DNA of 64,000 nucleotides from Calothrix sp. FI2-JRJ7. Lineage in GTDB: Bacteria; Cyanobacteriota; Cyanobacteriia; Cyanobacteriales; Nostocaceae. How positions within the stretch are numbered: position 1 is the stretch's first letter; each line of letters opens with the position of its first letter. A model generated the notes under the pieces. That model was not told the DNA's origin, searched no databases, and saw nothing but the letters and a program-made list of their open reading frames with translations. Made by a program: the position numbers and the translations under genes. The DNA is taken from contig JAHHGX010000067.1 in the NCBI GenBank assembly GCA_019359675.1, positions 161,878 through 225,877 on the forward strand, read 5' to 3'. Below are positions 1 through 64,000 of the stretch, piece after piece.

Positions 1-2
1 TG

Positions 3-386
3 TGGAGTCACCGTTCTTTGAATTTTGACAAAAAATTATCAGGATACCCTGAATATATTTTAGCAACAAAGTCTCCTCTAGGAAAAATCGTATTCGATAA
101 ACCCTATTTTATTTTAGTGGAAGCCAAACAAGATGACTTTGAAGGTGCCTAGGCACAGTGCCTAGCAGAAATGATTGCCGCTCGAAGACTAAATAATGAA
201 CTAAAAGTAACTATCTATGGTATTACTTCTAACGGTGACCGCTGGCAATTTGGCAAACTAGAAGAAAATGTATTTACCAGAAATATAAAATACTATACCA
301 TTCAACAATTAGAAGAACTATTCGCGGCAGTTAATTACACTTTCCAGCAATGTAAAGCTCAACTAGAAAATTTAGTAGCTGCATAG
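3..386 (+). pseudogene. PD-(D/E)XK nuclease-like protein, broken by an in-frame stop
   Basis: The reading frame is open from the window edge and continues to a TAA-type end at 386, but a TAG at 150-152 interrupts it. Residues before the stop include a PEYILA segment and FILVEAKQDDF; after the stop the text resumes as QCLAEMIAARRLN and then ITSNGDRWQFGKLE. That order matches a common cyanobacterial hypothetical family with a PD-(D/E)XK-type core (acidic residue, then ExK). In that family, as I recall it, a Trp-like position falls where the TAG is, so TGG to TAG is the likely lesion. Translation could restart at ATG 171 and give a 71-residue C-terminal piece. The 5' end lies outside the window. 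Confidence 0.6.
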
Positions 387-397
387 AGAGACCTGAT

Positions 398-1312
398 ATG
401 AGAACACAAAGCCAAGAAATCAAGCTTATTGATTATCGCCAAGAGAAGGCATCTGATGCATTTGTGCCTAAACCTGCTATACTTTCAAGGCATTGGGACA
501 ATATCCATTTTGAAGTTCATCAACAGCCTTTGTTTGATGTAGCTGAACATCAACACACTATGCATGTTCTTGTTCATGGACTTGAGTCTTTATCGGGTGA
601 GTCTTCATCAGGAGAACGTTGGTTAGATGGAAAAGTCACAAGAGAGACACGCAATTTGGGAGATATTGCTGTGATTCCTGCAGGTATTTCCCATCGCTGC
701 AATTGGAATACAGATGTCCAGTTTATGATTGTAGCAATTGAGCCTACACTTCTTACACAAGTTGGTCAAGATTTGGTTAATCCCGACCGTATTGAACTCA
801 TGCCTCATTTTATGAATGAGCAAGATATATTAACTCAAGGTATTTTTTACGCTTTAAAACAAGAATTAGAGTGTAGTAAAATTGGTAGTAATTTATTGAT
901 TGATAGCTTAAAAAATACATTAGCAATTCATTTACTTAGAAAATATTGTACTACCCAACCTAAATTTTTAAACTACACAGATGGGTTATCTAAATTAAAG
1001 CTAAAACAAGTAACAGACTATATAAATGAACATCTCCATCAAGATATAAAGCTAATTGAGCTTGCGGTAATTGCCCAAATGAGTTTATATCACTTTTTGC
1101 GTTTATTTAATCAGAGCATGGGTGTTACACCTCATCAATATATATTGCAACGTCGGATTGAAAAAGCTAAGTATTTATTACAGCATACTACACTCAGCAT
1201 CGCAGAAATTGCAGTCAGCGTGGGTTTTTGCGACCAAAGTCACTTAACTCGGTATTTTAAACGTATTGTTGGTGTGACACCTAAAAAATACCTGCTTTTA
1301 TTAGCGCAATAA
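398..1312 (+). CDS. AraC family transcriptional regulator
   Basis: This 304-residue protein has a cupin-like N-terminal half (about residues 30-140, with EHQHTMHVLVHG) that in this family binds a small ligand. The C-terminal double helix-turn-helix covers about residues 205-300. The second helix-turn-helix carries the family signature IAEIAVSVGFCDQSHLTRYF followed by GVTPKKYL. It acts as a cytoplasmic DNA-binding activator or repressor. It starts 12 bases after the broken nuclease-like gene and ends about 90 bases before a dienelactone hydrolase on the same strand, so it may control that gene. The ligand cannot be read from the sequence. Confidence 0.9.
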   Translation: MRTQSQEIKLIDYRQEKASDAFVPKPAILSRHWDNIHFEVHQQPLFDVAEHQHTMHVLVHGLESLSGESSSGERWLDGKVTRETRNLGDIAVIPAGISHRCNWNTDVQFMIVAIEPTLLTQVGQDLVNPDRIELMPHFMNEQDILTQGIFYALKQELECSKIGSNLLIDSLKNTLAIHLLRKYCTTQPKFLNYTDGLSKLKLKQVTDYINEHLHQDIKLIELAVIAQMSLYHFLRLFNQSMGVTPHQYILQRRIEKAKYLLQHTTLSIAEIAVSVGFCDQSHLTRYFKRIVGVTPKKYLLLLAQ

Positions 1313-1400
1313 TTTACTAAAATCATAGCAATTTTTTTCTAGAGTCCGAAGTAGTGCTTTTTCTACAATAAAATGGCATACACGGTTTTACTGAAAAAAT

Positions 1401-2189
1401 ATGACAAACATCGAAATTAACACTTTAGGTATCAAAATACCTAACAATGGCTTACAAATAGATGCTTATCTAGCTCAACCAGTATTGTCAGGAACGTTTG
1501 GTGCCGTTATAGTTTTTCACGAAATTTTTGGAGTTAATAGTAATATCAGGGATATTACCGAGTTAATTGCAAAACAAGGATACGTAGTAGTGGCGCCTGC
1601 GATGTATCAACGTATTGCTCCTGGTTTTGCTGCTGACTTTAGCGAAGAAGATATCGGATTTAGCCCAGAAGCTTATCGGCTTGGCTTACAATACTACCAA
1701 CAGGTAATATATCAAGAAATATTAAGTGATATTCAAGCTACAATTGCTTATTTAAAAACTTTGCCTAATGTAAAAGCTTCGGATATTGGCGCCATTGGTT
1801 TTTGTTTTGGTGGTCACGTTGCTTATATGGCGGCAACTTTACCCGATATTAAAGCTACAGCTTCGTTTTATGGTGGTGGGATTACCACTTCCAGTTATGG
1901 TGAAGAAATTCCAACTATTAATCGCACAAAAGAAATTAAAGGCGCCATTTATACATTTTTTGGGACAAGAGATTTATTTGTTTCACAGGAGGAAAACGAA
2001 CAAATTGAGATAGAATTAAACAAACATCAAATCAATCATCGTGTATTTCGATACGATGCAGGACACGGATTTTTCGCAGGATTATTCGTAGACAAGTATC
2101 CATTTTTAAAACAGCACCCCAGTTATAACCCTAATGCTGCTAGTGATGCTTGGAAACATGTTCTAGAACTTTTTAAAAACAACTTGTAA
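1401..2189 (+). CDS. Dienelactone hydrolase family protein
   Basis: The 262-residue protein is an alpha/beta hydrolase of the dienelactone hydrolase family, which opens lactone or ester rings of small compounds in the cytoplasm. The nucleophile is the Cys in GFCFGGH (near residue 135). The acid is the Asp in GTRDLF (near 190) and the base is the His in DAGHGFF (near 221). The family's HEIFG segment with its Glu is at about residue 40. Length is normal. It follows an AraC regulator in the same direction, which is compatible with local control. A stem-loop with a T run lies directly downstream. The natural substrate is unknown. Confidence 0.88.
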   Translation: MTNIEINTLGIKIPNNGLQIDAYLAQPVLSGTFGAVIVFHEIFGVNSNIRDITELIAKQGYVVVAPAMYQRIAPGFAADFSEEDIGFSPEAYRLGLQYYQQVIYQEILSDIQATIAYLKTLPNVKASDIGAIGFCFGGHVAYMAATLPDIKATASFYGGGITTSSYGEEIPTINRTKEIKGAIYTFFGTRDLFVSQEENEQIEIELNKHQINHRVFRYDAGHGFFAGLFVDKYPFLKQHPSYNPNAASDAWKHVLELFKNNL

Positions 2190-2198
2190 TTAAATTCT

Positions 2199-2233
2199 AA
2201 GATTTCTGATTTATTGAAGTCGGAATCTTTTTT
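2199..2233 (+). terminator. Rho-independent type terminator after the dienelactone hydrolase
   Basis: AAGATT at 2199 pairs with AATCTT near 2224-2229, with the intervening bases forming a loop and a run of six T after the right arm. It lies 10 bases past the hydrolase stop. The converging gene on the other strand ends at 2238, so it may serve both directions. Confidence 0.6.
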
Positions 2234-2237
2234 ACAA

Positions 2238-2780
2238 TTAATCTCGGTAATAAGGCTCATTTTCTAATAAATATTTAACATCAGACTCTAGTAAATCTGA
2301 TTGCTGTGGTACACAAATACGATACATTTTTACCTGGTAAGAATGCTTACCAATTTTGTGTCGTTTACTATAACCAAAAATGCCATCTCTTAAAAAAACT
2401 GTACCACCTTTCATTTTTATAACTGCTTTGTTGTTAAAAACTCTTAAATCTTCATTTCCTGACCAACTAACTGTGAGTTGATTGTCTTGATATCTTCCTT
2501 GGATATGAGGGTCCCAAGCTGTGTCTCGTTCTGGGTCAAACATAACTGGATGGTGAAGTCTTTTATTGCTAGGATAATTTTTTGTATCAATTTCTCTAGC
2601 TCTTTGTCTAACTCTTTTTATTCCGAGGCAAGCACTTGCAAAAACGACCATGACTATGCCCACAATTCCTGCAAATGACTCGGCGTCAATACCATTATCT
2701 CTACCAAAAGCTGACGGGTTCCGGATGAAGGGGTTATTGTCCGGAATTGATGTAAAATTGTTTTTTGGGCCTCTTGCCAT
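2238..2780 (-). CDS. Hypothetical single-pass membrane protein
   Basis: I do not recognise a family for this 180-residue protein. It has a polar N-terminus rich in Asn and Pro, one hydrophobic helix at about residues 35-54 (GIVGIVMVVFASACLGI), then a basic stop-transfer stretch (KRVRQRAREI). The C-terminal half is soluble and beta-rich, with a GNEDLRVFNNKAVIKMKGG segment. Membrane anchoring with the C-terminal domain inside is the simplest reading. It converges on the hydrolase gene and diverges from cobL; nothing links it to the cobalamin genes. Confidence 0.65.
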   Translation of the reverse strand: MARGPKNNFTSIPDNNPFIRNPSAFGRDNGIDAESFAGIVGIVMVVFASACLGIKRVRQRAREIDTKNYPSNKRLHHPVMFDPERDTAWDPHIQGRYQDNQLTVSWSGNEDLRVFNNKAVIKMKGGTVFLRDGIFGYSKRHKIGKHSYQVKMYRICVPQQSDLLESDVKYLLENEPYYRD

Positions 2781-2898
2781 TGTTGTAGACTTGAAATTTT
2801 ATATCTTTAGTTTAATTTATGTCTCTCTTTTTTTACCACAGAGACTCACAGAGCGCAGAGAGAAGAAAATGGTATAGCAAGGTATGTAAACTGGAACT

Positions 2899-4119
2899 AT
2901 GTATGAAATGAAATGGTTATCTGTAGTCGGCATAGGTGAGGATGGGCTTTCGGGGTTAGGTAATATTGCACGCTCTCTAGTTGACCAAGCATCTATATTA
3001 GTTGGTGGACGGCGCCATTTAGCGATGCTGAGTAATAATGATGGTCGGGAGAAACTTGTTTGGGGTTCACCGATACAGCACACTGTGGAAGAAATTATTA
3101 GAAGGCGCCCGAAGTCTGTTTGTGTTCTTGCTAGTGGTGACCCAATGTGTTTCGGGATTGGGGTTACGCTCACACGTTTTATTGATATATCAGAAATGAC
3201 TATCATTCCCGCACCTTCTGCATTTAGTCTTGCTTGTGCGCGTTTAGGATGGTCTTTGACTGATGTAGAAACTTTTAGTTTGTGTGGGCGCCCAGTTGAA
3301 TTAGCTAATTCATATTTTTACCCTGGCGCCAAATTACTTATTTTAAGCGCTGATAAACATACACCTGGTATTATTGCTGATAACTTGACAAAATCAGGAT
3401 TTTGTGAGAGTAAAATTACGATTTTAGAACGAATGGGTGGTGTTGATGAGCGGATAGTTACAGGTATTGCTTCGCAGAGTGGCGCCTTCAAGACAGGAAT
3501 AGCGGATTTAAATACTATTGCCGTTGAGTGTATAGCTGATGTAGGAGTTACTGGTTTATCAAGATTAGCAGGTTTACCCGATAACGCTTATCACCATGAT
3601 GGACAGTTAACCAAACGCGAAGTTAGAGCAGTAACTCTAGCTACACTGGCGCCAAAACCAGGAGAATTGTTATGGGATGTAGGTGCAGGTTGTGGTTCAA
3701 TATCTATAGAGTGGATGCGAAGTCATCAAAAGTGCCGTGCAATTGCGATTGAACAAAGCACATCAAGATTACAGTACATATCTGATAATGCAGCTAATCT
3801 TGGGACTCCATATATAGACATAATTCAAGGTAAAGCACCAGATGCTCTACAAAATTTATCTACACCCAATGTCATATTTATAGGTGGTGGTGTAACATCC
3901 GAAGGTGTATTAGAAACTTGCTGGCAAGCATTACCTAAAAATGGGCGCCTGGTTGCGAATGTCGTCACCATAGAAGGAGAGCAAAAACTATTTGAATGGT
4001 ATCAAAAAGTTGGAGGAGAATTATCTCGTATCGCAATTCAAAGAGCAGAACCTATAGGTAAATTTATGGCGTGGAAAGCAATGGCGCCTGTTACACAGTG
4101 GTCTGTAATAAAATCATAA
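2899..4119 (+). CDS. cobL: Precorrin-6B C5,15-methyltransferase (decarboxylating), CbiE-CbiT fusion
   Basis: This is a two-domain SAM-dependent methyltransferase of cobalamin ring synthesis: it methylates C5 and C15 of precorrin-6B and removes the C12 acetate carboxyl. Residues 1-200 are the CbiE tetrapyrrole-methylase fold, with VLASGDPMCFGIG and PAPSAFSLACARLGW. Residues 210-395 are the CbiT domain, with KREVRAVTLA, the SAM loop LLWDVGAGCGSISIEW and IFIGGGV. The 406-residue length is normal for the fusion. ATG 2899 and ATG 2908 are both possible starts. Two more genes of the pathway, cobK and cbiD, lie nearby on the opposite strand, so the locus is a loose B12 cluster. No cobalamin riboswitch was seen. 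Confidence 0.93.
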   Translation: MYEMKWLSVVGIGEDGLSGLGNIARSLVDQASILVGGRRHLAMLSNNDGREKLVWGSPIQHTVEEIIRRRPKSVCVLASGDPMCFGIGVTLTRFIDISEMTIIPAPSAFSLACARLGWSLTDVETFSLCGRPVELANSYFYPGAKLLILSADKHTPGIIADNLTKSGFCESKITILERMGGVDERIVTGIASQSGAFKTGIADLNTIAVECIADVGVTGLSRLAGLPDNAYHHDGQLTKREVRAVTLATLAPKPGELLWDVGAGCGSISIEWMRSHQKCRAIAIEQSTSRLQYISDNAANLGTPYIDIIQGKAPDALQNLSTPNVIFIGGGVTSEGVLETCWQALPKNGRLVANVVTIEGEQKLFEWYQKVGGELSRIAIQRAEPIGKFMAWKAMAPVTQWSVIKS

Positions 4120-4123
4120 TTTT

Positions 4124-4306
4124 TCATAATCTCTGAAAGTATTTATACTCTTCATTCTCTATGCATTTACGTAAATTTTGAAGAATTCTTAATCTATATC
4201 TAGCATCTTGATAATCTTGCTTAGATAAAGAATTACCTAAATAACCAAGTAATTCGTCACTTTCTTGAACAATCGCATTACGGAAAAGTATAAAAATTTG
4301 TATCAG
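4124..4306 (-). pseudogene. Small coding remnant without a start codon
   Basis: Between cobL and the DUF433 gene the minus strand holds a 60-codon open stretch that reads like real protein: IVQESDELLGYLGN, then QDYQDARYRLRILQNLRKC, ending EEYKYFQRL and TGA at 4124-4126. The frame opens just after a TAG, with no ATG or GTG in a sensible place. It looks like the C-terminal remnant of a lost helical protein. I do not recognise the family. Confidence 0.4.
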
Positions 4307-4353
4307 CTAAAAATTGTACCATAATTAAGTTAATTCTTATTGACCGCGTCTTG

Positions 4354-4662
4354 CTAGTAAGCGTTGACGTATCCAATGGGATTAAAACGTCTCTCTGCTT
4401 CTTTACGAACTTCATCCGCATGAGCTTGACGTTCTAAAAGATAGGCATCTACTTCTATTTTGTGCCGTAAGTAGTAACCAATCACTGAATAAACATTGGA
4501 AAGTTGTAGTGATGGATACTGCTCAACAATTTCCTCTGCTCTTGCTCCCTCTAAAAAAGCTGTAACAACTGTATCTAAAGTTACGCGAGTTTTACCAACT
4601 CTTGTAGTACCATTGGCATCAGCAATAAGTGGAATAGGGTCAATCGAGATAAACATGAACAT
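4354..4662 (-). CDS. DUF433 domain protein (antitoxin-like)
   Basis: This 102-residue protein carries the DUF433 winged-helix pattern: GTTRVGKTRVTLDTVV, FLEGARAEEIVEQYPSL, then LSNVYSVIGYYLRHKIEVDAYL. DUF433 proteins are often antitoxin partners of a DUF5615 or PIN-type toxin that follows directly. Here the downstream 230 bases hold only a degenerate small reading frame, so the partner is missing or unrecognisable. The protein may act alone or be a leftover of a toxin-antitoxin pair. Confidence 0.8.
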   Translation of the reverse strand: MFMFISIDPIPLIADANGTTRVGKTRVTLDTVVTAFLEGARAEEIVEQYPSLQLSNVYSVIGYYLRHKIEVDAYLLERQAHADEVRKEAERRFNPIGYVNAY

Positions 4663-4795
4663 ATAGTAGTCAAAAAATATTTTTAGCTTAATTAACTTAG
4701 TATAAAACAGGTAAATATTTAAGGGGCTGCATAATACACAGTAAAAACCTCTCTTAATTCTTACATGACTTACGATACTATTACAACCATAAGTC

Positions 4796-4858
4796 GGTGC
4801 GTGACGCTACAAGTCTTATAGCTATGTTGAAATATTTTCGTAGCGTCACGCACCCTAC
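4796..4858. repeat. GTGCGTGACGC hairpin repeat, copy 1
   Basis: The left arm GTGCGTGACGCTAC (4797-4810) pairs perfectly with the right arm GTAGCGTCACGCAC (4840-4853). It is one of about ten related 60-68 base hairpins in the window. It lies between DUF433 and cobK. Confidence 0.9.
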
Positions 4859-4897
4859 GTTTTTATGCCCGCAACTTAAACATTTTCTTAAAAAAAC

Positions 4898-5686
4898 TTA
4901 ATAAATATTTAGCTTATTAAGCAACCATGTCATCGCACCTTCAACCGAAGCAGTGCTATTTCCCTCTGGTATCGCTGAACGCTGTACCATCACTACTTTT
5001 ATCCCTAATTGCCGTGCGGCGATAATTTTTGCATAAGTGGCGCCACCACCGCTATTTTTACTGACAATAGTATCTATTTCGTACTCAAGCAAAAGTTTCT
5101 TTTCGTCTTCTAGAGAAAAAGGACCACGTGCAAGTAATAATTTGCCCTGCGGTAAAGGTGTGTCGGGTAAAGGAGGGTCTATCGCGCGCATCAAAAACCA
5201 GATATTATCAAGATTGGCGAAAGGCGCCAGTTGTTGTCTACCAATAGTCAGAAATACTCGTTTTGCTAAACTAGGGAGAATATTTGCTGCTGTTTCAACA
5301 CTTTCTACTTCTATCCAGTTATCATTTTTGTCTTTTTCCCATGCGGGACGAACAAGCATTAAGCTAGGTATTTTAACTTTTTTGACTGCTGCTGCTGCAT
5401 TCCATGATATTTGGGAAGCAAATGGGTGAGTTGCATCGATAAGTAAATCTATTTGCTCTGTTTGTAAATATGTTACTAAGCCATCAATACCACCGAAACC
5501 ACCTATCCTAACTATTCCAGATACTTCACCCGGTTGGCTGGTGCGACCTGCAAGCGACACTCTTACTTTTAAATTAGGTATGGTAGAAGCGATGGCTGCA
5601 AGTTCCGATGCGTCACCTGTTCCACCCAGTATTAATAAAGAAACTTCTTTCCCCTCTTTCTTGGTGTCCTTTGTGCTTCGTTCCAT
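4898..5686 (-). CDS. cobK: Precorrin-6A / cobalt-precorrin-6A reductase
   Basis: The enzyme reduces precorrin-6A with NADPH in corrin ring synthesis. The core begins with LLILGGTGDASELA, followed by VRVSLAGRTSQP, the LIDATHPFA motif, a mid-domain FLTIGRQQLAPF and near the C-terminus VSKNSGGGATYAKI, all typical of CobK/CbiJ. The listed start gives 262 residues, but the first 13 (a Lys/Asp/Thr-rich run) fall in an ACAAAGGACAC-type repeat seen elsewhere in the window, so this N-terminus may be a recent extension or a misassigned start. It follows cbiD on the same strand about 80 bases downstream, and the two are probably cotranscribed. Confidence 0.88.
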   Translation of the reverse strand: MERSTKDTKKEGKEVSLLILGGTGDASELAAIASTIPNLKVRVSLAGRTSQPGEVSGIVRIGGFGGIDGLVTYLQTEQIDLLIDATHPFASQISWNAAAAVKKVKIPSLMLVRPAWEKDKNDNWIEVESVETAANILPSLAKRVFLTIGRQQLAPFANLDNIWFLMRAIDPPLPDTPLPQGKLLLARGPFSLEDEKKLLLEYEIDTIVSKNSGGGATYAKIIAARQLGIKVVMVQRSAIPEGNSTASVEGAMTWLLNKLNIY

Positions 5687-5742
5687 GAATCTACATTTTT
5701 ATAATTAAATTTTAAATTGTGCGTGTTGCCTAACGGGCGGCT

Positions 5743-5798
5743 GGGGCGGGTTTAGATGATTATGTGTTTTTATTGTAGGTTATGGGTTAACCCGCCCC
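5743..5798. repeat. GGGGCGGGTT inverted repeat at the cbiD-cobK junction
   Basis: GGGGCGGGTT (5743-5752) and AACCCGCCCC (5789-5798) are perfect inverted arms. The right arm lies inside the last codons of cbiD, so the repeat has become part of that protein's C-terminus. Confidence 0.75.
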
Positions 5799-6840
5799 TA
5801 CGGGTTATTATTTCTCCTTTACGGTCGAATAAAATTACTTCTACCTTTATAAAAACATTGGCGTATTTTTTTATGTAACTTTCTGCTTTATGGATAATTT
5901 TATCTGCTAAATATCCAAATACTTTATTTGCTAACCCTAATTCAATTAAAATTTTATGTGCTGCGTCTGCTGTCTTCGCTTCTAATACTGCTTTTACCGC
6001 TTGAATATCTCCTCCTACTTCTACAACGGCAGCACCAATAATTTCTAATTTGGCATCAGCTAAATGACTCGATGTATTAAAAATACCACCTGCTAATTTA
6101 ATTAACTTTCCTTGATATCCTAGTAATAATACTGAACTTGCTTTATACAAACCTGCCTCTACAAGCAAGGCGCCTATCCAGTTTCCAGTTTGTACAATAA
6201 CATCTTCTGGTATAGATAAACGTTGTGCGACAGAGAAACCATTGCTACCTATACAAAATACTAAATTCGGATTATTTTTAACTTTATCTTGTAAATTAGT
6301 ACGGAATTCTTCTAAGTGTTCTTCAGCACTTAGTGGTTTTGAAATACCGCTGGTACCTAGTAAAGCTAAACCTTCTAATATACCGAAAGCTTCATTTGAT
6401 GTACGTTGTGCAAGCAGGCGCCCTTCTGGAAAAATAATTTTAACTGTAGCAGTTTTATCTTCGGGTATTATAGATAATAAATTTGCCTCAAATAATCGAC
6501 GGGCAAAGCTGTAAATAGCTGCTTCACCCATTTGATTTTTGCCTAACCCTTCACCCGCTTCAAGTACCAATACTTGCTCTTGTCGTGGTGATAATTTTAC
6601 TAATGCCCAAATTGGAGTATTCTTTGTTAAATCTAAATTGTCTCCTGGGTCGCTTTTTGTAATAGCCAAAGCTGTATACGTTTCTAAAGCAGCAACTTGC
6701 TGTATCTCTATGATTGCTGTATCGTTAAGCAAATCAAGAGTAACAGTAGATATAGATTCTGTAGTATTTTGTAAACGAAGTAAAGCAGCCTTTGCCGCAG
6801 CAACTGCGAAAACTGGTAGAGTGTAACCTGTACGTGCCAT
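5770..6840 (-). CDS. cbiD: Cobalt-precorrin-5B C1-methyltransferase
   Basis: CbiD methylates C1 of the corrin ring in the anaerobic-type B12 pathway. Recognised by RTGYTLPVFAVAAAKAAL at the N-terminus, then ITKSDPGDN, VLVLEAGEGLGKN, and the later FCIGSNGFSVAQR and LLGYQGKLIKLAGGIFNTSSH. The 356-residue length is normal. The last ten or so codons (RRGGLTHNLQ) are written by the GC-rich inverted repeat that spans the stop codon, so the C-terminus is probably extended compared with relatives. cobK follows on the same strand, and the pair with cobL gives three steps of corrin synthesis within 4 kb. Confidence 0.92.
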   Translation of the reverse strand: MARTGYTLPVFAVAAAKAALLRLQNTTESISTVTLDLLNDTAIIEIQQVAALETYTALAITKSDPGDNLDLTKNTPIWALVKLSPRQEQVLVLEAGEGLGKNQMGEAAIYSFARRLFEANLLSIIPEDKTATVKIIFPEGRLLAQRTSNEAFGILEGLALLGTSGISKPLSAEEHLEEFRTNLQDKVKNNPNLVFCIGSNGFSVAQRLSIPEDVIVQTGNWIGALLVEAGLYKASSVLLLGYQGKLIKLAGGIFNTSSHLADAKLEIIGAAVVEVGGDIQAVKAVLEAKTADAAHKILIELGLANKVFGYLADKIIHKAESYIKKYANVFIKVEVILFDRKGEIITRRGGLTHNLQ

Positions 6841-6859
6841 TAGATAATTTTAAATTTCT

Positions 6860-6932
6860 CTTGTGGGATGGGCATCCCTGCCCGTCCCAAAAGTTTAATA
6901 TAAAAGGCGGGCAAGGACGCCCGCTCCACAAG
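6860..6932. repeat. CTTGTGGGATGGGCATCC hairpin repeat
   Basis: CTTGTGG at the left pairs with CCACAAG at the right, with inner GGGATGGGCATCCCTGCCCG and GCGGGCAAGGACGCCCGC sub-hairpins. Related copies occur at 23831-23886 and 39652-39683. It fills the spacer between cbiD and the hsp20 gene. Confidence 0.75.
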
Positions 6933-6986
6933 ATACATAGATAATTATGCCTTTTGAACAGGAACATCTAAAATTTTCGGTGCCTC

Positions 6987-7460
6987 CTAAGGTACATCTG
7001 AACCAGGTAGCGCGCGGTTGTCGTCACCGAAGTTGATTTTCACGACTTTAGATTTAGTATCTTGGTCTTTAGGCAGTATCAAAGTTAAGATACCATTTTT
7101 GAATTCAGCATTTACCTGTTCGTTTTTCACAGGTATTGGTAAGTTAATAACTCGTTGAAATTTACCATACTGAAATTCTGTATGATAAAAGCCCTGTTCA
7201 TTTGAGTTATTATGGTAACGTATTTCACCCTTGATTAATACTGCTTGTCGTGCAACATGAACCTCTAAGTCTTTACCATCAATACCAGCTATTTCAGCGC
7301 GTAAAATCAAGCTGTCGTTTGTATCTCTTAATTCAATATTTGGTTTCTGTAGTGCTGGTAAGTTATAGCTACTACCTCCAAATATCTCATCAAAAATTCT
7401 ATCGATTTGACGGTGTAAGACTTGAATTTCTTGAAAGGGGCGCCAGCGTATTAGTACCAT
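6987..7460 (-). CDS. Hsp20/alpha-crystallin family small heat shock protein
   Basis: This 157-residue ATP-independent holdase binds unfolding proteins and forms oligomers in the cytoplasm. It has the short N-terminal arm typical of cyanobacterial HspA (MVLIRWRPFQEIQVL), an alpha-crystallin domain from about residue 43 to 140 (ELRDTNDSLILRAEIAGID through FKNGILTLILPK), and a C-terminal extension with VVKINFG. The start is well placed behind a spacer shared with the divergent hydrolase gene at 7516. No CIRCE element was seen in that spacer. Confidence 0.93.
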   Translation of the reverse strand: MVLIRWRPFQEIQVLHRQIDRIFDEIFGGSSYNLPALQKPNIELRDTNDSLILRAEIAGIDGKDLEVHVARQAVLIKGEIRYHNNSNEQGFYHTEFQYGKFQRVINLPIPVKNEQVNAEFKNGILTLILPKDQDTKSKVVKINFGDDNRALPGSDVP

Positions 7461-7515
7461 ACTTATAATTCACCTAAATGCCTTTTATTTGAATATAGCG
7501 AGAATTTTAAAAATT

Positions 7516-8367
7516 ATGCCTGTACGTTATACTCATACGAAACCTGATATCGAGCTATCATACCTCGAATGGAATCAAGGAAACGAACCACTGCTGTTGT
7601 TGCACGGTATGGCAGATAATGCCTTAGTTTGGCTAAGTACTGGTGAGTATTTAGCACGTGACTATCATATTGTGGCGCCAGATATGCGCGGTCATGGTGA
7701 AAGCGGCAAACCTGAAAAAGACTGTTATCGTTTTGAGCTAGCAATAAATGACCTTGAAGCACTAATGGATAAACTCGGTTGGTCATCTGCTCATGTAGTC
7801 GCGCATTCTTGGTCGGGAAAGCTTGCGGCAATTTGGGCACGTAAAAGCAGGGGGCGCCTACGGAGTATGATATTGGTAGACCCAATTTTTATTTGGAAAA
7901 TACCTAGTGTTTTTAAGTTAACTTTCCCATTTTTATACAAAGTATTACCTTTTCTCCAAGGAATGGGGCCTTTCTCTAGTTATGAAGCTGCTATAGAAAG
8001 AGCTAGACAAATGAACCAATATAAAGATTGGACACCTTTACAGCAAGAAGTTTTTCAAGCCAGCATTGAGCAAAAATTAGATGGAACTTGGGGTAGCAAA
8101 TTTACTATAGCCGCACGCGATGGAATTTTTGAGGAAGTTATGCGCGCTCCTGGTTTTACAACACCCATTGATATACCGTCTTTGTTTATTCAGCCAGAGA
8201 AAGGTGTAAATCGTCAAGAATGGCAACTCAAACCCTATAAAACTTACCTAAAAAATTTGCAGGTGACTAGGGTACCCGGTAATCATTGGGCATTTTTGAC
8301 TAAAGCGGAAGAGTTTAATCGAACGGTTAAAAAGTTTTTGAGAGAGCAAAAAGACTTATTGACCTAG
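7516..8367 (+). CDS. Alpha/beta fold hydrolase
   Basis: A single-domain serine hydrolase of about 283 residues. LLLLHGMADNALVW gives the oxyanion strand, VAPDMRGHGESGKP is typical of the haloperoxidase/epoxide hydrolase-like group, and the nucleophile is the Ser in AHSWSGK. A lid follows, and the base is the His in PGNHWAF near the C-terminus. I chose ATG 7516 (MPVRYTH); the frame extends to TTG 7489, but that has no better ribosome site. It diverges from hsp20. Substrate unknown. Its last 12 bases overlap the end of a small minus-strand gene. Confidence 0.85.
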   Translation: MPVRYTHTKPDIELSYLEWNQGNEPLLLLHGMADNALVWLSTGEYLARDYHIVAPDMRGHGESGKPEKDCYRFELAINDLEALMDKLGWSSAHVVAHSWSGKLAAIWARKSRGRLRSMILVDPIFIWKIPSVFKLTFPFLYKVLPFLQGMGPFSSYEAAIERARQMNQYKDWTPLQQEVFQASIEQKLDGTWGSKFTIAARDGIFEEVMRAPGFTTPIDIPSLFIQPEKGVNRQEWQLKPYKTYLKNLQVTRVPGNHWAFLTKAEEFNRTVKKFLREQKDLLT

Positions 8368-8466
8368 AAAACCTGTCAGTAAAAGTGGCGCCAGAATTAG
8401 TACGGCTAAGATAACCACCACAGTTACAGGGTCGATGTTGATAATGTTCTTGTCAGGTTGTGGCAT
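8356..8466 (-). CDS. 36-residue single-helix membrane protein
   Basis: A short gene not normally called. ATG at 8466 is preceded by AGAAGG six to seven bases upstream, a strong ribosome site. The product starts MPQPDKNIINIDP and then is one hydrophobic helix (VTVVVILAVLILAPLLL), ending TGFLGQ and TAA. Size and layout resemble the small subunits of photosynthetic or respiratory membrane complexes, but I do not recognise it as any known Psb, Psa, Pet or Ndh subunit. It ends tail to tail with the alpha/beta hydrolase, overlapping by 12 bases. Confidence 0.65.
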   Translation of the reverse strand: MPQPDKNIINIDPVTVVVILAVLILAPLLLTGFLGQ

Positions 8467-8824
8467 ACTGCACCTTCTATTAACTTCATAGCTAATTTTA
8501 CATAAAAATATCGTTTTGCTTCTAGATGGCTCGCAAAGAAACCCGAAATTTTACGGTTGGTGTCAGGCGCCTGTCTGGTGAAATATATAAATATAGGTAT
8601 ACTTACTAGATATTTCAGGGCTGTTTAAAATAGCTTTACTTTCGATTGAATATCTTTTGGTATAAACTATAGAACACTTTATAGTGTAAATTTGTCTTGT
8701 AAATAAATACAAATAAGTTTTAAATTTTAAGTTGAAATTTTGAGAAGTTTGATATTGAATCTCAAACTCAACATTTACAATCTAAAATTTATTTGGCTTT
8801 GGGTACCAACATAAAATAATTACT
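8467..8824. other. AT-rich spacer upstream of the PIN-PhoH gene
   Basis: This 358-base spacer must hold the promoters of the small minus-strand gene and of the PhoH gene. It contains one GGCGCC at about 8567. I saw no further reading frame or RNA gene. Confidence 0.5.
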
Positions 8825-10144
8825 ATGAAAAAAACCTTTGTCCTTGATACCAACGTTTTGCTACATGACCCGACCGCAATATTACGTTTTCAGGACAATG
8901 ATGTGGTGTTGCCTATTACAGTCATAGAGGAACTTGACCGTTTTAAGAAGCAAGCGGAAATGACGGGACGTAACGCACGTCAAGTATCGCGCTCTCTAGA
9001 TGCTTTACGTGAGCAAGGTCATTTAATTGATGGAGTCACAATTAATAACAGCGGTACCGTCAAAGTAGCTCTTTGTAGCAGAGAAATACTAAACTCGCTT
9101 CCGGTTGAACTCGCACACGGCAATGGAGATAACGCAATTCTTGCAGTTGCCCTGGAAATAAAACGGACGGGAGCATCGCACGTAGTCCTGGTAAGTAAAG
9201 ATACAAACCTACGTATCAAAGCTGACGTAGTTGGATTAGAAGCAGAAGACTACGAAACTGATAAAGTTGATATCGATGAACTGTATACAGGTACAGCAGA
9301 AGCACTTGTTGATACATCAGAGTTAGAAGACCTATATAAATTGGGATGTGTGATGCTTGATACCAAGTTTTTCCCCAATCAAGCTGTAACTCTTGTCGAT
9401 AAATCAAACCCTTCACACACAGGTTTGGGAGTAGTTAGCCACGGTAGAATTATTCCTCTAGCTAAAATTCCTAACGGTAGCGTTTCGCGCATTCAACCTC
9501 GTAACCGTGAACAAAAATTTGCTCTTGATTTATTATTGAACGATTCCATACCTTTGGTAACGCTAGTTGGCAAAGCAGGTACTGGAAAAACACTGCTTGC
9601 CATTGCCGCAGGATTACAAAAAGTTGCTGACGAACGTATTTACACTCGGTTACTTATATCTCGTCCCGTTGTCCCAATGGGAAGGGACATTGGTTTTTTA
9701 CCAGGGGACATCGAAGATAAACTCACCCCCTGGATGCAACCCTTGTATGACAACTTTGATTTAATCTTTGGTACACAAGACCCTTCCGGAAAACCAGCAC
9801 ACTGGCGCCGGGGACACGAAGAACTCATTGAGCGTGGTATGCTGCAAATCGAACCATTAACTTATATTCGTGGTAGAACCATACCCAAACAGTTTTTGGT
9901 TGTTGATGAAGCGCAAAATTTAACACCCCACGAGGTAAAAACTATCCTCACACGCGCAGGGGAAGGTACAAAAATAATATTAACAGGAGACCCAGACCAA
10001 ATAGATAATCCATATGTTGACGCAGCAAGTAACGGTCTAACCTACGTAGTAGAACGTTTCAAAGAAGAACCCCTAGCAGGCCACATCACTCTAGGCAAAG
10101 GAGAACGTTCCAACCTAGCAGAACGAGCAGCATTATTACTGTAG
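8825..10144 (+). CDS. PIN domain-PhoH ATPase fusion (PhoH2-like)
   Basis: Residues 1-150 are a PIN nuclease domain: FVLDTNVLLHDP with the first catalytic Asp, VVLPITVIEELDRF, and NAILAVAL. Residues 225-435 are a PhoH-type P-loop ATPase with Walker A GKAGTGKT and Walker B FLVVDEAQN, followed by ILTGDPDQIDNP. PhoH2-type proteins are RNA helicase/ribonucleases. The 439-residue length is normal. It is a single gene whose stop codon overlaps the start of a hairpin repeat (10141). The next gene starts about 100 bases later. Confidence 0.92.
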   Translation: MKKTFVLDTNVLLHDPTAILRFQDNDVVLPITVIEELDRFKKQAEMTGRNARQVSRSLDALREQGHLIDGVTINNSGTVKVALCSREILNSLPVELAHGNGDNAILAVALEIKRTGASHVVLVSKDTNLRIKADVVGLEAEDYETDKVDIDELYTGTAEALVDTSELEDLYKLGCVMLDTKFFPNQAVTLVDKSNPSHTGLGVVSHGRIIPLAKIPNGSVSRIQPRNREQKFALDLLLNDSIPLVTLVGKAGTGKTLLAIAAGLQKVADERIYTRLLISRPVVPMGRDIGFLPGDIEDKLTPWMQPLYDNFDLIFGTQDPSGKPAHWRRGHEELIERGMLQIEPLTYIRGRTIPKQFLVVDEAQNLTPHEVKTILTRAGEGTKIILTGDPDQIDNPYVDAASNGLTYVVERFKEEPLAGHITLGKGERSNLAERAALLL

Positions 10145-10209
10145 GGTGCGATCAGGCTATAACAATCTTAAAACGAAGCCAGCAATCTAGTGGCCTGATC
10201 GCACCTTAC
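10141..10209. repeat. GTGCG-type hairpin repeat, variant arms (copy 2)
   Basis: GGTGCGATCAGGC (from 10145) pairs with GCCTGATCGCACC (to about 10206), a 13-base perfect stem. The outer ends and the loop resemble the GTGCGTGACGC family, but both arms differ in the same way, so pairing is kept. It begins on the phoH stop codon. Confidence 0.85.
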
Positions 10210-10240
10210 TCACCAAATGTACATCAACCAAAAATCCAAA

Positions 10241-10597
10241 ATGTCCATAGAAGTTTACGGTATTCCTAACTGTGGCACCTGCAAAAAAGCTTTGCAGTGG
10301 CTACAAACTAATGAGATAGAGTACGAATTTATTAATACTAAAGAAAGCCCTCCTGCACGGCAATTAATCGAATCTTGGGTAAAGAGTTTAGGTTCGCTAC
10401 CAATGCGAAATACTTCAGGTCAATCTTACCGTGCATTAGGTGAAGAAAGAAAAACTTGGAGCGATGAACAGTGGGTTGAGGCTTTTGCTCAAGACACCAT
10501 GCTACTAAAGCGTCCTTTATTTGTAAAAGAGGAAACAGCTGTTATGGTTGGGTTTAAAGGTACAAATAAAGAAATACGCGATAAATTAGGGATTTAG
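10241..10597 (+). CDS. ArsC/Spx-family thioredoxin-fold protein
   Basis: A 118-residue protein from the second ATG (the upstream ATG at 10217 adds only MYINQKSK). It begins IEVYGIPNCGTCKKALQWL, a thioredoxin fold with a CxxC redox motif, followed by EYEFINTKESPP and the family's RNTSGQSYRALG and LLKRPLFVKE. This is the ArsC-like (YffB/Spx) family. Members act as glutathione-dependent reductases; a true arsenate reductase role is not shown by the sequence. There are no arsenic genes nearby. Confidence 0.85.
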   Translation: MSIEVYGIPNCGTCKKALQWLQTNEIEYEFINTKESPPARQLIESWVKSLGSLPMRNTSGQSYRALGEERKTWSDEQWVEAFAQDTMLLKRPLFVKEETAVMVGFKGTNKEIRDKLGI

Positions 10598-10677
10598 ATA
10601 CTGAGTATACTAAATACATGTATACTACAGCCGAGATGTGACAGAATCACTATAGTGTTGTAATTCATCCAGATTCG

Positions 10678-11091
10678 ATGTCTTCAAGTAATCAAACCCT
10701 CGATTTTGCAATCCAACGCTTGCGGGAAGTACGTCGCTTACTGCTGCGTCTGCACAAAGCGCTTTTAGATTCGGAACGTACCTTATATGAGCAAATATAC
10801 GGTCATATCCAGTCGAGTAATGAGTTCCTTGGGCTAGTTATAAACCATGAGTGGTTCAACTGGCTACATGGAATTTCGCAGCTAATCGTCCGAATGGATG
10901 AAGTGCTGTTTTCAAAACAGCCTGTAGCAATTGAACAGCCTAATGAGTTATTGGAGCAAGCTCGAACGTTGCTCCAACCTAATAATGAAGGTACACCTTT
11001 AGAGCAGCGATACTTTCACGCAATTCAACGCGACCCTAATATTGCTTTGATGCACGCTGAATTAGCACAGATGCTTAGTGTTGAGCGTTAA
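10678..11091 (+). CDS. Conserved helical hypothetical protein
   Basis: A 137-residue, all-helical soluble protein (IQRLREVRRLLLRLHKALL, then EQIYGHIQSSNEFLGLV and WFNWLHGISQLIVRMDEVLF). No signal peptide or membrane segment. The pattern of a helical bundle ending QRDPNIALMHAELAQML suggests a small conserved bacterial family that I cannot name. It stands alone between the ArsC-like gene and a converging glycosidase-type gene. Confidence 0.7.
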   Translation: MSSSNQTLDFAIQRLREVRRLLLRLHKALLDSERTLYEQIYGHIQSSNEFLGLVINHEWFNWLHGISQLIVRMDEVLFSKQPVAIEQPNELLEQARTLLQPNNEGTPLEQRYFHAIQRDPNIALMHAELAQMLSVER

Positions 11092-11115
11092 TATTTGTTG
11101 GAAGTGCGTGGGTGG

Positions 11116-12024
11116 TTATTTTTGGGTGGGGTTGGCATAAAATCCCAGGTGGTTGGCAACTGGACGAGCTACCATTGGCAGTTTTGTATGAATTGGTGCG
11201 TTAAGAAGTTTGGCGCCATTGGAGGTAGATATTGCCAAGGTTGTTGAACCTCCTCCGTCAAGGTTTAGTGCTGTATAGGCGCCTAATTCTGTTATAAATT
11301 TAGTCAATTCGGTTTTGGTTAGTCCTTCACTATATAAAGGTTGCTTACCATCTACTAAAACTAGCCATAACTTTTTACCTTCTTTGTCAACTGCTGCGGC
11401 AACACGCGGGTAAGGTTTATCTTTATTGTCAATTTTACTCTGGGTTTTGCCGCGTTGTATCAAAATTTCGGCACCTGCTATTCCATGAACTGTACCCGCA
11501 GGGCATTTTTCACCACCTGGAATTTGAACTTGGTTATTTGCTGCTAAACACAATACATTCCATTTAGGTTCTACTGGCGAATAGGTCTTACTATTTGAAA
11601 TAAGTTGTCCTAATACATTTGTAGTATTATTTGTATGCGGATAGTAATCCCACGGTGTAACTTCGCGAAAAGGATGAAAATAGCTACCGTTAATAGCTAA
11701 CTCTAATTTAAACTCATTAACGAATTCAGGTATAGTTTTGGCTATAGTTTCTGTATCTGTTTTTGGAATATTAGTACCTGAAGTGACAAATGGCTTGACT
11801 CCAGGCGCCGTTAAGTCGATGCTGATGATGTGTATTAAGACCGGACGTGGTGTAACACGCGCTATACGTTGATAGACAATACCTTGAAATAATTCACGCT
11901 GCTCTGCCGTGCGAGGTGGGCGTATAAAATGTAACCATCCATATAGTATTAATGGAAAACCCAGTATAATCGTTCCTATTATCAAGACAATATTTTGCTT
12001 ACGAATTTTGACTTGATGCTGCAT
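11116..12024 (-). CDS. Phosphodiester glycosidase family (NAGPA domain) protein, membrane-anchored
   Basis: 302 residues. An N-terminal hydrophobic helix (about 11-30, IVLIIGTIILGFPLILYGW) anchors it to the membrane or acts as a signal. The rest is a NAGPA/DUF2233 domain, with AINGSYFHPF, AAVDKEGKKLWLVLVDG and the signature ALNLDGGGSTTLAI near residue 255. The family removes sugar residues from phosphodiesters in the cell envelope; the substrate here is unknown. It faces away from the pentapeptide protein gene, with only 27 bases between the starts. Confidence 0.85.
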   Translation of the reverse strand: MQHQVKIRKQNIVLIIGTIILGFPLILYGWLHFIRPPRTAEQRELFQGIVYQRIARVTPRPVLIHIISIDLTAPGVKPFVTSGTNIPKTDTETIAKTIPEFVNEFKLELAINGSYFHPFREVTPWDYYPHTNNTTNVLGQLISNSKTYSPVEPKWNVLCLAANNQVQIPGGEKCPAGTVHGIAGAEILIQRGKTQSKIDNKDKPYPRVAAAVDKEGKKLWLVLVDGKQPLYSEGLTKTELTKFITELGAYTALNLDGGGSTTLAISTSNGAKLLNAPIHTKLPMVARPVANHLGFYANPTQK

Positions 12025-12051
12025 CGCTGGTTTTAGTTCCGAAAATTAAAT

Positions 12052-12864
12052 ATGGATTCTTCCCACCTTAACTTTACAAATCAAAATTTGCAAAATCGCT
12101 CGTTTAAAGGACTCAATTTGAATGGCGCCAATTTTAGTGGTGCGGATATTCGCGGATGTGATTTTAGTAACGCACAGTTAAAAGATGCTAATTTTACAGA
12201 AGCCAAAATTGGTCAATCGCCAAGAGTTTTTGTTTTTGTGCAAACAATTGCGTGTATAGTAGCTATTATTACGTTTAAAGCAGTCAGTGAAATGTCGTTT
12301 GGTGTACTTGGACGCACTCCTGAAGAGTCAGCCTGGTCTTACAGTGTGGCTTTGTTTGTTAGTTTAGGGATAGCGGGGTTGTGTGCTAGTTTTAGCGGCA
12401 TTACTAAGCAAAATTCTATTTTCCAACGTTTGACTACAATTATATCCGGCGCCGCTTCTGGAGCTTTGCTTGGATTTTACTATGGTGGTAGTACTCAAGG
12501 TAATAATCCTCAAATTGCGGTGATATCGGCAGTTGTAGCGTCGTTGGTTATGGCATTTGTATGCTTTAAGTTTAAAACTGGGTTTATTACGGTTGTGGTT
12601 GCAGTTGCTGGTTGTATTGCAAATTATGGGTTTGCTTTTTTACTTAGTAGTTTGGCGTTTGCCTTTCTAAGTATTCCAAATATTTTATTAGGAAGTATTT
12701 TGATATGTCTGACTTTAATTGCTACTGTATTGACTATGCTTTGTTTACTACAGGCAGTTAAAGAAATTACTAGTGTTGGTGTTACATCATTTAAAGGCGC
12801 CAATTTATCTAATGCTAAATTTGATGGGTCTGTTTGCAACGGATACAATGGATGTAACGGATGA
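12052..12864 (+). CDS. Pentapeptide-repeat membrane protein
   Basis: 270 residues. Residues 15-55 are pentapeptide repeats (SFKGLNLNGANFSG and following A(D/N)LXX units). Then come about five hydrophobic helices, and a short second block of repeats (FKGANLSNAKFDGS) before the end. The last ten codons (VCNGYNGCNG) are encoded by a TAACGGATG-type tandem repeat, which also supplies the TGA stop. The protein therefore ends in repeat-derived residues. Function unknown; pentapeptide domains form a right-handed beta helix. Confidence 0.8.
   Translation: MDSSHLNFTNQNLQNRSFKGLNLNGANFSGADIRGCDFSNAQLKDANFTEAKIGQSPRVFVFVQTIACIVAIITFKAVSEMSFGVLGRTPEESAWSYSVALFVSLGIAGLCASFSGITKQNSIFQRLTTIISGAASGALLGFYYGGSTQGNNPQIAVISAVVASLVMAFVCFKFKTGFITVVVAVAGCIANYGFAFLLSSLAFAFLSIPNILLGSILICLTLIATVLTMLCLLQAVKEITSVGVTSFKGANLSNAKFDGSVCNGYNGCNG
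12838..12864. repeat. TAACGGATG short tandem repeat, copy inside a CDS end
   Basis: Consecutive degenerate units of AACGGAT / GTAACGGATG overlap the last codons and stop of the pentapeptide gene. Other copies are at 19160, 42773, 57756, 60264 and 60379. Confidence 0.85.
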
Positions 12865-12877
12865 GTTATTTGTCACG

Positions 12878-12906
12878 TTGCAATGTTTTTATATTTTATG
12901 TAGTAT
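12878..12906 (+). promoter_or_regulatory. Predicted promoter of the aspartyl-tRNA synthetase leader
   Basis: TTGCAA at 12878-12883 and TAGTAT at 12901-12906 are separated by exactly 17 bases. Transcription would start near 12913 and give a leader of about 236 bases. Confidence 0.5.
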
Positions 12907-12912
12907 GGTTGT

Positions 12913-13148
12913 AACTCATGGAAGAGGAAAGACCCCTCGGAGAGGTTTACTCGAACGGGAAATGTTAGTTAAGGTGATTAGCATTGGCGGTTAGTAGGGT
13001 AAAACGTATGTGCAACGATACTGCAACAAAGTGTCATGTTCATGGTGTGCTGACTTTAAGTTAACAGTGCGCGGGATGTGGAAGCTGGATGGTACCGCCG
13101 TGAATACGGTTCCAGCGAGTAAAACTTAACCCATAAGGGTTTTTTGTC
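12913..13148 (+). promoter_or_regulatory. T-box-like tRNA-sensing leader of the AspRS gene
   Basis: The strongest part is at 13084-13116. GCTGGA pairs with TCCAGC (helix A1), leaving a 7-base bulge TGGTACC (13090-13096), then GCCGT-GAAT-ACGGT (helix A2). This is the layout of a T-box antiterminator, where TGGN binds the NCCA end of uncharged tRNA. Before it, GTGTGCTG (13045-13052) pairs with CAGTGCGC (13065-13072), like Stem III. After it, AACCC-ATAA-GGGTT plus T's (13128-13146) could terminate transcription or hide the AAGGG ribosome site. Stem I and the specifier codon are not placed with confidence; AAC triplets occur at 13013 and 13025. Confidence 0.55.
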
Positions 13149-14444
13149 ATGGTACTTTGCTCAAAAAGATTTATTGCTTCGTTGGAAGCATCGTTAACTG
13201 AAGAAGTTGTGATTTGTGGATGGATACTGCATCTGCGAGAACTTGCTCGTACTACGTTTATTGTCGTCAAGGATTGTAGTGGTCAAGTGCAATGTGTTGT
13301 AGCTTCTGAGTTGGTGCGAGAATTGAAGCTCAAACTCGATGAACCTGTGGAAATAAGAGGTAAAATTAAGCCCGATAAACGAGCTAAACTTGGTTTTGAG
13401 GTAGAAGTTATTGAGATTAATGTTCTTAATCAAGTATCTGTACTGCCTTTTAATTCAAGTTCAGATATTTCTGATATTGGTATCGAAACTATCTTGGCTT
13501 ACCGTCCGTTGTCGCTGCGTCATAGTGAGATAGGTGATATTTTTCGGATACAAGCTGCTATTTTGCAATACTTTCGGCAATTTTTAGGCGCCAGATATTT
13601 TACAGAAGTAGTCACATCCAAGATAGTATCTAGGGGAACTGAGGGTGGGACAAATCTGTTTGAAATCAAATATTTTGAACGCGCAGCATATCTTGCCCAA
13701 AGTCCGCAGTTTTACAAAGAGTATGGAGTTTCAGGTCTAGAGCGAGTGTTTGAGACTGGTTACGTTTATCGTGCAGAACCTCACGCAAGTAGTAGACATT
13801 TGACGGAATACTACTCTTTAGATTTGGAAATGGGATTTATTAACAGTGCTGAAGAAGTAATTGAGTTAGAACGAGAACTACTAACGTTTGTTTTTGAGCA
13901 GTTGAACCAAAACTTTCCAAGTCAACTGAAAAATTACAGAACAAAATTACTTCCCTCAATGTTGAATGTACCCACTTGGGAATTTACAGAATGTTTAGAA
14001 CGACTCAATCATCGCTTTGGTCGTAACGACCTTATTGACGACCTAGACCCAGAAGCAGAACGTCAACTTTGCCAGCTAGCGGAAGCCGAAACAGGAATAC
14101 CAGCGCTGTTTGTAATTGGTTTTCCTTTATCTGCAAGACCTTTTTACACACACCCGCGCGGTCATGAAGGCGCCTCACAAAGTTTTGACTTATTATTTGA
14201 AGGCATTGAAATTACAACAGGTGGGAAAAGATTACACAAACGCGAAGATTTAAAACAATCCTTAACAAATCGTAATCTTAACCCCGCTTCATTTGAAAAT
14301 CATTTACAAATGTTTGAACTAGGAATGCCACCACATGGAGGACTAGCAATTGGTTTAGAACGTTTAACTTCCCGAATCTTAAATTTACCCAACGTTCGAC
14401 AAGCATCACTTTACCCACGCGACAGGTATAGAATCACACCATAA
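13149..14444 (+). CDS. aspS: Aspartate-tRNA ligase, archaeal/non-discriminating type
   Basis: 431 residues: an N-terminal OB fold ([13 protein letters not shown], then [15 protein letters not shown]) and a class II catalytic domain. Motif 2 runs through [20 protein letters not shown], with [11 protein letters not shown] after it. Motif 3 is [13 protein letters not shown] with [10 protein letters not shown] at the end. It lacks the large insertion and extension of the usual bacterial AspRS (about 600 residues), so it is the compact archaeal type, often able to charge both tRNA-Asp and tRNA-Asn. In a cyanobacterium this is probably a second, acquired AspRS. It starts just behind a T-box-like leader, with AAGGG ten bases before ATG. 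Confidence 0.87.
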
Positions 14445-14445
14445 A

Positions 14446-14512
14446 GTAGGGTGCGTGACGCTACCAACAACCTTGAAACGAAGCAGCTATCTAGTAGCGT
14501 CACGCACCTTAC
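14446..14512. repeat. GTGCGTGACGC hairpin repeat, copy 3
   Basis: GTGCGTGACGCTAC (14451-14464) pairs with GTAGCGTCACGCAC (14494-14507); the outer GTAGG / CTTAC extends it. It starts two bases after the AspRS stop and could end its transcript. Confidence 0.9.
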
Positions 14513-14523
14513 AAGTTGTTCAG

Positions 14524-15231
14524 TTATTGAATATCCTTCAAAGTTGTATCATAACCACCAAACAAATCTAAATAATCTAAAATTGAAGTACCAAATTCAT
14601 CGCGCGATGCTTTACCTTGTACCAGTAAATTTACCATGTTATCTGGGCCGCGTAAGTGCGTAGCGGCGAGAAGACCCGAAAGTGTAATAGTGATAGTTTT
14701 TGATTTATTACCATCTTTAAACTTGATGGGTTTATTAAGATACTGATTGATTGATTTGCCCCGCTGTTTGAGTAAAGAGTTTACGTCTTGCCAGTACACA
14801 GCAAAAGCTTCTTTGATTGCTGCTTCTTGTACTTTCGGGGAATTTAAAAATTTGTTTTTACTATCAATACCACGTTTGTTAGTCCATGTTCCACGCGAGT
14901 AATTCTTATCGGCGCCATTCCCATAGTAAACTTGTGCCTTGTAATAACCCAAACGTCTTAATAAAACTTCTGCAAACTGATACTTACCGAGAAAATATAA
15001 TTGAGGATTAACAAATGTATACGCAGCGGCGCCTGTTCTGCCTGTTTCACGTTCTCCAAGCGCGTTTAACATGTCTTGAAAGCTACCTTTACTTTTTGAA
15101 GCTTGATTTCGCTTCGTATTAACTATTTCAGCCTGTGTATATATATAAGGGTATTTTACATTGATAGTGTTATTCGTATCAGTAATTTTACTAGTTAATA
15201 ATTGCGTGATTAAAAGTAGTGTAGAATACAT
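14524..15231 (-). CDS. Lysozyme-like / peptidoglycan hydrolase-like protein
   Basis: 235 residues with a hydrophobic start (MYSTLLLITQLLT). The central part, MLNALGERETGRTG, FVNPQLYFLGKYQF and later LLAATHLRGPDN, resembles the lysozyme-like fold of phage-type and cyanobacterial muramidases. There the Glu in GERE would be catalytic and GKYQF is a common motif. The match is by motif only, so the enzymatic role is inferred. It stands alone between the AspRS hairpin and the kinase gene on the same strand. Confidence 0.55.
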   Translation of the reverse strand: MYSTLLLITQLLTSKITDTNNTINVKYPYIYTQAEIVNTKRNQASKSKGSFQDMLNALGERETGRTGAAAYTFVNPQLYFLGKYQFAEVLLRRLGYYKAQVYYGNGADKNYSRGTWTNKRGIDSKNKFLNSPKVQEAAIKEAFAVYWQDVNSLLKQRGKSINQYLNKPIKFKDGNKSKTITITLSGLLAATHLRGPDNMVNLLVQGKASRDEFGTSILDYLDLFGGYDTTLKDIQ

Positions 15232-15304
15232 GTGGTTGCTTAGATAAATTAGATATTATTTTAAACCTAAGCTATTTTTATACACATACAATTTATTCTT
15301 ATAC

Positions 15305-15352
15305 GTAGAGACGCGTTCACGTAGTGTCCCGCAGGGAATATATCGCGTCTCC
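15305..15352. repeat. GTAGAGAC hairpin repeat, copy 1
   Basis: GAGACGCG (15308-15315) pairs with CGCGTCTC (15344-15351). It lies in the spacer before the end of the kinase gene. Relatives with different core sequence are at 19801, 20895, 41546, 46453 and 57238. Confidence 0.75.
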
Positions 15353-15364
15353 ATCTATCGCTGT

Positions 15365-17491
15365 TCAAGGAGTAATTCTCCAAATTTTAATAGTGCCATC
15401 TTCACTACCACTGACAAGCGTTTTGCCGTCTGTAGTAAAAGCAATAGACCAAACGCGGCTATTATGACCTTGCAGGGTGCGAATTTCTTCACCACTGAAA
15501 GGATTCCATAATTTAATCATTGTGTCACTACTGGCACTAGCTAACATTGTAGAGTCAAAGCTGAAGGCAACAGACCAAATTGTATCGGTGTGACCTTGAA
15601 GCATTCGGTACTCCTGACCGTTGGATACATTCCAGAGTTTAATGCTTCTGTCGCTACTTCCACTGGCAATTTGATTACCGTCTGGACTAAAGGCAATTTG
15701 CGTCACGGTATCTTTATGACCTTTTAAGGTACGAAACTCTTCTCCAGTGGAAACGTTCCATAACTTAATAGTTTTATCGTTACTTCCTGCTGCAATTACT
15801 TTACCATCAGGACTAAATGCAACTGATGTAACTCTACTTATGTGACCTTTAAGGGTACGAATTTCTTCTCCTGTGGCAATATTCCAAAGTTTTATTGTTT
15901 TATCAGAGCTACTTGTAGCAAGTGTTTTTCTGTCTGGACTAAAAGCTAAATCGGTAATAGCATCACTATGACCTACAAACGTGCGGATTTCTTGCCCTGT
16001 TTCAACGTTCCACAGTTTTGCTGTTTTATCGGTGCTACCACTGGCTAGAGTTTTACTATCGGCACTAAAGACAACTTTCATTACACTTTGATTGTGACCT
16101 CTCAGCATACGAATTTCTTCACCATCCAGACTCCACAGTTTGATAGTTTTGTCAGTGCTGCCACTAGCTAAACTTTTTCTATTTGCACTAATTGCAACAG
16201 ACATCACATAACCTGAATGTGCTGAAATTGTTTGTTGCAAGAAAGCACTGCTGGGCAAACTACTAATCAAAAATGTTGGCGCCGTTGGAAATATTTTGTA
16301 CCGCATGTAACCGTATATTTGCGTGCCAGTTAAGCTGACCAATAGTACGGCGCTACTTATTAATAAAGATTTTGCTATTTTGGTATTTGCGAGGGACGTT
16401 GAACGTATAGATGCAAATTTAGCTAGGAATTGTGCTAGGGGTGAGGGTTTAGATAATCGTTGTGATGAGAACCAACGCTGATTGTTTGTTGATAAGGAAG
16501 GCAAGGGAATTTGTCCATTGGAGGTTAATGAAGTGGCGCCTATATCTAAATCCCTTTGTACTTCTTCAGCAGACTGATAGCGCTGGTTGATATCTTTTTT
16601 AAGCAGTTTATCAAGAACCTCACCTAATTCATTAGATACTTCATGTCGAAGATGATGGCGCCATGAATTCACCCAACTGTATCCGTATTCCGTCCATAGT
16701 TGGAATGGTGAAACACCAGTCATTAGATGAAAACACGTGGCGCCTAGACTAAATAAATCACTAGCCGGATACGCTTCACCACCGTTAATTTGTTCAATTG
16801 GACTGTATCCAAACGAACCAATTGTTGTACCTGGTTTAGTTTGGACTGTCGCAGTTAACTGCTTTGAGGCACCGAAGTCAATCAAAACGATATCACCACC
16901 ACGTTTGTGTATTCCTGATGTTGATGTATGTGGTGTCGAGCGAAAAGTAGTGTATTGAAGCGAACGACGCATGATATTTTGAGGCTTGATATCACGGTGA
17001 ATAACTCCGTGTTCGTGAATAAAACTCAGTACAGGTAACACGTACATGAATAATTCACGAATTTGAGCCTCATTAAAACTTGTTCGCTGTTGCAGTTCTC
17101 TAAATAAATTCTGACCCTCAATAAATTCTTGGACGAGATACAAATAATTATCTTGTTCAAAGTAGGCAAGCAACGTTGGAATTTGTGAATGTCTCCCAAG
17201 CTCTTGTAAACGTTTGGCTTCTTCTTTAAAAAGCTCAATTGCCTTATTTAAAGCCCACGTACCTTGAACTTTGGGTGCTAATTGCTTGACAACACAACGT
17301 TCATTAAGCTTATCAACATCTTCTGCCAAATAAGTTCTGCCAAAACCTCCCTCATCGGAAAGTACTTTAGTAACACGATAATGACCTCGAAGTAATATAG
17401 TCAGAGGCGCGCTGCAACTCTGACAATACTGATTAGTATCAGGATTGATAGGACTGGGGCAATCTGGGTTCAGGCAGCAGAGCATCTTCAC
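15365..17491 (-). CDS. Serine/threonine protein kinase with C-terminal WD40 repeats
   Basis: 708 residues. The N-terminus has a four-Cys zinc-ribbon-like element (CCLNPDCP ... YCQSC). A protein kinase domain follows at about residues 33-300: glycine loop DEGGFGRTYLAED, Lys in CVVKQL, HRDIKPQN, DFG in IDFGASK, and SPIEQINGG. One transmembrane helix (about 378-396) separates the kinase from seven WD40 repeats (about 420-706), each with the LAFSPDGK...LASGSSDKTIKLWN pattern. The kinase is cytoplasmic, and the WD40 propeller is probably on the far side of the membrane as a sensing or binding surface. A second WD40 gene lies just upstream on the same strand. Confidence 0.93.
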   Translation of the reverse strand: MKMLCCLNPDCPSPINPDTNQYCQSCSAPLTILLRGHYRVTKVLSDEGGFGRTYLAEDVDKLNERCVVKQLAPKVQGTWALNKAIELFKEEAKRLQELGRHSQIPTLLAYFEQDNYLYLVQEFIEGQNLFRELQQRTSFNEAQIRELFMYVLPVLSFIHEHGVIHRDIKPQNIMRRSLQYTTFRSTPHTSTSGIHKRGGDIVLIDFGASKQLTATVQTKPGTTIGSFGYSPIEQINGGEAYPASDLFSLGATCFHLMTGVSPFQLWTEYGYSWVNSWRHHLRHEVSNELGEVLDKLLKKDINQRYQSAEEVQRDLDIGATSLTSNGQIPLPSLSTNNQRWFSSQRLSKPSPLAQFLAKFASIRSTSLANTKIAKSLLISSAVLLVSLTGTQIYGYMRYKIFPTAPTFLISSLPSSAFLQQTISAHSGYVMSVAISANRKSLASGSTDKTIKLWSLDGEEIRMLRGHNQSVMKVVFSADSKTLASGSTDKTAKLWNVETGQEIRTFVGHSDAITDLAFSPDRKTLATSSSDKTIKLWNIATGEEIRTLKGHISRVTSVAFSPDGKVIAAGSNDKTIKLWNVSTGEEFRTLKGHKDTVTQIAFSPDGNQIASGSSDRSIKLWNVSNGQEYRMLQGHTDTIWSVAFSFDSTMLASASSDTMIKLWNPFSGEEIRTLQGHNSRVWSIAFTTDGKTLVSGSEDGTIKIWRITP

Positions 17492-17588
17492 AGCAACTTT
17501 GTTCCAGTATAGATGTTAATGATAGCGCTAGCTAATAAATATCTCTGCTAATTTGCCTAATTTTTAATTATTTAATCTATTTAAATTA

Positions 17589-17653
17589 AGAAACCAGGTT
17601 TCTGATTAAAAATTGTTGTTTTCATTACAAGTTGTAAAAAAACCTGGTTTCTA
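17589..17653. repeat. AGAAACCAGGTTTCT hairpin repeat
   Basis: AGAAACCAGGTTTCT (17589-17603) is itself palindromic and pairs with AACCTGGTTTCT (17641-17652) beside the WD40 stop codon. Similar sequences occur at 31491-31607 and 43158-43223. Confidence 0.7.
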
Positions 17654-18763
17654 CAATTCGAGGCGCCAGACCTTGATAGTATTATCGAAACTGCTACTAG
17701 CTAGATTTTTGCTGTCTGGGCTAAAAGCAACTGACCAAATACGGTTACTATGTCCAATGAATGTATTAATTGCTTTACCTGTTTGTACATTCCAAAGTTT
17801 AATAGTTTTATCCCAACTTCCACTAGCAAGAGTTTTACCATCTGGACTAAATGCAACAGACCAAACGTGGTCAGTGTGTCCTTTTAAAGTACGTATTTCT
17901 TCATTATTTTCAAGGTTCCAAACTCTAACAGTTTTATCCCATCCTGAAGAAGCAAGAGTTTTACCATCAGGACTAATTGCCAATGCTGTAACCGCACTAT
18001 CATCATGTCCAGCCAGAGTTTGTACTCTTTGCCCCGTTTTTAAATCCCAAATTTTAATTTTACTGTCGAATTGAGTGGCTGTAGCAATTATGGCTTCATG
18101 ACCTCGTTTACTCAAACTAAATTCTTTCGGTAGCACTGTAATCGCAAGACTATTAATAACATCACAATTTCCCTTAATCGTCCTGATTAATATTCGTTTC
18201 GTCACATCCCACACTTTAACAGTTTGGTCCCAACCACCGCTAGCCAAAATGGCGCCGTCAGGACTAAAAGCAACAGACTGTACAGATGCAGCATGTCCAG
18301 TAAAAGTGTGAACTTGTTTGCCTGTAATCGCATCCCATAATTTTACAGTTCCATCTAAGCTGCCACTTGCGAGTATTTTACCGTTGGGACTGAACGCAAT
18401 AGTATTGATTTCCTGAGTATGCCCTACAAGTGTGTCACGTAATTTTCCTGTAATTGTATCCCACAGCTTGATTGTTTTATCGCTACTTGCACTAGCAATT
18501 GTCATGCCATTAGGACTATAAGCTACCACCGACACCGTTCCCAAATGTCCAGCAAGCGTTAAAGCTTGTGTTACGCCTGTTGCATGTGCCAAGGGACTTA
18601 TTCGAGACATATTTGCTAATGGTTGCCAGTACCAGGCGCCTCCAAATCCTAAATAAGCTATACTCCACATTAAAAACTTATTGGAAGCAATACGCTTTAT
18701 AGGTTTTATAAAAGTTGTAAGTTTTATAACATTGATTTGGGGTAAGAACTTTTTGGCGCTCAT
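17651..18763 (-). CDS. WD40 repeat protein, membrane-anchored
   Basis: 370 residues. One N-terminal hydrophobic stretch (about 31-50, MWSIAYLGFGGAWYW) is followed by WD40 repeats that fill the rest, each with the pattern VAFSPDGKTLASGSWDKTIK and a closing LWN or VWR. Seven blades can be counted, one degenerate (CDVINSLAITVLPKEF). The repeats are very similar to those of the kinase gene about 160 bases downstream, which points to duplication or repeat exchange. It probably serves as a binding propeller outside the cytoplasm. Confidence 0.88.
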   Translation of the reverse strand: MSAKKFLPQINVIKLTTFIKPIKRIASNKFLMWSIAYLGFGGAWYWQPLANMSRISPLAHATGVTQALTLAGHLGTVSVVAYSPNGMTIASASSDKTIKLWDTITGKLRDTLVGHTQEINTIAFSPNGKILASGSLDGTVKLWDAITGKQVHTFTGHAASVQSVAFSPDGAILASGGWDQTVKVWDVTKRILIRTIKGNCDVINSLAITVLPKEFSLSKRGHEAIIATATQFDSKIKIWDLKTGQRVQTLAGHDDSAVTALAISPDGKTLASSGWDKTVRVWNLENNEEIRTLKGHTDHVWSVAFSPDGKTLASGSWDKTIKLWNVQTGKAINTFIGHSNRIWSVAFSPDSKNLASSSFDNTIKVWRLEL

Positions 18764-19159
18764 AGTACATTTACTGTAGGTCAGGTTTTACCAGTATTTA
18801 CACTAAGTTGATTTGGTAAACTTAGTATTTTACTTACGTATAATTAGGTGTAATCAACTGTTGGAAACACAAAATATATGAAAACTTCAAAGGAACTTTA
18901 CGTATTTTTCTATATTAGATATAATTCATCGATTATGAGAAGTTTCTTTAATTACATCCCTATTCTGCGTGTATAAATGCGTCTATAATACTGATTTGCT
19001 CTAATGCTTCTATTGACTACAATCTATAGATATAATTAGTTCATAAGTATTACTGAAATTAAACATTTAATTCACACAATCTTTAAAAATCAACATACAA
19101 TTTGCCTAAATCTTTAAGAAAAATTCGCGTTGCATTGTTCAGAGAGGGAAATTGGGAAT

Positions 19160-19183
19160 GCATGTAACGGATGTAACGGATAG
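19160..19183. repeat. TAACGGATG short tandem repeat
   Basis: Two full TGTAACGGA units in a row in a non-coding stretch. Confidence 0.8.
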
Positions 19184-19230
19184 ATGATTTTACACTAAAA
19201 GCAGATTCAAACTGTCATTAGTCACGCAGC

Positions 19231-19302
19231 GTAAACGGAGTTTTCCCGTTATCCGCAGGATATCCCGTAAACGGAGTTTTCCCGAAGGGTAGGGTAGGGT
19301 AG
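19231..19302. repeat. Tandem GTAAACGGAGTTTTCCCG repeat
   Basis: The 18-base unit occurs exactly at 19231-19248 and again at 19266-19283, followed by three GGGTA units (AGGGTAGGGTAGGGTAG). Confidence 0.8.
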
Positions 19303-19396
19303 AATCTGAGTTCTGGCCTGGATATCATAATAAAACTCTAGATTTTACCAATTTGCAGTATAAATAACGATAATTTGTGATAATCGGCTTTTAATA

Positions 19397-19590
19397 GTAC
19401 TACTGGTTCACTTTAAAGCATCATTTTTGGTACTACTGGTTGAGCTAACCAGTAGTACCGTTGGCTTGATTAGTTTCAGGCTGGCGCTTTGGAGATGTAC
19501 TACTGGTTCACGTCAAGTAACTATTTTAAATCTTGCAATTACTTCAAATCCCTATTTTTGGTACTACTGGTTGAGCTAACCAGTAGTACG
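19397..19590. repeat. Duplicated TACTACTGGTT hairpin module
   Basis: Each module begins with GTACTACTGGTTCA (19398 and 19497) and ends with a strong hairpin. GTACTACTGGTT pairs with AACCAGTAGTAC around a GAGCT loop (about 19429-19459 and 19561-19589). The spacer between start and hairpin differs in length, about 17 against 50 bases. Confidence 0.85.
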
Positions 19591-19800
19591 ATTGGCGCCC
19601 GTTTGTTTTCATGCTGGTGCCCATCAACTACTAAATAACTCGGCGAGAATAAACCAAAATTTGTTAAAAAGCGTAAAGCTAGAAAATTAGTTTGTAGTAA
19701 GCGATGCGCTTCCACAGTGGCTACGAAGCTTTAATTATTTAAACCGACTTACTCGTTTACTTTAAAACGCTATCTCATCTCTACATTTCTCTCTGTGTGC

Positions 19801-19828
19801 AGACGCTCCGGTTCCGAAGCGTCTCTAC
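19801..19828. repeat. GTAGAGAC-family hairpin repeat, copy 2
   Basis: AGACGCT (19801-19807) pairs with AGCGTCT (19818-19824), followed by CTAC. Confidence 0.7.
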
Positions 19829-19921
19829 GTGTCTCTGTGGTAATAGACTAAGATTTTTAACTTATTAAGCGTAAAGCCTACAGAGGATGAGGTAACATAG
19901 CGTTGGTTATTTTAACTAGTT

Positions 19922-20483
19922 ATGACTCAAGATTTTCAGTTCTTAAAACGTCTATACAATGCTTTCGACCCGTTTCGTCCTTTGTGAAATTAAACCTAAT
20001 TACTATGAAGCTTGGTACAACCGAGGTTACGCACTGGGTCAATTAGAAAGATTAGATGAAGCTGTTGTATCCTACGACAAAGCAATTGAAATTAAACCTG
20101 ATGATTACGAAGCCTGGTACAATCGGGGTTATGCACTGGATGATTTAGGAAGATTAGACGAAGCTGTTGCATCCTACGATAAAGCTGTTGAAATTAAACC
20201 TGATAAATACGAAGCTTGGGATAATCGCGGATATGCTTTGTTTAGATTAGGAAAGTTACAGGGAGCAATACAATCTTATGATAAAGCAATAGATTTAAAC
20301 CCTGAGTATGCAAATGCTTGGTATAATCGTGCTTGTGCTTATGTTCATTTGAATAATGTTGACTTGGCACTAAGAGATTTACAGCAAGCTATTAATTTAG
20401 ATGCTGAGTATAAAGAAATGGTCAAAACTGATGTTGATTTTGATGGCATTCGTGATAACGCGCGGTTTATGGCATTATTATAG
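19922..20483 (+). pseudogene. NTPase N-terminus joined to TPR repeats by an internal deletion
   Basis: ATG 19922 begins MTQDFQFLKRLYNAFDPFRP, which I recognise as the start of a cyanobacterial P-loop NTPase family, but the frame stops at 19985. From about 19989 another frame carries four TPR units: KPNYYEAWYNRGYALGQL, KPDDYEAWYNRG, KPDKYEAWDNRG and NPEYANAWYNRACAY, ending at 20483. The TPR frame alone could start at ATG 19959, but its first residues (MLSTRFVLC) are just the NTPase codons read in another frame. The simplest reading is deletion of the middle of a gene, or of two neighbouring genes, with loss of frame. Confidence 0.65.
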
Positions 20484-20546
20484 ATAGCATTTCAATGCGA
20501 GCAATGCCAGAGGGTACTTGTATTTTAAAGGACAGGATTTGAGTTT

Positions 20547-20885
20547 GTGAAGGGTAAAGTTGTTTTAGTAAGTTTTCCGTTGGATGATTTATCTTCTATT
20601 AAGGCACGTCCGGCAGTTTGCTTGACTAATCCTGTAGGAGCTAATCAACACATTACTCTTGCTTTAATTACTAGTATGATTCCTTGCGAGTTACTAGAGA
20701 CTGATATTGTTATTAATACGAGTCATCCTGATTTTCCTACCAGCGGTTTGCACAAGGCTTCAACTATTAGATTAGACCATTTAATCACGCTGCGTCAGTC
20801 GCTTGTTCTGCGTGAGTTAGGAGAATTCTCTCTAGAAACGCAACAACAAATTTTAGATAAATTACTCCATTTTTTACGTGCCTAG
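20547..20885 (+). CDS. MazF/PemK-like type II toxin, no antitoxin seen
   Basis: 112 residues. KGKVVLVSFPLDDLSSIKARPAVCL is the MazF/PemK opening, with the conserved Arg-Pro, then ITLALITSMIP and the SGLHKASTIRLDHL segment typical of this SH3-like endoribonuclease fold. It starts at GTG or a near start. Antitoxins usually sit directly upstream; here the preceding 63 bases only encode a short stretch (MPEGTCILKDRI) that could be the tail of a lost antitoxin. It follows a deletion-scarred gene and is followed by a palindrome ten bases after the stop. Confidence 0.8.
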   Translation: MKGKVVLVSFPLDDLSSIKARPAVCLTNPVGANQHITLALITSMIPCELLETDIVINTSHPDFPTSGLHKASTIRLDHLITLRQSLVLRELGEFSLETQQQILDKLLHFLRA

Positions 20886-21235
20886 GTATAGAATAGACGT
20901 TACATGTAACGTCTCTACATTTATTTTATAAACTAAATATATTTCATTGATTGCAGCTAAAAATAATTATTTTTGATTTAAATTGTTGTTATTAAGCTAA
21001 TATTTATTAGTATTTCTATGTTGATTTTACTTGTGCAATAACTATTTAATTGAACCTTGCTGTTGAGAGAACTAACACTGTTATCGCTTGCGCTACCTAG
21101 CGATACTGTTACCGTGCCAAGATTTGTGTGTCATAAATTTTACTAATCTGACTTATTTTTCTAGAAAGATGTAACAATATAAGTAGATATGTTAAAAAAT
21201 CTAAAAGTTAGAGTAAAAATGCCAAGGTAAATGTT
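20886..21235. other. Non-coding spacer upstream of crtD
   Basis: 350 AT-rich bases. Apart from the palindrome at 20895-20917 I saw no gene. It should contain the crtD promoter. Confidence 0.5.
20895..20917. repeat. AGACGTTACATGTAACGTCT palindrome
   Basis: A perfect palindrome followed by CTAC, ten bases after the MazF stop. Near-identical copies are at 41546 and 57238, and 46453 holds a version with a different core. Confidence 0.85.
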
Positions 21236-22741
21236 ATGGGTAGAAAACCTCGCGTGGTTGTCATCGGCGCCGGAATTGGTGGACTAACTGCTGGTGCGTT
21301 ATTAGGGCATCGCGGATACGACGTTTTAATTCTTGACCAAGCGTTAGTACCGGGTGGTTGCGCTTCGACGTTTAAGCGTAAGGGTTTTACCTTTGATGTT
21401 GGTGCCACTCAAGTTGCGGGGTTGGAAGCAGGAGGAATTCATCACCGGATTTTCTCGGAGTTAAATATTGATATACCAGAAGCTACACATTGCGACCCTG
21501 CTTGTGCTGTGTTTTTACCTGGGGAAAATACACCTATTAATGTTTGGCGTGACCCAGAAAAATGGCATGAAGAACGTATTTGTCAATTTCCTGGTAGCGA
21601 ACCATTTTGGGGATTATTAGCTGAGTTATTTAAAGCTAGTTGGGCATTTCAAGCACGCGACCCTGTACTACCACCACGCAATGTTTGGGATTTGTGGCAG
21701 TTGACTCAAGCTGTGCGCCCAAGTACTTTTATTACTGTACCATACACTTTATTTACCGTTGGTGATGCACTGCGCGCGTATAAGCTAGCTCATGATCAAC
21801 GGTTACGAACATTTTTAGATTTGCAACTCAAGTTATATTCACAGGTAAGTGCCGAAGAAACTGCGTTACTTTATGCTGCCACGGCATTATCTGTATCACA
21901 GGCGCCGCAAGGTTTATTTCATCTCAAAGGCAGTATGCAAGTTCTTAGTGACTGTTTAGTTAGTGCTTTGGAACGTGATGGTGGAAAGCTTTTGATGCGG
22001 CATAGTGTAGAAAATATTATTGTTAAGAAAGGTAAAGCTGTTAGCGTCACAGTTAAAAACCAGAAAACTGGGGAGATGTGGGAAGAACCCGCAGACCATA
22101 TAGTTGCTAACGTTACAGTGCAAAATTTAGTGCAGTTATTGGGAGACAAGGCGCCACGGGGTTATAAAAAGCGCGTAGAAAAACTTCCTTCACCATCAGG
22201 CGCCTTTGTTATATATCTTGGTGTAGACGCAAGTGCTGTTCCTTCCGGATGTCCACCCCACCTACAATTTTTGTATAATCCCAATGGTCTAGTTGGAGAA
22301 AATAACTCGCTATTTGTTTCTGTCAGCCATGAAGGTGATGGACGGGCGCCTGCTGGTAAAGCGACAATAATAGCCTCGTCGTTTGTCGATGTGGAACGAT
22401 GGTGGAAGACCGAAGATTATGAAGCTTTAAAACAAAGGTTTACTTCGGAAGCGATATCGCACCTAAATAAATATTTTTATTTAAAACCTGAAACTATTGT
22501 TCATGTTGAAGCCGCAACACCCCGCACTTTCTACCGCTATACTGCACGCTCTGAAGGTATAGTAGGAGGAATTGGGCAACGCATTCCAACTTTTGGTCCC
22601 TTTGGTTTTGCTAACCGTACACCTATACCAGGTTTGTGGCTAGTCGGTGACTCCACGCATCCAGGTGAAGGAACCGCTGGTGTTAGCTATTCTGCGCTAA
22701 CGGTAGTCAGACAAATTGAAGCAGGACTTCAGATAAGTTAA
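21236..22741 (+). CDS. crtD: C-3',4' desaturase CrtD / phytoene desaturase family
   Basis: 501 residues, FAD-dependent amine-oxidase-like fold. The FAD dinucleotide loop is VVVIGAGIGGLTAGALLGHRG, then PGGCASTFKRKGFTFDVGATQ. The C-terminal FAD segment is PIPGLWLVGDSTHPGEGTAGVSYSA. The overall pattern matches the cyanobacterial CrtD group (C-3',4' desaturase in myxol glycoside synthesis) rather than CrtP/CrtQ or CrtH, but that choice rests on my recall of family members. It is a single gene with no carotenoid neighbours except an oxygenase 9 kb away. Confidence 0.8.
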   Translation: MGRKPRVVVIGAGIGGLTAGALLGHRGYDVLILDQALVPGGCASTFKRKGFTFDVGATQVAGLEAGGIHHRIFSELNIDIPEATHCDPACAVFLPGENTPINVWRDPEKWHEERICQFPGSEPFWGLLAELFKASWAFQARDPVLPPRNVWDLWQLTQAVRPSTFITVPYTLFTVGDALRAYKLAHDQRLRTFLDLQLKLYSQVSAEETALLYAATALSVSQAPQGLFHLKGSMQVLSDCLVSALERDGGKLLMRHSVENIIVKKGKAVSVTVKNQKTGEMWEEPADHIVANVTVQNLVQLLGDKAPRGYKKRVEKLPSPSGAFVIYLGVDASAVPSGCPPHLQFLYNPNGLVGENNSLFVSVSHEGDGRAPAGKATIIASSFVDVERWWKTEDYEALKQRFTSEAISHLNKYFYLKPETIVHVEAATPRTFYRYTARSEGIVGGIGQRIPTFGPFGFANRTPIPGLWLVGDSTHPGEGTAGVSYSALTVVRQIEAGLQIS

Positions 22742-22848
22742 TATAGCAGCAGTCGTGAGTTAATTAAGGCGTTTAACTAAAGAAACATGTAAACCGGAGG
22801 TTTTACCGAAGGATAAAACGTGATATAGAAATAATTCTGGATTGCTGT

Positions 22849-23556
22849 ATGGTATATGCGACGGTAAGTTACGAAACGTTTCAGCGTCAAAAGTATCCAA
22901 AGTTTGGGCATGATAATCCTCACCCAATGAATTTTGAGTTTTGGCTATATATGGTCGAAACTGGTTATTCTGCTTGGGAAGCACGCGAAGAATTTGGATG
23001 TACAAATAAATTACGCGAAGGTCCTATTTGGTGCTTTCAAAGACATGGGATGTCAAGTACAGTACTACCAGATGGACGTGTTGTATATATAGGTGGTGAG
23101 CATGAAGAGTATTTTGACCCTGATTACTGTATATATAATGATGTCGTCGTAAAACATCCTAATGGCGAAATTAGCATTTACGGCTATCCAATGAATTTTT
23201 TTCAGCCTTCACATTACCATTCGGCAACACTCGTTGATAACAATATATACATAATTGGTAGCTTGGGGTATCAACAAGATCGAGTTCTTGGTGAAACGCC
23301 CGTGTTTGTACTCGATTGTGATACCTTTGAAATGAAAAAGCTAAATACCAAAGGTGAAAATCCTGGTTGGATTTATGAACATAGTAGCGAGTATATTCAA
23401 GAAAAGAACTGTTTAAGAATCGAAAAGGGTAAAATTATTACTTTCGATACAGATACCGAGGGAAATTCCGAAAATGACAAAAATGTCTATGAAGAAAATC
23501 AAGAAGTCTTTTTGTTAAACCTAACTACTAAGCAGTGGTTTGCTGTTAAAAAGTAA
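22849..23556 (+). CDS. Kelch-like beta-propeller hypothetical protein
   Basis: 235 residues. The N-terminal 50 residues are unassigned (FEFWLYMVETGYSAWEAREEF). After that come short Kelch-like units: GMSSTVLPDGRVVYIGGEHE, then HYHSATLVDNNIYIIGSLGY and VFVLDCDTFEMKKL. Two or three blades are too few for a full propeller, so it is either a partial domain or works as an oligomer. No signal peptide. Function unknown. Confidence 0.7.
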   Translation: MVYATVSYETFQRQKYPKFGHDNPHPMNFEFWLYMVETGYSAWEAREEFGCTNKLREGPIWCFQRHGMSSTVLPDGRVVYIGGEHEEYFDPDYCIYNDVVVKHPNGEISIYGYPMNFFQPSHYHSATLVDNNIYIIGSLGYQQDRVLGETPVFVLDCDTFEMKKLNTKGENPGWIYEHSSEYIQEKNCLRIEKGKIITFDTDTEGNSENDKNVYEENQEVFLLNLTTKQWFAVKK

Positions 23557-23597
23557 ATATTATACATAAGAGATACACATAACTACATATAAAACTT

Positions 23598-23819
23598 ATG
23601 TCACTATCAAAAACTGAAGCAAAGAAATTACTCGAACGTCTTATTTTTGATACCGACCGTCCTCATGAGTGGATAGAAGATATTTGGAGCTTAAGTCCAA
23701 CTTTGGGAGAAGACGCTGCAAAGCTCGTTGAAGTGTTTGAAGCTTTAATTGAATGTTGTCCACAGGAAAAGTTGGAAAATTTAGTACAATTCTATTGCCG
23801 AGAAGTTTTAGAATCATAA
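23598..23819 (+). CDS. Small hypothetical protein
   Basis: 73 residues, acidic and helical (KTEAKKLLERLIFDTDRPHE ... LVEVFEALIECCPQEKLENL). It starts 40 bases after the Kelch-like gene on the same strand and may be cotranscribed with it. No family recognised. Confidence 0.6.
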   Translation: MSLSKTEAKKLLERLIFDTDRPHEWIEDIWSLSPTLGEDAAKLVEVFEALIECCPQEKLENLVQFYCREVLES

Positions 23820-23830
23820 ACAAATATAAA

Positions 23831-23886
23831 TCTTGTGGGATGGGCATAAATCTTGTGGGATGGGCATCCCTGTCCGTCCCAATATC
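23831..23886. repeat. CTTGTGGGATGGGCATCC repeat with internal duplication
   Basis: ATCTTGTGGGATGGGCAT occurs twice in succession (from 23830 and from 23850), and the second copy continues CCCTGTCCGTCCCA. Related to 6860-6932. Confidence 0.75.
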
Positions 23887-23918
23887 AAGAACTACTAAAT
23901 TGTCAGTACTATATTTTA

Positions 23919-24572
23919 TTAAAATTTAAGATTAGGGAGCGTTGCTTCAAATTCTTCTAGTGCCTGAAGACTTCCAACCTGCCAATTTCTTTCTACAAGT
24001 TGAGGAATAAGCTCTTTTATGGGTATTTGAGGAAAGGTCGGACTGGTTTGAGACTTTGTATATTTTTTACCTTGCAGCAAATAAATGGTTAGTTTCCCGC
24101 TATCATATATCCATACTTCTGGAACTCCAACAGACTCGTAAGCCTCAATCGTCGTTTTTGAAGTAACATCACTTTCTATTGCTAAATCTGGTGGAGGGTC
24201 ACTTGGTTCAAGGCGCCTACGACCAATCATGGTTTGATAGTTTTGGATATAAAAACAGGCATCTGGTTCTACACCAGCTGCACCCTGGTTTTTAAAAGTA
24301 GTCGAACCAAAGGGTTGATAGCGCACACCTTTAGCTCTTAATAAAGTTTTAACGATATCAGAAATAAAATCTCTTGGTATTTCATGCTCAGGCAGAGGAA
24401 CCATAATTTCTAAAGTACCCTGGTAGTAAGCTACTCGTGACGTGCGCTTTTGACCTAATTCCTGTAATATAGTTTCAAATTCCTGCCAGGTGACATTAGG
24501 GATAGTAACAACGCTACCAGGAGCAAAATGCATTTGGCTAATAGGTTTGACGACACTAATAGTTGTAGCCAT
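23919..24572 (-). CDS. Uma2 family endonuclease-like protein
   Basis: 217 residues. The Uma2 (DUF820) pattern is clear: SRVAYYQGTLEIMVPLPEHE, ISDIVKTLLRAKG, VEPDACFYI, and PPDLAIESDVTSKT, followed by YESVGVPEVWIYD. The acidic and Glu/Ser positions form a PD-(D/E)XK-like nuclease site. These proteins are very numerous in filamentous cyanobacteria and their role is unknown. It stands alone with a normal spacer on both sides. Confidence 0.9.
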   Translation of the reverse strand: MATTISVVKPISQMHFAPGSVVTIPNVTWQEFETILQELGQKRTSRVAYYQGTLEIMVPLPEHEIPRDFISDIVKTLLRAKGVRYQPFGSTTFKNQGAAGVEPDACFYIQNYQTMIGRRRLEPSDPPPDLAIESDVTSKTTIEAYESVGVPEVWIYDSGKLTIYLLQGKKYTKSQTSPTFPQIPIKELIPQLVERNWQVGSLQALEEFEATLPNLKF

Positions 24573-24662
24573 GTAAAAATCTCCTTTAAAAATAGTTTAA
24601 CAATAAAGGGCACAGCGTAATGCCATGCCCTTTAGCTTCTAAAAAAGATTAAAAGGAGAGTC

Positions 24663-26777
24663 TTATAACTCGTTTGTAGTGGTGGTAGTATTTTCTGATT
24701 GTTCGGTTTGCTGCGGTTCGGGTTGTGGTGCTGGTTCTGGGTTGAGATATTCACGCCATGTACGTATTTGGTCGCGTGCAGAGCTATGTGCTGCTGTTCC
24801 ACGTGGAATTAAGCGTGCTGTTTCTATGGCGCGTCCTAGGTCAGATTCGCTCTGGGTACGGGCAATATCTAATATTTGCTGACTCCACTGGTCAATTGCT
24901 GGGTTGACATCGTTACGTAATAAGCTACTTTCTGGTACTCTCTTCGCTAAACGAATTGCTTGAGCGAGTGCTTCTGGTGTTCCTTGTAACGCTACTTCCC
25001 TTGCTTGCTTCCAGTCTTGACGTGCATTTACTTGTCCTTGCCAGTCACCTATTGCTGCTTCGGCTTCATTTGATAATGCCCTATTTCCTGTTATTTGGCT
25101 CGCCGTTTGAATTGCTGCCGATAAATCGCCGCTACTAGCCAATTCACGCGCACGGTCTAGATAAGGCTGGTCTTGAGCGCGTTGTATTATTGCTGTCCAT
25201 TCATAAATTCGTTTGCGTGCTTCTGGATATAATGCCCGTCCACGACGAATTTGACTTGCTTCGGTTATTGCTGCTTGTAGTGAACCTGCATCTTGCACCA
25301 GCGCTAACTGTTCGGCACGGTCTAAAAATGGACGGTCTTCAATTGTTTGAATTTGCCCTACCCAACGATTTATTTCTCTACGAGCTTCTCTCGCACGCGG
25401 ATTACTTGCTGGTACTAATTGTGCCTCAGCTATTGCCGCTGTTAAATCAGTTACCGTTCCTTGTGTAGCCAGTGTACGTGCTTTGTCTAAACGTGCTACA
25501 TCCTGTATTTCTAACTGCCAGCGAGCTATCAAACCCTGTGCTTTTTGATATACTGCACGGTTTGGACTGATTTGTTGTGCCTGGGCAATGGCAGCCTCTA
25601 AGCCAGACGTAGTACCAATCCAAGCATTACGCTGTGCTTCGGCAATGGCGATGAAATCTTCAGTTTCTGTTTGTAAGTTAGCGTTAGTCGGTATTTGTTG
25701 AGCAATCGAAATCGCTTCATCAGCATCTTGACTATCAAGCCTTTTCTGTGCAATATCGAGCATTTGGCGCCCAAACAGCGGAATAGCTTCTTGCGCTTTT
25801 TGGTACATGTAGCTATCAGCAGTTACAGACTCTGCTAACTTGATAGCTTTTTTCAAATTATCAATATTACCGTTTTTAGCTAAATCTTCAGCTTTGGCTA
25901 ACTTCTCACCATCTTCACGAGACTTAACAATCAGGTTATTTAATTGCTGATACTTGGTAGTTTGCCAAAACTTATTGTTTACGCGCAGTAAGCGAGAAGC
26001 ATCCATAAACGCTTGTTGCCAGCGCGCGTTACGCATTCCCTCTTCGGCTTGTTTGTAGATTTCTTCGCCTTTTGACCAAATCGAACGCCATTGCTCGATT
26101 TTGTCTTTAACGATTTTGGACGCTGGCATGTCAGATGGGATACGATTAGCAGTGGCAATAGCTTCATCCAATTTGCCTTCCTGAAAGCTAGTGTCCGCTA
26201 ATCGTAAAACATCCCGCGACCATTCTTCAAGATAACGGTCTACCTCAGCACGTAAGGGATGGTTGGATGGCAATTGCTTAACAAGGTTAATAGCTTGCAG
26301 CAAATCTTCTACATTGTTTTTAGAGGCTGCCACTTGAGCGCAGTGTAAACGTACCGAAGCACTCGCGAGGGGCCAAAAAATTGATGGACAGTTGGGCGCA
26401 GCAGGCAGTTTCAACAGTATTGCCATAGACATAAAAGCTATAGTACCTGGTACAAAAGCCAACAAACCAGTCCATAGCACCCAACTTTTTGTCCAACGCG
26501 GCAATTTCCACTCTTTAGATGATGATGTCTCATCTCGTAACTGACCGTCAGTTTCGAGGCGGGAATTTTCCCCGCGTTTTGGTTGACGTGATGGTGTCAC
26601 TTGTTTGGATTTACTCGCTGGTTGCTGCTTCACAGACTTTGAGTTTGAATTTGTACCTGGGACATTTGACGCTTTTTGGTCAGAGGGTTGCCGTTGCCGG
26701 GATAGTTGGGTCATGTTTTCTGACTCGTTTCCTGTGGTACGCGACCAACTTTCTGGAATATCCCGTTCTGTCGTCAT
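24663..26777 (-). CDS. Large membrane-anchored helical-repeat protein
   Basis: 704 residues. Residues 1-95 are polar and low-complexity (Gln, Ser, Lys rich). A transmembrane helix at about 103-123 (TGLLAFVPGTIAFMSMAILL) anchors it. The long C-terminal region is made of repeating helical hairpins of about 40-60 residues, each with a core like AIAEAQLVPASNPRAREAR or AITEASQIRRGRALYPEAR followed by a Trp-containing helix (WVGQIQ, WTAIIQ). The repeats resemble TPR-type solenoids. The tail is Pro/Gln/Glu/Thr-rich. A scaffold in the periplasm is a fair guess; no enzymatic motif is visible. Confidence 0.75.
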   Translation of the reverse strand: MTTERDIPESWSRTTGNESENMTQLSRQRQPSDQKASNVPGTNSNSKSVKQQPASKSKQVTPSRQPKRGENSRLETDGQLRDETSSSKEWKLPRWTKSWVLWTGLLAFVPGTIAFMSMAILLKLPAAPNCPSIFWPLASASVRLHCAQVAASKNNVEDLLQAINLVKQLPSNHPLRAEVDRYLEEWSRDVLRLADTSFQEGKLDEAIATANRIPSDMPASKIVKDKIEQWRSIWSKGEEIYKQAEEGMRNARWQQAFMDASRLLRVNNKFWQTTKYQQLNNLIVKSREDGEKLAKAEDLAKNGNIDNLKKAIKLAESVTADSYMYQKAQEAIPLFGRQMLDIAQKRLDSQDADEAISIAQQIPTNANLQTETEDFIAIAEAQRNAWIGTTSGLEAAIAQAQQISPNRAVYQKAQGLIARWQLEIQDVARLDKARTLATQGTVTDLTAAIAEAQLVPASNPRAREARREINRWVGQIQTIEDRPFLDRAEQLALVQDAGSLQAAITEASQIRRGRALYPEARKRIYEWTAIIQRAQDQPYLDRARELASSGDLSAAIQTASQITGNRALSNEAEAAIGDWQGQVNARQDWKQAREVALQGTPEALAQAIRLAKRVPESSLLRNDVNPAIDQWSQQILDIARTQSESDLGRAIETARLIPRGTAAHSSARDQIRTWREYLNPEPAPQPEPQQTEQSENTTTTTNEL

Positions 26778-26933
26778 TGCTCACACCATAGTAATTTTAC
26801 AGCGATTCGTTTTAATAACGAAACTTGCGTTGTTGCCATAGTAACTTCCCCGTTGAGAAAAAGCTAGCTTCTGCACCATCTTTTATCCACAGATATCATG
26901 AAGATACATTTTTTACAGTCCTATTTTATACCT

Positions 26934-27836
26934 TTACGAAACAGATGATTCAGCTTGCAAATCATTGATTACACTTGCCAAGTCGTCAATAGTCGCTTGG
27001 TATACTGTGCCACAAAACTCACACGTAACCTCGGCGCCATTGTCTTTAACAATCATGTCCTCCAATTCAGTTTCCCCTAACAATTTTAAGGCGCCAAGCA
27101 CCCGTTCAAACGAGCAACCACAGTGGAAGCGAAGCATTTGAGTTTCAGGGAAAATAAAGAGTCCCATATCTCCCAGCAAATCTTGAAAGATTTCGGGTAA
27201 AGTTTTACCAGCTTGCAGCAATGGCGTAAACTCTCTAAGCGCCATCATTCGCGACTCTAAAGTTTCTACCAGTGCTTCATCGCGCGCAGCTTTTGGCAAA
27301 ACCTGTACAAGCAATCCTCCTGATGCTGTAACTCCACTCGAATCTACAAACACACCTACCATTAATCCGGAAGGGGTTTGCTCGGAAGTTACCAAATAAT
27401 GAGCAACATCTTCGCCGATTTCTCCAGATACTAGTTCCACAGTACTCGAATAAGGATACCCGAACCCAATATCGCGCACAACATAAAGAAAACCTTTACC
27501 AACGGCGCCACCCACATCCAATTTTCCTCTAGGGTTGGGCGGTAAGTCTACGTGCGGATTATTTACGTACCCTCGCACCGTACCATCTAAACCAGCATCA
27601 ACTAACAAACCACCTAAAGGTCCATCACCTCTAATTCTCAAATTTACGCGCGACCCAGGTCGTTTCATACTCGAAGCCATTAGCAACCCCGCAGTCATCG
27701 ACCGACCCAATGCTGCCGTCGCTTCTGGTGATAATTTGTGGCGCTTGCGCGCTTCATCGGTTAAACGTGTAGTAATAGCACCAACTGCTCTAATTCCCCC
27801 ATCTGCCGCTGTCGCGCGAATTAATTGGTCTGCCAT
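26934..27836 (-). CDS. hslO: Redox-regulated chaperone Hsp33
   Basis: 300 residues. Cytoplasmic holdase switched on by oxidation. The N-terminal domain has LIRATAADGGIRAVGAITT and RGDGPLGGLLVDAG; the C-terminal zinc-binding redox switch has CGC (FHCGCSFERV) and CEFCG, giving the four-Cys CxC...CxxC set. Length and domain order are standard. A convergent pseudogene lies upstream on the other strand. Confidence 0.95.
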   Translation of the reverse strand: MADQLIRATAADGGIRAVGAITTRLTDEARKRHKLSPEATAALGRSMTAGLLMASSMKRPGSRVNLRIRGDGPLGGLLVDAGLDGTVRGYVNNPHVDLPPNPRGKLDVGGAVGKGFLYVVRDIGFGYPYSSTVELVSGEIGEDVAHYLVTSEQTPSGLMVGVFVDSSGVTASGGLLVQVLPKAARDEALVETLESRMMALREFTPLLQAGKTLPEIFQDLLGDMGLFIFPETQMLRFHCGCSFERVLGALKLLGETELEDMIVKDNGAEVTCEFCGTVYQATIDDLASVINDLQAESSVS

Positions 27837-28055
27837 GAAGAGCCTCTTATGATTTCTTAATACACACTGTAACTAATTGTAAAGTCTTAACGCTCAATAG
27901 TAGGTGTGGTTTACCGTTCAACATAAATAATAATTACTTAAAAACTAAAAGTAATGACTACAAAATATTCAAATTTACGCGATAGTTTTGATAAAAAAAC
28001 ATTTTTAAAGTAAATAATATTCAATGAACTTATAATTTTTGAGTGGTTAATTTAT

Positions 28056-28305
28056 ATGAACGAATCCCCTTATCATCTTGGCGGTAGTTTGGGTCGCGAT
28101 ATGTCAAATATACCAAGAAGTATTTAATCTGGAATGGGTCAGACAGCAATTAAGCAATCTTCGCCCTTATTCTCAAACTTTTGACGCTAGGATTAGTACA
28201 AATAAACAAGATACATCGCGACTTTTACGTGGGCAAGCTTTAATTAGTGCTGAAATTTGGGCACAAGGTAAAAGTTTAAGCGATTTGGATTACCTAGGCA
28301 GATGA
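28056..28305 (+). pseudogene. AAA-like/WD40 family gene reduced by internal deletion
   Basis: ATG 28056 begins MNESPYHLGGSLGRD, the start of a large cyanobacterial AAA-like protein family as I recall it, but stops after 23 codons. A second frame from about 28105 to 28305 carries YQEVFNLEWVRQQL, then LRPYSQTFDARI, SRLLRGQALISAEIWAQGKS and LSDLDYLGR, which is normally near the end of the NTPase region, hundreds of residues further on. The middle has been lost and the pieces joined out of frame. A further short run in another frame continues to about 28390. Confidence 0.65.
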
Positions 28306-28496
28306 TTATCTCAGAACAAACGCGGAAGTTCAAGAAGAAGACAGGCGCCTGTGCGATGATATTGGTAAGGAAGTATTATCCAAGTAGTTATAAGCGCATC
28401 TTTGTAACAAATGTTACTTGACTCAACTTTATAATATTTTATAGTAGTTATATGAGGTTTATCGTAATTTTAGGTATGGTTTTTAAATGACATTTT

Positions 28497-29252
28497 TTAA
28501 TTATTTTTTAATGGTAGTAGGATTAATTTGAGTATATTTAGGTCATGGGTGTGTTGAGATAAACCTAGCTTGATTTTTTCTGGATACTTTGGATATGAGT
28601 AAGATTTAAAGATTTTATCCCAAAATGAGAAAAAACTTGCATAGTTAGATTGACTGTCTTCAAATATTTGTGAGTGGTGTAACCGATGAAAGTTTGGTGT
28701 TACGATAACGTAACTCAATAATTTATCGATTTTTTTAGGTATTGCCCAATTACTATGGTGAAAAACTAATTCAATAGCTAGTGTTAATTCATATATCAGT
28801 AAATGTACTGGTTGAATGCCGAATAACCATACTAATAAAAGTTTAGGTATATTAGATGATATTACTTCGACTGTGTGAAAGCGGTATGCTGTCGATGTAT
28901 TCATCGAAATTTCTGTGTGGTGAACTTTGTGAAATCTCCACGCAAATGAAAAGCTGTGCATCATGCGATGCCATACATATAAATATAAATCAAGCAATAC
29001 AAAAGATATACAAATTGACAACCAAGGTAGTTTGACATAGTGCAAAAAGCCATACCATATTTTCTGGCGCCATATCCAATGTAAAACCGCAGCTATTGTC
29101 AAGCTATTTGCTGTAATGTTGATAATACCCAAGATAAGATTAGGGTAAGTTCTTTGGTTGAAAGTAGATTTGAAATTAAAAAAAGGAAAGATATTCTCTA
29201 GAAAACAGAATATCAAAACACTACTAATAATAGTCAGCGATTGCCAATCCAT
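28497..29252 (-). CDS. Sterol desaturase / fatty acid hydroxylase family membrane protein
   Basis: 251 residues with about four membrane helices (WQSLTIISSVLIFCFLE, LILGIINITANSLTIAAVL, LSICISFVLLDLYLYVW, and LLVWLFGIQPVHLLIYEL). The di-iron histidine clusters are HRMMH, HKVHH and HRLHH, as in the family. It acts in the membrane on a lipid or carotenoid-like substrate that cannot be named from sequence. Single gene. Confidence 0.9.
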   Translation of the reverse strand: MDWQSLTIISSVLIFCFLENIFPFFNFKSTFNQRTYPNLILGIINITANSLTIAAVLHWIWRQKIWYGFLHYVKLPWLSICISFVLLDLYLYVWHRMMHSFSFAWRFHKVHHTEISMNTSTAYRFHTVEVISSNIPKLLLVWLFGIQPVHLLIYELTLAIELVFHHSNWAIPKKIDKLLSYVIVTPNFHRLHHSQIFEDSQSNYASFFSFWDKIFKSYSYPKYPEKIKLGLSQHTHDLNILKLILLPLKNN

Positions 29253-29428
29253 TTTTGAATACCATCTCCTATGACTCAGGTATTAACGAGTCAATTTTGT
29301 TACTAAGGTTGGATTACTCCTTCCTCCGTTATAACCCTTATTTTATTTTTCGACACCTATACGTGCTTGCATATCGCATCTGAAAAATATATTCTCTGAA
29401 TCACAGGTTATTATATTCACTTTGTTAT

Positions 29429-31048
29429 ATGGCAACAGCAGCAACATCAATGTGGAGTCCACTTAAACAGCAGGTATTCCGCGCGCTTTGGATAGCTTCA
29501 GCAATATCAAGCGTTGGAACTTGGATGCACGATGTTGGCGCCGCATGGTTAATGACAACTCTGGCGCCTAATTCTCCGATACTCGTTGCGTTATTACAAG
29601 CTGCATCTAGCTTACCGTTTTTCTTACTGGCTCTACCTGCTGGTGCCATCGCTGATGTTGTTGACCGTCGTCAGGTGCTACTGTACACACAATCATGGAT
29701 GCTGTTAGTTGCAACTTTGTTAGGTGTATTAACAATAACAGGAATAGTGGCACCGTCAAATCCCGCTTCACCGTGGATATTACTTGCCTTAACTTTTGCA
29801 ATGAGCATTGGTAGCTCGATGAATATGCCAGTGTGGCAAGCAGTAACTCCCGAACTTGTGACAAAAGAAGAACTACCGCAAGCAGTGACGTTAAGCGGAA
29901 TAGTCGTTAACCTTTCGCGTTCAATTGGTCCAGCACTAGCAGGTATAATTATTGCTTCAGCGGGAACAGGTCTAGTATTTTTACTCAACGCAGCATCATT
30001 TCTAAGTGTAATTTGGGTGATTTACACTTGGAAACGTGTACATCAGCAAAGTGCTTTACCAACCGAACGTGTGGTAGGCGCCATCCAAGCAGGTGTTCGC
30101 TACGTTCGTAATGCGCCAGTATTTCAATCAATTATATTCAGAACAATTGGCTATATTTTCTTTGCTAGCGCGTTGTTTGCATTACTACCTTTACTTGCAC
30201 GTAAAGAGCTAAAACTTGATGCTTTGGGTTACGGTATTATTTTGGGTTTTTGGGGAATCGGCGGATTAGCTGGAGCGTTTGTATTACCCAAGCTGCGACA
30301 GAAGTTTTCCATCGACAGAATAGTTGCTGGTTGTTCGGCAGTAATGGGTTTAATGATGCTGATAATTGCTTCGCAGCATAATTTTTACATAGTTTGTGCG
30401 GTGATGTTGCTAGTGGGAATTTCTTCGTTAGGGGTAATGGTAAGTTTGAATGTAGCTGCTCAAAGTGCGGTACCAAACTGGGTAAAAGCGCGCGCTCTTT
30501 CTGTGCAGCTATTAGTATTTCAAGGTGGTATGAGTATAGGGAGTTTACTGTGGGGTACTTTAGCTCAACATACTACTTTATCTACAGCGCTTGCAGTAGC
30601 AGGTATTGGTTTATTAGTAGCTATTTTTATTACCGCGCGTTTTCGGCTCAAATGTTCAGAACTCTTAGATTTACGAGCATCGCTACATTGGGATCAACCA
30701 ACACATGCTTTTGAACCTTGTCCAAACGATGGACCAGTTTTAGTAACGCTTGAATATTACATTGACCCCAATAAAGCCGAAGAATTTACTTTAGCGATGC
30801 AAGCACTCGCACAAATCCGGCGCCGTGACGGTGCCATTCAATGGGGATTATATCAAGATGTATCTGACCCAAGTCGTTTTATAGAAACAGCACTCGTCGA
30901 ATCTTGGGCAGAACATCGGCGCCAGTTTGAACGAGTAACACTCAGTGATAAGGTAATCGAAGACCGAGTGCTTGCGTATCATATTGGCTCGGAGGCGCCG
31001 AAAGTTTCAGAAATGCTTTACTCTAAAGATGGTAGACAACCTTGTTAG
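29429..31048 (+). CDS. MFS transporter (EntS/MFS_3 type) with C-terminal monooxygenase-like domain
   Basis: 539 residues. Residues 1-405 are a 12-helix major facilitator of the MFS_3 group, with SAISSVGTWMHDVGAAWLM and AGAIADVVDRRQVLL between helices 2 and 3. After about residue 425 a soluble tail begins (DGPVLVTLEYYIDPNKAEEF, ... RRDGAIQWGLYQDVSDPSRF), matching an antibiotic biosynthesis monooxygenase-type ferredoxin-like fold. The fusion is known in this transporter group, which is close to siderophore and drug exporters. A hairpin repeat begins two bases after the stop. Confidence 0.9.
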   Translation: MATAATSMWSPLKQQVFRALWIASAISSVGTWMHDVGAAWLMTTLAPNSPILVALLQAASSLPFFLLALPAGAIADVVDRRQVLLYTQSWMLLVATLLGVLTITGIVAPSNPASPWILLALTFAMSIGSSMNMPVWQAVTPELVTKEELPQAVTLSGIVVNLSRSIGPALAGIIIASAGTGLVFLLNAASFLSVIWVIYTWKRVHQQSALPTERVVGAIQAGVRYVRNAPVFQSIIFRTIGYIFFASALFALLPLLARKELKLDALGYGIILGFWGIGGLAGAFVLPKLRQKFSIDRIVAGCSAVMGLMMLIIASQHNFYIVCAVMLLVGISSLGVMVSLNVAAQSAVPNWVKARALSVQLLVFQGGMSIGSLLWGTLAQHTTLSTALAVAGIGLLVAIFITARFRLKCSELLDLRASLHWDQPTHAFEPCPNDGPVLVTLEYYIDPNKAEEFTLAMQALAQIRRRDGAIQWGLYQDVSDPSRFIETALVESWAEHRRQFERVTLSDKVIEDRVLAYHIGSEAPKVSEMLYSKDGRQPC

Positions 31049-31050
31049 GA

Positions 31051-31117
31051 GTAGGGTGCGTGACGCCATAACAATCACGAAGTAAAACTAATAAACTAGT
31101 AGCGTCACGCACCTTAC
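31051..31117. repeat. GTGCGTGACGC hairpin repeat, copy 4
   Basis: GTAGGGTGCGTGACGC (31051-31066) pairs with GCGTCACGCACCTTAC (to 31117). It follows the MFS stop codon. Confidence 0.9.
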
Positions 31118-31150
31118 AAGGAGCGGAGTTAGGAATCGCGTCTCTGCTTT

Positions 31151-31735
31151 TTATTTGATGGCAATTAAATTACGGTCGCGTTTTGTTGGCGCTGCCCATG
31201 CTTGTTCAAATTCTGTTATTGTCAGTGCATGGGATGCATAAGTTGGTGGGCCTGGGTCGTGAATGTATATATGGGTTTCGCTAATATCGTAAACTAATAC
31301 GTAGTGCCTCTCATAACCGATGTGAGCGTTTAACCTATACCAGTTGACTAAGCAAATAATTAAGTATCCGCGTGCTAGTAGTTTTCTAATATCTTCAATT
31401 TGTGCAGGTTCACATGATAATGGTAATCGTTGTCATAATTTAGTTGCGTTTTCAATTTCATCGGAAATATTGCTACATTGAATTAATATACAGCACTTAC
31501 GCATGAAAACCTAGAAACCTGGAATATACGTTGATAGCATGTAATAAAAATAACGATTTGTCTGCGACAATGAATGCGTAGAAACCAGGTTTATGCAGCG
31601 TAAGTCCTAATATATTACCAAGGACGTTTCCTAATCTTTCAAGTATGTATTTTTCTTTTAACTCGACGAAACATATGTAATCAAAGTCTGCATCAAATAA
31701 TAAATTGTAGAGTGTATGAAAATACAGTTTAAATA
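31151..31735 (-). pseudogene. C39-like peptidase family gene, split by a small mobile element and a nonsense codon
   Basis: On the minus strand, codons up to about 31615 read LLFDADFDYICFVELKEKY and ILERLGNVLGNIL. After the element at 31491-31607 the same frame resumes: LIQCSNISDEIENATKL, a TGA, then CEPAQIEDIRKLLARGYLI, HIGYERHYVLVYDISETHIY, HDPGPPTYAS and EFEQAWAAPTKRDRNLIA before TAA at 31151. The His and the Asp-Pro-Gly pattern match C39-like (papain-fold) peptidases. If one target copy of the element is removed, the frame is continuous across the junction. The 5' end is lost in another repeat at 31739. Confidence 0.7.
31491..31607. mobile_element. 117-base MITE with 7-base target duplication
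   Basis: Terminal inverted repeats: AGCACTTACGCAT at the left and the complement of ATGCAGCGTAAGTC at the right, with an inner AAACCTGG / CCAGGTTT pair. The element is flanked on both sides by the same TAATATA (31484-31490 and 31608-31614). It has no coding capacity, so it depends on a transposase elsewhere. It lies in the C39-like pseudogene. Confidence 0.75.
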
Positions 31736-31738
31736 GAA

Positions 31739-31763
31739 GTAAGGTGGGCAGTGCCCACCCTAC
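31739..31763. repeat. GTAAGGTGGGCA palindromic repeat
   Basis: GTAAGGTGGGCA pairs with TGCCCACCCTAC; related copies are at 47878-47895 and 60315-60339. Confidence 0.8.
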
Positions 31764-31786
31764 TTATTAAGGGGGATTTAGAAGGT

Positions 31787-33157
31787 TTAAAATGAAACCC
31801 AGGCACCATGAAAACCGTAAGGTACTCGTTGAGGAATAAGTACACGCGCGACTGGTTCACTTGTAATGTCTTGGGCGTTGATAATTACAAGTTCTGATGT
31901 TTCGGTGTTGCTATCAAATACGAAGGTAATTAACCAACCTTGGTCTTCTTGTGTATTTTTGTTAGAGGGTGCGAATACTGCTTCACCACCGTAACGACCT
32001 TTGCCAAAGGTATGTATTTGCGATGTTGATTTTTCAAAATCGTATTTAATTACACCGTTAAATAAAGGTACAGAAGTCGGCGCTATTTTTCCACTGTAAC
32101 CGTAACGAGTTTTTCGTCCTTGTAGGTTTTCGTTGATGCGCGGAAATTCTGATGGTGTGTCATCAAGCATTTCTTCGCGCGCGCTTCCGGTTTTTAAGTT
32201 AAATTTCCAGCGATATAAACGAGGAATTCCTCCATCTTCTTGTGTATTTTCTGACATTAAAACATTAGTGTGACTCATGCGACAAGCAATAAGTACTACT
32301 TCGTCTCCTTCTTCGTAAGCGTTGAGGGTATGGAAAATATAACAAGCAGGAGTTTCAAACCAGCGAATATTACTATTATTTCCATGACGCGGAAGAATAC
32401 CAAAGCGACTAGGTTTGTTACGTTCAAACATTAGTCCAGGTAGCCCTTGCTGCATTCGTTGCATACTAAATGTTAAGGGCAAATCCATGAATATTGTATA
32501 GTTTTCGGTAATTGCAAAATCATGCATCATTACCGCCATTGGTATATCAATAGGTACTGTTCTCAATAATTGACCTGTTGCTGATACTACACTGTATTTT
32601 ACGTAAGGTGGTGCAAAGCTGTAACCGAAGAACATCATTTCACCCGTTACAGGGTCTACTTTTGGATGTGCTGTAAAGGCTGATGTTAGCTTGCCGTTAT
32701 ACGTATATTCTCCGATTGTATCTAACTCTGGTGTTTTGATAGCGTGCGGCGCCCCACCTTCCCATGTTGCTAATACTTGACCTGCGTGCCATACGAGTGC
32801 AGTGTTCGCTGTGTTTTTTCCTGGGCCGTGTGGATTATTTGGTTGCGGAGGTTCTAATAGTCCACTCCATACAGCTTTACCAACTTGATTTTCTATATTC
32901 CAACCCCGTGTTCTGATATAGCGATTGCGGTATGTGGCTTTACCGTTATTGATGTACACACCGTGCAGCATTCCATCTCCGTCAAACCAATGATACTGAC
33001 CAATAGGCGCCCATTGAGGGTTTGGACCATTACGGAGGAACATTCCTGATAGTTCAGGGGGTATTGTGCCAATAACCTTTAAAGCGTCACTAGTAATTTC
33101 ATCCTTGACTGGGGCGAAATTACCTTCCAGATAAGGATTGGCTGTTGTTACTGTCAT
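31787..33157 (-). CDS. Carotenoid oxygenase (RPE65 family)
   Basis: 456 residues, cytoplasmic or membrane-associated iron(II) dioxygenase that cleaves carotenoids or apocarotenoids. N-terminal NPYLEGNFAPVKDE, then FLRNGPNP and WFDGDGMLHGV. Likely iron-binding His residues are in TAHPKVDP, MMHDFAITENYTIF, HTLNAYEEGDE and the C-terminal GFHGAWV. Length is normal for the retinal-forming apocarotenoid oxygenase group found in Nostoc and Synechocystis. The exact cleavage site is not shown by the sequence. Confidence 0.92.
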   Translation of the reverse strand: MTVTTANPYLEGNFAPVKDEITSDALKVIGTIPPELSGMFLRNGPNPQWAPIGQYHWFDGDGMLHGVYINNGKATYRNRYIRTRGWNIENQVGKAVWSGLLEPPQPNNPHGPGKNTANTALVWHAGQVLATWEGGAPHAIKTPELDTIGEYTYNGKLTSAFTAHPKVDPVTGEMMFFGYSFAPPYVKYSVVSATGQLLRTVPIDIPMAVMMHDFAITENYTIFMDLPLTFSMQRMQQGLPGLMFERNKPSRFGILPRHGNNSNIRWFETPACYIFHTLNAYEEGDEVVLIACRMSHTNVLMSENTQEDGGIPRLYRWKFNLKTGSAREEMLDDTPSEFPRINENLQGRKTRYGYSGKIAPTSVPLFNGVIKYDFEKSTSQIHTFGKGRYGGEAVFAPSNKNTQEDQGWLITFVFDSNTETSELVIINAQDITSEPVARVLIPQRVPYGFHGAWVSF

Positions 33158-33288
33158 GTTTGTGTGTGAGTTCGATATGTAATCTCCTGTATTATTCTGG
33201 CGTGAAAATATTGAGTTGGCGAGAAAGCCTGAACAAATTAAATATAAAATTGTCTTAACCGGAACACGCGCTGTTAAATAGAAAATTT

Positions 33289-33357
33289 GTAAGGTGCGTG
33301 ACGCGACTAAATTGCTTACTTCGTTTTAAGATTGATGATGGCGCCATGCACCCTACC
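33289..33357. repeat. GTGCGTGACGC hairpin repeat, degenerate copy 5
   Basis: GTAAGGTGCGTGACGCGAC on the left; the right arm reads GGCGCCATGCACCCTAC, so pairing is imperfect and a GGCGCC replaces part of the arm. Confidence 0.7.
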
Positions 33358-33359
33358 AC

Positions 33360-33998
33360 ATGACTTTAACACTTTATTTTCTTCGTCACGGGCAAACTGA
33401 ATGTAGTCGCAGTAACTCTTACTGTGGTTCTATAGACCCTGAACTAACTCCAGATGGAATGGAAATGGCACAGGTTTTTGCTGATGCTTATGCTTCTACG
33501 CATTGGAAGGCTATTTTTTCTAGTCCAATGCGACGCACGATTGCAACAGCTAAACCTTTGTGCGATATCGTTAAGCTACAGCCTGAACTTCGCGATGGTT
33601 TAAAAGAAATTAATTATGGTCAGTGGGAAGGTAAAAGTCCTGAAACTGTAAGTGTTGATTTTCATGATGATTATATTCGTTGGCTTGCTGACCCTGCTTG
33701 GTATGGACCCACTAGTGGAGAAATGGCTATAGCTATTGCTTCGCGCGCTATGCAAGTTATTGAGGAAATTAAACAACGTTATGCTGATGGTAATGTATTA
33801 GTTGTTTCCCACAAAGCTACTATTCGCATCATGTTATGTAGTCTTATGGGTATTGATGTTGGTCGTTTTCGCTATCGTTTAGGCTGTCCAGTTGGTTCTG
33901 TTAGTGTAGTAGAATTTACCTCACATGGGCCTCTTTTAAAAGCATTAGCTGACCGTACTCATCAAAGTACACGTTTGCGAAATTTACCAGGAACTTAA
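33360..33998 (+). CDS. Histidine phosphatase family (phosphoglycerate mutase-like) protein
   Basis: 212 residues. The RHG catalytic motif is LYFLRHGQTECSRSN at residue 5, with the second Arg in SSPMRRTIATA, the Glu in LKEINYGQWEGKSPE and the second His in VVSHKATIRIML. It is a cofactor-independent-dimer-type phosphatase of the branch used by cobC-like and broad-specificity enzymes; the substrate is not evident. The ATG lies three bases after a hairpin repeat. A good terminator follows. Confidence 0.9.
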   Translation: MTLTLYFLRHGQTECSRSNSYCGSIDPELTPDGMEMAQVFADAYASTHWKAIFSSPMRRTIATAKPLCDIVKLQPELRDGLKEINYGQWEGKSPETVSVDFHDDYIRWLADPAWYGPTSGEMAIAIASRAMQVIEEIKQRYADGNVLVVSHKATIRIMLCSLMGIDVGRFRYRLGCPVGSVSVVEFTSHGPLLKALADRTHQSTRLRNLPGT

Positions 33999-34016
33999 AT
34001 AAACCCGTCCTGAAAG

Positions 34017-34049
34017 AATGTATTAGTAATTATTAATACATTTTTTTTT
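34017..34049 (+). terminator. Intrinsic terminator after the histidine phosphatase gene
   Basis: AATGTATTA pairs with TAATACATT around an eight-base loop and runs into nine T, 19 bases after the stop codon. Confidence 0.85.
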
Positions 34050-34170
34050 GCAGCAGCTACTATAACAGCTTGGATAACAACAGATGTATAGTAATGTCGA
34101 GTGCTGTATGTGTTTAACGACACCATACTTTGCATGTGAAACAATCAGTAATTGATTATGATTTACATCT

Positions 34171-34512
34171 ATGAATCTACTTGATTGCACAACTTGGATT
34201 AAAAAGCTAGTGTTATTAACAACATTAACGGTAGCTACTAGTGTGAGTTTATCATTTGATATTTCCGCAGAAGCACAGTTAAATCCTCGCCCCAGTATTT
34301 TTAAAGAGTATCCTTACAGACGCGCTCAAGGGCGTAAAGTTAAACGTGGCTCAACTCTAAGACCCAAAGCTAAACCACCTAATATTAAACCGAAAAAACA
34401 AGGCGCCGTTGCAAATAACCGCAGAAGACCTTTTACGAAAGTAGAGAAAAAATCACCATTACAACCGTTAACAATAGAATTTCACGCTCCTAGATATCCT
34501 GGTTCCCGTTGA
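34171..34512 (+). CDS. Small secreted basic protein
   Basis: 113 residues. A signal peptide is clear: basic start, hydrophobic core LVLLTTLTVATSVSLSF and a cleavage site after AEA. The mature part is very basic and Pro-rich (RAQGRKVKRGSTLRPKAKPP ... NNRRRPFTKVEKK). No family recognised. Its TGA overlaps the next gene's ATG by one base (TGATG), so the two are translationally coupled. Confidence 0.7.
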   Translation: MNLLDCTTWIKKLVLLTTLTVATSVSLSFDISAEAQLNPRPSIFKEYPYRRAQGRKVKRGSTLRPKAKPPNIKPKKQGAVANNRRRPFTKVEKKSPLQPLTIEFHAPRYPGSR

Positions 34513-35639
34513 TGCAGCCTATTATTCAGACTATTCCTTTGCGACACATGGCTTCTGGTGATGTTTTGTCGCTACAAGTTTACAAGTTTATCGGCGCCCA
34601 ATCTGGCAAAAAAGTTTATATCCAATCAAACTTACATGGCGCCGAAATTTGTGGTAATGCTGTAATACATCAGCTGATTGAATTTTTGTTAAGTATCAGT
34701 GCCACTCGTTTGGCTGGAGAAATTTGGCTAGTTCCCGTTTGTAACCCAATGGGAACAAATGAACGCGCACAACACTTTTCTCCAGGACGCTATTGTAGCT
34801 ACGAAGCGAAGGATTGGAATCGAATTTTTTGGGACTACGAAAAAGAAGCTGATGATTTAGCAGCTTTTGCTAAATCTCAACTTCTGCTGGAAATAGAGGT
34901 CGTCAGACAGAACTATCTAACCATCATCAAGCAGAAATTCGCCCAACTTTTAGAAAAAATTAATTCTTCAAGCAGCGTCCCCTTTACTCAAAAGTTCCGC
35001 TACAAGCTACAATCACTTAGTTTAGATGCTGACTATTTGATTGATTTACATAGTTCAACCAATCAAGGGTTGAATTATCTCTATTATTTTCATAACCGCG
35101 AACAGAGTTCTAAATATTTCTTACTTGATTTCGGAATTTTACTAGATGAGTATGATGGTGATGCGTTTGATGAAGCTTTTATTAAACCTTGGCTAGCTTT
35201 GGAACAGCACTTTCAATCTCTAGGTAGAGAAATTAAGTTTGATGTCGATGCTTGGACTCTTGAGCTTGGCACGGGAATGCAAATTAATTTAGATTCTGTG
35301 ACACGAGGTGTTGAGGGGATTAAAAATTATTTGATTCAAAAATGCGTTCTTAGTAATCCTAATTTGTCTGAAAGTATTAGATTCAATAGTCAAATGATGT
35401 TTATTAGACGCGCTAATATTATAAAATATTTTGCGCCTATTGGTGGTATGATTCAAAATAGACTCAATTTAGGTAAGTATGTGAAAGTTGGAGATATTAT
35501 TTATAAGATATTAAGTTTTAATAAGCAAGGTGAGTTACCTCAAGTAATAAATATACGCGCGCAAGCTGAGGGGTTAGTTTATGATATTTCAACTAATCAA
35601 GCGGTGAATGAAGGTGAATTTGTTATGGGAGTGGGTTAA
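34512..35639 (+). CDS. Succinylglutamate desuccinylase/aspartoacylase family zinc hydrolase
   Basis: About 375 residues from ATG 34512. The zinc carboxypeptidase-like core has HGAE in SNLHGAEICGNAVI (His and Glu ligands), IWLVPVCNPMGTNER, and the third ligand His in DLHSSTNQG. A C-terminal beta module (FAPIGGMIQNRLNLGKYVKV) resembles a biotinyl/lipoyl-like fold found in this family. It removes acyl groups from amino acids or similar compounds. Coupled to the preceding secreted protein gene. Confidence 0.88.
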   Translation: MQPIIQTIPLRHMASGDVLSLQVYKFIGAQSGKKVYIQSNLHGAEICGNAVIHQLIEFLLSISATRLAGEIWLVPVCNPMGTNERAQHFSPGRYCSYEAKDWNRIFWDYEKEADDLAAFAKSQLLLEIEVVRQNYLTIIKQKFAQLLEKINSSSSVPFTQKFRYKLQSLSLDADYLIDLHSSTNQGLNYLYYFHNREQSSKYFLLDFGILLDEYDGDAFDEAFIKPWLALEQHFQSLGREIKFDVDAWTLELGTGMQINLDSVTRGVEGIKNYLIQKCVLSNPNLSESIRFNSQMMFIRRANIIKYFAPIGGMIQNRLNLGKYVKVGDIIYKILSFNKQGELPQVINIRAQAEGLVYDISTNQAVNEGEFVMGVG

Positions 35640-35714
35640 TAGATTAAACTTGGATGGTAGCATTTACCAAAAATCAAGTAAGGTTAGAATCCTAATTTAA
35701 GGGTGGAGTTCCAA

Positions 35715-36671
35715 GTGAGCAGTATTGAAAATGACATGTATTCATTTTCAGAAGAGGTGATGATTCCCCAGGCGCCTCCTGAGTTTAAGTCGGGATTTAT
35801 CGGTATTATTGGTCGTCCCAATGTCGGTAAATCTACTTTGATGAATCAATTAGTAGGTCAAAAAATTGCCATAACTTCACCCGTGGCACAAACAACGCGG
35901 AACCGTTTGCGTGGAATTTTGACGACACCAAAAGCTCAGTTAATATTCGTCGATACTCCAGGAATTCATAAACCCCATCACCAATTGGGCGAAGTTTTAG
36001 TACAAAATGCCAAAATAGCGATTGAATCGGTCGATGTTGTATTGTTTGTTGTTGATGCTTCTGTGAGTTGCGGTACTGGTGATTTGTACATTGCTGATTT
36101 AGTTAGTCGTAGTCAAACTCCTATAGTTCTAGGATTAAACAAAATTGACCAACAACCGCAGAATGCCGATGCAATTGATAAAAGCTATATGCAGATGGCT
36201 GAGTTACACAAATGGCAGACGATTAAGTTTTCTGCCCAAAACGGTCAGGGATTGCCACAGCTTGAAGATAAATTAATCGAACGGTTAGAAACGGGACCCT
36301 ATTATTATCCACCCGATTTAGTTACCGACCAACCCGAACGCTTTATTATGGGTGAACTTATCCGCGAACAAATACTTTTGCTAACGCGCGAAGAAGTTCC
36401 TCACTCTGTTGCTGTTGCTATCGACAAGGTTGAGGAAACAGCCACTATTACCCGTGTTATCGCAACGATTAACGTTGAGCGCGATTCCCAAAAAGGAATT
36501 TTAATTGGGAAAGGTGGAACTATGCTCAAATCTATCGGTAGTGCCGCACGTGAGCAGATTCAAAAATTGATTGCAGGTAAAGTATACCTAGAATTGTTCG
36601 TGAAAGTACAGCCAAAATGGCGCCAGTCACGAATTAGACTCGCTGAACTTGGCTATCGAGTTGAGGAATAG
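35715..36671 (+). CDS. era: GTPase Era
   Basis: About 318 residues from GTG 35715, which has GGAG six bases upstream; GTG 35703 and ATG 35736 are alternatives. Residues 25-190 are the GTPase domain with G1 GRPNVGKST, G3 DTPG (FVDTPGIHKPHHQLGE) and G4 NKID. The C-terminal KH domain includes ILIGKGGTMLKSIGSAAREQ. Era binds 16S rRNA and helps 30S subunit maturation. The N-terminus is longer than in E. coli, common in cyanobacteria. Confidence 0.95.
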   Translation: MSSIENDMYSFSEEVMIPQAPPEFKSGFIGIIGRPNVGKSTLMNQLVGQKIAITSPVAQTTRNRLRGILTTPKAQLIFVDTPGIHKPHHQLGEVLVQNAKIAIESVDVVLFVVDASVSCGTGDLYIADLVSRSQTPIVLGLNKIDQQPQNADAIDKSYMQMAELHKWQTIKFSAQNGQGLPQLEDKLIERLETGPYYYPPDLVTDQPERFIMGELIREQILLLTREEVPHSVAVAIDKVEETATITRVIATINVERDSQKGILIGKGGTMLKSIGSAAREQIQKLIAGKVYLELFVKVQPKWRQSRIRLAELGYRVEE

Positions 36672-36792
36672 CCAGGAATAACATAGTATATTTGATGCAT
36701 ATTGATAGTTTTTTTTGTATGAGTGGGAATAATAATTAAGGAAATTAGTAGTTAATTATTTATTCAACTTATAATTACTTTCATTTAAGACG

Positions 36793-37032
36793 ATGGAGCC
36801 AAACCAGCAAGAACAGCGACTCGCTGCCGACCAAGATTTCCTTAAATCCCTCAATGAACTAGAGGATATTCTCCAAGAAAATCTTCTAGAAGACTTGGCG
36901 CCACTACCCGAAGAGGAAATTCCAACTCAGTCACCTGACGAACTAAATATAGACCTGGCAGCTTGGGAGGATGCAGTCGCTGACATAGAACAATATTTTG
37001 AAAGTAAGCACAAAAAAGAGCCGTCGTCGTAA
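36793..37032 (+). CDS. Small acidic hypothetical protein
   Basis: 79 residues, strongly acidic and helical (FLKSLNELEDILQENLLEDL, later DLAAWEDAVADIEQYFES). No membrane segment. It starts about 120 bases after era and may be cotranscribed. A conserved cyanobacterial family of this shape exists as I recall, without known function. Confidence 0.7.
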   Translation: MEPNQQEQRLAADQDFLKSLNELEDILQENLLEDLAPLPEEEIPTQSPDELNIDLAAWEDAVADIEQYFESKHKKEPSS

Positions 37033-37074
37033 TAATTAGTTTAGTAATTACTTTAGTAATCATTAAAATGATTA

Positions 37075-37854
37075 TTACGAATGCTTCTGTCGCATTGCTT
37101 CATATAACAGCAGTGCTGAGGCAATGGCAACGTTTAATGACTCAACGTTTGCGCTAAGGGGTATATTCACTTGTATATCCGCCATTGCCACCAATTCTTC
37201 TGATAACCCCGCACCCTCATTACCTAACAAAATTAAACTTGGTTTTTGCCAGTCTACTTCCCAGTAAGTTTTTGCGGCGCCTGGTAATGTTGCCACTATT
37301 TGCATTCCAGCGTTTTTAGCTAAACTAACTGTATTTTTTAAATCTTCGCTTACAGACATTGGAACTCTAAACCATTGCCCCGCGCTCGCTCTCATCACTT
37401 TAGGGTTGTCTAAATCAACACTCCCTTTACTAAGCCATAGTCCAGATACACCCGCACCAGCAGCCGTACGAACAATTGTACCTAAATTACCTGGGTCTTG
37501 AATTGTCTCTAAGGCAAGTACTAACCCAGAAAATGGTATTTTTTTAACTTGATAATTCCGCTTGGCCGTTGTAACAACTCCATCGGGTTGTACTGTTGTT
37601 GCTAATGCGCTTAATACTTCTTCACTGACTACTTCTGCACGCACACATTTTTGGGAAGCTTTCTGCCACAGTTCAAAATGCGTTGTTTGCCATTTTTCTG
37701 TGCAACATAAAGTCATCAAAGGATAATCAACAGCATAAGCTTCTTCGAGCAAATGCGTTCCTTCGAGTAATAGCAAATCCTCACTATGACGCTCTTTAGA
37801 AGAGTGCAGCTTGCGAATTTGCTTTACTAAAGGATTTTGTAAACTTGTTAACAT
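37075..37854 (-). CDS. TrmH/SpoU family RNA 2'-O-methyltransferase
   Basis: 259 residues. N-terminal substrate-binding part (NPLVKQIRKLHSSKERHSED, LLEGTHLLEEA) followed by the SPOUT knot domain with VLALETIQDPGNLGTIVRTA, ASAGQWFRVP, LILLGNEGAGLS and NIPLSANVESLNVAIASALLLYE, which are motifs 1, 2 and 3. It methylates a ribose in rRNA or tRNA using SAM. It converges on the small acidic gene. Confidence 0.92.
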   Translation of the reverse strand: MLTSLQNPLVKQIRKLHSSKERHSEDLLLLEGTHLLEEAYAVDYPLMTLCCTEKWQTTHFELWQKASQKCVRAEVVSEEVLSALATTVQPDGVVTTAKRNYQVKKIPFSGLVLALETIQDPGNLGTIVRTAAGAGVSGLWLSKGSVDLDNPKVMRASAGQWFRVPMSVSEDLKNTVSLAKNAGMQIVATLPGAAKTYWEVDWQKPSLILLGNEGAGLSEELVAMADIQVNIPLSANVESLNVAIASALLLYEAMRQKHS

Positions 37855-37864
37855 AAGAGTGCTG

Positions 37865-37911
37865 AGTAGGAGTTAGGATTTAGGAGTTAGGAGTTAGGGG
37901 TTAGGAGTTAA
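37865..37911. repeat. TTAGGAG heptamer tandem repeat
   Basis: Six or so consecutive copies of TAGGAGT / TTAGGAG with small changes just upstream of the methyltransferase gene, followed by scattered AGCACTTT and CTCAGCAC units to 37965. Confidence 0.85.
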
Positions 37912-37976
37912 AGATATTACTTAGCACTTTCAACTCAGCACTTTTCTTCGCACTCAGCACTTTTTACTTATTAAAA

Positions 37977-38058
37977 TGCGGAACTCGGGACTTGAACCCG
38001 AAAGCCTTGCGGCACATGAACCTGAATCATGCGCGTCTGCCAATTCCGCCAGTTCCGC
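37977..38058 (-). tRNA. tRNA-Leu (CAG)
   Basis: Reads on the minus strand from GCGGAACT to AGTTCCGC plus discriminator A. Class II with a long variable arm. The anticodon stem CATGA/TCATG holds the loop TTCAGGT, giving CAG; the T arm is CGGGTTCAAGTCCCG. CCA is not encoded. Confidence 0.93.
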
Positions 38059-38229
38059 TGGCTTGTTTTAACTAACAGTCTATAATTGTGACTTACTTAT
38101 CTTTTCTTGTCAATAGCGTACTTTTGACTCTTGATGTAATTATTTTCTTGTTTATGTAGTCTAAAAATGTAGACAAATTAATTCTTTACTGTAGAATCTT
38201 AACCAACTTCCAACGTATAAATTTAATTC

Positions 38230-39615
38230 TTGTTTCTGGAGGGTAGGCTTATCAGTCCACTTAGCGGCTTATCAGATGCCAAGTCGTCACCCGAAGCAGA
38301 CTCCTCAGTCTTGCAAATATGGGGAGGGCATCCTTTACAGGGCCATGTCAAAATCAGCGGAGCAAAAAATTCGGCGCTGGTGTTAATGGCTGGTGCAATA
38401 CTATGTTCTGAAGATTGCCGCATTCGCAACGTGCCAAGGCTGGCTGATGTGGAGCGCATGAGCCAAGTTTTATTGGCTTTGGGTGTTGGTGTTAAGCGCG
38501 ATGGCGAAGTATTAGATATCAACGCCAAAGACTTTGCTACTTCTAAAGCTCCTTATGAACTTGTCACCCAGTTACGAGCAAGCTTTTTTGCAATTGGTTC
38601 GATTTTAGCGCGATTGGGTGTAGCCCAAATGCCTTTGCCTGGTGGTTGTGCTATTGGTGCCAGACCTGTAGACTTACATGTTCGTGGTCTACAAGCGATG
38701 GGAGCAGAAGTACAAATTGAACACGGCATTTGTAACGCTTACGTTCCTGGTAGTAACCGTAGGCTCAAAGGCGCCAAAATTTATCTTGACTCTCCTAGTG
38801 TGGGCGCCACCGAAACCTTAATGATGGCGGCAACATTAGCAGACGGTGAAACTCTGATTGAAAATGCTGCTCGTGAACCAGAAGTAGTTGATTTAGCGAA
38901 CTTCTGTAAGTCGATGGGCGCCAAAATTCAGGGTGCTGGCACAAGCACAATTACAATTGTTGGTGTAGAAAAATTACATTCAACTGATTACACAGTAATT
39001 CCTGACCGTATAGAAGCAGGCACGTTTTTAACAGCGGGCGCAATTACACGTTCAGATTTATTATTATCACCAGTAGTACCCGAACATCTTTTACCAGTTA
39101 TTGCCAAACTGCGAGAAATGGGGGTTCCTATTATTGAGGAAGGAACTAATAGTCTACGTATCAAGCCAGCAGATGCTCTTAAAGCTGCTGACATTGAAAC
39201 GTTGCCACATCCAGGTTTTCCTACCGATATGCAAGCTCCATTTATGTCGTTGATGGCTGTAGCAGATGGCGATAGCTTAATAAACGAAACTGTATTTGAA
39301 AATCGCCTGCGTCACGCTTCAGAACTAAATCGTTTAGGAGCTGATATTCGCGTTAAAGGCAATATTGCTTTTATTCGAGGAGTGCCTGTACTATCTGGGG
39401 CGCCTGTAATTGGTAGTGATTTACGTGCTGCTGCTGCTTTAGTTGTAGCTGGTTTAGCCGCTAGCGGTCTAACAACCATCAAAGGACTACAGTTTTTAGA
39501 CCGAGGTTACGACCGTCTTGATTTGAAATTACTTTCAGTAGGAGCAAAAATTAAGCGCGTCTCCGAAGCAGAAACTGAAGCAGATGCAACCGCACCTTAT
39601 TTGGCGCCTTTGTAA
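38230..39615 (+). CDS. murA: UDP-N-acetylglucosamine 1-carboxyvinyltransferase
   Basis: MurA adds enolpyruvate from PEP to UDP-GlcNAc, the first committed step of peptidoglycan synthesis. 461 residues from the furthest start. Motifs: [20 protein letters not shown], the active-site Cys in [31 protein letters not shown] and [15 protein letters not shown]. The start is unclear: TTG 38230 has no ribosome site, while a strong GGAGGGT sits before an ATC codon at 38250, and the conserved part only begins near TTG 38311. The coding body is certain. Confidence 0.93.
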
Positions 39616-39651
39616 AACCAAAATCAAATTTTTGATTTGATTCTAATCAAC

Positions 39652-39683
39652 TCTTGTGGGTTGGGCATCCTTGCCCGACCCTT
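39652..39683. repeat. CTTGTGGG-TTGGGCATCC repeat
   Basis: CTTGTGGGTTGGGCATCC followed by TTGCCCGACCC, a diverged copy of the 6860-6932 family in which both sides of the small hairpin changed (GGTTGGGC with GCCCGACC). Confidence 0.7.
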
Positions 39684-39714
39684 TGTATTATCTCGTTATA
39701 ATATCTATAGAAAT

Positions 39715-39779
39715 TGGTACGTGACACTACACCTCTTATAACTACGCTGAAATTTTTCTATGCCGTCACGCACCCTACC
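39715..39779. repeat. GTGCGTGACGC hairpin repeat, degenerate copy 6
   Basis: GGTACGTGACACTAC on the left against GCCGTCACGCACCCTAC on the right. It resembles copy 1 in its loop (CTCTTATAACTACGCTGAAA). Confidence 0.75.
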
Positions 39780-39803
39780 GTTACGCACCCCACTACACTT
39801 ATT

Positions 39804-40682
39804 ATGTCTATATTAAAAAATCAATTAATTGGTTTGAAAGCTGACTCATTTCGCCATCCTCTTGACTTAGAAGCGACCAAAGCGCTCAAGCAAATACCAG
39901 GACTGGATATGATGGTGCGTAACCTTTTAGGACCTCTCGCAGAACAGGTTTTTTATGTCGAAAATATTGCTTCCAGTGTTTTGGTTGGACAAAACCAACT
40001 CCCAGAACTTCACAATTTGCTCCTCGAAGCTTGTAAAATGCTCGATATTGAGCCACCACAACTTTACATTCGACAACATCCGGCGCCAAATGCCTATACT
40101 TTTGCAATGCGTGGTAAACAACCATTTATCGTGGTTCATACTTCGCTCATCGATATGCTAACTCCTCTAGAAATTCAAGCAGTTATCGCACACGAGTTAG
40201 GACATCTCAAATGTGACCATAGCGTTTATTTAACTCCTGTTAATTTACTAATTCTAGCCGCTACCGCTGTCCCTACAGTCGGTACCTTTCTTGCCCAAGC
40301 CATACAAGCACAGCTTTTAGAGTGGGTACGATGTGCTGAGTTTACCTGCGACCGTGCTGCTTTACTTGCAACTGGTGACCCCAAGGTCGTAATGTCAGTA
40401 CTCATGAAACTTGCAGGTGGTTCCCCAAAAATAGCACCGCAACTCAACCTTGATGCATTTATTGCTCAAGCGCGCGACTACGATGATATTAGTAAAACAG
40501 AAATTGGCGAAACCTTTAAAGCTGCACACACCGCTCAACTTACCCACCCAGTCCCTGTATTACGCGCTCGCGAAATTGACCGCTGGTCTTCGAGCAAAGA
40601 ATATCAAAAACTATTGCAAAATCATACGAAGGTAGATTATAATAATGAGGTTGCACCCAAGGGCGGGTGGCGAAACTGGTAG
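39804..40682 (+). CDS. M48 family zinc metallopeptidase (HtpX-like)
   Basis: About 292 residues from ATG 39804 (MSILKNQLIGLKAD); the frame extends upstream only through the hairpin repeat. The zinc motif is VIAHELGHLKCDHSVY. Hydrophobic helices follow (LLILAATAVPTVGTFLAQAI), then the conserved RCAEFTCDRAALLAT with the third ligand. The end of the gene runs into tRNA-Leu: the last seven codons and the TAG (GGWRNW then stop) are the first 22 bases of the tRNA. It is a membrane-bound protease of the HtpX group. Confidence 0.9.
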   Translation: MSILKNQLIGLKADSFRHPLDLEATKALKQIPGLDMMVRNLLGPLAEQVFYVENIASSVLVGQNQLPELHNLLLEACKMLDIEPPQLYIRQHPAPNAYTFAMRGKQPFIVVHTSLIDMLTPLEIQAVIAHELGHLKCDHSVYLTPVNLLILAATAVPTVGTFLAQAIQAQLLEWVRCAEFTCDRAALLATGDPKVVMSVLMKLAGGSPKIAPQLNLDAFIAQARDYDDISKTEIGETFKAAHTAQLTHPVPVLRAREIDRWSSSKEYQKLLQNHTKVDYNNEVAPKGGWRNW

Positions 40683-40745
40683 ACGCAGCAGACTCAAAAT
40701 CTGCCGCCCTATAAAGGCGTGAGAGTTCGATTCTCTCCTCGCCCA
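40661..40745 (+). tRNA. tRNA-Leu (CAA)
   Basis: Acceptor GGGCGGG pairs with CTCGCCC, with discriminator A. D arm GGCGAAACTGGTAGACGC, anticodon stem GCAGA/TCTGC with loop CTCAAAA (anticodon CAA), long variable arm CCGCCCTATAAAGGCGTG, T arm GAGAGTTCGATTCTCTC. CCA is not encoded. Its 5' part overlaps the end of the M48 peptidase gene. Confidence 0.93.
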
Positions 40746-40790
40746 TATTTGTAAACAAGACAAAACTTGAAATCAGAAGTTCTGGATAAG

Positions 40791-40820
40791 AAAAGACGTA
40801 ATTTAATACGTCTTTTTTTT
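40791..40820 (+). terminator. Intrinsic terminator after tRNA-Leu(CAA)
   Basis: AAGACGTA (40793-40800) pairs with TACGTCTT (40807-40814) around ATTTAA, and eight T follow in all. Confidence 0.9.
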
Positions 40821-40976
40821 GTCCAAGTAATAATCGCTACAGATAAGTATAATTTAATAGGTTTTGATATATAAATATGAATTTTTGATTCATTTTTAGT
40901 TGAAAGTGCGTACTTTTCCGGAATCAGATACTTTTTAATGTCAATGGAAATGTGAGCGGTAGTAAGACGATATACA

Positions 40977-41531
40977 ATGAGCGATATTGGGCTGCTGATG
41001 ACGAGCATATTGGTAATGGGGCAAAAACTTTCTGACAATTTGCCTCAACAGCTTGTGGTTCAGCACGAAAACGATTTATTTAACACAAATTCAACACATT
41101 TACCCAATTCAACTGCAACGCTTCAAGTTACACCACCTGAGTTTACTCAGCTTGGTGATACTTCTCCTGCTGTCGTATTTTCATCTAATTATAAAGTAAA
41201 AGGAATACTAAGTAATATTTTAGCTAAAATTGTTTCTGAAAAAGAGTTATTGACACAAGGAGAAATAGTTGCAGATCAAGACAATAATTCTGTGATAGCA
41301 GCAATTAACCGTAGAAGAACTACGAGCAGTCTTCCAAGGGTAGAATTTGGTGATTCAGGTACTCCAGTACGAGTTATACAAAAGTTATTAGTATCTAGTG
41401 GTTATACTATAGAAGTAGATGGTTTTTTTGGCGCCTTGACTGAAACCGCTGTCAAAGCTTTTCAATATCAACGTAAGATAGGGGTTGATGGAATCGTTGG
41501 ACAAAATACTTGGCTAGAATTAACAAGATGA
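40977..41531 (+). CDS. Peptidoglycan-binding domain protein
   Basis: 184 residues. The C-terminal part (about 118-184) is a peptidoglycan-binding type 1 domain: EFGDSGTPVRVIQKLLVSSGY, EVDGFFGALTETAVKAFQYQ, GVDGIVGQNTWLEL. The N-terminal 110 residues are low-complexity with a weakly hydrophobic start (MSDIGLLMTSILVMG) that might be a poor signal. Likely binds the cell wall. A palindrome follows 15 bases after the stop. Confidence 0.85.
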   Translation: MSDIGLLMTSILVMGQKLSDNLPQQLVVQHENDLFNTNSTHLPNSTATLQVTPPEFTQLGDTSPAVVFSSNYKVKGILSNILAKIVSEKELLTQGEIVADQDNNSVIAAINRRRTTSSLPRVEFGDSGTPVRVIQKLLVSSGYTIEVDGFFGALTETAVKAFQYQRKIGVDGIVGQNTWLELTR

Positions 41532-41545
41532 GAAGTCCTGTTTCA

Positions 41546-41568
41546 AGACGTTACATGTAACGTCCCTA
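41546..41568. repeat. AGACGTTACATGTAACGTC palindrome, copy 2
   Basis: Identical core to 20895 and 57238, followed by CCTAC. Confidence 0.85.
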
Positions 41569-41591
41569 CGTATGATCTATGATACGATATA

Positions 41592-42684
41592 TTACCGATG
41601 TTTATGCTGTTCTAACAATTGCTGTGCGCGAGGTTTATAGATGAGGTGAAACAATGCCTCAATATAACGTAACAAGTCTTCACGGTTTTCTTTGGATATA
41701 AAATTCCAGAAACCGTATGTACGTGCAAGAGATAAAAGTTTAGTGGTATGAATTTTCCAGGTGTAAGCAGTGTAAACTCTTTCAATACCGCGTTTTGAAA
41801 TTTCATCCCAGTATCTGGTCTTCCTAACACACCTTCTTGTCCAAACCATCCATGAGGTGATACCAATACGATATTGAATATCATTGGGATGCGTGATATA
41901 AAAGTTTCCAGAGTTTGAGGCGCCGGAGAGTCGATTAATTCATCTAGAATATTAAGAGTTTCGAGGACTCGTGAAGCAGTATTTCCCCAACCTGGTTCAA
42001 ACCCCATCGTTTGTAAGTCCAAACGAAACGTTTCTAACCGTTCATCTTCTGGAAGGTTGCTTATAAATGCAATAGCTGCTTTAATTTTTTCAGAAAGATG
42101 CTGCTGCGATTGAATGCGTCCATTGATTAATAGTTGGATACCACGATATTGATGCAAACGCAAGAAATTAAATAAACTTTCTTGCCATTGTTTTGGGTCA
42201 GCAAAAAGTTTACTCGAAAGGTAACGGTTGAGGAACTGCACACCTTTGCCAATATTTTTGGGGTCGCGAATTATGGGTGAATAATCGTAAAATGGACCAA
42301 AATCAATTTCTAATAAGTCACCTTCGTTCGGATAATAGCGGTTAACCAAACGGTCACGCATATCCAAAAGTTCCTGTACAGTCATCGCTTCAATACTCAA
42401 ATCAGAAGTCAGCAAGTAAACTTCCTGACTCGCTATTTTAGAACGAATAATAAACAAAGATTAGAGTCTTCTTGAATTATCTCTTGAGTATAATAAATTA
42501 ACTTACTTAGATGTGAACTTTGCTGATGAGCATTTTTTTGATGTTTTGTACAAAAATCTTCATATAAATTTAAAATGTCGTTCCGCAATAAATAACGCTT
42601 CTTACACAAACGTAATTCACTCATCAATGAACGTAAATCATTTTTTTCATCACTAGCTAGGACTGCTTGCAATAATTCAGACAT
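41592..42684 (-). pseudogene. susA: Sucrose synthase, decayed by internal deletion and frameshift
   Basis: Three pieces of cyanobacterial sucrose synthase can be read. Codons 42684-42433 give MSELLQAVLASDEKNDLRS ... KLIYYTQEIIQEDSNLC. The next frame, 42457 to about 41825, gives SKIASQEVYLLTSDLSIEAM, DFGPFYDYSPIIRDPKNIGK, LQTMGFEPGWGNTASRV and SRIPMIFNIVL to GVLGRPDTG. A third frame (to 41592) gives YTWKIHTTKLLSLARTYGFW and LIYKPRAQQLLEQHKHR, the usual C-terminus. About 490 residues holding the UDP-sugar-binding catalytic domain are missing, and a one-base loss shifts the frame near 42445. The product cannot be active. Confidence 0.9.
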
Positions 42685-42997
42685 AGGTATACCTTGTTTT
42701 TATTTTTCTTCGCCCAAAGTCATACTTACACTAACTACAAGTACTTTGCACTTTAACTAAAGAGATAATCCTGGCAACGGATGAGGAACGGATGTAACGG
42801 ATGTAACGGATGGTTGATTCTTAACAAAAGTTTATTTTGCGAGTTTTTTATTTCAGCTAATTTTAATATTAGTAAAGTTAAATCAAGTTTTGAATAGGTA
42901 GATATTATAACTAAGCCAATGCGTCTATAATTGCAGTACAAAATCCAGAAACAAATCCATTTTGGGTTTCAGTGATTAAATATCACAGGAGATTGGT
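42685..42997. other. Spacer upstream of the sucrose synthase remnant and the small membrane protein
   Basis: 313 bases, AT-rich. It contains the TAACGGATG repeat at 42773-42813 and nothing else recognised; no protein-like frame. Confidence 0.5.
42773..42813. repeat. TAACGGATG short tandem repeat
   Basis: Starts GGCAACGGATGAGGAACGG and continues with two exact GATGTAACG units. Confidence 0.85.
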
Positions 42998-43114
42998 ATG
43001 ACTAATAACACGCAAAAAGCAATCATTGAAGACAATAGTGCCCCTAGCATATTTATGACACTGTTGGCTATCTTTTGCGGTATCACGGTTATTTTCCTTC
43101 TAGGTATTGTATAG
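42998..43114 (+). CDS. 38-residue single-helix membrane protein
   Basis: ATG 42998 is preceded by AGGAGA at a normal distance. The product begins MTNNTQKAIIEDNSAPS and then is one hydrophobic helix (IFMTLLAIFCGITVIFLLGIV) up to TAG. Its size and shape fit a small subunit or regulator of a membrane complex, but I do not recognise it. A hairpin repeat that may end the transcript follows 40 bases later. Confidence 0.65.
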   Translation: MTNNTQKAIIEDNSAPSIFMTLLAIFCGITVIFLLGIV

Positions 43115-43157
43115 ATACTAATCGTAATTACATTGGCCTAAATAAGCAAAGAAATCG

Positions 43158-43223
43158 AGAAACCCGGTTTCTAATGCCAAATCGTTATTTATTACAAGAT
43201 TTCAATGAAGAAACCGGGTTTTT
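43158..43223. repeat. AGAAACCCGGTTTCT hairpin repeat
   Basis: AGAAACCCGGTTTCT (43158-43172) and GAAACCGGGTTTTT (from 43210) are inverted arms, with five T at the end. The same layout as 17589-17653, but with CCCGGG in place of CCAGG in both arms. Confidence 0.75.
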
Positions 43224-43306
43224 GCTGTATAACTATAAAACTGTAGAGATATTTAGCTTTGTAATTCTCTACAGTTTTTTATTCTTTATTTCGTTGTATA
43301 ATTAAG

Positions 43307-43380
43307 GGCGAACGATGGGACTTGAACCCACGAATGGTGGTACCACAAACCACTGCCTTAACCACTTGGCGACGCTCGCC
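43307..43380 (-). tRNA. tRNA-His (GTG)
   Basis: Read on the minus strand: extra 5' G paired with C73, acceptor GCGAGCG against CGTTCGC, D arm GCCAAGTGGTTAAGGC, anticodon stem GTGGT/ACCAC with loop TTGTGGT (anticodon GTG), and T arm GTGGGTTCAAGTCCCAT. The extra G is the hallmark of tRNA-His. CCA is not encoded. Confidence 0.95.
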
Positions 43381-43494
43381 TCGTCACTAAAACATAATAG
43401 CACACAAAAAATAAAATAGGCAAGAGAAGTTCAAAAGGAACGGATTGATTTTTTTTCAAGTCTGATAATTATAGCTAATAAGTAATTTAAAAGC

Positions 43495-43872
43495 ATGAAA
43501 TCAGCGATTATTACAGGTGTGGGAGTTTTCGGACTATCTTTGTTGGCTATCGCTATGGTAAAAAGTAATCCTAGCGAGGCTTCCTATCAACAGTATGCTG
43601 TCAAAGAACTGTCTAGTTACGTAAAATCCAACGTGTGTAAGAAAAGTCTTGGTATATTAGATAAACTTATTAATAATCAATGTGACAAATTTGTCGATGC
43701 TGCTAGTCCGCAAATACGCGATATTATTGCTGCTAGCACCGAAAGACATGATTTTATGGTTTTCAGTGTTTACAGTACTGAATTGAAAGTTAGTGATTGG
43801 GTTCCTTCTTACAAATTCCAGACTATAGGCGCCTTCGATAAATTCTACACCTACAGCGCACAGCAAAACTAA
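43495..43872 (+). CDS. DUF4359 family protein, secreted or anchored
   Basis: 125 residues. The N-terminal hydrophobic segment (IITGVGVFGLSLLAIAMV) is a signal or anchor; then NPSEASYQQYAVKELSSYVK and two Cys residues (VCKKSLG and NQCDKF) that could form a disulfide, and FMVFSVYSTELKV near the end. This is the DUF4359 pattern common in cyanobacteria, without known function. Single gene. Confidence 0.8.
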   Translation: MKSAIITGVGVFGLSLLAIAMVKSNPSEASYQQYAVKELSSYVKSNVCKKSLGILDKLINNQCDKFVDAASPQIRDIIAASTERHDFMVFSVYSTELKVSDWVPSYKFQTIGAFDKFYTYSAQQN

Positions 43873-43925
43873 GGAACGTTTAATAAAGCTTTCCCTATTC
43901 TTAATTTTGGTTGGATATAATAAAA

Positions 43926-44044
43926 GCGCCAGTGAATACGGTGCAAAAACTGGCGCCAAGTGTTATCAGGTTATAAGCAAGCACTATTCTATGTTGACTC
44001 TACAGGATGCACCACGGGGTCAGACACCTGTAGGGTATGACCCC
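43926..44044. repeat. Two short hairpins after the DUF4359 gene
   Basis: GCGCCAGT (43926) pairs with ACTGGCGC (43949-43956), and GGGGTCA (44016) pairs with TGACCCC (44038-44044). Neither has a T run. They sit between two converging genes. Confidence 0.6.
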
Positions 44045-44049
44045 ATATT

Positions 44050-45043
44050 TTAGAGTGTAGAGAGAATATTTTGAGCGCGTTTAATACCCTCGCTATCATT
44101 ACGCTGGGTATATATTTTGAGAGCTTGTTCAATAGCGAGTTTTGCTTCGTGTTTTCGTTTTAAAGCGAGTAGGGAGTTGGCTTGATTTTCGTATGCAAGT
44201 GCGTGGTTGGGGTCACGTTGAAGTACTCGCACGCAGTCTTTGAGTGCATCTTCGTAGCATTTACGGGCAAATCTGGCTAAACTACGTTGGTAATAAGCGT
44301 CTATATAATTGTTATCTATATCTATGGTTCGGTCGAAGTCTTTTGTTGCATCTCTATATTCACCGATAGCATAACGTGCGATTCCTCGGTTTAAGAAAAC
44401 TTCTGCCCAGTCGCTAGAGTTATCGATGGCTTTGTTATAGTCTTGGATTGCTGCTTGGTAGTTTTTATTGGCAAAGTGTGCTACACCACGCGCGCTCTGA
44501 AGCTGATGCTAGTTTAGGATTGAGACGTATTGCGGTGGATGCTTCGTTGATGGCAGCAGAATAATTTTTTTGAAGTCTATGTATATTAGCTTTGCCACTG
44601 TATGCTTCTGCGTAGCTGCCATCAATGCCAATTGCTTTATCAAAATCAGTTAAGGTGCCTGTATAATCTTGGGTGAGAGTTCTGATTATACCTCGGTTAT
44701 TATAAGCGGGAGCAAAGTTAGCGTTAATTTCTATAGCTTTGTTGTAATCAGCGATGGCGCCTTGGTAATCATTCAACTCACTTTTAGCTAAACCGCGATT
44801 AGCATAAGCTTCAACGTTACGCGAATCTATAGTTATGGCTCTATCGTAATATGAAACGGCGCCTTGGTAGTCACGTCCTCTAAAACGATTATCTCCCCAG
44901 TGGTTAAAGTCAGATGCATCTGCTTTAAATGTATCATTGCTCAGTCTAGCAGCATTAAGATTGGCGCCGCGTAAGTCAGCACCTCGTAAACTTACACCGT
45001 TTAAATTCGCGTCACGTAAATCAGCATCCAGTATCGCTGACAC
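44050..45043 (-). pseudogene. Pentapeptide-TPR protein gene with a frameshift
   Basis: From GTG 45043 the frame encodes pentapeptides (DADLRDANLNGVSLRG and following) and TPR units (RDYQGAVSYYDRAITI, NDYQGAIADYNKAIEI and others) down to LASASER. It then reads nonsense to a stop at 44465. In another frame TPR coding resumes at once: FANKNYQAAIQDYNKAI, EYRDATKDFDRTIDI, CYEDALKDCVRVLQRDP, ending ILSTL at 44050. GAGCGCGGTGTAGCAC would restore one frame, so a four-base gain in the GCGCGC run near 44484-44495 explains it. The pentapeptide start also looks shortened. Confidence 0.75.
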
Positions 45044-45409
45044 CTACATTGTGTCATTTGTTTCTTTTTTTGTATAAGTATTTTTAATTAGCATTGTGGT
45101 CTTTGTGTTATAATATTTACCACAAAGACACAGAGGACACAGAGGAAGAAGGATGAACCACAAAGGATACAAAGGACACAAAGAAAGAGAAGGAAGAGAA
45201 GAAAGATAATATATGTGTTCGGTATGTTGGTGAGGAAATCCGTCTGTGGTTCGCTGTCATGACTCAGTAAAAGGCGATAAATTATAGAAGTACGGACAGG
45301 TGAGTTAACTTGTTCTTTTTTCGGCGCTTAGTACTAGCAAGCGCAACACTCCTACCCAGGTTGGAAGAATATAACCAAAAACGAATTAACAAAAACTCAG
45401 GATTGTGTT
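45044..45409. other. Spacer with ACAAAGGACAC purine-rich repeats
   Basis: 366 bases. From 45118 to 45210 it consists of units such as ACCACAAAGACACAGAGG and ACAAAGGATACAAAGGACAC on a nearly pure purine strand. Related runs lie at 2832-2868, 5645-5687 and 53108-53188. No gene seen. Confidence 0.6.
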
Positions 45410-46420
45410 ATGCGTAAAAAATTACAGCGAACTATTAAACCGCTTTTAAAACCGTTACTACTTCTATGTCTAGTATTTGGCTTGGCATTTAGTAATGTAG
45501 ATAACGCTTATGCAGCAGGCAGTGGTGGTAGAATCGGCGGTGGTTCTTTTAGAATGCCAAGCAGCAGTCGTCCTTATAGTGGTCCTCGTACTTATGCACC
45601 TCCTGGTGGTGGATACGGTGGTGGATACGGTGGTGGATACTATCCTGGTGGTGGTGGGTTTGGTTTTCCCTTCCTATTACCATTTTGGGGAATTGGTGGA
45701 GGATTTGGTTCTATCTTCGGTATTTTAATATTCTTTGCCATTGCTAACTTTATCTTGCAAGCTTTCCGTCGTGTTGGCAGTGGTGGTGACTCATCATCAT
45801 ATGAAGAAGCATATACACCTAATCCAACCGTATCGGTAACAAAATTACAAGTAGGATTACTCGCTTCAGCACGTGGGTTACAAGAAGAACTTAACCGAAT
45901 AGCAGAAACAGCAGATACTAATACAGATGCGGGACGTGCAGAAGTATTACAAGAAGCAACTTTGGCATTACTTCGTCACCCTGAATATTGGGTATATGCG
46001 GGTGGTAGCACACAACAAGCACGTTTAAACTCCGCAGAAGCAGAATTTAACCGTTTGGCATTAGGGGAACGTAGTAAGTTTACTGAAGAAACCTTATCGA
46101 ACGTCAATAATCAACTCAAGGGAAACATCGCGCATCAAGACGCTTTACCATCTTCTGGTGAAATCGATAACCCAACCGATTTAATTACCTCTGGTCCAGG
46201 AGAATATATAATAGTTACACTCTTGGCTGCTACACTTGGTAAATATCAAATGCCAGCAGTAAATGGCGCCGATGAATTACGTCAAGCACTCCGTCAAATT
46301 GGTAGTATACCTAGCGATAAGCTTTTAGCCATCGAAGTATTGTGGACTCCACAAGCGCCTGGTGATACCTTAACATCAGATGACCTGCTTGCAGAATATA
46401 CTGATTTGAAATTGGTGTAA
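45410..46420 (+). CDS. DUF1517 domain membrane protein
   Basis: 336 residues. Signal-like N-terminus (LLLLCLVFGLAFSNVDNAYA), then a Gly/Tyr-rich linker (GGGYGGGYGGGYYPGGGG), one or two hydrophobic helices (FPFLLPFWGIGGGFGSIFGI, LIFFAIANFILQAF), and the DUF1517 core: VSVTKLQVGLLASARGLQEE, ALLRHPEYWVYAG and YIIVTLLAATLGK. DUF1517 proteins occur in cyanobacteria and chloroplasts, probably thylakoid or envelope-linked, with unknown function. A 28-base palindrome follows. Confidence 0.9.
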   Translation: MRKKLQRTIKPLLKPLLLLCLVFGLAFSNVDNAYAAGSGGRIGGGSFRMPSSSRPYSGPRTYAPPGGGYGGGYGGGYYPGGGGFGFPFLLPFWGIGGGFGSIFGILIFFAIANFILQAFRRVGSGGDSSSYEEAYTPNPTVSVTKLQVGLLASARGLQEELNRIAETADTNTDAGRAEVLQEATLALLRHPEYWVYAGGSTQQARLNSAEAEFNRLALGERSKFTEETLSNVNNQLKGNIAHQDALPSSGEIDNPTDLITSGPGEYIIVTLLAATLGKYQMPAVNGADELRQALRQIGSIPSDKLLAIEVLWTPQAPGDTLTSDDLLAEYTDLKLV

Positions 46421-46452
46421 TACCAATTAATCTGAAAATTTGATAATCCCCC

Positions 46453-46480
46453 GTAGAGACTAAACATGTTTAGTCTCTAC
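46453..46480. repeat. GTAGAGAC 28-base perfect palindrome
   Basis: GTAGAGACTAAACA pairs perfectly with TGTTTAGTCTCTAC. The outer GTAGAGAC / GTCTCTAC matches other family members, while the core TAAACATGTTTA replaces GTTACATGTAAC. Confidence 0.88.
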
Positions 46481-46553
46481 ATTTTTGTGGGTTTTGATCT
46501 GGCTGGGAAATATACTTGAAGCTATGGATACGTATATTTAAAGAGGAACGACA

Positions 46554-47588
46554 GTGAGGAGCAAGCATAAACTAAGTAAACTAATAATACTTTGCTGTGC
46601 AACGGCTATTATTCTAAACTTTACTCAATTACAAGGATTAGCAAGCAAAAATGCCCCTGCTACACTAGATACTACCCAACAAATAACAGGTAGATTTGCT
46701 AACCCGCAATTACTATATACTCTCAGGGCACATTCTGGAACAGTTAAATCTCTGGCTTTTAGTCCTGAAGGTGGAGTTTTAGCAAGTGGTGGTGGTGATA
46801 ACGATGGTCATATATATCTGTGGGACGTTGTAAAAGGCAGAAAAAAGGGTATAGTTAACCGCGCACACAAAACAGCAGTAGAATCATTATTAATTTCACC
46901 CGATGGACAAAATCTAATTAGCTGTAGCAATGACAACAGCATTAATATATGGAATTTAAGAAACAACGAATTTTTAAGGTCTTTCGTTGCTCATACCACC
47001 AACGTCATGTCCCTAGCAGTCACACCTGATAGTAAAGTACTAGTTAGCGGCGCCATAGATGGTATTCGTGTTTGGGACTTATTACAACGGCGCCCGTTAG
47101 CAACTTTGGTAAAATACGATAACTTAATTCATTCTGTGGCAATAAGTCCTGACGGTCAAACTTTAGCAAGCGGTGATAGCAAAGGTGTTATCAAACTGTG
47201 GAATTTGAGTACAGGTAAAGTCATTCGTGGTTATGTTGCACATTCAGATGCAGTTAGTAGCTTGATATTTAGTCAAAATGGACAAACATTAATTAGCGGA
47301 AGTCGTGACCGAACTATTAGACTGTGGAATTTGAATGCAGCAAAACTTGAGCGAACATTAACAGGACATAACGACTGGGTAAACGCAATAGCACTACATC
47401 CTAATGGAGAAATTTTAGCAAGTGCAGGACGTGATGGTGCCAAAATTTGGAATTTAACTACAGGTGAATTAATAACAAGTTTATACGCTCATACAGACTG
47501 GGTAAGTGCAGTGGCATTTAGTCCCGATGGTCAAACCTTAGCGACAGGTGGTTTCGATAAGCGAGTCTATTTGTGGAAGAGTGAATAA
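46554..47588 (+). CDS. WD40 repeat protein, exported
   Basis: 344 residues from GTG 46554. N-terminal signal-like helix (LIILCCATAIILNFTQ), then seven WD40 blades with units such as SLAFSPEGGVLASGGGDND, LLISPDGQNLISCSNDNS, SLIFSQNGQTLISGSRDRTI and AVAFSPDGQTLATGGFDKRV. These are less uniform than those at 15-18 kb, so not a recent copy. It probably forms a seven-blade propeller outside the cytoplasm. A hairpin repeat starts on its stop codon. Confidence 0.88.
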   Translation: MRSKHKLSKLIILCCATAIILNFTQLQGLASKNAPATLDTTQQITGRFANPQLLYTLRAHSGTVKSLAFSPEGGVLASGGGDNDGHIYLWDVVKGRKKGIVNRAHKTAVESLLISPDGQNLISCSNDNSINIWNLRNNEFLRSFVAHTTNVMSLAVTPDSKVLVSGAIDGIRVWDLLQRRPLATLVKYDNLIHSVAISPDGQTLASGDSKGVIKLWNLSTGKVIRGYVAHSDAVSSLIFSQNGQTLISGSRDRTIRLWNLNAAKLERTLTGHNDWVNAIALHPNGEILASAGRDGAKIWNLTTGELITSLYAHTDWVSAVAFSPDGQTLATGGFDKRVYLWKSE

Positions 47589-47655
47589 GTAGGGTGCGTG
47601 ACGCTATAACAATCACGAAACAAAACGAGTAGCCTACTAGCGTCACGCACCTTAC
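47589..47655. repeat. GTGCGTGACGC hairpin repeat, copy 7
   Basis: AGGGTGCGTGACGCTA pairs with TAGCGTCACGCACCTT. The loop (ACAATCACGAAACAAAACGA) is close to copy 4. Confidence 0.9.
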
Positions 47656-48010
47656 TATAACAATCGTCACTCAATTTCGCATAGCCAATTTTGCGACCTT
47701 CTTACAATGCAGAGCTTTTGTATTAAAAATTGAGTTTAAGCTTTTTAAACTTAAGTAGAAGAGTATGATAATCATTATAACAAAAACGTGGGTAATTACT
47801 TAAAACTTCAGAAGCGCGAACATACGAACGGCGCCATCTAGGGGTATGTTGAGCGAATGTTCTACCGGGTGTTATATGGTGGGTAGTGCCCACCTTACTA
47901 TTTATATCTTCGCTACTCCGCTCCTCTGCTCCTCGTAAGGTGCGTGACGCTACTAGCTTATTAGTTTTAGTTCGCGATTGTTATGGCGTCACGCACCCTA
48001 CTCCTAACTT
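47656..48010. other. Non-coding stretch between two converging genes
   Basis: Holds a GTGGGTAGTGCCCAC palindrome (47878-47895), a Fur-box-like GATAATCATTATAAC near 47766, and hairpin copy 8. No protein-like frame. Confidence 0.6.
47935..48001. repeat. GTGCGTGACGC hairpin repeat, copy 8 (inverse orientation)
   Basis: GTAAGGTGCGTGACGCTACT pairs with GGCGTCACGCACCCTAC. Its sequence is the reverse complement of the copy 4/7 type and it ends ten bases past the stop of the minus-strand metalloprotease gene, so relative to that gene it has the same orientation. Confidence 0.9.
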
Positions 48011-50965
48011 TTAATTGGATTGAATTCGCGCACTGAGAACTTTGTCTATTCGGTCGCGTGTTTCCAAAATGTGTGCTTTGGTATATTCGTCTTTTGAGTC
48101 TACAGATTTGAGTTTTTCATCGAGTTGTTTTAGCTTATACCAAGCTAAAGTACGTGCATCTTCTGGTATTCGTTCTTGTTCTTTACGCAGCACCATTGAG
48201 GTTAAAAGGTCTAAATATTGACGCTGGATACCTCTTCGTAAGCTTGATATTTTAATTTCTCGATTTTTTGATTTTACTACTTCCGTCCAAATTCCTTCTT
48301 GTAGAGTATCAAATAGCTCAGGTATTGTTAGTGCTTTTTCGGATGCTGATTTGAGTTCTATATCTTTGATACGTGAGAGACGGTCTCCTGATAGTAAGTC
48401 AACTAGTACTGATGTTTGAATAAATAATACTAAGTCGTGTATTGGGTAATCTAATCTACCTACGCGTGTTCTTGTTCCCCAATGGCGCCAGCGAGAAGGC
48501 GCCAGTTTGTTTAATAATTCGGGAGGGAAGTTAAAAGCATCCTCAGCAAAAACGTATTTTTGTAATGTTGCCAAAGCTTGTCGCTGCTTTTCTACAGGAA
48601 CTGGTTGGAATGGTAAGCGTTTATCTCCTTCGTTGGCACGTACACGGTAAAAAGATTGACCACCTATATACTTAGTGGTAAAGAAGATATTTTGGAAATA
48701 GTTGCCAAGAACGGTACCAAATTGTTCGCTAATTTCGCTGTAGTCTCTATCATCTGAAGGATATCGCTTGTTGATTAAATCCCATAGTTGACGAGAGTTG
48801 TCGAGTTGCCACTGTGAGTAAAGTAATACATTACCGCTATTGTCCCAAGCGTTAACGGTTGGGTCGAGGTCGAGCATGTCCTCGTCGGTGGCATAAGTAT
48901 ACTCAGGTTTGCTCGATTCTTTTGCCATTGTTTCAAGGAATGGTTTCTCGGCGCCTGTTGTTGGAACTGGAATTTGTGTATATCCGTATTTAATTACCCA
49001 TTCGTCGTAGGGACCAATCATGCTGGGGAAGTAATCACCTTGTTTTATACCTTTGGGTGCTATGTTTGGGGGGATATAATCCATTACCGATGTTGTTAAA
49101 CCACGTTTGTGGGTGACTGAGGTATTGTTCATTTCCTCTGGTTTTAGCATGGTGCTGCCACGGAAATTATGCCGTAAGCCTAATGTGTGCCCAACTTCAT
49201 GAGCAATAATTAATCTGAGATACTCGTGAATATAAGTTTTGATTTGTTCTTTTGTTGAAAGGGCGCCTGGTAAAATCGTCATCGCCATTTTACCAAAAGC
49301 GAACTGATTTACCGCTTCCATTCCGTAACATAAATCATACTCGCCTGCGAGACGCGAAATGCGACCAAGAAAGTTAGAGGCATCTGGTTTACCTTTATCT
49401 CCTTTATCCCCTAATGCTCTTGCTTCAAGTCCGTTGGCACATAACATACGGTTTTGCATCAACGTACTAATTGAAGTTCTGTTTTGAACCTGGTTGGGTT
49501 GAACGATTTGCCGATAGTCGTTTTTTAAAGCACGTACAAAGCTAGCATCGACTAAAATGTCCGCATCTAAAATTTCCCCATTTAATGGGTTAACACGCGA
49601 TGGACCCATTGCAAAGTAACCATCAACGGTATTTATCCAGCGAATTGTATTATAACGGATGTCGGCAGGGTCCCAAGTGGCATTATCAGGCATTTGCTTG
49701 ACCTGAATTGCATCTCTAAATCCTGCTTTCTCAAATGCTTGGTTCCACATTAAAACACCATCGCGAATTGCATCACGGTATTCTAGGGGAACTGCGTTGT
49801 CTATCCAGAACACTATTGGCTTTTTGGGTGGTGATATTGCCGCGTTTGGGTCTTGCTTTTCTAAATTCCAACGGTTGATATAACGAACAAACGGGTCGTT
49901 GCGCTCGTCGTTCGATAAATCTTGATAAGCTGTTACAAAGTATCCTACACGTTCGTCAGCTAAACGAGGTCGATAATTATTATCGGGTAATTGCGACAAG
50001 CTGTAGTGAACTCGAAGTGTAAACCCACGACTATCAGCTAAAGTCTCAAAATTTGGTAGTCCCAATTCCTTGCCGCGACTACTGCCACCACCCCCGATAA
50101 AATTCATTATCGATTCGATTTCTAAGTTTTGTGGAAAAGCTTTTGCGTCACCAAAATATGACTGGTCGCCACCTGCACTGACTCCTATACTTGCTGATAA
50201 CCCTGATACATCGGTTAACAAAATATCACCTAAGTCAATTAAAAGCGTTTTGCGTTCAGGATGAATACTTTTAAGTTGAATGTTATATAGAACTGAGTCG
50301 CTGAAAGAGCGCGCAAGCGAGCGAGCTTGTGGGTCGCCTTCACGGGTACGAAAATTAACATTACGGACAACAAATTGCAAGTTGTTATTTACACGCTTAA
50401 AGTAAAATAAAAAATCTTGCAGTGGCATACCGCTATATATACCACCTTCTCCGATACCCGACTCTAGGGTTGCGGTTGCCAGAAAATTCTTGTTTAGCTG
50501 TTCTGGTTTAATCTCTAGATAAATTTTATTTTTTTCTTTATTTCTATACAGAGTAAATAAACCTTCTGAGCGCTGTGTGTCTTTGGTGACTTCATCAAAC
50601 GGTTCTAAGTCATCGCGTTTTGGTGGTTTTGGCGCCGGAGCAGGTTTTTTCGTCGAACTTGAAGGCGCCTTCGCGAGTTGTAACAAAGGTTGTTGGTTGG
50701 CTTTTTTGACATCATTGACCACCCACGCGAAATTTTGCGGTTGTACTTGCTTATTCTGATTTAGCACCCATACTTGACCCTTGCCCAACCGTTGTTGTCG
50801 TTTTAGCTTGTCTGCTCCCTTGGTTTTTTCTTCTATACGAACCCGCGTACCATTTTCAACAGCGGTTTGTGCAACTGCATTAATTGAATAGGTCATTAAG
50901 CTGGCGGTAGTAATACCTATTACCAAGCCACGTAACAAAACAATATAAGAAGTTAATCGTCTCAT
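48011..50965 (-). CDS. Large secreted zinc metalloprotease (DUF5117/DUF4953 type)
   Basis: 984 residues. Signal-like N-terminus (LLRGLVIGITTASLMTYSINAVAQ). The middle carries the DUF5117-type region (LFTLYRNKEKNKIYLEIKPE, FLATATLESGIGEGG). The metzincin zinc motif is AHEVGHTLGLRHNFRGSTM with three His ligands, and a Met-turn-like segment SVMDYIPPN follows. This is the cyanobacterial zinc-dependent metalloprotease family with the same order of domains. It acts outside the cytoplasm; substrate unknown. The hairpin repeat 3' of it may mark its transcript end. Confidence 0.93.
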   Translation of the reverse strand: MRRLTSYIVLLRGLVIGITTASLMTYSINAVAQTAVENGTRVRIEEKTKGADKLKRQQRLGKGQVWVLNQNKQVQPQNFAWVVNDVKKANQQPLLQLAKAPSSSTKKPAPAPKPPKRDDLEPFDEVTKDTQRSEGLFTLYRNKEKNKIYLEIKPEQLNKNFLATATLESGIGEGGIYSGMPLQDFLFYFKRVNNNLQFVVRNVNFRTREGDPQARSLARSFSDSVLYNIQLKSIHPERKTLLIDLGDILLTDVSGLSASIGVSAGGDQSYFGDAKAFPQNLEIESIMNFIGGGGSSRGKELGLPNFETLADSRGFTLRVHYSLSQLPDNNYRPRLADERVGYFVTAYQDLSNDERNDPFVRYINRWNLEKQDPNAAISPPKKPIVFWIDNAVPLEYRDAIRDGVLMWNQAFEKAGFRDAIQVKQMPDNATWDPADIRYNTIRWINTVDGYFAMGPSRVNPLNGEILDADILVDASFVRALKNDYRQIVQPNQVQNRTSISTLMQNRMLCANGLEARALGDKGDKGKPDASNFLGRISRLAGEYDLCYGMEAVNQFAFGKMAMTILPGALSTKEQIKTYIHEYLRLIIAHEVGHTLGLRHNFRGSTMLKPEEMNNTSVTHKRGLTTSVMDYIPPNIAPKGIKQGDYFPSMIGPYDEWVIKYGYTQIPVPTTGAEKPFLETMAKESSKPEYTYATDEDMLDLDPTVNAWDNSGNVLLYSQWQLDNSRQLWDLINKRYPSDDRDYSEISEQFGTVLGNYFQNIFFTTKYIGGQSFYRVRANEGDKRLPFQPVPVEKQRQALATLQKYVFAEDAFNFPPELLNKLAPSRWRHWGTRTRVGRLDYPIHDLVLFIQTSVLVDLLSGDRLSRIKDIELKSASEKALTIPELFDTLQEGIWTEVVKSKNREIKISSLRRGIQRQYLDLLTSMVLRKEQERIPEDARTLAWYKLKQLDEKLKSVDSKDEYTKAHILETRDRIDKVLSARIQSN

Positions 50966-51385
50966 TCAATTCACCCTACTGTGTAATTAACAGCGTTACA
51001 TTTGTTTACTGTGTCGCTGAACCTGTAACTATTTTGGTACTGCTTTACTGTAGTATTCTTGCGAACAATTATGTCTGTAGCAAAAAATACGTAATTATTT
51101 TTAGATTTGACTAGTAAATAAGCAGCTGGAAATAGTATAAACAACTTAATCACAAACTTTATCTTTGCCAAAAAGTGAAATACTCTTTTACCAGAGATTT
51201 TATTTTGTTCTAAGATGAGCCTCGTAGTCAGTCAGGAGGGAACTTTATTATTATCGTGTACTAAACAGATTTAATGTATGAAATAACACGTTACTAAGTA
51301 GCTTGATAACAAGTTGCTAGTAAGTATAATCCCTTGATTACAACCTTTGCGGGTAATTATAATATAGTATGACTCGGAAACAACT
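50966..51385. other. Divergent promoter region
   Basis: 420 bases between the starts of the metalloprotease and the pentapeptide gene. Apart from the promoter at 51334-51363 nothing further recognised. Confidence 0.5.
51334..51363 (+). promoter_or_regulatory. Predicted promoter of the pentapeptide-repeat gene
   Basis: TTGATT (51334-51339) and TATAAT (51358-51363), 18 bases apart, 22 bases before the ATG at 51386, giving a very short leader. Confidence 0.5.
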
Positions 51386-53104
51386 ATGTCAGATTTATCT
51401 CAAGTCTGGAAGCAATTAGGAACTTATGTGAGGGGTTCTTGGGTGCATCAAAAGTTGAATAATGGTTCTGTTGTGGGCAAAGTTGGACGTACCTTAAGAA
51501 AAAGTGGGAATGGAGAAGCAAAAAAGCGCGAGTTCGGTACCAAAAATGTACAGCAATTGTTGATGAATGAAGAACTGTATTCCAGGTTCACGGAATGGGG
51601 GCAAGTAATAGAGCAAGACGTTTGGCTCATCAATGATACAGCCTTCTATACAGAACTTTACAATTTGTTGGGTGAAAGTGCTTTAAAAGCCGAAAATGTG
51701 GAACTTGTTATCGCACAACTTAGTAAGAGCGATAAATTCTATCCAATTCAGCTTTTTGAGCGTCTTAATAATTTTTATCAGCGTTGGTGCCAAGGGGAAT
51801 TTATTGACGCATTACCCGACGCTAATTTTCCGCAGCAAAAAATGCTGCAAGTTAAAGCCAAAAATTTGAAGCTAGGATTGCGTGCGGTAGATATATATAC
51901 CGGGCTAAATGTGTTAATTTTGCTTTTAGAGCTACACCGTTACGCACGGCAATTTGAAGAACTTAAGCAAAAAATAATATTTTATCCATCGGGACAACCT
52001 GACACTGGTAACTTTTTTACATCGCAGTTGCTCCGTGTCATTAATTATAGTGACTCGATAGAGGTTGGTAATTTTGCTAGTACTGTGGGTGAATTCCTTT
52101 ATAGTGGAAACTTTAGCGGCGCCTATCTTGGTGACGCAAACCTTATGGGTGTAAACTTCACAGGTGCAATTCTTACGGGCACATATTTAGGTAACGCGAA
52201 CTTTACAGGCGCCAATTTAAGCAGTGCGAATTTGGGTGCTGCCAATTTAGGAGATGCAAACCTGAGCGGCGCCAATTTGAGTAATGCGATATTGCGACGT
52301 GCTGACCTTAGCAGTGCCAACTTTAGCGGTGCGAATTTACAGAATGCGAATTTATCGGGCGCCGATTTGAATTACGCTGACTTAAGTAGTAGTAATTTAG
52401 ATAGTGCGAATTTGCGTGGAGCGAACTTAACAGGTGCCAATCTTAGAGATGCTGTAATTAGTCATGCGATTTTTAAAAGCGTAACTTGCTTCGGTGCAAA
52501 TTTGAGCGGCGCCAACTTAGAAGGTGCTGACCTGAGTCAAGCTGACTTGTGTCGTGCTGATGTAAGTGGCGTAAATTTTATGAATGCTAATTTAACAGGA
52601 ATAAATTTGAGCGATTCTATACTGTTTAGCGCTAACCTGCAAAATGCCATATTGCACGCAGCAGATTTAAGCTATGCCAAACTTAGTGGTGCTTTCTTTA
52701 ATGGCGCCAATCTTAACTGTTGTATTCTTCTTGGCGCCGACCTTAGTGGTGTCAACCTTAGTGATGTCAATTTAAGCGAAGCCGATTTGAGCGGAGTTAA
52801 TATGAGTGAAGCTGACCTACATGGTGCAGACCTAAGCGTTGCTGTTTTGTGTGGAACTGATATGAGCTACGCAAACTTAACTGGCACCAACCTTAGTAGT
52901 AGTAATCTTACAGGCGCCATTTTTAATGGTGCTGATTTGAGTTATACAAACCTAAGTTACGCCATTTTAGAAAATAATGATTTTAGTAGCGCCAACTTAG
53001 AAGGGATAATTTGGAATGATAATCAAAGCTGGAAAGGTGTAAGGGGTTTGGAGACAGCAGTGAATGTACCTGCTGCCTTGAAACAACAATTGGGTTTGCC
53101 TTAA
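51386..53104 (+). CDS. Long pentapeptide-repeat protein
   Basis: 572 residues. Residues 1-215 are an N-terminal helical domain (VWKQLGTYVRGSWVHQK, ELYSRFTEWGQVIEQDVWLI). Residues 216-550 are an almost unbroken run of more than 60 A(D/N)LXX pentapeptides (units such as NLSGA, DLSSA, NFTGA), expected to form a long right-handed quadrilateral beta helix. The last 20 residues are a cap (LETAVNVPAALKQQLGLP). Gene-level repetition makes the antisense strand look coding; it is not. Function unknown. Confidence 0.92.
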   Translation: MSDLSQVWKQLGTYVRGSWVHQKLNNGSVVGKVGRTLRKSGNGEAKKREFGTKNVQQLLMNEELYSRFTEWGQVIEQDVWLINDTAFYTELYNLLGESALKAENVELVIAQLSKSDKFYPIQLFERLNNFYQRWCQGEFIDALPDANFPQQKMLQVKAKNLKLGLRAVDIYTGLNVLILLLELHRYARQFEELKQKIIFYPSGQPDTGNFFTSQLLRVINYSDSIEVGNFASTVGEFLYSGNFSGAYLGDANLMGVNFTGAILTGTYLGNANFTGANLSSANLGAANLGDANLSGANLSNAILRRADLSSANFSGANLQNANLSGADLNYADLSSSNLDSANLRGANLTGANLRDAVISHAIFKSVTCFGANLSGANLEGADLSQADLCRADVSGVNFMNANLTGINLSDSILFSANLQNAILHAADLSYAKLSGAFFNGANLNCCILLGADLSGVNLSDVNLSEADLSGVNMSEADLHGADLSVAVLCGTDMSYANLTGTNLSSSNLTGAIFNGADLSYTNLSYAILENNDFSSANLEGIIWNDNQSWKGVRGLETAVNVPAALKQQLGLP

Positions 53105-53191
53105 TTCTTTTTTCTTTGTGTTCTTTGTGTGCTTTGTGGTTCACTTAAAAAAACCACGCTCGTCACAAAGGACACAAAGGAGGAATAATAG

Positions 53192-54280
53192 CTACATTTT
53201 ATTTAAGACGCTACGTATAGTATCTGTCGGAACTTCGTCGGTAATTTCGACTTTGCCTATTTGTGTAGGTAAAATAAATCGAACTTTGCCGTCTCTGACT
53301 TTTTTATCAATTTGTATAGCTGTGATGATTTCGTCTATATTTACTTTGGGTAAATGTGTTAGTAAACCAGCTTTGGCAATTAGATGATTTTGTCGTTCGG
53401 TTTCTGCTTTCGTCCACATTCCTAGTTCTGCTGCCATTTCTCCTGCTGCTACCATCCCAATGCCAACAGCTTCCCCATGAATTACTTCTGTGTATCCAGT
53501 TAAGCTTTCTACTGCATGTCCAATTGTATGACCGTAGTTGAGAATTGCTCGTAGTCCTGCTTCTCTTTCATCTTGACCGACTACATCAGCTTTCGCTTGG
53601 CATGATAGTTTAATTATCGTCTCTAAAAGTTCGGGGCTGATTGTTTTTATACTATCTAAATGTGTACTTGCTTCCATTTGAGCAAAAAATTCAGCATCCC
53701 AAATTACACCATATTTTATGACTTCTGCCATTCCAGCTCTAAATTCGCGTTCGGGTAGCGTTTGTAATACTTCTGGGTCTATTAAAACAAACTGTGGTTG
53801 ATAAAAGGCGCCAATTAAGTTTTTGCCTTTAGGATGGTTAACACCTGTTTTGCCACCTATAGATGAGTCTACCATTGCCAATAGTGTAGTCGGCGCCTGA
53901 ATAAAGTTAATGCCTCGCAGGTAAGTTGCCGCAGCAAACCCCGTCATATCCCCTATAACACCACCACCCAATGCGACCAGCGTCGAAGAACGTTCTAAGC
54001 GATGTTCTATACACGCATCGTATATTTCTTTGATCGAGTCTAGATTTTTATAGCTTTCTCCATCAGGTAAAATACAGGTAAATACTTGATAATTATTAGC
54101 TTCTAATGAATTAACAATGCGCGCTCCATAAAGCTCAAATACCGTTGGATTTGATACAATCAAAACTTTTTTACCGAGCTTTAACTTGCTCATATACTCG
54201 CCAAGTTTGTCAAGAGTTGATGGTGCTATTTCAATTTCGTATGAGGACTCTGGTAAATTTACATTGATTGTGCAAGCCAT
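53192..54280 (-). CDS. aroB: 3-dehydroquinate synthase
   Basis: 362 residues, NAD-dependent, converts DAHP to 3-dehydroquinate in the shikimate pathway. Motifs: [38 protein letters not shown] (NAD loop), [20 protein letters not shown], then the zinc His in [16 protein letters not shown] and [10 protein letters not shown]. Length and order are standard. It stands alone. Confidence 0.96.
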
Positions 54281-54391
54281 TGTTTAATCCCTTTGCTTGT
54301 AGGCGCCTGTTAATAGTTTATAATTCTAATTTACTACTGAGCGTCAAGATTACATATGATTTATATTTATGCAATGGGAGCAAATTACACC

Positions 54392-54454
54392 GTAGGGTGC
54401 GTAACGCCATAACAATATTTCAACGAAGCGAATAATCTTGTAGCGTTACGCACC
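54392..54454. repeat. GTGCGTGACGC hairpin family, variant copy 9
   Basis: GTAGGGTGCGTAACGCC pairs with GTAGCGTTACGCACC. The GTGAC to GTAAC change is matched in the other arm (GTCAC to GTTAC), so pairing is kept. Confidence 0.85.
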
Positions 54455-54480
54455 ATCAATATTTGTCACAATTATGCTTC

Positions 54481-54543
54481 GGTGCGTGACACCACAGGTC
54501 TTATAGCTACGTTGAAGTTTTTTCGTAGTGTCACACACCCTAC
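54481..54543. repeat. GTGCGTGACGC hairpin family, copy 10
   Basis: GGTGCGTGACACCAC pairs with GTAGTGTCACACACC, with one mismatch. It lies only about 27 bases after copy 9. Confidence 0.8.
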
Positions 54544-54765
54544 TTACGTTCAAAAATCTGCCCATTACTGCATAATCACATCAAAACGGCGCCTATAGTT
54601 AATCAGGCTATATCTAATTAATTATTAGAACATTAGTTCTAATAATTTGACAAAAATTAAAGCTTGGGAATAAATTTAGTTTACTGCTTTTACTTGTATT
54701 TGTTGGTGGAATCATATTTAAATAAATAAATTGAGTAGAAACATTTTCCCTCAACTTTTACTGTC

Positions 54766-55062
54766 ATGCTGAGGCACGAAGCATCTCAAAAGTTTGAAGA
54801 TAAAAGAGATTCTAACCTGCGGGAAAACTGCGTTTACGCTACGCTCAGAATTACAAACTTTATAACTCCAAAATTACAGTATTGTAATTTATCATTATTA
54901 AAAGTTCAAAATTTTTGTAATTATCTAGAAATTGAAACGTATACATGGGAAGTTTTGCCTCATGATATGAATTTAGATTTAATTACATCTATTCAGCGCG
55001 AGTATGAATGGATAATGCAAAAATTATGCTGGATAGAATCTAAAATATCATCAAGTTTTTGA
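54766..55062 (+). CDS. Short reading frame, uncertain gene
   Basis: 98 codons. The first third (MLRHEASQKFEDKRD) reads through TGTCATGCTGAGGC, a sequence common in repeats, so it may not be real. The latter part (VQNFCNYLEIETYTWEVLPH, then QREYEWIMQKLCWIESK) looks more protein-like. It may be a remnant of a longer gene; no family recognised. Confidence 0.3.
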   Translation: MLRHEASQKFEDKRDSNLRENCVYATLRITNFITPKLQYCNLSLLKVQNFCNYLEIETYTWEVLPHDMNLDLITSIQREYEWIMQKLCWIESKISSSF

Positions 55063-55157
55063 TTGTGTACTTACGATAGAATCTTTTTGATGCCCCCCTA
55101 CCCTCCTTAATAGGGATGAGTAGGGGGATCAACTCTATAATTAACTTCTTATATATT

Positions 55158-56549
55158 ATGAATAAAACAGTTGTTATAAATGTTGTCGGTCTGTCATCAC
55201 GACTTCTAAAATATACTCCCAAGCTTTCACAGTGGGCACAACGTGGACAAGTTACCACTATAAACCCTGTTCTACCTGCTGTGACTTGCACTGCACAAGC
55301 TACATATTTAACTGGTGTTCTTCCTAATGAACATGGTGTTGTTGCGAACGGTTGGTATTTTCGCTCGGAATGTGAGGTCAAATTTTGGCGCCAGTCGAAT
55401 AAGTTAGTGCAGGCACCAAAAATATGGGATATTGCACGTGTTAACAATCCTGAGTTTAGCTGTGCGAATTTATTTTGGTGGTATAATATGTACTCGTCGG
55501 TTGATTACTCGGTGACTCCACGACCGATGTATCCTGCTGATGGCAGAAAGTTACCTGATATCTACACGCAACCGAGTGACTGGCGATTCAATTTACAAAA
55601 AGAATTAGGACAATTTCCACTGTTTAATTTTTGGGGTCCGAATACTTCTATTGATTCTACGCGCTGGATAGCAGATTCTGCTAAGTGGACAGAAGAAAAA
55701 TCTAATCCAACTTTAACATTGATTTATTTACCGCATCTAGATTACTGTTTGCAGAAATTTGGACATGACGAAAAAAATATAATCAAAGACTTACAAGAAA
55801 TAGATACGGTTTGTAGCGATTTAATTGATTTTTATGAAACACGTGGTGCCAAAGTAATTGTGCTATCTGAATATGGCATTACGAATGTATCAAAGCCGAT
55901 TCATATAAACCGCGTGCTTCGCGAAAAAGGTTTACTGAAAGTTAGAGAAGAATTAGGATGCGAAATATTAGATGCAGGCGCCAGTAAGGCTTTTGCAGTT
56001 GCTGACCATCAACTTGCCCACATCTATATAAATGACCCTGAATGCACTTCTGTAGTTAAAGACTTGCTACAATCAATCGATGGAATTGGCTATATATTAG
56101 ATGATACAGCCAAAAAACTACATGGCTTAAATCATGTACGTTCGGGTGAGCTTGTCGCTGTTGCTAACAATGATGCATGGTTTACTTATTATTACTGGTT
56201 GAATGATAATAAGGCGCCGGACTTTGCCAGAACTGTTGATATTCACCGTAAACCAGGTTATGACCCTGTAGAATTATTCATCGACCCACAAATCAAATCC
56301 CCAAAACTAAAAGTTGGTCTAAAACTATTGCAGAAAAAACTTGGTTTTCGTTACCTAATGGACGTAATACCATTAGACGCGACCCTGGTCAAAGGTTCAC
56401 ACGGTAGTATAGATGTTTCTCCAGAAGATAAACCAGTTTTTATCACGCAGCAATTAGATTCAAATAACACAATTGCCGCGACAGAAGTGTGTAACTTGAT
56501 ATTACAACATTTACAAGTCCTTGAGAATGGTGCGTTACGCTGTCGCTAA
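55158..56549 (+). CDS. Alkaline phosphatase superfamily (type I phosphodiesterase/nucleotide pyrophosphatase) protein
   Basis: About 463 residues from ATG 55158 (MNKTVVINVVGLSSRLL); the extra 14 codons upstream fall in the leader. The catalytic Thr or Ser region is VLPAVTCTAQATYLTGVLPNE, with metal-binding residues in PHLDYCLQKFGHDE, VIVLSEYGIT, and VKGSHGSIDVSPED near the end. A family member of this sort occurs in cyanobacterial ebo-type clusters, but no such neighbours are here, so that link is only a thought. It is transcribed away from aroB. Confidence 0.85.
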   Translation: MNKTVVINVVGLSSRLLKYTPKLSQWAQRGQVTTINPVLPAVTCTAQATYLTGVLPNEHGVVANGWYFRSECEVKFWRQSNKLVQAPKIWDIARVNNPEFSCANLFWWYNMYSSVDYSVTPRPMYPADGRKLPDIYTQPSDWRFNLQKELGQFPLFNFWGPNTSIDSTRWIADSAKWTEEKSNPTLTLIYLPHLDYCLQKFGHDEKNIIKDLQEIDTVCSDLIDFYETRGAKVIVLSEYGITNVSKPIHINRVLREKGLLKVREELGCEILDAGASKAFAVADHQLAHIYINDPECTSVVKDLLQSIDGIGYILDDTAKKLHGLNHVRSGELVAVANNDAWFTYYYWLNDNKAPDFARTVDIHRKPGYDPVELFIDPQIKSPKLKVGLKLLQKKLGFRYLMDVIPLDATLVKGSHGSIDVSPEDKPVFITQQLDSNNTIAATEVCNLILQHLQVLENGALRCR

Positions 56550-56555
56550 GACACC

Positions 56556-57128
56556 CTACTGTGCCAAAATTTTGTAAATCTCACGCTTAACCTGAATAAG
56601 AAGGTCACGCACTTGATTTGCTTGCTCTAAATTGCCACTCCGAGCAACAGTAGTAACGGCATCATTCAACTCTGTTAAAGTATCGCGCAACTCAATTAAT
56701 TCAGAAGGTTTACTTTCTTTAAAGTCAGAAGGGTTTTCTAAATTAGATTGTTGATTGCGCTCACTTAACAGTTGTCTACCGCTTTCGGTAATAGTATAAA
56801 CACGCTTTCCTTCAACCTGTGTACTAGTCAAATGATTACTCTCCTCTAGCATTTGAAGAGTTGGATACACAGAACCAGGACTGAGACGATGAAAGCCACC
56901 ACGACGAGCTTCTAACTCTTTGATAATTTCATAACCATGTTGGGGACGTTCAGATAACAACCCAAGCAGAATAAACTTCATATCACCACGACGAGTGCGT
57001 CGTCTATCTCCCCAGCCATGACCGTGCGATTCTTTTCGTCCAAAGCGCTCGCTTGCGAAAAAACTATTGCCAATATTTTCTCCTGCCCATGCTGGTGTAA
57101 GGAAGCGCGGATGAAATCTCCTGAACAT
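56556..57128 (-). CDS. PadR family transcriptional regulator
   Basis: 190 residues. Residues 1-50 are a Gly/His/Arg-rich lead-in. Then comes the winged helix: MKFILLGLLSERPQHGYEII, LEARRGGFHRLSPGSVYPTL, QMLEESNHLTSTQVEGKRVY. The C-terminal part is a helical dimerisation region (LRDTLTELNDAVTTVARSGN). Two TATCGCGATATATCG boxes lie 40-87 bases upstream of its start, so it probably represses itself. Confidence 0.92.
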   Translation of the reverse strand: MFRRFHPRFLTPAWAGENIGNSFFASERFGRKESHGHGWGDRRRTRRGDMKFILLGLLSERPQHGYEIIKELEARRGGFHRLSPGSVYPTLQMLEESNHLTSTQVEGKRVYTITESGRQLLSERNQQSNLENPSDFKESKPSELIELRDTLTELNDAVTTVARSGNLEQANQVRDLLIQVKREIYKILAQ

Positions 57129-57167
57129 ATATATAGCTCCCTGCTATCATTTCTTAAGTGTTTGACT

Positions 57168-57215
57168 TATCGCGATATATCGTTATCTTGATGAAGATGC
57201 TATCGCGATATATCG
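57168..57215. promoter_or_regulatory. Paired PadR-type operator boxes
   Basis: TATCGCGATATATCG occurs at 57168-57182 and again at 57201-57215. Each contains the palindrome TATCGCGATA. Start-to-start distance is 33 bases, about three helical turns, so two dimers would bind on the same face of the DNA. Confidence 0.7.
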
Positions 57216-57237
57216 AATTTGTCAAATAGACGTGTAA

Positions 57238-57260
57238 AGACGTTACATGTAACGTCTCTA
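57238..57260. repeat. AGACGTTACATGTAACGTCT palindrome, copy 3
   Basis: Identical core to 20895 and 41546, followed by CTAC. It lies at the 3' end of the minus-strand gene at 57271. Confidence 0.85.
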
Positions 57261-57270
57261 CAAGGTTTGA

Positions 57271-57735
57271 TTATGCTCCTCGGTCGCGCGTTAAGTCATA
57301 AATAACTTTCTCTGCGTACCAGTTATTTGTCCGGTTTGGGTATTTAAACTTAGCTTGGTTCAAAAGTCTATTTATCCCTTGTATATCTCTGTGTAGCAAA
57401 CTAAGAAGCTGCGAGCGGAGTCTGCTGTTCACTTGGTCAATAGTGATAATGTTATTGTCTTGTTTGTACTGTTGAGAAGAATAACTGGCACCAGCTTTTT
57501 TAGTACTTTTATTCGCTTGTAAGGCGCCGACACCAAGACCAACAACAGCAGCAGCACTCAGTAACAGTCCAACTTGAGACGCTTGTTCAGCTTCGCGTGA
57601 GGTAGAACTCAAATTAGCTTCTCGAACAGGAGTTGTATTTAATGTCGCAGTAGCAAGTAAACTAGCCACAGCTGTCGCTGCTAGTATTTTTAAATTAGTC
57701 GATTGTTTTACAAGTTGATTAAATAGTAATTGCAT
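57271..57735 (-). CDS. Exported hypothetical protein
   Basis: 154 residues from ATG 57735 (MQLLFNQLVKQSTNL). The frame extends 27 codons upstream through a TAACGGATG repeat (ATDTTDVTD), which I take to be non-coding. A signal-like helix (ILAATAVASLLATATL) and a second hydrophobic helix (VGLLLSAAAVVGLGVGAL) are followed by a basic soluble region with QVNSRLRSQLLSLLHRDIQG and a terminal NWYAEKVIYDLTRDRG. No family recognised. Confidence 0.65.
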   Translation of the reverse strand: MQLLFNQLVKQSTNLKILAATAVASLLATATLNTTPVREANLSSTSREAEQASQVGLLLSAAAVVGLGVGALQANKSTKKAGASYSSQQYKQDNNIITIDQVNSRLRSQLLSLLHRDIQGINRLLNQAKFKYPNRTNNWYAEKVIYDLTRDRGA

Positions 57736-57755
57736 ATAGTTTGTAACCAATAACC

Positions 57756-57784
57756 TATCCGTTACATCCGTTGTATCCGTTGCC
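57756..57784. repeat. TAACGGATG short tandem repeat (inverse strand)
   Basis: TATCCGTTACATCCGTTG followed by TATCCGTTGCC, three units on the minus strand. Confidence 0.85.
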
Positions 57785-57816
57785 ATATTTCTACTATGCT
57801 CAAAAATTATGACCAA

Positions 57817-58425
57817 ATTATGTCAAGCCATAGAAACTAGTCATGTGAGGTATAATAAGTGAATTAGGTAGCGCATCATGTCAAATTATCTCTAGCCAAT
57901 AAAAAAACACTGCTTTCGTGTTCTCCCCGTTCAACGATGTACTTTTCTAACGGCTGTTTCGTTTGAGCTTCCAAGTTGGACATCATGTGAAAGTAACCGT
58001 AAACAGCAACAGATACAACAACAGCCGTAACTCGCAGCGTCATATTATACAGCGTTTTACGGGCGAGTGAAGAATTTTGAGTAGCAGTTATTGGCGAAAG
58101 TTTAGCGAATAAGCGCGCGCAAAATTTACCGACATGAGGCAGAGTGTTTTAAGTTATACATCTGTTTTCTGATGCCGGAGCTTAAAATGGCAAAGCAGGT
58201 ATTACCTGGATTCAAAAATATCTATAGGTATTATCGGAAAAAACTATCCAAAATCTATCTTACTGTAGTTATGCTGATAGACCAAAGATAAAAATTACTT
58301 TATCTTAAGATTGTTTGTAATTTATTAATCGAATATATAGCCAATATCGGTATATTGATGCCGATACGGTTGTCCAAGGCAGTATACAAATATAGTTAGT
58401 CCCCATTTGAGTATATATATTATTT
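57817..58425. other. Spacer upstream of mrdA with a sensor-gene fragment
   Basis: 609 bases. Apart from the fragment at 57876-58142 it is AT-rich and must hold the mrdA promoter; TATATATTATTTATG just before the gene gives no clear ribosome site. Confidence 0.5.
57876..58142 (-). pseudogene. N-terminal fragment of a membrane sensor or PP2C-type signalling protein
   Basis: An 88-codon minus-strand open stretch encodes SSLARKTLYNMTLRVTAVVV, one membrane helix (VVVSVAVYGYFHMMSNL), then EAQTKQPLEKYIVERGEHES and SVFLLARDNLT before TGA at 57876. The ERGxxExxxFxLAxDN pattern is, as I recall it, the start of the extracytoplasmic part of cyanobacterial sensor kinases and SpoIIE-like phosphatases. No ATG lies at the expected start and everything after DNLT is missing, so it is a truncated relic. 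Confidence 0.5.
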
Positions 58426-60252
58426 ATGACATTATTAGATTCTCAATTTGGCAAGAAGGAGACACGTACTGTTGGGAACGGTCTTCAGTCATTATTTTTA
58501 ATTATATTTACACTCGCTTCAATTACAGCAATGGGCGCCCGTCTAGCTCACTTGCAAGTAGTGGAAGGCAAAAAGTATAGTGAGCGCGCGCAGTCGAACC
58601 GAGTACGAGTTATTCCTAAACAACCAGAACGGGGCAACGTTTTTGACCGCAATGGCAAACTTTTAGCGACAACTCGCTACCCACGTTCGGTATACTTGTG
58701 GCCAATGACACACACAAAATCGGGATGGGATGAAAAAATTGGACCACGTTTGTCTAAAATTTTAGACATGCCTCAAGAAGAAATCGAAAAGAAACTCGAA
58801 GAAGCTGGACCAAACTCTTCCACACTTGTGCGTATCGCTCGCGACTTGAGCATGGAAGAGGTTACAGCCCTCAAAGAATATCATCATGAACTTCCTAACG
58901 TTGAAATTCATACTGAGGCGGTACGGTCGTATCCGCATAAACACGAATTAGCTCACGTATTAGGATATACTCGCGAGCTAACCGCCGAACAACTCAAAAA
59001 GAGAAAAGACGAAGGCTATCGTCTTGGCGATGTTATCGGGCAAATGGGGGTAGAAAAAGCCTTTGAAAAACACCTGCGCGGTGAATGGGGTGGTCAAGAA
59101 GTCGAAGTTGATGGTCGCGGGCGCCCTATCAAAACCTTGGGAGAAGTACAAGCAAAACCTGGTAAAGATTTACACTTAACTATTGACTTAGACATCCAAA
59201 AAGCAGCAGAGAAAGCTTTGGGTGGTAAAAATGGCTCAATTGTGGTGATAAATCCAAACAATGGGTCTGTCTTAGCAATGGTTTCTCATCCAACTTTTGA
59301 CCCAAATGTTTTCTCAAAACACAAACCAGACCCCAAAGAACTACGGAACGTTTTGCAAGGTGAAGGATATCCACTTGTAAATCGGGCGTTGAGTGCATTT
59401 CCTCCAGCAAGTACCTTCAAAATTGTTACCACAGCTGCGGGGTTAGAGTCGGGTAAATTCAAAGCCAGTACTATATTACCGACATTTGGGTCACTTAATA
59501 TTGGGGGCGTCACATTTGGTGAGTGGAACCATGCAGGGTTCGGGCCATTAGGATTTACTGGTGCGATGGCAATGAGTAGCGACACCTTCTTTTACCAAAT
59601 AGGTAGAGGAGTAGGTGGGCCAACAATGATTGAGTGGACGCGCAAATTTGGATTTGGTAAGAAAACCGGATTTGAATTTACCACAGAAGAATCCAAAGGT
59701 TTAGTACCAGACGAACAATGGACGCTAAGAGCATTAAAAATGCCTTGGACTATTGGACACACTATTAATATGTCTATTGGTCAAGGCGCCTTGTTAACAA
59801 CACCATTACAAGTAGCAGGAATGTTTGCGGTTCCAGCTAACGGTGGTTATCTCGTGCAACCCCACTTATTTAAAGACAACGAAGACGCAAAAAAATGGCG
59901 TAAATCTGTTGGCATGAAGCCCGAAACAGTTCAAATTTTACGCACAGGTTTACGCAAAGTCATCACCGACGGTACAGCAAAAGCTTTAAATTCCCCAACA
60001 GTGGCGCCAATAGCTGGTAAAACGGGTACCGCCGAAGCTTGGAGAAAAGGCATAAAAGAAAACCACGCATGGTTTGGCGGTTACGCTCCTGCCGACAAAC
60101 CAGAAATTTTAGTAGTTTCCTTCGCCGAACACTCCGGTGGTGGTGGTGGTAGCGTCGCGGCGCCGATGGCTCTACAAATTATGGAAGACTACTTCCAAAG
60201 AAAGTACCCTGGTAAGTACAAAAAACCTGAAGTGAAAGAAGTTAAAAATTAA
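58426..60252 (+). CDS. mrdA: Penicillin-binding protein 2 (peptidoglycan transpeptidase)
   Basis: 608 residues. N-terminal membrane helix (LQSLFLIIFTLASITAMGA), the PBP dimerisation domain starting at RVIPKQPERGNVFDRNGKLL, and the class B transpeptidase domain. The catalytic Ser is in PPASTFKIVT (SxxK), followed by SSD in AMSSDTFFYQ and KTG in IAGKTGTAEAW. It builds lateral wall peptidoglycan with RodA. The C-terminus (KYKKPEVKEVKN) is a lysine-rich tail. A TAACGGATG repeat follows. Confidence 0.95.
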   Translation: MTLLDSQFGKKETRTVGNGLQSLFLIIFTLASITAMGARLAHLQVVEGKKYSERAQSNRVRVIPKQPERGNVFDRNGKLLATTRYPRSVYLWPMTHTKSGWDEKIGPRLSKILDMPQEEIEKKLEEAGPNSSTLVRIARDLSMEEVTALKEYHHELPNVEIHTEAVRSYPHKHELAHVLGYTRELTAEQLKKRKDEGYRLGDVIGQMGVEKAFEKHLRGEWGGQEVEVDGRGRPIKTLGEVQAKPGKDLHLTIDLDIQKAAEKALGGKNGSIVVINPNNGSVLAMVSHPTFDPNVFSKHKPDPKELRNVLQGEGYPLVNRALSAFPPASTFKIVTTAAGLESGKFKASTILPTFGSLNIGGVTFGEWNHAGFGPLGFTGAMAMSSDTFFYQIGRGVGGPTMIEWTRKFGFGKKTGFEFTTEESKGLVPDEQWTLRALKMPWTIGHTINMSIGQGALLTTPLQVAGMFAVPANGGYLVQPHLFKDNEDAKKWRKSVGMKPETVQILRTGLRKVITDGTAKALNSPTVAPIAGKTGTAEAWRKGIKENHAWFGGYAPADKPEILVVSFAEHSGGGGGSVAAPMALQIMEDYFQRKYPGKYKKPEVKEVKN

Positions 60253-60263
60253 GTAGGTTGGCT

Positions 60264-60409
60264 GGCAACGGATATAACGCATGTAACGGATAGCGTATTT
60301 TAGATAACAAATAAGTAAGGTGGGCACTGCCCACCTTACAACTACTACAACTACAACTTTGTTTATAACGAACAACTCATCCGTTACATCCGTTCATCAT
60401 CCGTTGCCA
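60264..60409. repeat. Facing TAACGGATG repeats around a GTAAGGTGGGCA palindrome
   Basis: GGCAACGGATATAACGCATG from 60264 on the plus strand faces ATCCGTTACATCCGTT (60379-60409) on the minus strand, with GTAAGGTGGGCA/TGCCCACCTTAC (60315-60339, one-base loop) between them. The right repeat encodes the end of the peroxiredoxin gene. Confidence 0.85.
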
Positions 60410-60948
60410 ATATTGTCAAATTGTTCTAATAGTTTCTCGACGCTGGCATTATGGTCAATAAAAGAAAATAAATGTCTATAGCGCAGTTTACCTTCTTTAT
60501 CTAAAACAAATTGTCCTGGTAACGGCGCCCCTAAAGCTTGCCCAGTTTGATACGTCCGAAATACTCTACAACTGGGGTCACTCAATAACGGCATTTTCAA
60601 CCCTAAATCTTTAACTACGGTTTGGCTTTGCCTTTCATCGGTACTTGTTACCATTAATACTTCTATCCCACGATTGGTAAACTCCTCGTAATTCTCATTC
60701 AAAGCTTTGATATGTGGGAAACAAAACGGACAATACTGCTTTTCTGTAAAAATTCGAGTCAATGCTAGTAAAACAGGTTGCTTGTTACGATATTCTGACA
60801 ACTTGACAACTTTACCGTTTTTCACATCCTGTAGCTGAAAGTCTGGTGTCAAAAAATTTATCAAAAGTTTATCATATGCCGGAATGGGTAGAAAATTCCG
60901 TGCGAAACGCTCATTAAATAAACCCCTAAAATCTGTAGAAATCGCCAT
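60397..60948 (-). CDS. AhpC/TSA family peroxiredoxin-like protein
   Basis: 183 residues. Thioredoxin-fold peroxiredoxin: NFLTPDFQLQDVKNGKVVKL, then ALTRIFTEKQYCPFCFPHIK with a CxxC active site, VLMVTSTDERQSQTVVKDLG and PLPGQFVLDKEGKLRY. The YCPFC form is typical of the peroxiredoxin-like 2 / PrxQ-like group. The last residues (DNIGNG and TGA) come from a TAACGGATG repeat. It shares strand with the 2-Cys peroxiredoxin but is 210 bases away from it. Confidence 0.85.
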   Translation of the reverse strand: MAISTDFRGLFNERFARNFLPIPAYDKLLINFLTPDFQLQDVKNGKVVKLSEYRNKQPVLLALTRIFTEKQYCPFCFPHIKALNENYEEFTNRGIEVLMVTSTDERQSQTVVKDLGLKMPLLSDPSCRVFRTYQTGQALGAPLPGQFVLDKEGKLRYRHLFSFIDHNASVEKLLEQFDNIGNG

Positions 60949-61161
60949 ATTTATACTTAGTAAGCATTAAATTAAATAAAATTGTACTAATTAAAAACCA
61001 CAGCTAAACACGATTTGAGCGTAGTTGGTATTCCTTGACCTGTGAATTCTTTCCAATTTAGGTAAGAATAAAGCAAGAAACTATACGTGTTTACCTGTGG
61101 TTATTTCTATGATAATTCTAAAATTCTACTCCAATATCAAAAATGGAGCTAGGACAGGCGC

Positions 61162-61755
61162 CTACACACTCGCGAAGTAGACTTTGGACTTAACAGGGTC
61201 AGGGTTCATTGTTTTGTCACCTGGTTGCCAACCAGCAGGACAAACTTCATCGGGGTGCGACTGTACGTATTGAATTGCTTGCAGTGTTCGTAATGTTTCA
61301 TCAACGCTACGACCAAATGCCAAGTTGTTGATAGTCGCGTGCTGAATTGTGCCATCTTTATCTATGATGAACAAACCACGCAATGCTACACCTGCCGCAG
61401 GGTCGAGAACATTGTAAGCTGTGCTGATTTCTTTTTTGATGTCAGAAACAAGCGGGTAGTTTAGGTCACCTACACCACCTGACTTACGGTCTGTTTGTAT
61501 CCAAGCAAGGTGCGAAAATTCACTGTCAACTGAAATACCTAGTACTTCTGTATTGACTTTCTTGAATTCTTCGTAACGGTCGCTGAATGCCGTAATCTCA
61601 GTTGGACAAACAAATGTAAAATCTAAGGGGTAAAAGAATAGTACGACATACTTACCGCGATAGTCGGAAAGTTTTACTGTCTTAAATTCTTGGTCTAACA
61701 CTGCTGTTGCTGTAAAGTCAGGAGCAGTTTGACCTACACGAATGCATTCTGTCAT
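61162..61755 (-). CDS. 2-Cys peroxiredoxin
   Basis: 197 residues. [20 protein letters not shown], the peroxidatic Cys in [15 protein letters not shown] and the resolving Cys in [16 protein letters not shown], with a C-terminal tail (KSKVYFASV). It detoxifies hydrogen peroxide and alkyl peroxides using thioredoxin and is a major antioxidant of cyanobacteria. Single gene, ending close to a GGCGCC. Confidence 0.96.
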
Positions 61756-61899
61756 TTATTATTCTCCCTCATTGCTTACACATTTATAATCAGCGCGCAC
61801 AACTTTGGTGACTTTTGCACCAATGTTACGTTCCACGCTTTACTATTTAATTACGAACTGTTACAACTATATCATACTCATAACGATTTTGAGTAAATA

Positions 61900-63849
61900 A
61901 TGTTAGATGATTTAGATAAGCGCGAATGGTTGTTAACTAACGGTTTGGGCAGTTTTGCAAGCGGGACAATTACGGATATCCGCACCCGGACTTATCACGG
62001 GTGGTTTTTTGCTGCTTTAAAACCACCATTAGACCGCAGTTTACTGTTATCACATTTGGAAGCGAGTTTAGAGTTATTTGACCGTACTATACCTTTAGGT
62101 ACAAACTATTGGGGAACGGGTGAGATTGAACCATCTGGATATAAGCTACTGCGTCATTTTAATATTAATCCGGTGCCAACATGGGAATGGGGAGATGCAG
62201 ATTGGCGCCTAACTAGACGTTTGTTAATGCCACATGACACTAATCACTTATTGATTCAATACCGTTATAACGGTGTAAAGCCTGCCATATTAAGGTTAAG
62301 GTTACTAATAGCCGACCGCGATTTTCATCGTCAGCAAAAACAGGCGCCATCTTTAAAGTTTATCGAAATGTTAGGAGTACAGCAAGTTTGTTTACAGGCA
62401 GACAATGGTGATATGGGTGTACCTTGGCATTTGCGCTGGACAAGGGGAGAATATAAGCAAGATGCTGTTTGGTACTGGAATTACAGTTTAAAAGAAGAAA
62501 CCGCACGTGGACTAGATGACAAGGAGGATTTATATAGTCCTGGTTATTTGAGTGTGGTAATGGAACCTGGAGATACTGTTACCCTGGAAGCACGAGTTGG
62601 TTTTCCTGAAAGTTATCAAGATTACCTAACGGACGAAACTTTTGATAAAGCGGTAAGTGTCGAGCAACAACGCTTATTGGGAATAGGGGATAAAGAACTA
62701 TTAAAAGCTTGCGACCAATTTATTGTTTATCATCAATATACTAATAGTCCAACAATCATTGCTGGATATCATTGGTTTGACGATTGGGGACGAGATGCTT
62801 TAATTTCCTTACCAGGTTTATTATTATTCACCAAGCGTTATGAACTTGCTAAACAAATCTTAAATACATTTGGTAATCATTGTCGTTATGGTTTAATCGC
62901 AAATCATTTACCTGATGCAAATAATGAAGCACTATATAACAGCGTAGATGTAGCGTTATGGTGGATTGAAACGCTAGGATTATATCTTGAAGCTACACAA
63001 GATTGGGAATTTTTAGCTTTACAATATCCAATTGTGCAGCAGATTTATAAAGCATATATTGGCGGTACCCGCTACAATATACATGTGGATTCTACTGATG
63101 GATTAGTCAGTTGGGATAACCAAAGTGTACCATTAACTTGGATGGATGCGGTAGTTGACGGGCGCCCCGTTACACCACGTCGAGGGAAACCAGTAGAAGT
63201 TAATGCGCTGTGGTATTCTGTTTTGTGTTGGGCATCGCGATGGTCAGAAATTCTGAGCGAATTACCCAACCTACCAAATATAGATTTAAAAAAACAAAGG
63301 CGCCTAGCAAAACAGTCAAGACGTTATACAATGCAAGCAGAGTCAGTAAAAATATCACTGCAAAAATATTGGAATTCTAGCTTGGGCTATCTTTACGACA
63401 CAATAGAACCAGATGACCGTCGTAATTCTCAAATACGACCAAATGCCATATTAGCATTATCATTTGCTCATTGTGGATTTACGCAATTACAAGGGCAACA
63501 AATATTAGAAGTAGCACGTACACGTTTACTAACACCATATGGTCTTCGTAGTCTTGACCCACTAGACCCTGATTATATTGGTAAATACGCAGGCAATCAA
63601 CAACAGCGTGATTATGCATATCATCAAGGTACAGTATGGTGCTGGTTAATTGGTAGTTTTATTCGAGCTTGGCAAAGATTTCATCCAGATGAACCATTAC
63701 GCTTTTCATTTTCACCTTTACTCGAACACTTTACTTCCCAAGCATGTATTAATTCAATTTCAGAAATCTTCGATGGTGATGAACCATATACACCAAGAGG
63801 AGCAATAGCACAAGCTAAATCTGTCGCTGAAGTCATGCGAAGTCTATAA
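61900..63849 (+). CDS. Amylo-alpha-1,6-glucosidase (glycogen debranching enzyme)
   Basis: 649 residues. The N-terminal domain is WLLTNGLGSFASGTITDIRT, TRTYHGWFFAALKPP. The (alpha/alpha)6-barrel catalytic part has YHWFDDWGRDALISLPGLLL, IANHLPDANNEALYNSVDVA, LVSWDNQ and RPVTPRRGKPVEVNALWY, with acidic catalytic candidates in DDWGRD and near PNAILALSF. It removes 1,6-linked branches from glycogen. Complete, with ATG 61900; the spacer upstream is shared with the peroxiredoxin gene. Confidence 0.93.
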   Translation: MLDDLDKREWLLTNGLGSFASGTITDIRTRTYHGWFFAALKPPLDRSLLLSHLEASLELFDRTIPLGTNYWGTGEIEPSGYKLLRHFNINPVPTWEWGDADWRLTRRLLMPHDTNHLLIQYRYNGVKPAILRLRLLIADRDFHRQQKQAPSLKFIEMLGVQQVCLQADNGDMGVPWHLRWTRGEYKQDAVWYWNYSLKEETARGLDDKEDLYSPGYLSVVMEPGDTVTLEARVGFPESYQDYLTDETFDKAVSVEQQRLLGIGDKELLKACDQFIVYHQYTNSPTIIAGYHWFDDWGRDALISLPGLLLFTKRYELAKQILNTFGNHCRYGLIANHLPDANNEALYNSVDVALWWIETLGLYLEATQDWEFLALQYPIVQQIYKAYIGGTRYNIHVDSTDGLVSWDNQSVPLTWMDAVVDGRPVTPRRGKPVEVNALWYSVLCWASRWSEILSELPNLPNIDLKKQRRLAKQSRRYTMQAESVKISLQKYWNSSLGYLYDTIEPDDRRNSQIRPNAILALSFAHCGFTQLQGQQILEVARTRLLTPYGLRSLDPLDPDYIGKYAGNQQQRDYAYHQGTVWCWLIGSFIRAWQRFHPDEPLRFSFSPLLEHFTSQACINSISEIFDGDEPYTPRGAIAQAKSVAEVMRSL

Positions 63850-63906
63850 TAAACGTCATCCTTAACTTACACAAGCTAGTATAGCTTGGCGTAAATAAGC
63901 CAAGTA

Positions 63907-64000
63907 TCAGATAGCCAAAACTTTGCCCTTGTATGTCCACTTAAAAGGTTTAGCCATTGTTTTATTAAAATAGTCAATAAATTTGAGGATTTTAGTTTTA
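63907..64000 (-). mobile_element. IS630-family transposase, C-terminal end only
   Basis: The minus strand reads KTKILKFIDYFNKTMAKPF, KWTYKGKVLAI and TGA at 63907-63909. YFNKTMAKPFKWTYKGK is, as I recall it, the usual end of IS630/Tc1-mariner transposases in cyanobacteria. The catalytic part lies beyond the window edge. Confidence 0.8.

Follow-up and report, generated by a model that had tools for sequence, protein, structure and literature searches.

A short-Stem-I T-box-like leader, predicted to read tRNA-Asp, upstream of an archaeal-type aspartyl-tRNA synthetase gene in Calothrix and other bacteria

The Leader and Its Locus

A leader RNA was found directly upstream of the aspS2 gene of Calothrix sp. 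FI2-JRJ7, encoding an archaeal-type aspartyl-tRNA synthetase (AspRS). By its conserved sequence and structure, this leader is most probably a class III T-box, predicted to bind uncharged tRNA-Asp and likely raising aspS2 expression. Covarying base pairs, a GAC loop, a host tRNA-Asp with anticodon GUC and G73, and co-occurrence with one synthetase family in four phyla were observed. The sensor is well supported; its output in Calothrix we infer.

The analyzed stretch of 64,000 nt, hereafter the window, is located at positions 161,878–225,877 of the forward strand of contig JAHHGX010000067.1 (assembly GCA_019359675.1). The leader region lies between an open reading frame ending at 12864 and the synthetase gene. 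A T-box at this place—in a cyanobacterium and in front of an archaeal-type AspRS—had been proposed from the letters alone (the original prediction). A full-length match to the Rfam T-box model RF00230, covariation over four phyla, and three independent model matches bear this out, and the T-box-like leader is confirmed as real, beyond chance. All of the letters on which the proposal was built were verified: GCTGGA (13084–13089), TGGTACC (13090–13096), GCCGT-GAAT-ACGGT (13097–13110), TCCAGC (13111–13116), TTAAGTT (13056–13062), AACTTAA (13123–13129), AACCC-ATAA-GGGTT (13128–13141), the T run (13140–13145), and the open reading frame (13149–14444). The locus comprises the following features:

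12878–12906, + strand: putative promoter; TTGCAA (12878–12883), 17-base spacer, TAGTAT (12901–12906)
12913–13116, + strand: T-box aptamer and discriminator, the entire conserved leader RNA (RF00230, 44 bits; covariation in 19 leaders)
12915–12944, + strand: short Stem I; counted pairs kept in 19/19 leaders
12915–12917 / 12942–12944, + strand: Stem I base helix CTC/GAG; compensatory change from U-A to C-G in one row of the alignment
12918–12922 / 12940–12941, + strand: K-turn layout of Stem I, read from the sequence; 3-base bulge (12918–12920), tandem G.A (12921–12922 / 12940–12941)
12924–12927 / 12935–12938, + strand: Stem I upper helix; compensatory change from G-C to A-U in one row
12931–12933, + strand: predicted specifier codon GAC (Asp) within the 7-base apical loop 12928–12934
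12946–13003, + strand: Stem II with S-turn (loop E); helix 12946–12952 / 12997–13003
12953–12955 / 12993–12996, + strand: S-turn within Stem II, GAA opposite AGTA
13005–13024, + strand: Stem IIA/B pseudoknot; CG (13005–13006) with CG (13016–13017), GCA (13012–13014) with TGC (13022–13024)
13029–13083, + strand: RRRNG motif (13029–13033), Stem III (13034–13037 / 13078–13081; 100% of cells paired), AA (13082–13083)
13084–13116, + strand: antiterminator/antisequestrator; helix A1 (13084–13089 / 13111–13116), helix A2 (13097–13101 / 13106–13110)
13090–13096, + strand: T-box bulge TGGTACC between A1 and A2
13128–13147, + strand: hairpin AACCC-ATAA-GGGTT with T run; its 3' side includes TAAGG, a possible Shine–Dalgarno sequence 10 bases before the start codon
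13149–14444, + strand: aspS2, archaeal-type AspRS of 431 aa (NF003483), the predicted target of the leader

Stem I, which had been described as not convincingly folded, does exist and is very short: it comprises CTC/GAG, the K-turn, and a hairpin (12924–12938) whose loop has 7 bases. The K-turn layout was read across the alignment of relatives (L017 deviates at one G.A), and the apical loop reads A-N-A-G-A-C-C in the aligned rows, being one base shorter (6) in L016. The Stem II S-turn, the IIA/B pseudoknot, and the RRRNG–Stem III–AA succession were all present in the alignment; the last matches the T-box motif as described in the available part of PMC7778990. The two-helix antiterminator/antisequestrator carries a UGGN bulge (TGGT in 11 and TGGC, as in L013, in 12 of 23 copies).

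The comparison with RF00230 had been proposed as a check. With the leader alone and relaxed filters, the model matched over its full length (12910–13117, model positions 1–219; 44 bits, E 1.4e-8), yet the leader region yielded no match at the curated gathering threshold of 93 bits. The score is likely below the cut-off because most of Stem I is absent, while the model expects a long one: 5 bases stand in for 74 model positions of distal Stem I. The cut-off is a score threshold rather than a biological feature. Genome-wide, the leader was the sole good match to RF00230, the next best ones having 14.7 bits (E 2.25) and 14.5 bits. Folding of the single sequence, also proposed as a check, gave a result only slightly better than that of shuffles (z −1.89; 3/200 shuffles were equally good); therefore, the case rests on the comparison of relatives. 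The sub-threshold score and the modest z of the whole leader would also suit an antiterminator-like fold that arose by chance or a conserved leader of another kind, an explanation weighed below against the relatives.

Homologous Leaders and Covariation

Searching species genomes for the synthetase gave 33 loci, in 30 of which (all except L037–L039) up to 400 bases upstream were read; for L027, these were 130 bases. The same leader was found in five other Calothrix-type genomes (L007, L008, L009, L010, and L015), in Brasilonema (L011), Scytonematopsis, Oscillatoria (L013), and one Pleurocapsales contig (L014; L005 is the same contig and was not counted). It was also present in seven acidobacterial contigs, with its 3' half in an additional one (L020), as well as in one Oligoflexia contig and one Chlorobiota contig. 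The carriers thus belong to Cyanobacteriota, Acidobacteriota, Bdellovibrionota, and Chlorobiota. The Pleurocapsales copy (L014, 5744–7299) is apparently decayed: its bulge is short by two bases, and the synthetase contains an in-frame stop.

When RF00230 was applied to 25 records at E <= 1, 13 matched, 3 of these being canonical T-boxes (Firmicutes, Caldisericota). The model recognised 10 of the 18 full leaders in the other records, the acidobacterial L018 reaching 53.3 bits (E 3.8e-11); it gave no match to the decayed leader of L014.

Nineteen leaders, having letters on both sides of every counted pair, were aligned with MAFFT; L020, with its 5' half absent, was excluded, and 6 of the 19 rows are close Calothrix-type relatives. 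The tested structure of 33 pairs in 8 helices was written from the T-box plan after the alignment had been seen. Standard pairs occupied 99.0% of the 627 pair cells (6 were unpaired), while sliding the partners by 1–3 columns reduced this value to 36–51%. Covariation in homologous leaders, which the original prediction had put forward as a check, was evident: the rows share one fold, and 16 of the 33 pairs change on both sides (69 cells), with 0/500 shuffles reaching any of the five measures. Such changes occurred in seven of the eight helices; the eighth, IIA, is invariant, and its pairs are therefore uninformative. Covariation was strongest in Stem II (7/7 pairs), followed by Stem III (3/4) and IIB (2/3), one IIB pair appearing as AU, GC, CG, and UA among the 19 leaders. 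Helices A1 and A2 were paired in 100% and 98.7% of cells, respectively, each with one pair changed on both sides (in A1, from C-G to U-A in one row). RNAalifold, which does not consider pseudoknots, recovered all of these helices except IIA, plus a few extra pairs.

A covariance model, R1, was built from the 19 leaders and applied to genome samples with filters that lose weak matches. It matched 2 of 396 Acidobacteriota genomes and 3 of 368 Bdellovibrionota genomes, one match in each sample being already known; each of the three new loci (L078, L080, and the shortened L081) is directly upstream of an AspRS gene of the same family (3/3). Among 386 cyanobacterial genomes, R1 matched only the window's own genome (0/385 others). 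RF00230 had 0 matches in the same number of cyanobacterial genomes under stricter filters; this survey is uninformative because the own genome was missed too. R1 found no leader in the Myxococcota, WOR-3, Caldisericota, and archaeal loci (L024, L026, L029, L031–L036). Among three loci with canonical T-boxes, L041 (Limnochordia) was matched with 31 bits, and L040 and L042 were not matched.

The shortened Bdellovibrionota copy, of about 107 bases (L081, complement 1501–1607), has mostly lost Stem II. Still recognisable are a small hairpin containing GAC, bases resembling IIA, Stem III, and the T-box; an open synthetase frame lies downstream. This copy is possibly a further-reduced T-box or a product of decay.

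With the both-side changes in seven of eight helices and the eighth invariant, every T-box part in matching order, and all three new model matches in front of the same gene family, a chance fold or an unrelated conserved leader is hardly conceivable.

The Synthetase Gene

The aspS2 product matched NF003483 with 471.7 bits (cut-off 353); the NCBIfam name of this family is aspartate-tRNA(Asn) ligase. Its best match among solved structures was Thermus AspRS2 (1n9w, E 2.9e-93), a non-discriminating enzyme. The anticodon-contact residues are mixed and indicate neither a discriminating nor a non-discriminating AspRS. A bacterial AspRS (TIGR00459, 839 bits, 595 aa), AsnRS (TIGR00457, 659 bits), and LysRS are encoded elsewhere in the genome; aspS2 is a spare enzyme because the bacterial AspRS and AsnRS are also there.

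In a protein tree of 32 sequences, from which L030 (reading frame broken), L036, and L006 had been removed after the first tree, the 10 cyanobacterial AspRS formed one group (100/100). A group of 23 sequences, with all sampled leader carriers except L030, was separated from the 9 others (100/100); its Myxococcota member is without the leader. Among 20 loci compared, with queries from 9 loci, the synthetase was the only widely shared gene among the matches listed; the other matches listed were frames inside the synthetase gene or were shared by pairs or triplets of loci or within cyanobacteria. It had been suggested that the leader and the gene were acquired together, and both the tree and the lack of any other widely shared gene across the loci support this. 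The two look like a two-part cassette. Their widely scattered joint occurrence, the tree, and the absence of another shared gene fit a joint transfer, one or several and in either direction.

Only 3 of 291 genomes of the cyanobacterial order, the own one included, hold a relative of the synthetase at E <= 1e-90, and in one of the two besides the own genome this relative is only 40% identical. A distant archaeal-type AspRS with about 40% identity was noted in a cyanobacterium of the same order (G200; L006, 1501–2781); the 400 bases upstream of it contained neither a TGGNACC motif nor an R1 match. Archaeal-type AspRS in plasmid records were at most 43.9% identical (11 records).

Which tRNA Is Read

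GAC is present in the Stem I loop of all 21 leaders with the hairpin, and the gene encodes an AspRS. The invariant loop bases contain three frames—AGA (Arg), GAC (Asp), and ACC (Thr)—and GAC was taken as the specifier because AGA and ACC do not suit an AspRS gene. Conservation alone cannot prove this choice since the flanking loop bases are nearly invariant too. The base following GAC is C; known T-boxes prefer a purine after the specifier codon.

The host tRNA-Asp gene, found by a similarity search, has the anticodon GUC (L068), G73 by reading of the gene, and no encoded CCA. G73 was likewise read in tRNA-Asp of the hosts of L007, L009, L012, L013, L017, and L021. The UGGN bulge complements G73 of the cognate tRNA, UGGU by wobble and UGGC by Watson–Crick pairing. 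The earlier caveat, according to which the bulge best fits a tRNA with A73, falls with these readings, and A73 as a required partner was ruled out.

Two further tRNA observations concern the same genome. A compact array of 14 tRNA genes (L070, 1496–3010) contains another tRNA-Asp (GUC), whose anticodon arm differs. In the window, ARAGORN detected a tRNA-Leu (CAG) at 37977–38058 on the minus strand, where the Rfam tRNA model at threshold was silent.

A non-discriminating AspRS, together with GatCAB, provides a route to Asn-tRNA described for Thermus, Deinococcus, and Clostridium. The leader might accordingly sense tRNA-Asn, with aspS2 encoding such an enzyme; the family name in NCBIfam, the closeness to the Thermus structure, and the host tRNA-Asn, which also has G73 with U1-A72 (by reading), would agree with this. 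So would a Clostridiales locus (L028), in which a canonical T-box with a long Stem I (104 bits) upstream of an archaeal-type AspRS gene has AAC near the specifier position (by reading). Nevertheless, AAC occurred in none of the 21 Stem I loops of our leader and AsnRS is present in the genome, the mixed anticodon-recognition positions not being decisive; we consider sensing of tRNA-Asn quite improbable, and tRNA-Asp is retained as the predicted ligand. The T-box of L028 (3666–3998) appears to be followed by the 3' half of a second one with a terminator, perhaps a tandem arrangement.

Promoter and Output Step

The transcript is predicted, from the sequence, to start at or adjoining 12913, i.e., at the T-box itself. 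Among 21 leaders, 13 (including 10/10 cyanobacterial ones) are preceded by a −10-like hexamer (at least 4 of 6 consensus bases) at a distance of exactly 6 bases from the first leader base. A general promoter scan missed TTGCAA/TAGTAT because it has only 8 of the 12 consensus bases; the sites reported by that scan were no more numerous than in shuffles.

As long as tRNA is absent, a T-box should by default be off. The hairpin at 13128–13141 of the window copy does not overlap the antiterminator, which ends at 13116, and the predicted fold with both has −20.1 kcal/mol vs. −12.7 without the antiterminator. The AACCC/GGGTT hairpin and the antiterminator do not overlap in any of the six Calothrix-type copies, and in those folded to the start codon (window, L007, and L009) the antiterminator was favoured by about 7–8 kcal/mol. 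Because the two fold together, the role of the hairpin as an off-switch is putative. The original prediction had also offered a switch by pairing of TTAAGTT with AACTTAA; this is fully paired in the window copy only, all five close relatives (L007, L008, L009, L010, and L015) having TGAAGTT with one mismatch, and it was rejected.

These folds could also mean that the leader is a T-box by descent whose window copy no longer switches, the output competitor having been lost and the gene being constantly on. Decay of this kind of leader does occur, as the shortened bulge, the in-frame stop, and the missing RF00230 match of L014 indicate. At the same time, all six Calothrix-type copies retain the loop codon and the hairpin with T6, their synthetases are without internal stops (6/6), and only 6 of the 627 cells in the whole alignment are unpaired. 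Loss of switching is considered unlikely, and a working T-box remains the preferred reading.

As a separate observation, the bulge sequence GGTACC (window 13090–13096) can pair with the start-codon region ATGGTACT (13149–13156) in several folds of Calothrix-type copies, and a similar pairing of CACC with GGTG (in ATGGTG) was seen in Brasilonema (L011). In the Calothrix-type copies, this modelled pairing is suggestive.

When folded from A1 to the decision point, and also with coding sequence attached, the loci of other hosts differ in the part following A1. The decayed L014 has a hairpin with a T5 tail, and the 3' arm of this hairpin is able to pair with the end of A1. L013 has the clearest terminator-like hairpin of an intact locus; it carries T4, shares two bases with A1, and for the most part can coexist with the antiterminator. 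In L012, the pairing partner of the antiterminator's GGTTCC is GGAACC, close to the probable start codon. In seven of nine acidobacterial loci (L016–L020, L022, and L023; not L030 or L078), a hairpin starts at the last GC of A1; overlapping it by these two bases only, it covers a GGAGG-like ribosome site before the start codon (in L019, ACG takes the place of ATG). This Shine–Dalgarno pairing was read by eye and from folds, and its poor alignment was not counted. On and off energies were close in Acidobacteriota: −26.8 vs. −28.3 in L018 and −17.1 vs. −17.3 in L020. Of the 18 loci folded (L080 excluded), 14 favoured the antiterminator state, contrary to the off state expected of a T-box without tRNA, and four (L012, L018, L020, and L022) favoured the competing state.

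Proposed Mechanism

According to the prediction, uncharged tRNA-Asp is bound by the leader at two places, GAC of the Stem I loop and the UGGU bulge. The codon loop would pair with the anticodon, the Stem II S-turn steadying this pair as in the solved ileS T-box, and the free NCCA end would stabilise the antiterminator, which a charged tRNA would not do. Binding would then likely raise the expression of aspS2 directly downstream. The least certain step is the output in Calothrix-type copies. Its target may be the AACCC/GGGTT-U6 hairpin, which abuts the start codon and masks UAAGG; the mode of action could be termination, concealment of the ribosome site, or both. Since a standard bacterial AspRS and AsnRS are already in the genome, the switch would add a second AspRS as charging of tRNA-Asp falls, either from aspartate shortage or from inhibition of the resident AspRS.

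A broader reading is possible, though we hold it tentatively: an aspartate class III T-box and a spare AspRS may form a mobile cassette across Cyanobacteriota, Acidobacteriota, Bdellovibrionota, and Chlorobiota. Its output would be adapted to the host: some cyanobacteria would combine an ultrashort Stem I with a transcription terminator, and Acidobacteriota would use a hairpin over the ribosome site. Its enzyme would be an inducible rescue when the resident AspRS is blocked, e.g., by microcin C-like inhibitors. As a rule, transcriptional T-boxes need a long, elbow-binding Stem I; a terminator controlled with an ultrashort one would, if true, run against this rule. Microcin C-like compounds inhibit AspRS (PMC9239234), and spare synthetases can protect against inhibitors (PMC9437257), as stated in the available parts of these sources; a protective role of aspS2 against AspRS inhibitors is a guess by analogy.

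Comparison with Known T-Boxes

The following sources are cited from the parts available. T-boxes, which raise expression when their tRNA is uncharged (PMC7583486), are known mainly from Firmicutes, Actinobacteria, Chloroflexi, and Deinococcus-Thermus, with few in proteobacteria (PMC2494555, PMC3766115). PMC2494555 gives 0 T-boxes in 13 cyanobacterial genomes, and according to PMC3766115 T-boxes are confined to Firmicutes, Actinobacteria, Chloroflexi, and Thermus/Deinococcus, with Geobacter cited from earlier work. Chlorobi is not a new phylum for T-boxes because a hisS T-box in isolated Gammaproteobacteria and Chlorobia is mentioned in PMC2965389. No connection between T-boxes and cyanobacteria is made in the available parts of PMC11477304 and PMC9413887. 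The words cyanobacteria and acidobacteria are absent from the available main text of TBDB (PMC7778990), where the class II model was used for Actinobacteria and for those class I matches that have a truncated Stem I. In the literature on T-boxes with cyanobacteria, Acidobacteria, AspRS, or a short Stem I, as far as its available parts go, we failed to find a T-box from Cyanobacteriota, Acidobacteriota, or Bdellovibrionota; earlier detection is possible.

Our data point to a minimal T-box form in these three phyla and in a Chlorobiota contig, beneath the cut-off of the standard model, and suggest that a tRNA sensor can travel with its gene. The short-Stem-I architecture, so far represented by ileS, would extend to a second amino acid, aspartate. 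The leader also offers a testable system for the minimum RNA needed to decode a tRNA and for the suitability of a short Stem I in transcriptional regulation.

The duplicated AspRS and GatCAB genes of Clostridium acetobutylicum are reported to be under T-box control (Saad 2012, 2013, as cited in PMC4206432). Our leader resembles this case in preceding a duplicated AspRS gene, whereas the related Clostridiales L028 has a long Stem I instead. With canonical class I T-boxes (RF00230), the leader shares the K-turn, the Stem II S-turn, the pseudoknot, RRRNG–Stem III–AA, and the UGGN bulge, and its match spans the model from end to end; it differs in that the specifier side loop and the elbow-binding part are missing (74 positions reduced to 5 bases).

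Four T-box classes are distinguished in PMC10482949 (available in part). In class III, exemplified by Nocardia farcinica ileS, Stem I is short and devoid of the distal motif, its apical loop of 5–6 bases bears the specifier, and Stem II is required. These characters are present in our leader, the loop of 7 bases (6 in L016) being slightly outside the described 5–6. In detail, as far as the available parts of PMC10482949, PMC10651847, and PMC7583486 describe the ileS type, both have a short Stem I with a K-turn and an apical-loop specifier, lack the distal T-loop motif, and share the Stem II S-turn, the IIA/B pseudoknot, Stem III, and the discriminator. The leader differs from class III ileS in having GAC (Asp) in place of an Ile codon, a loop of 6–7 bases, C after the codon, hosts outside Actinobacteria, and, in the cyanobacterial L013 and the decayed L014, terminator-like hairpins.
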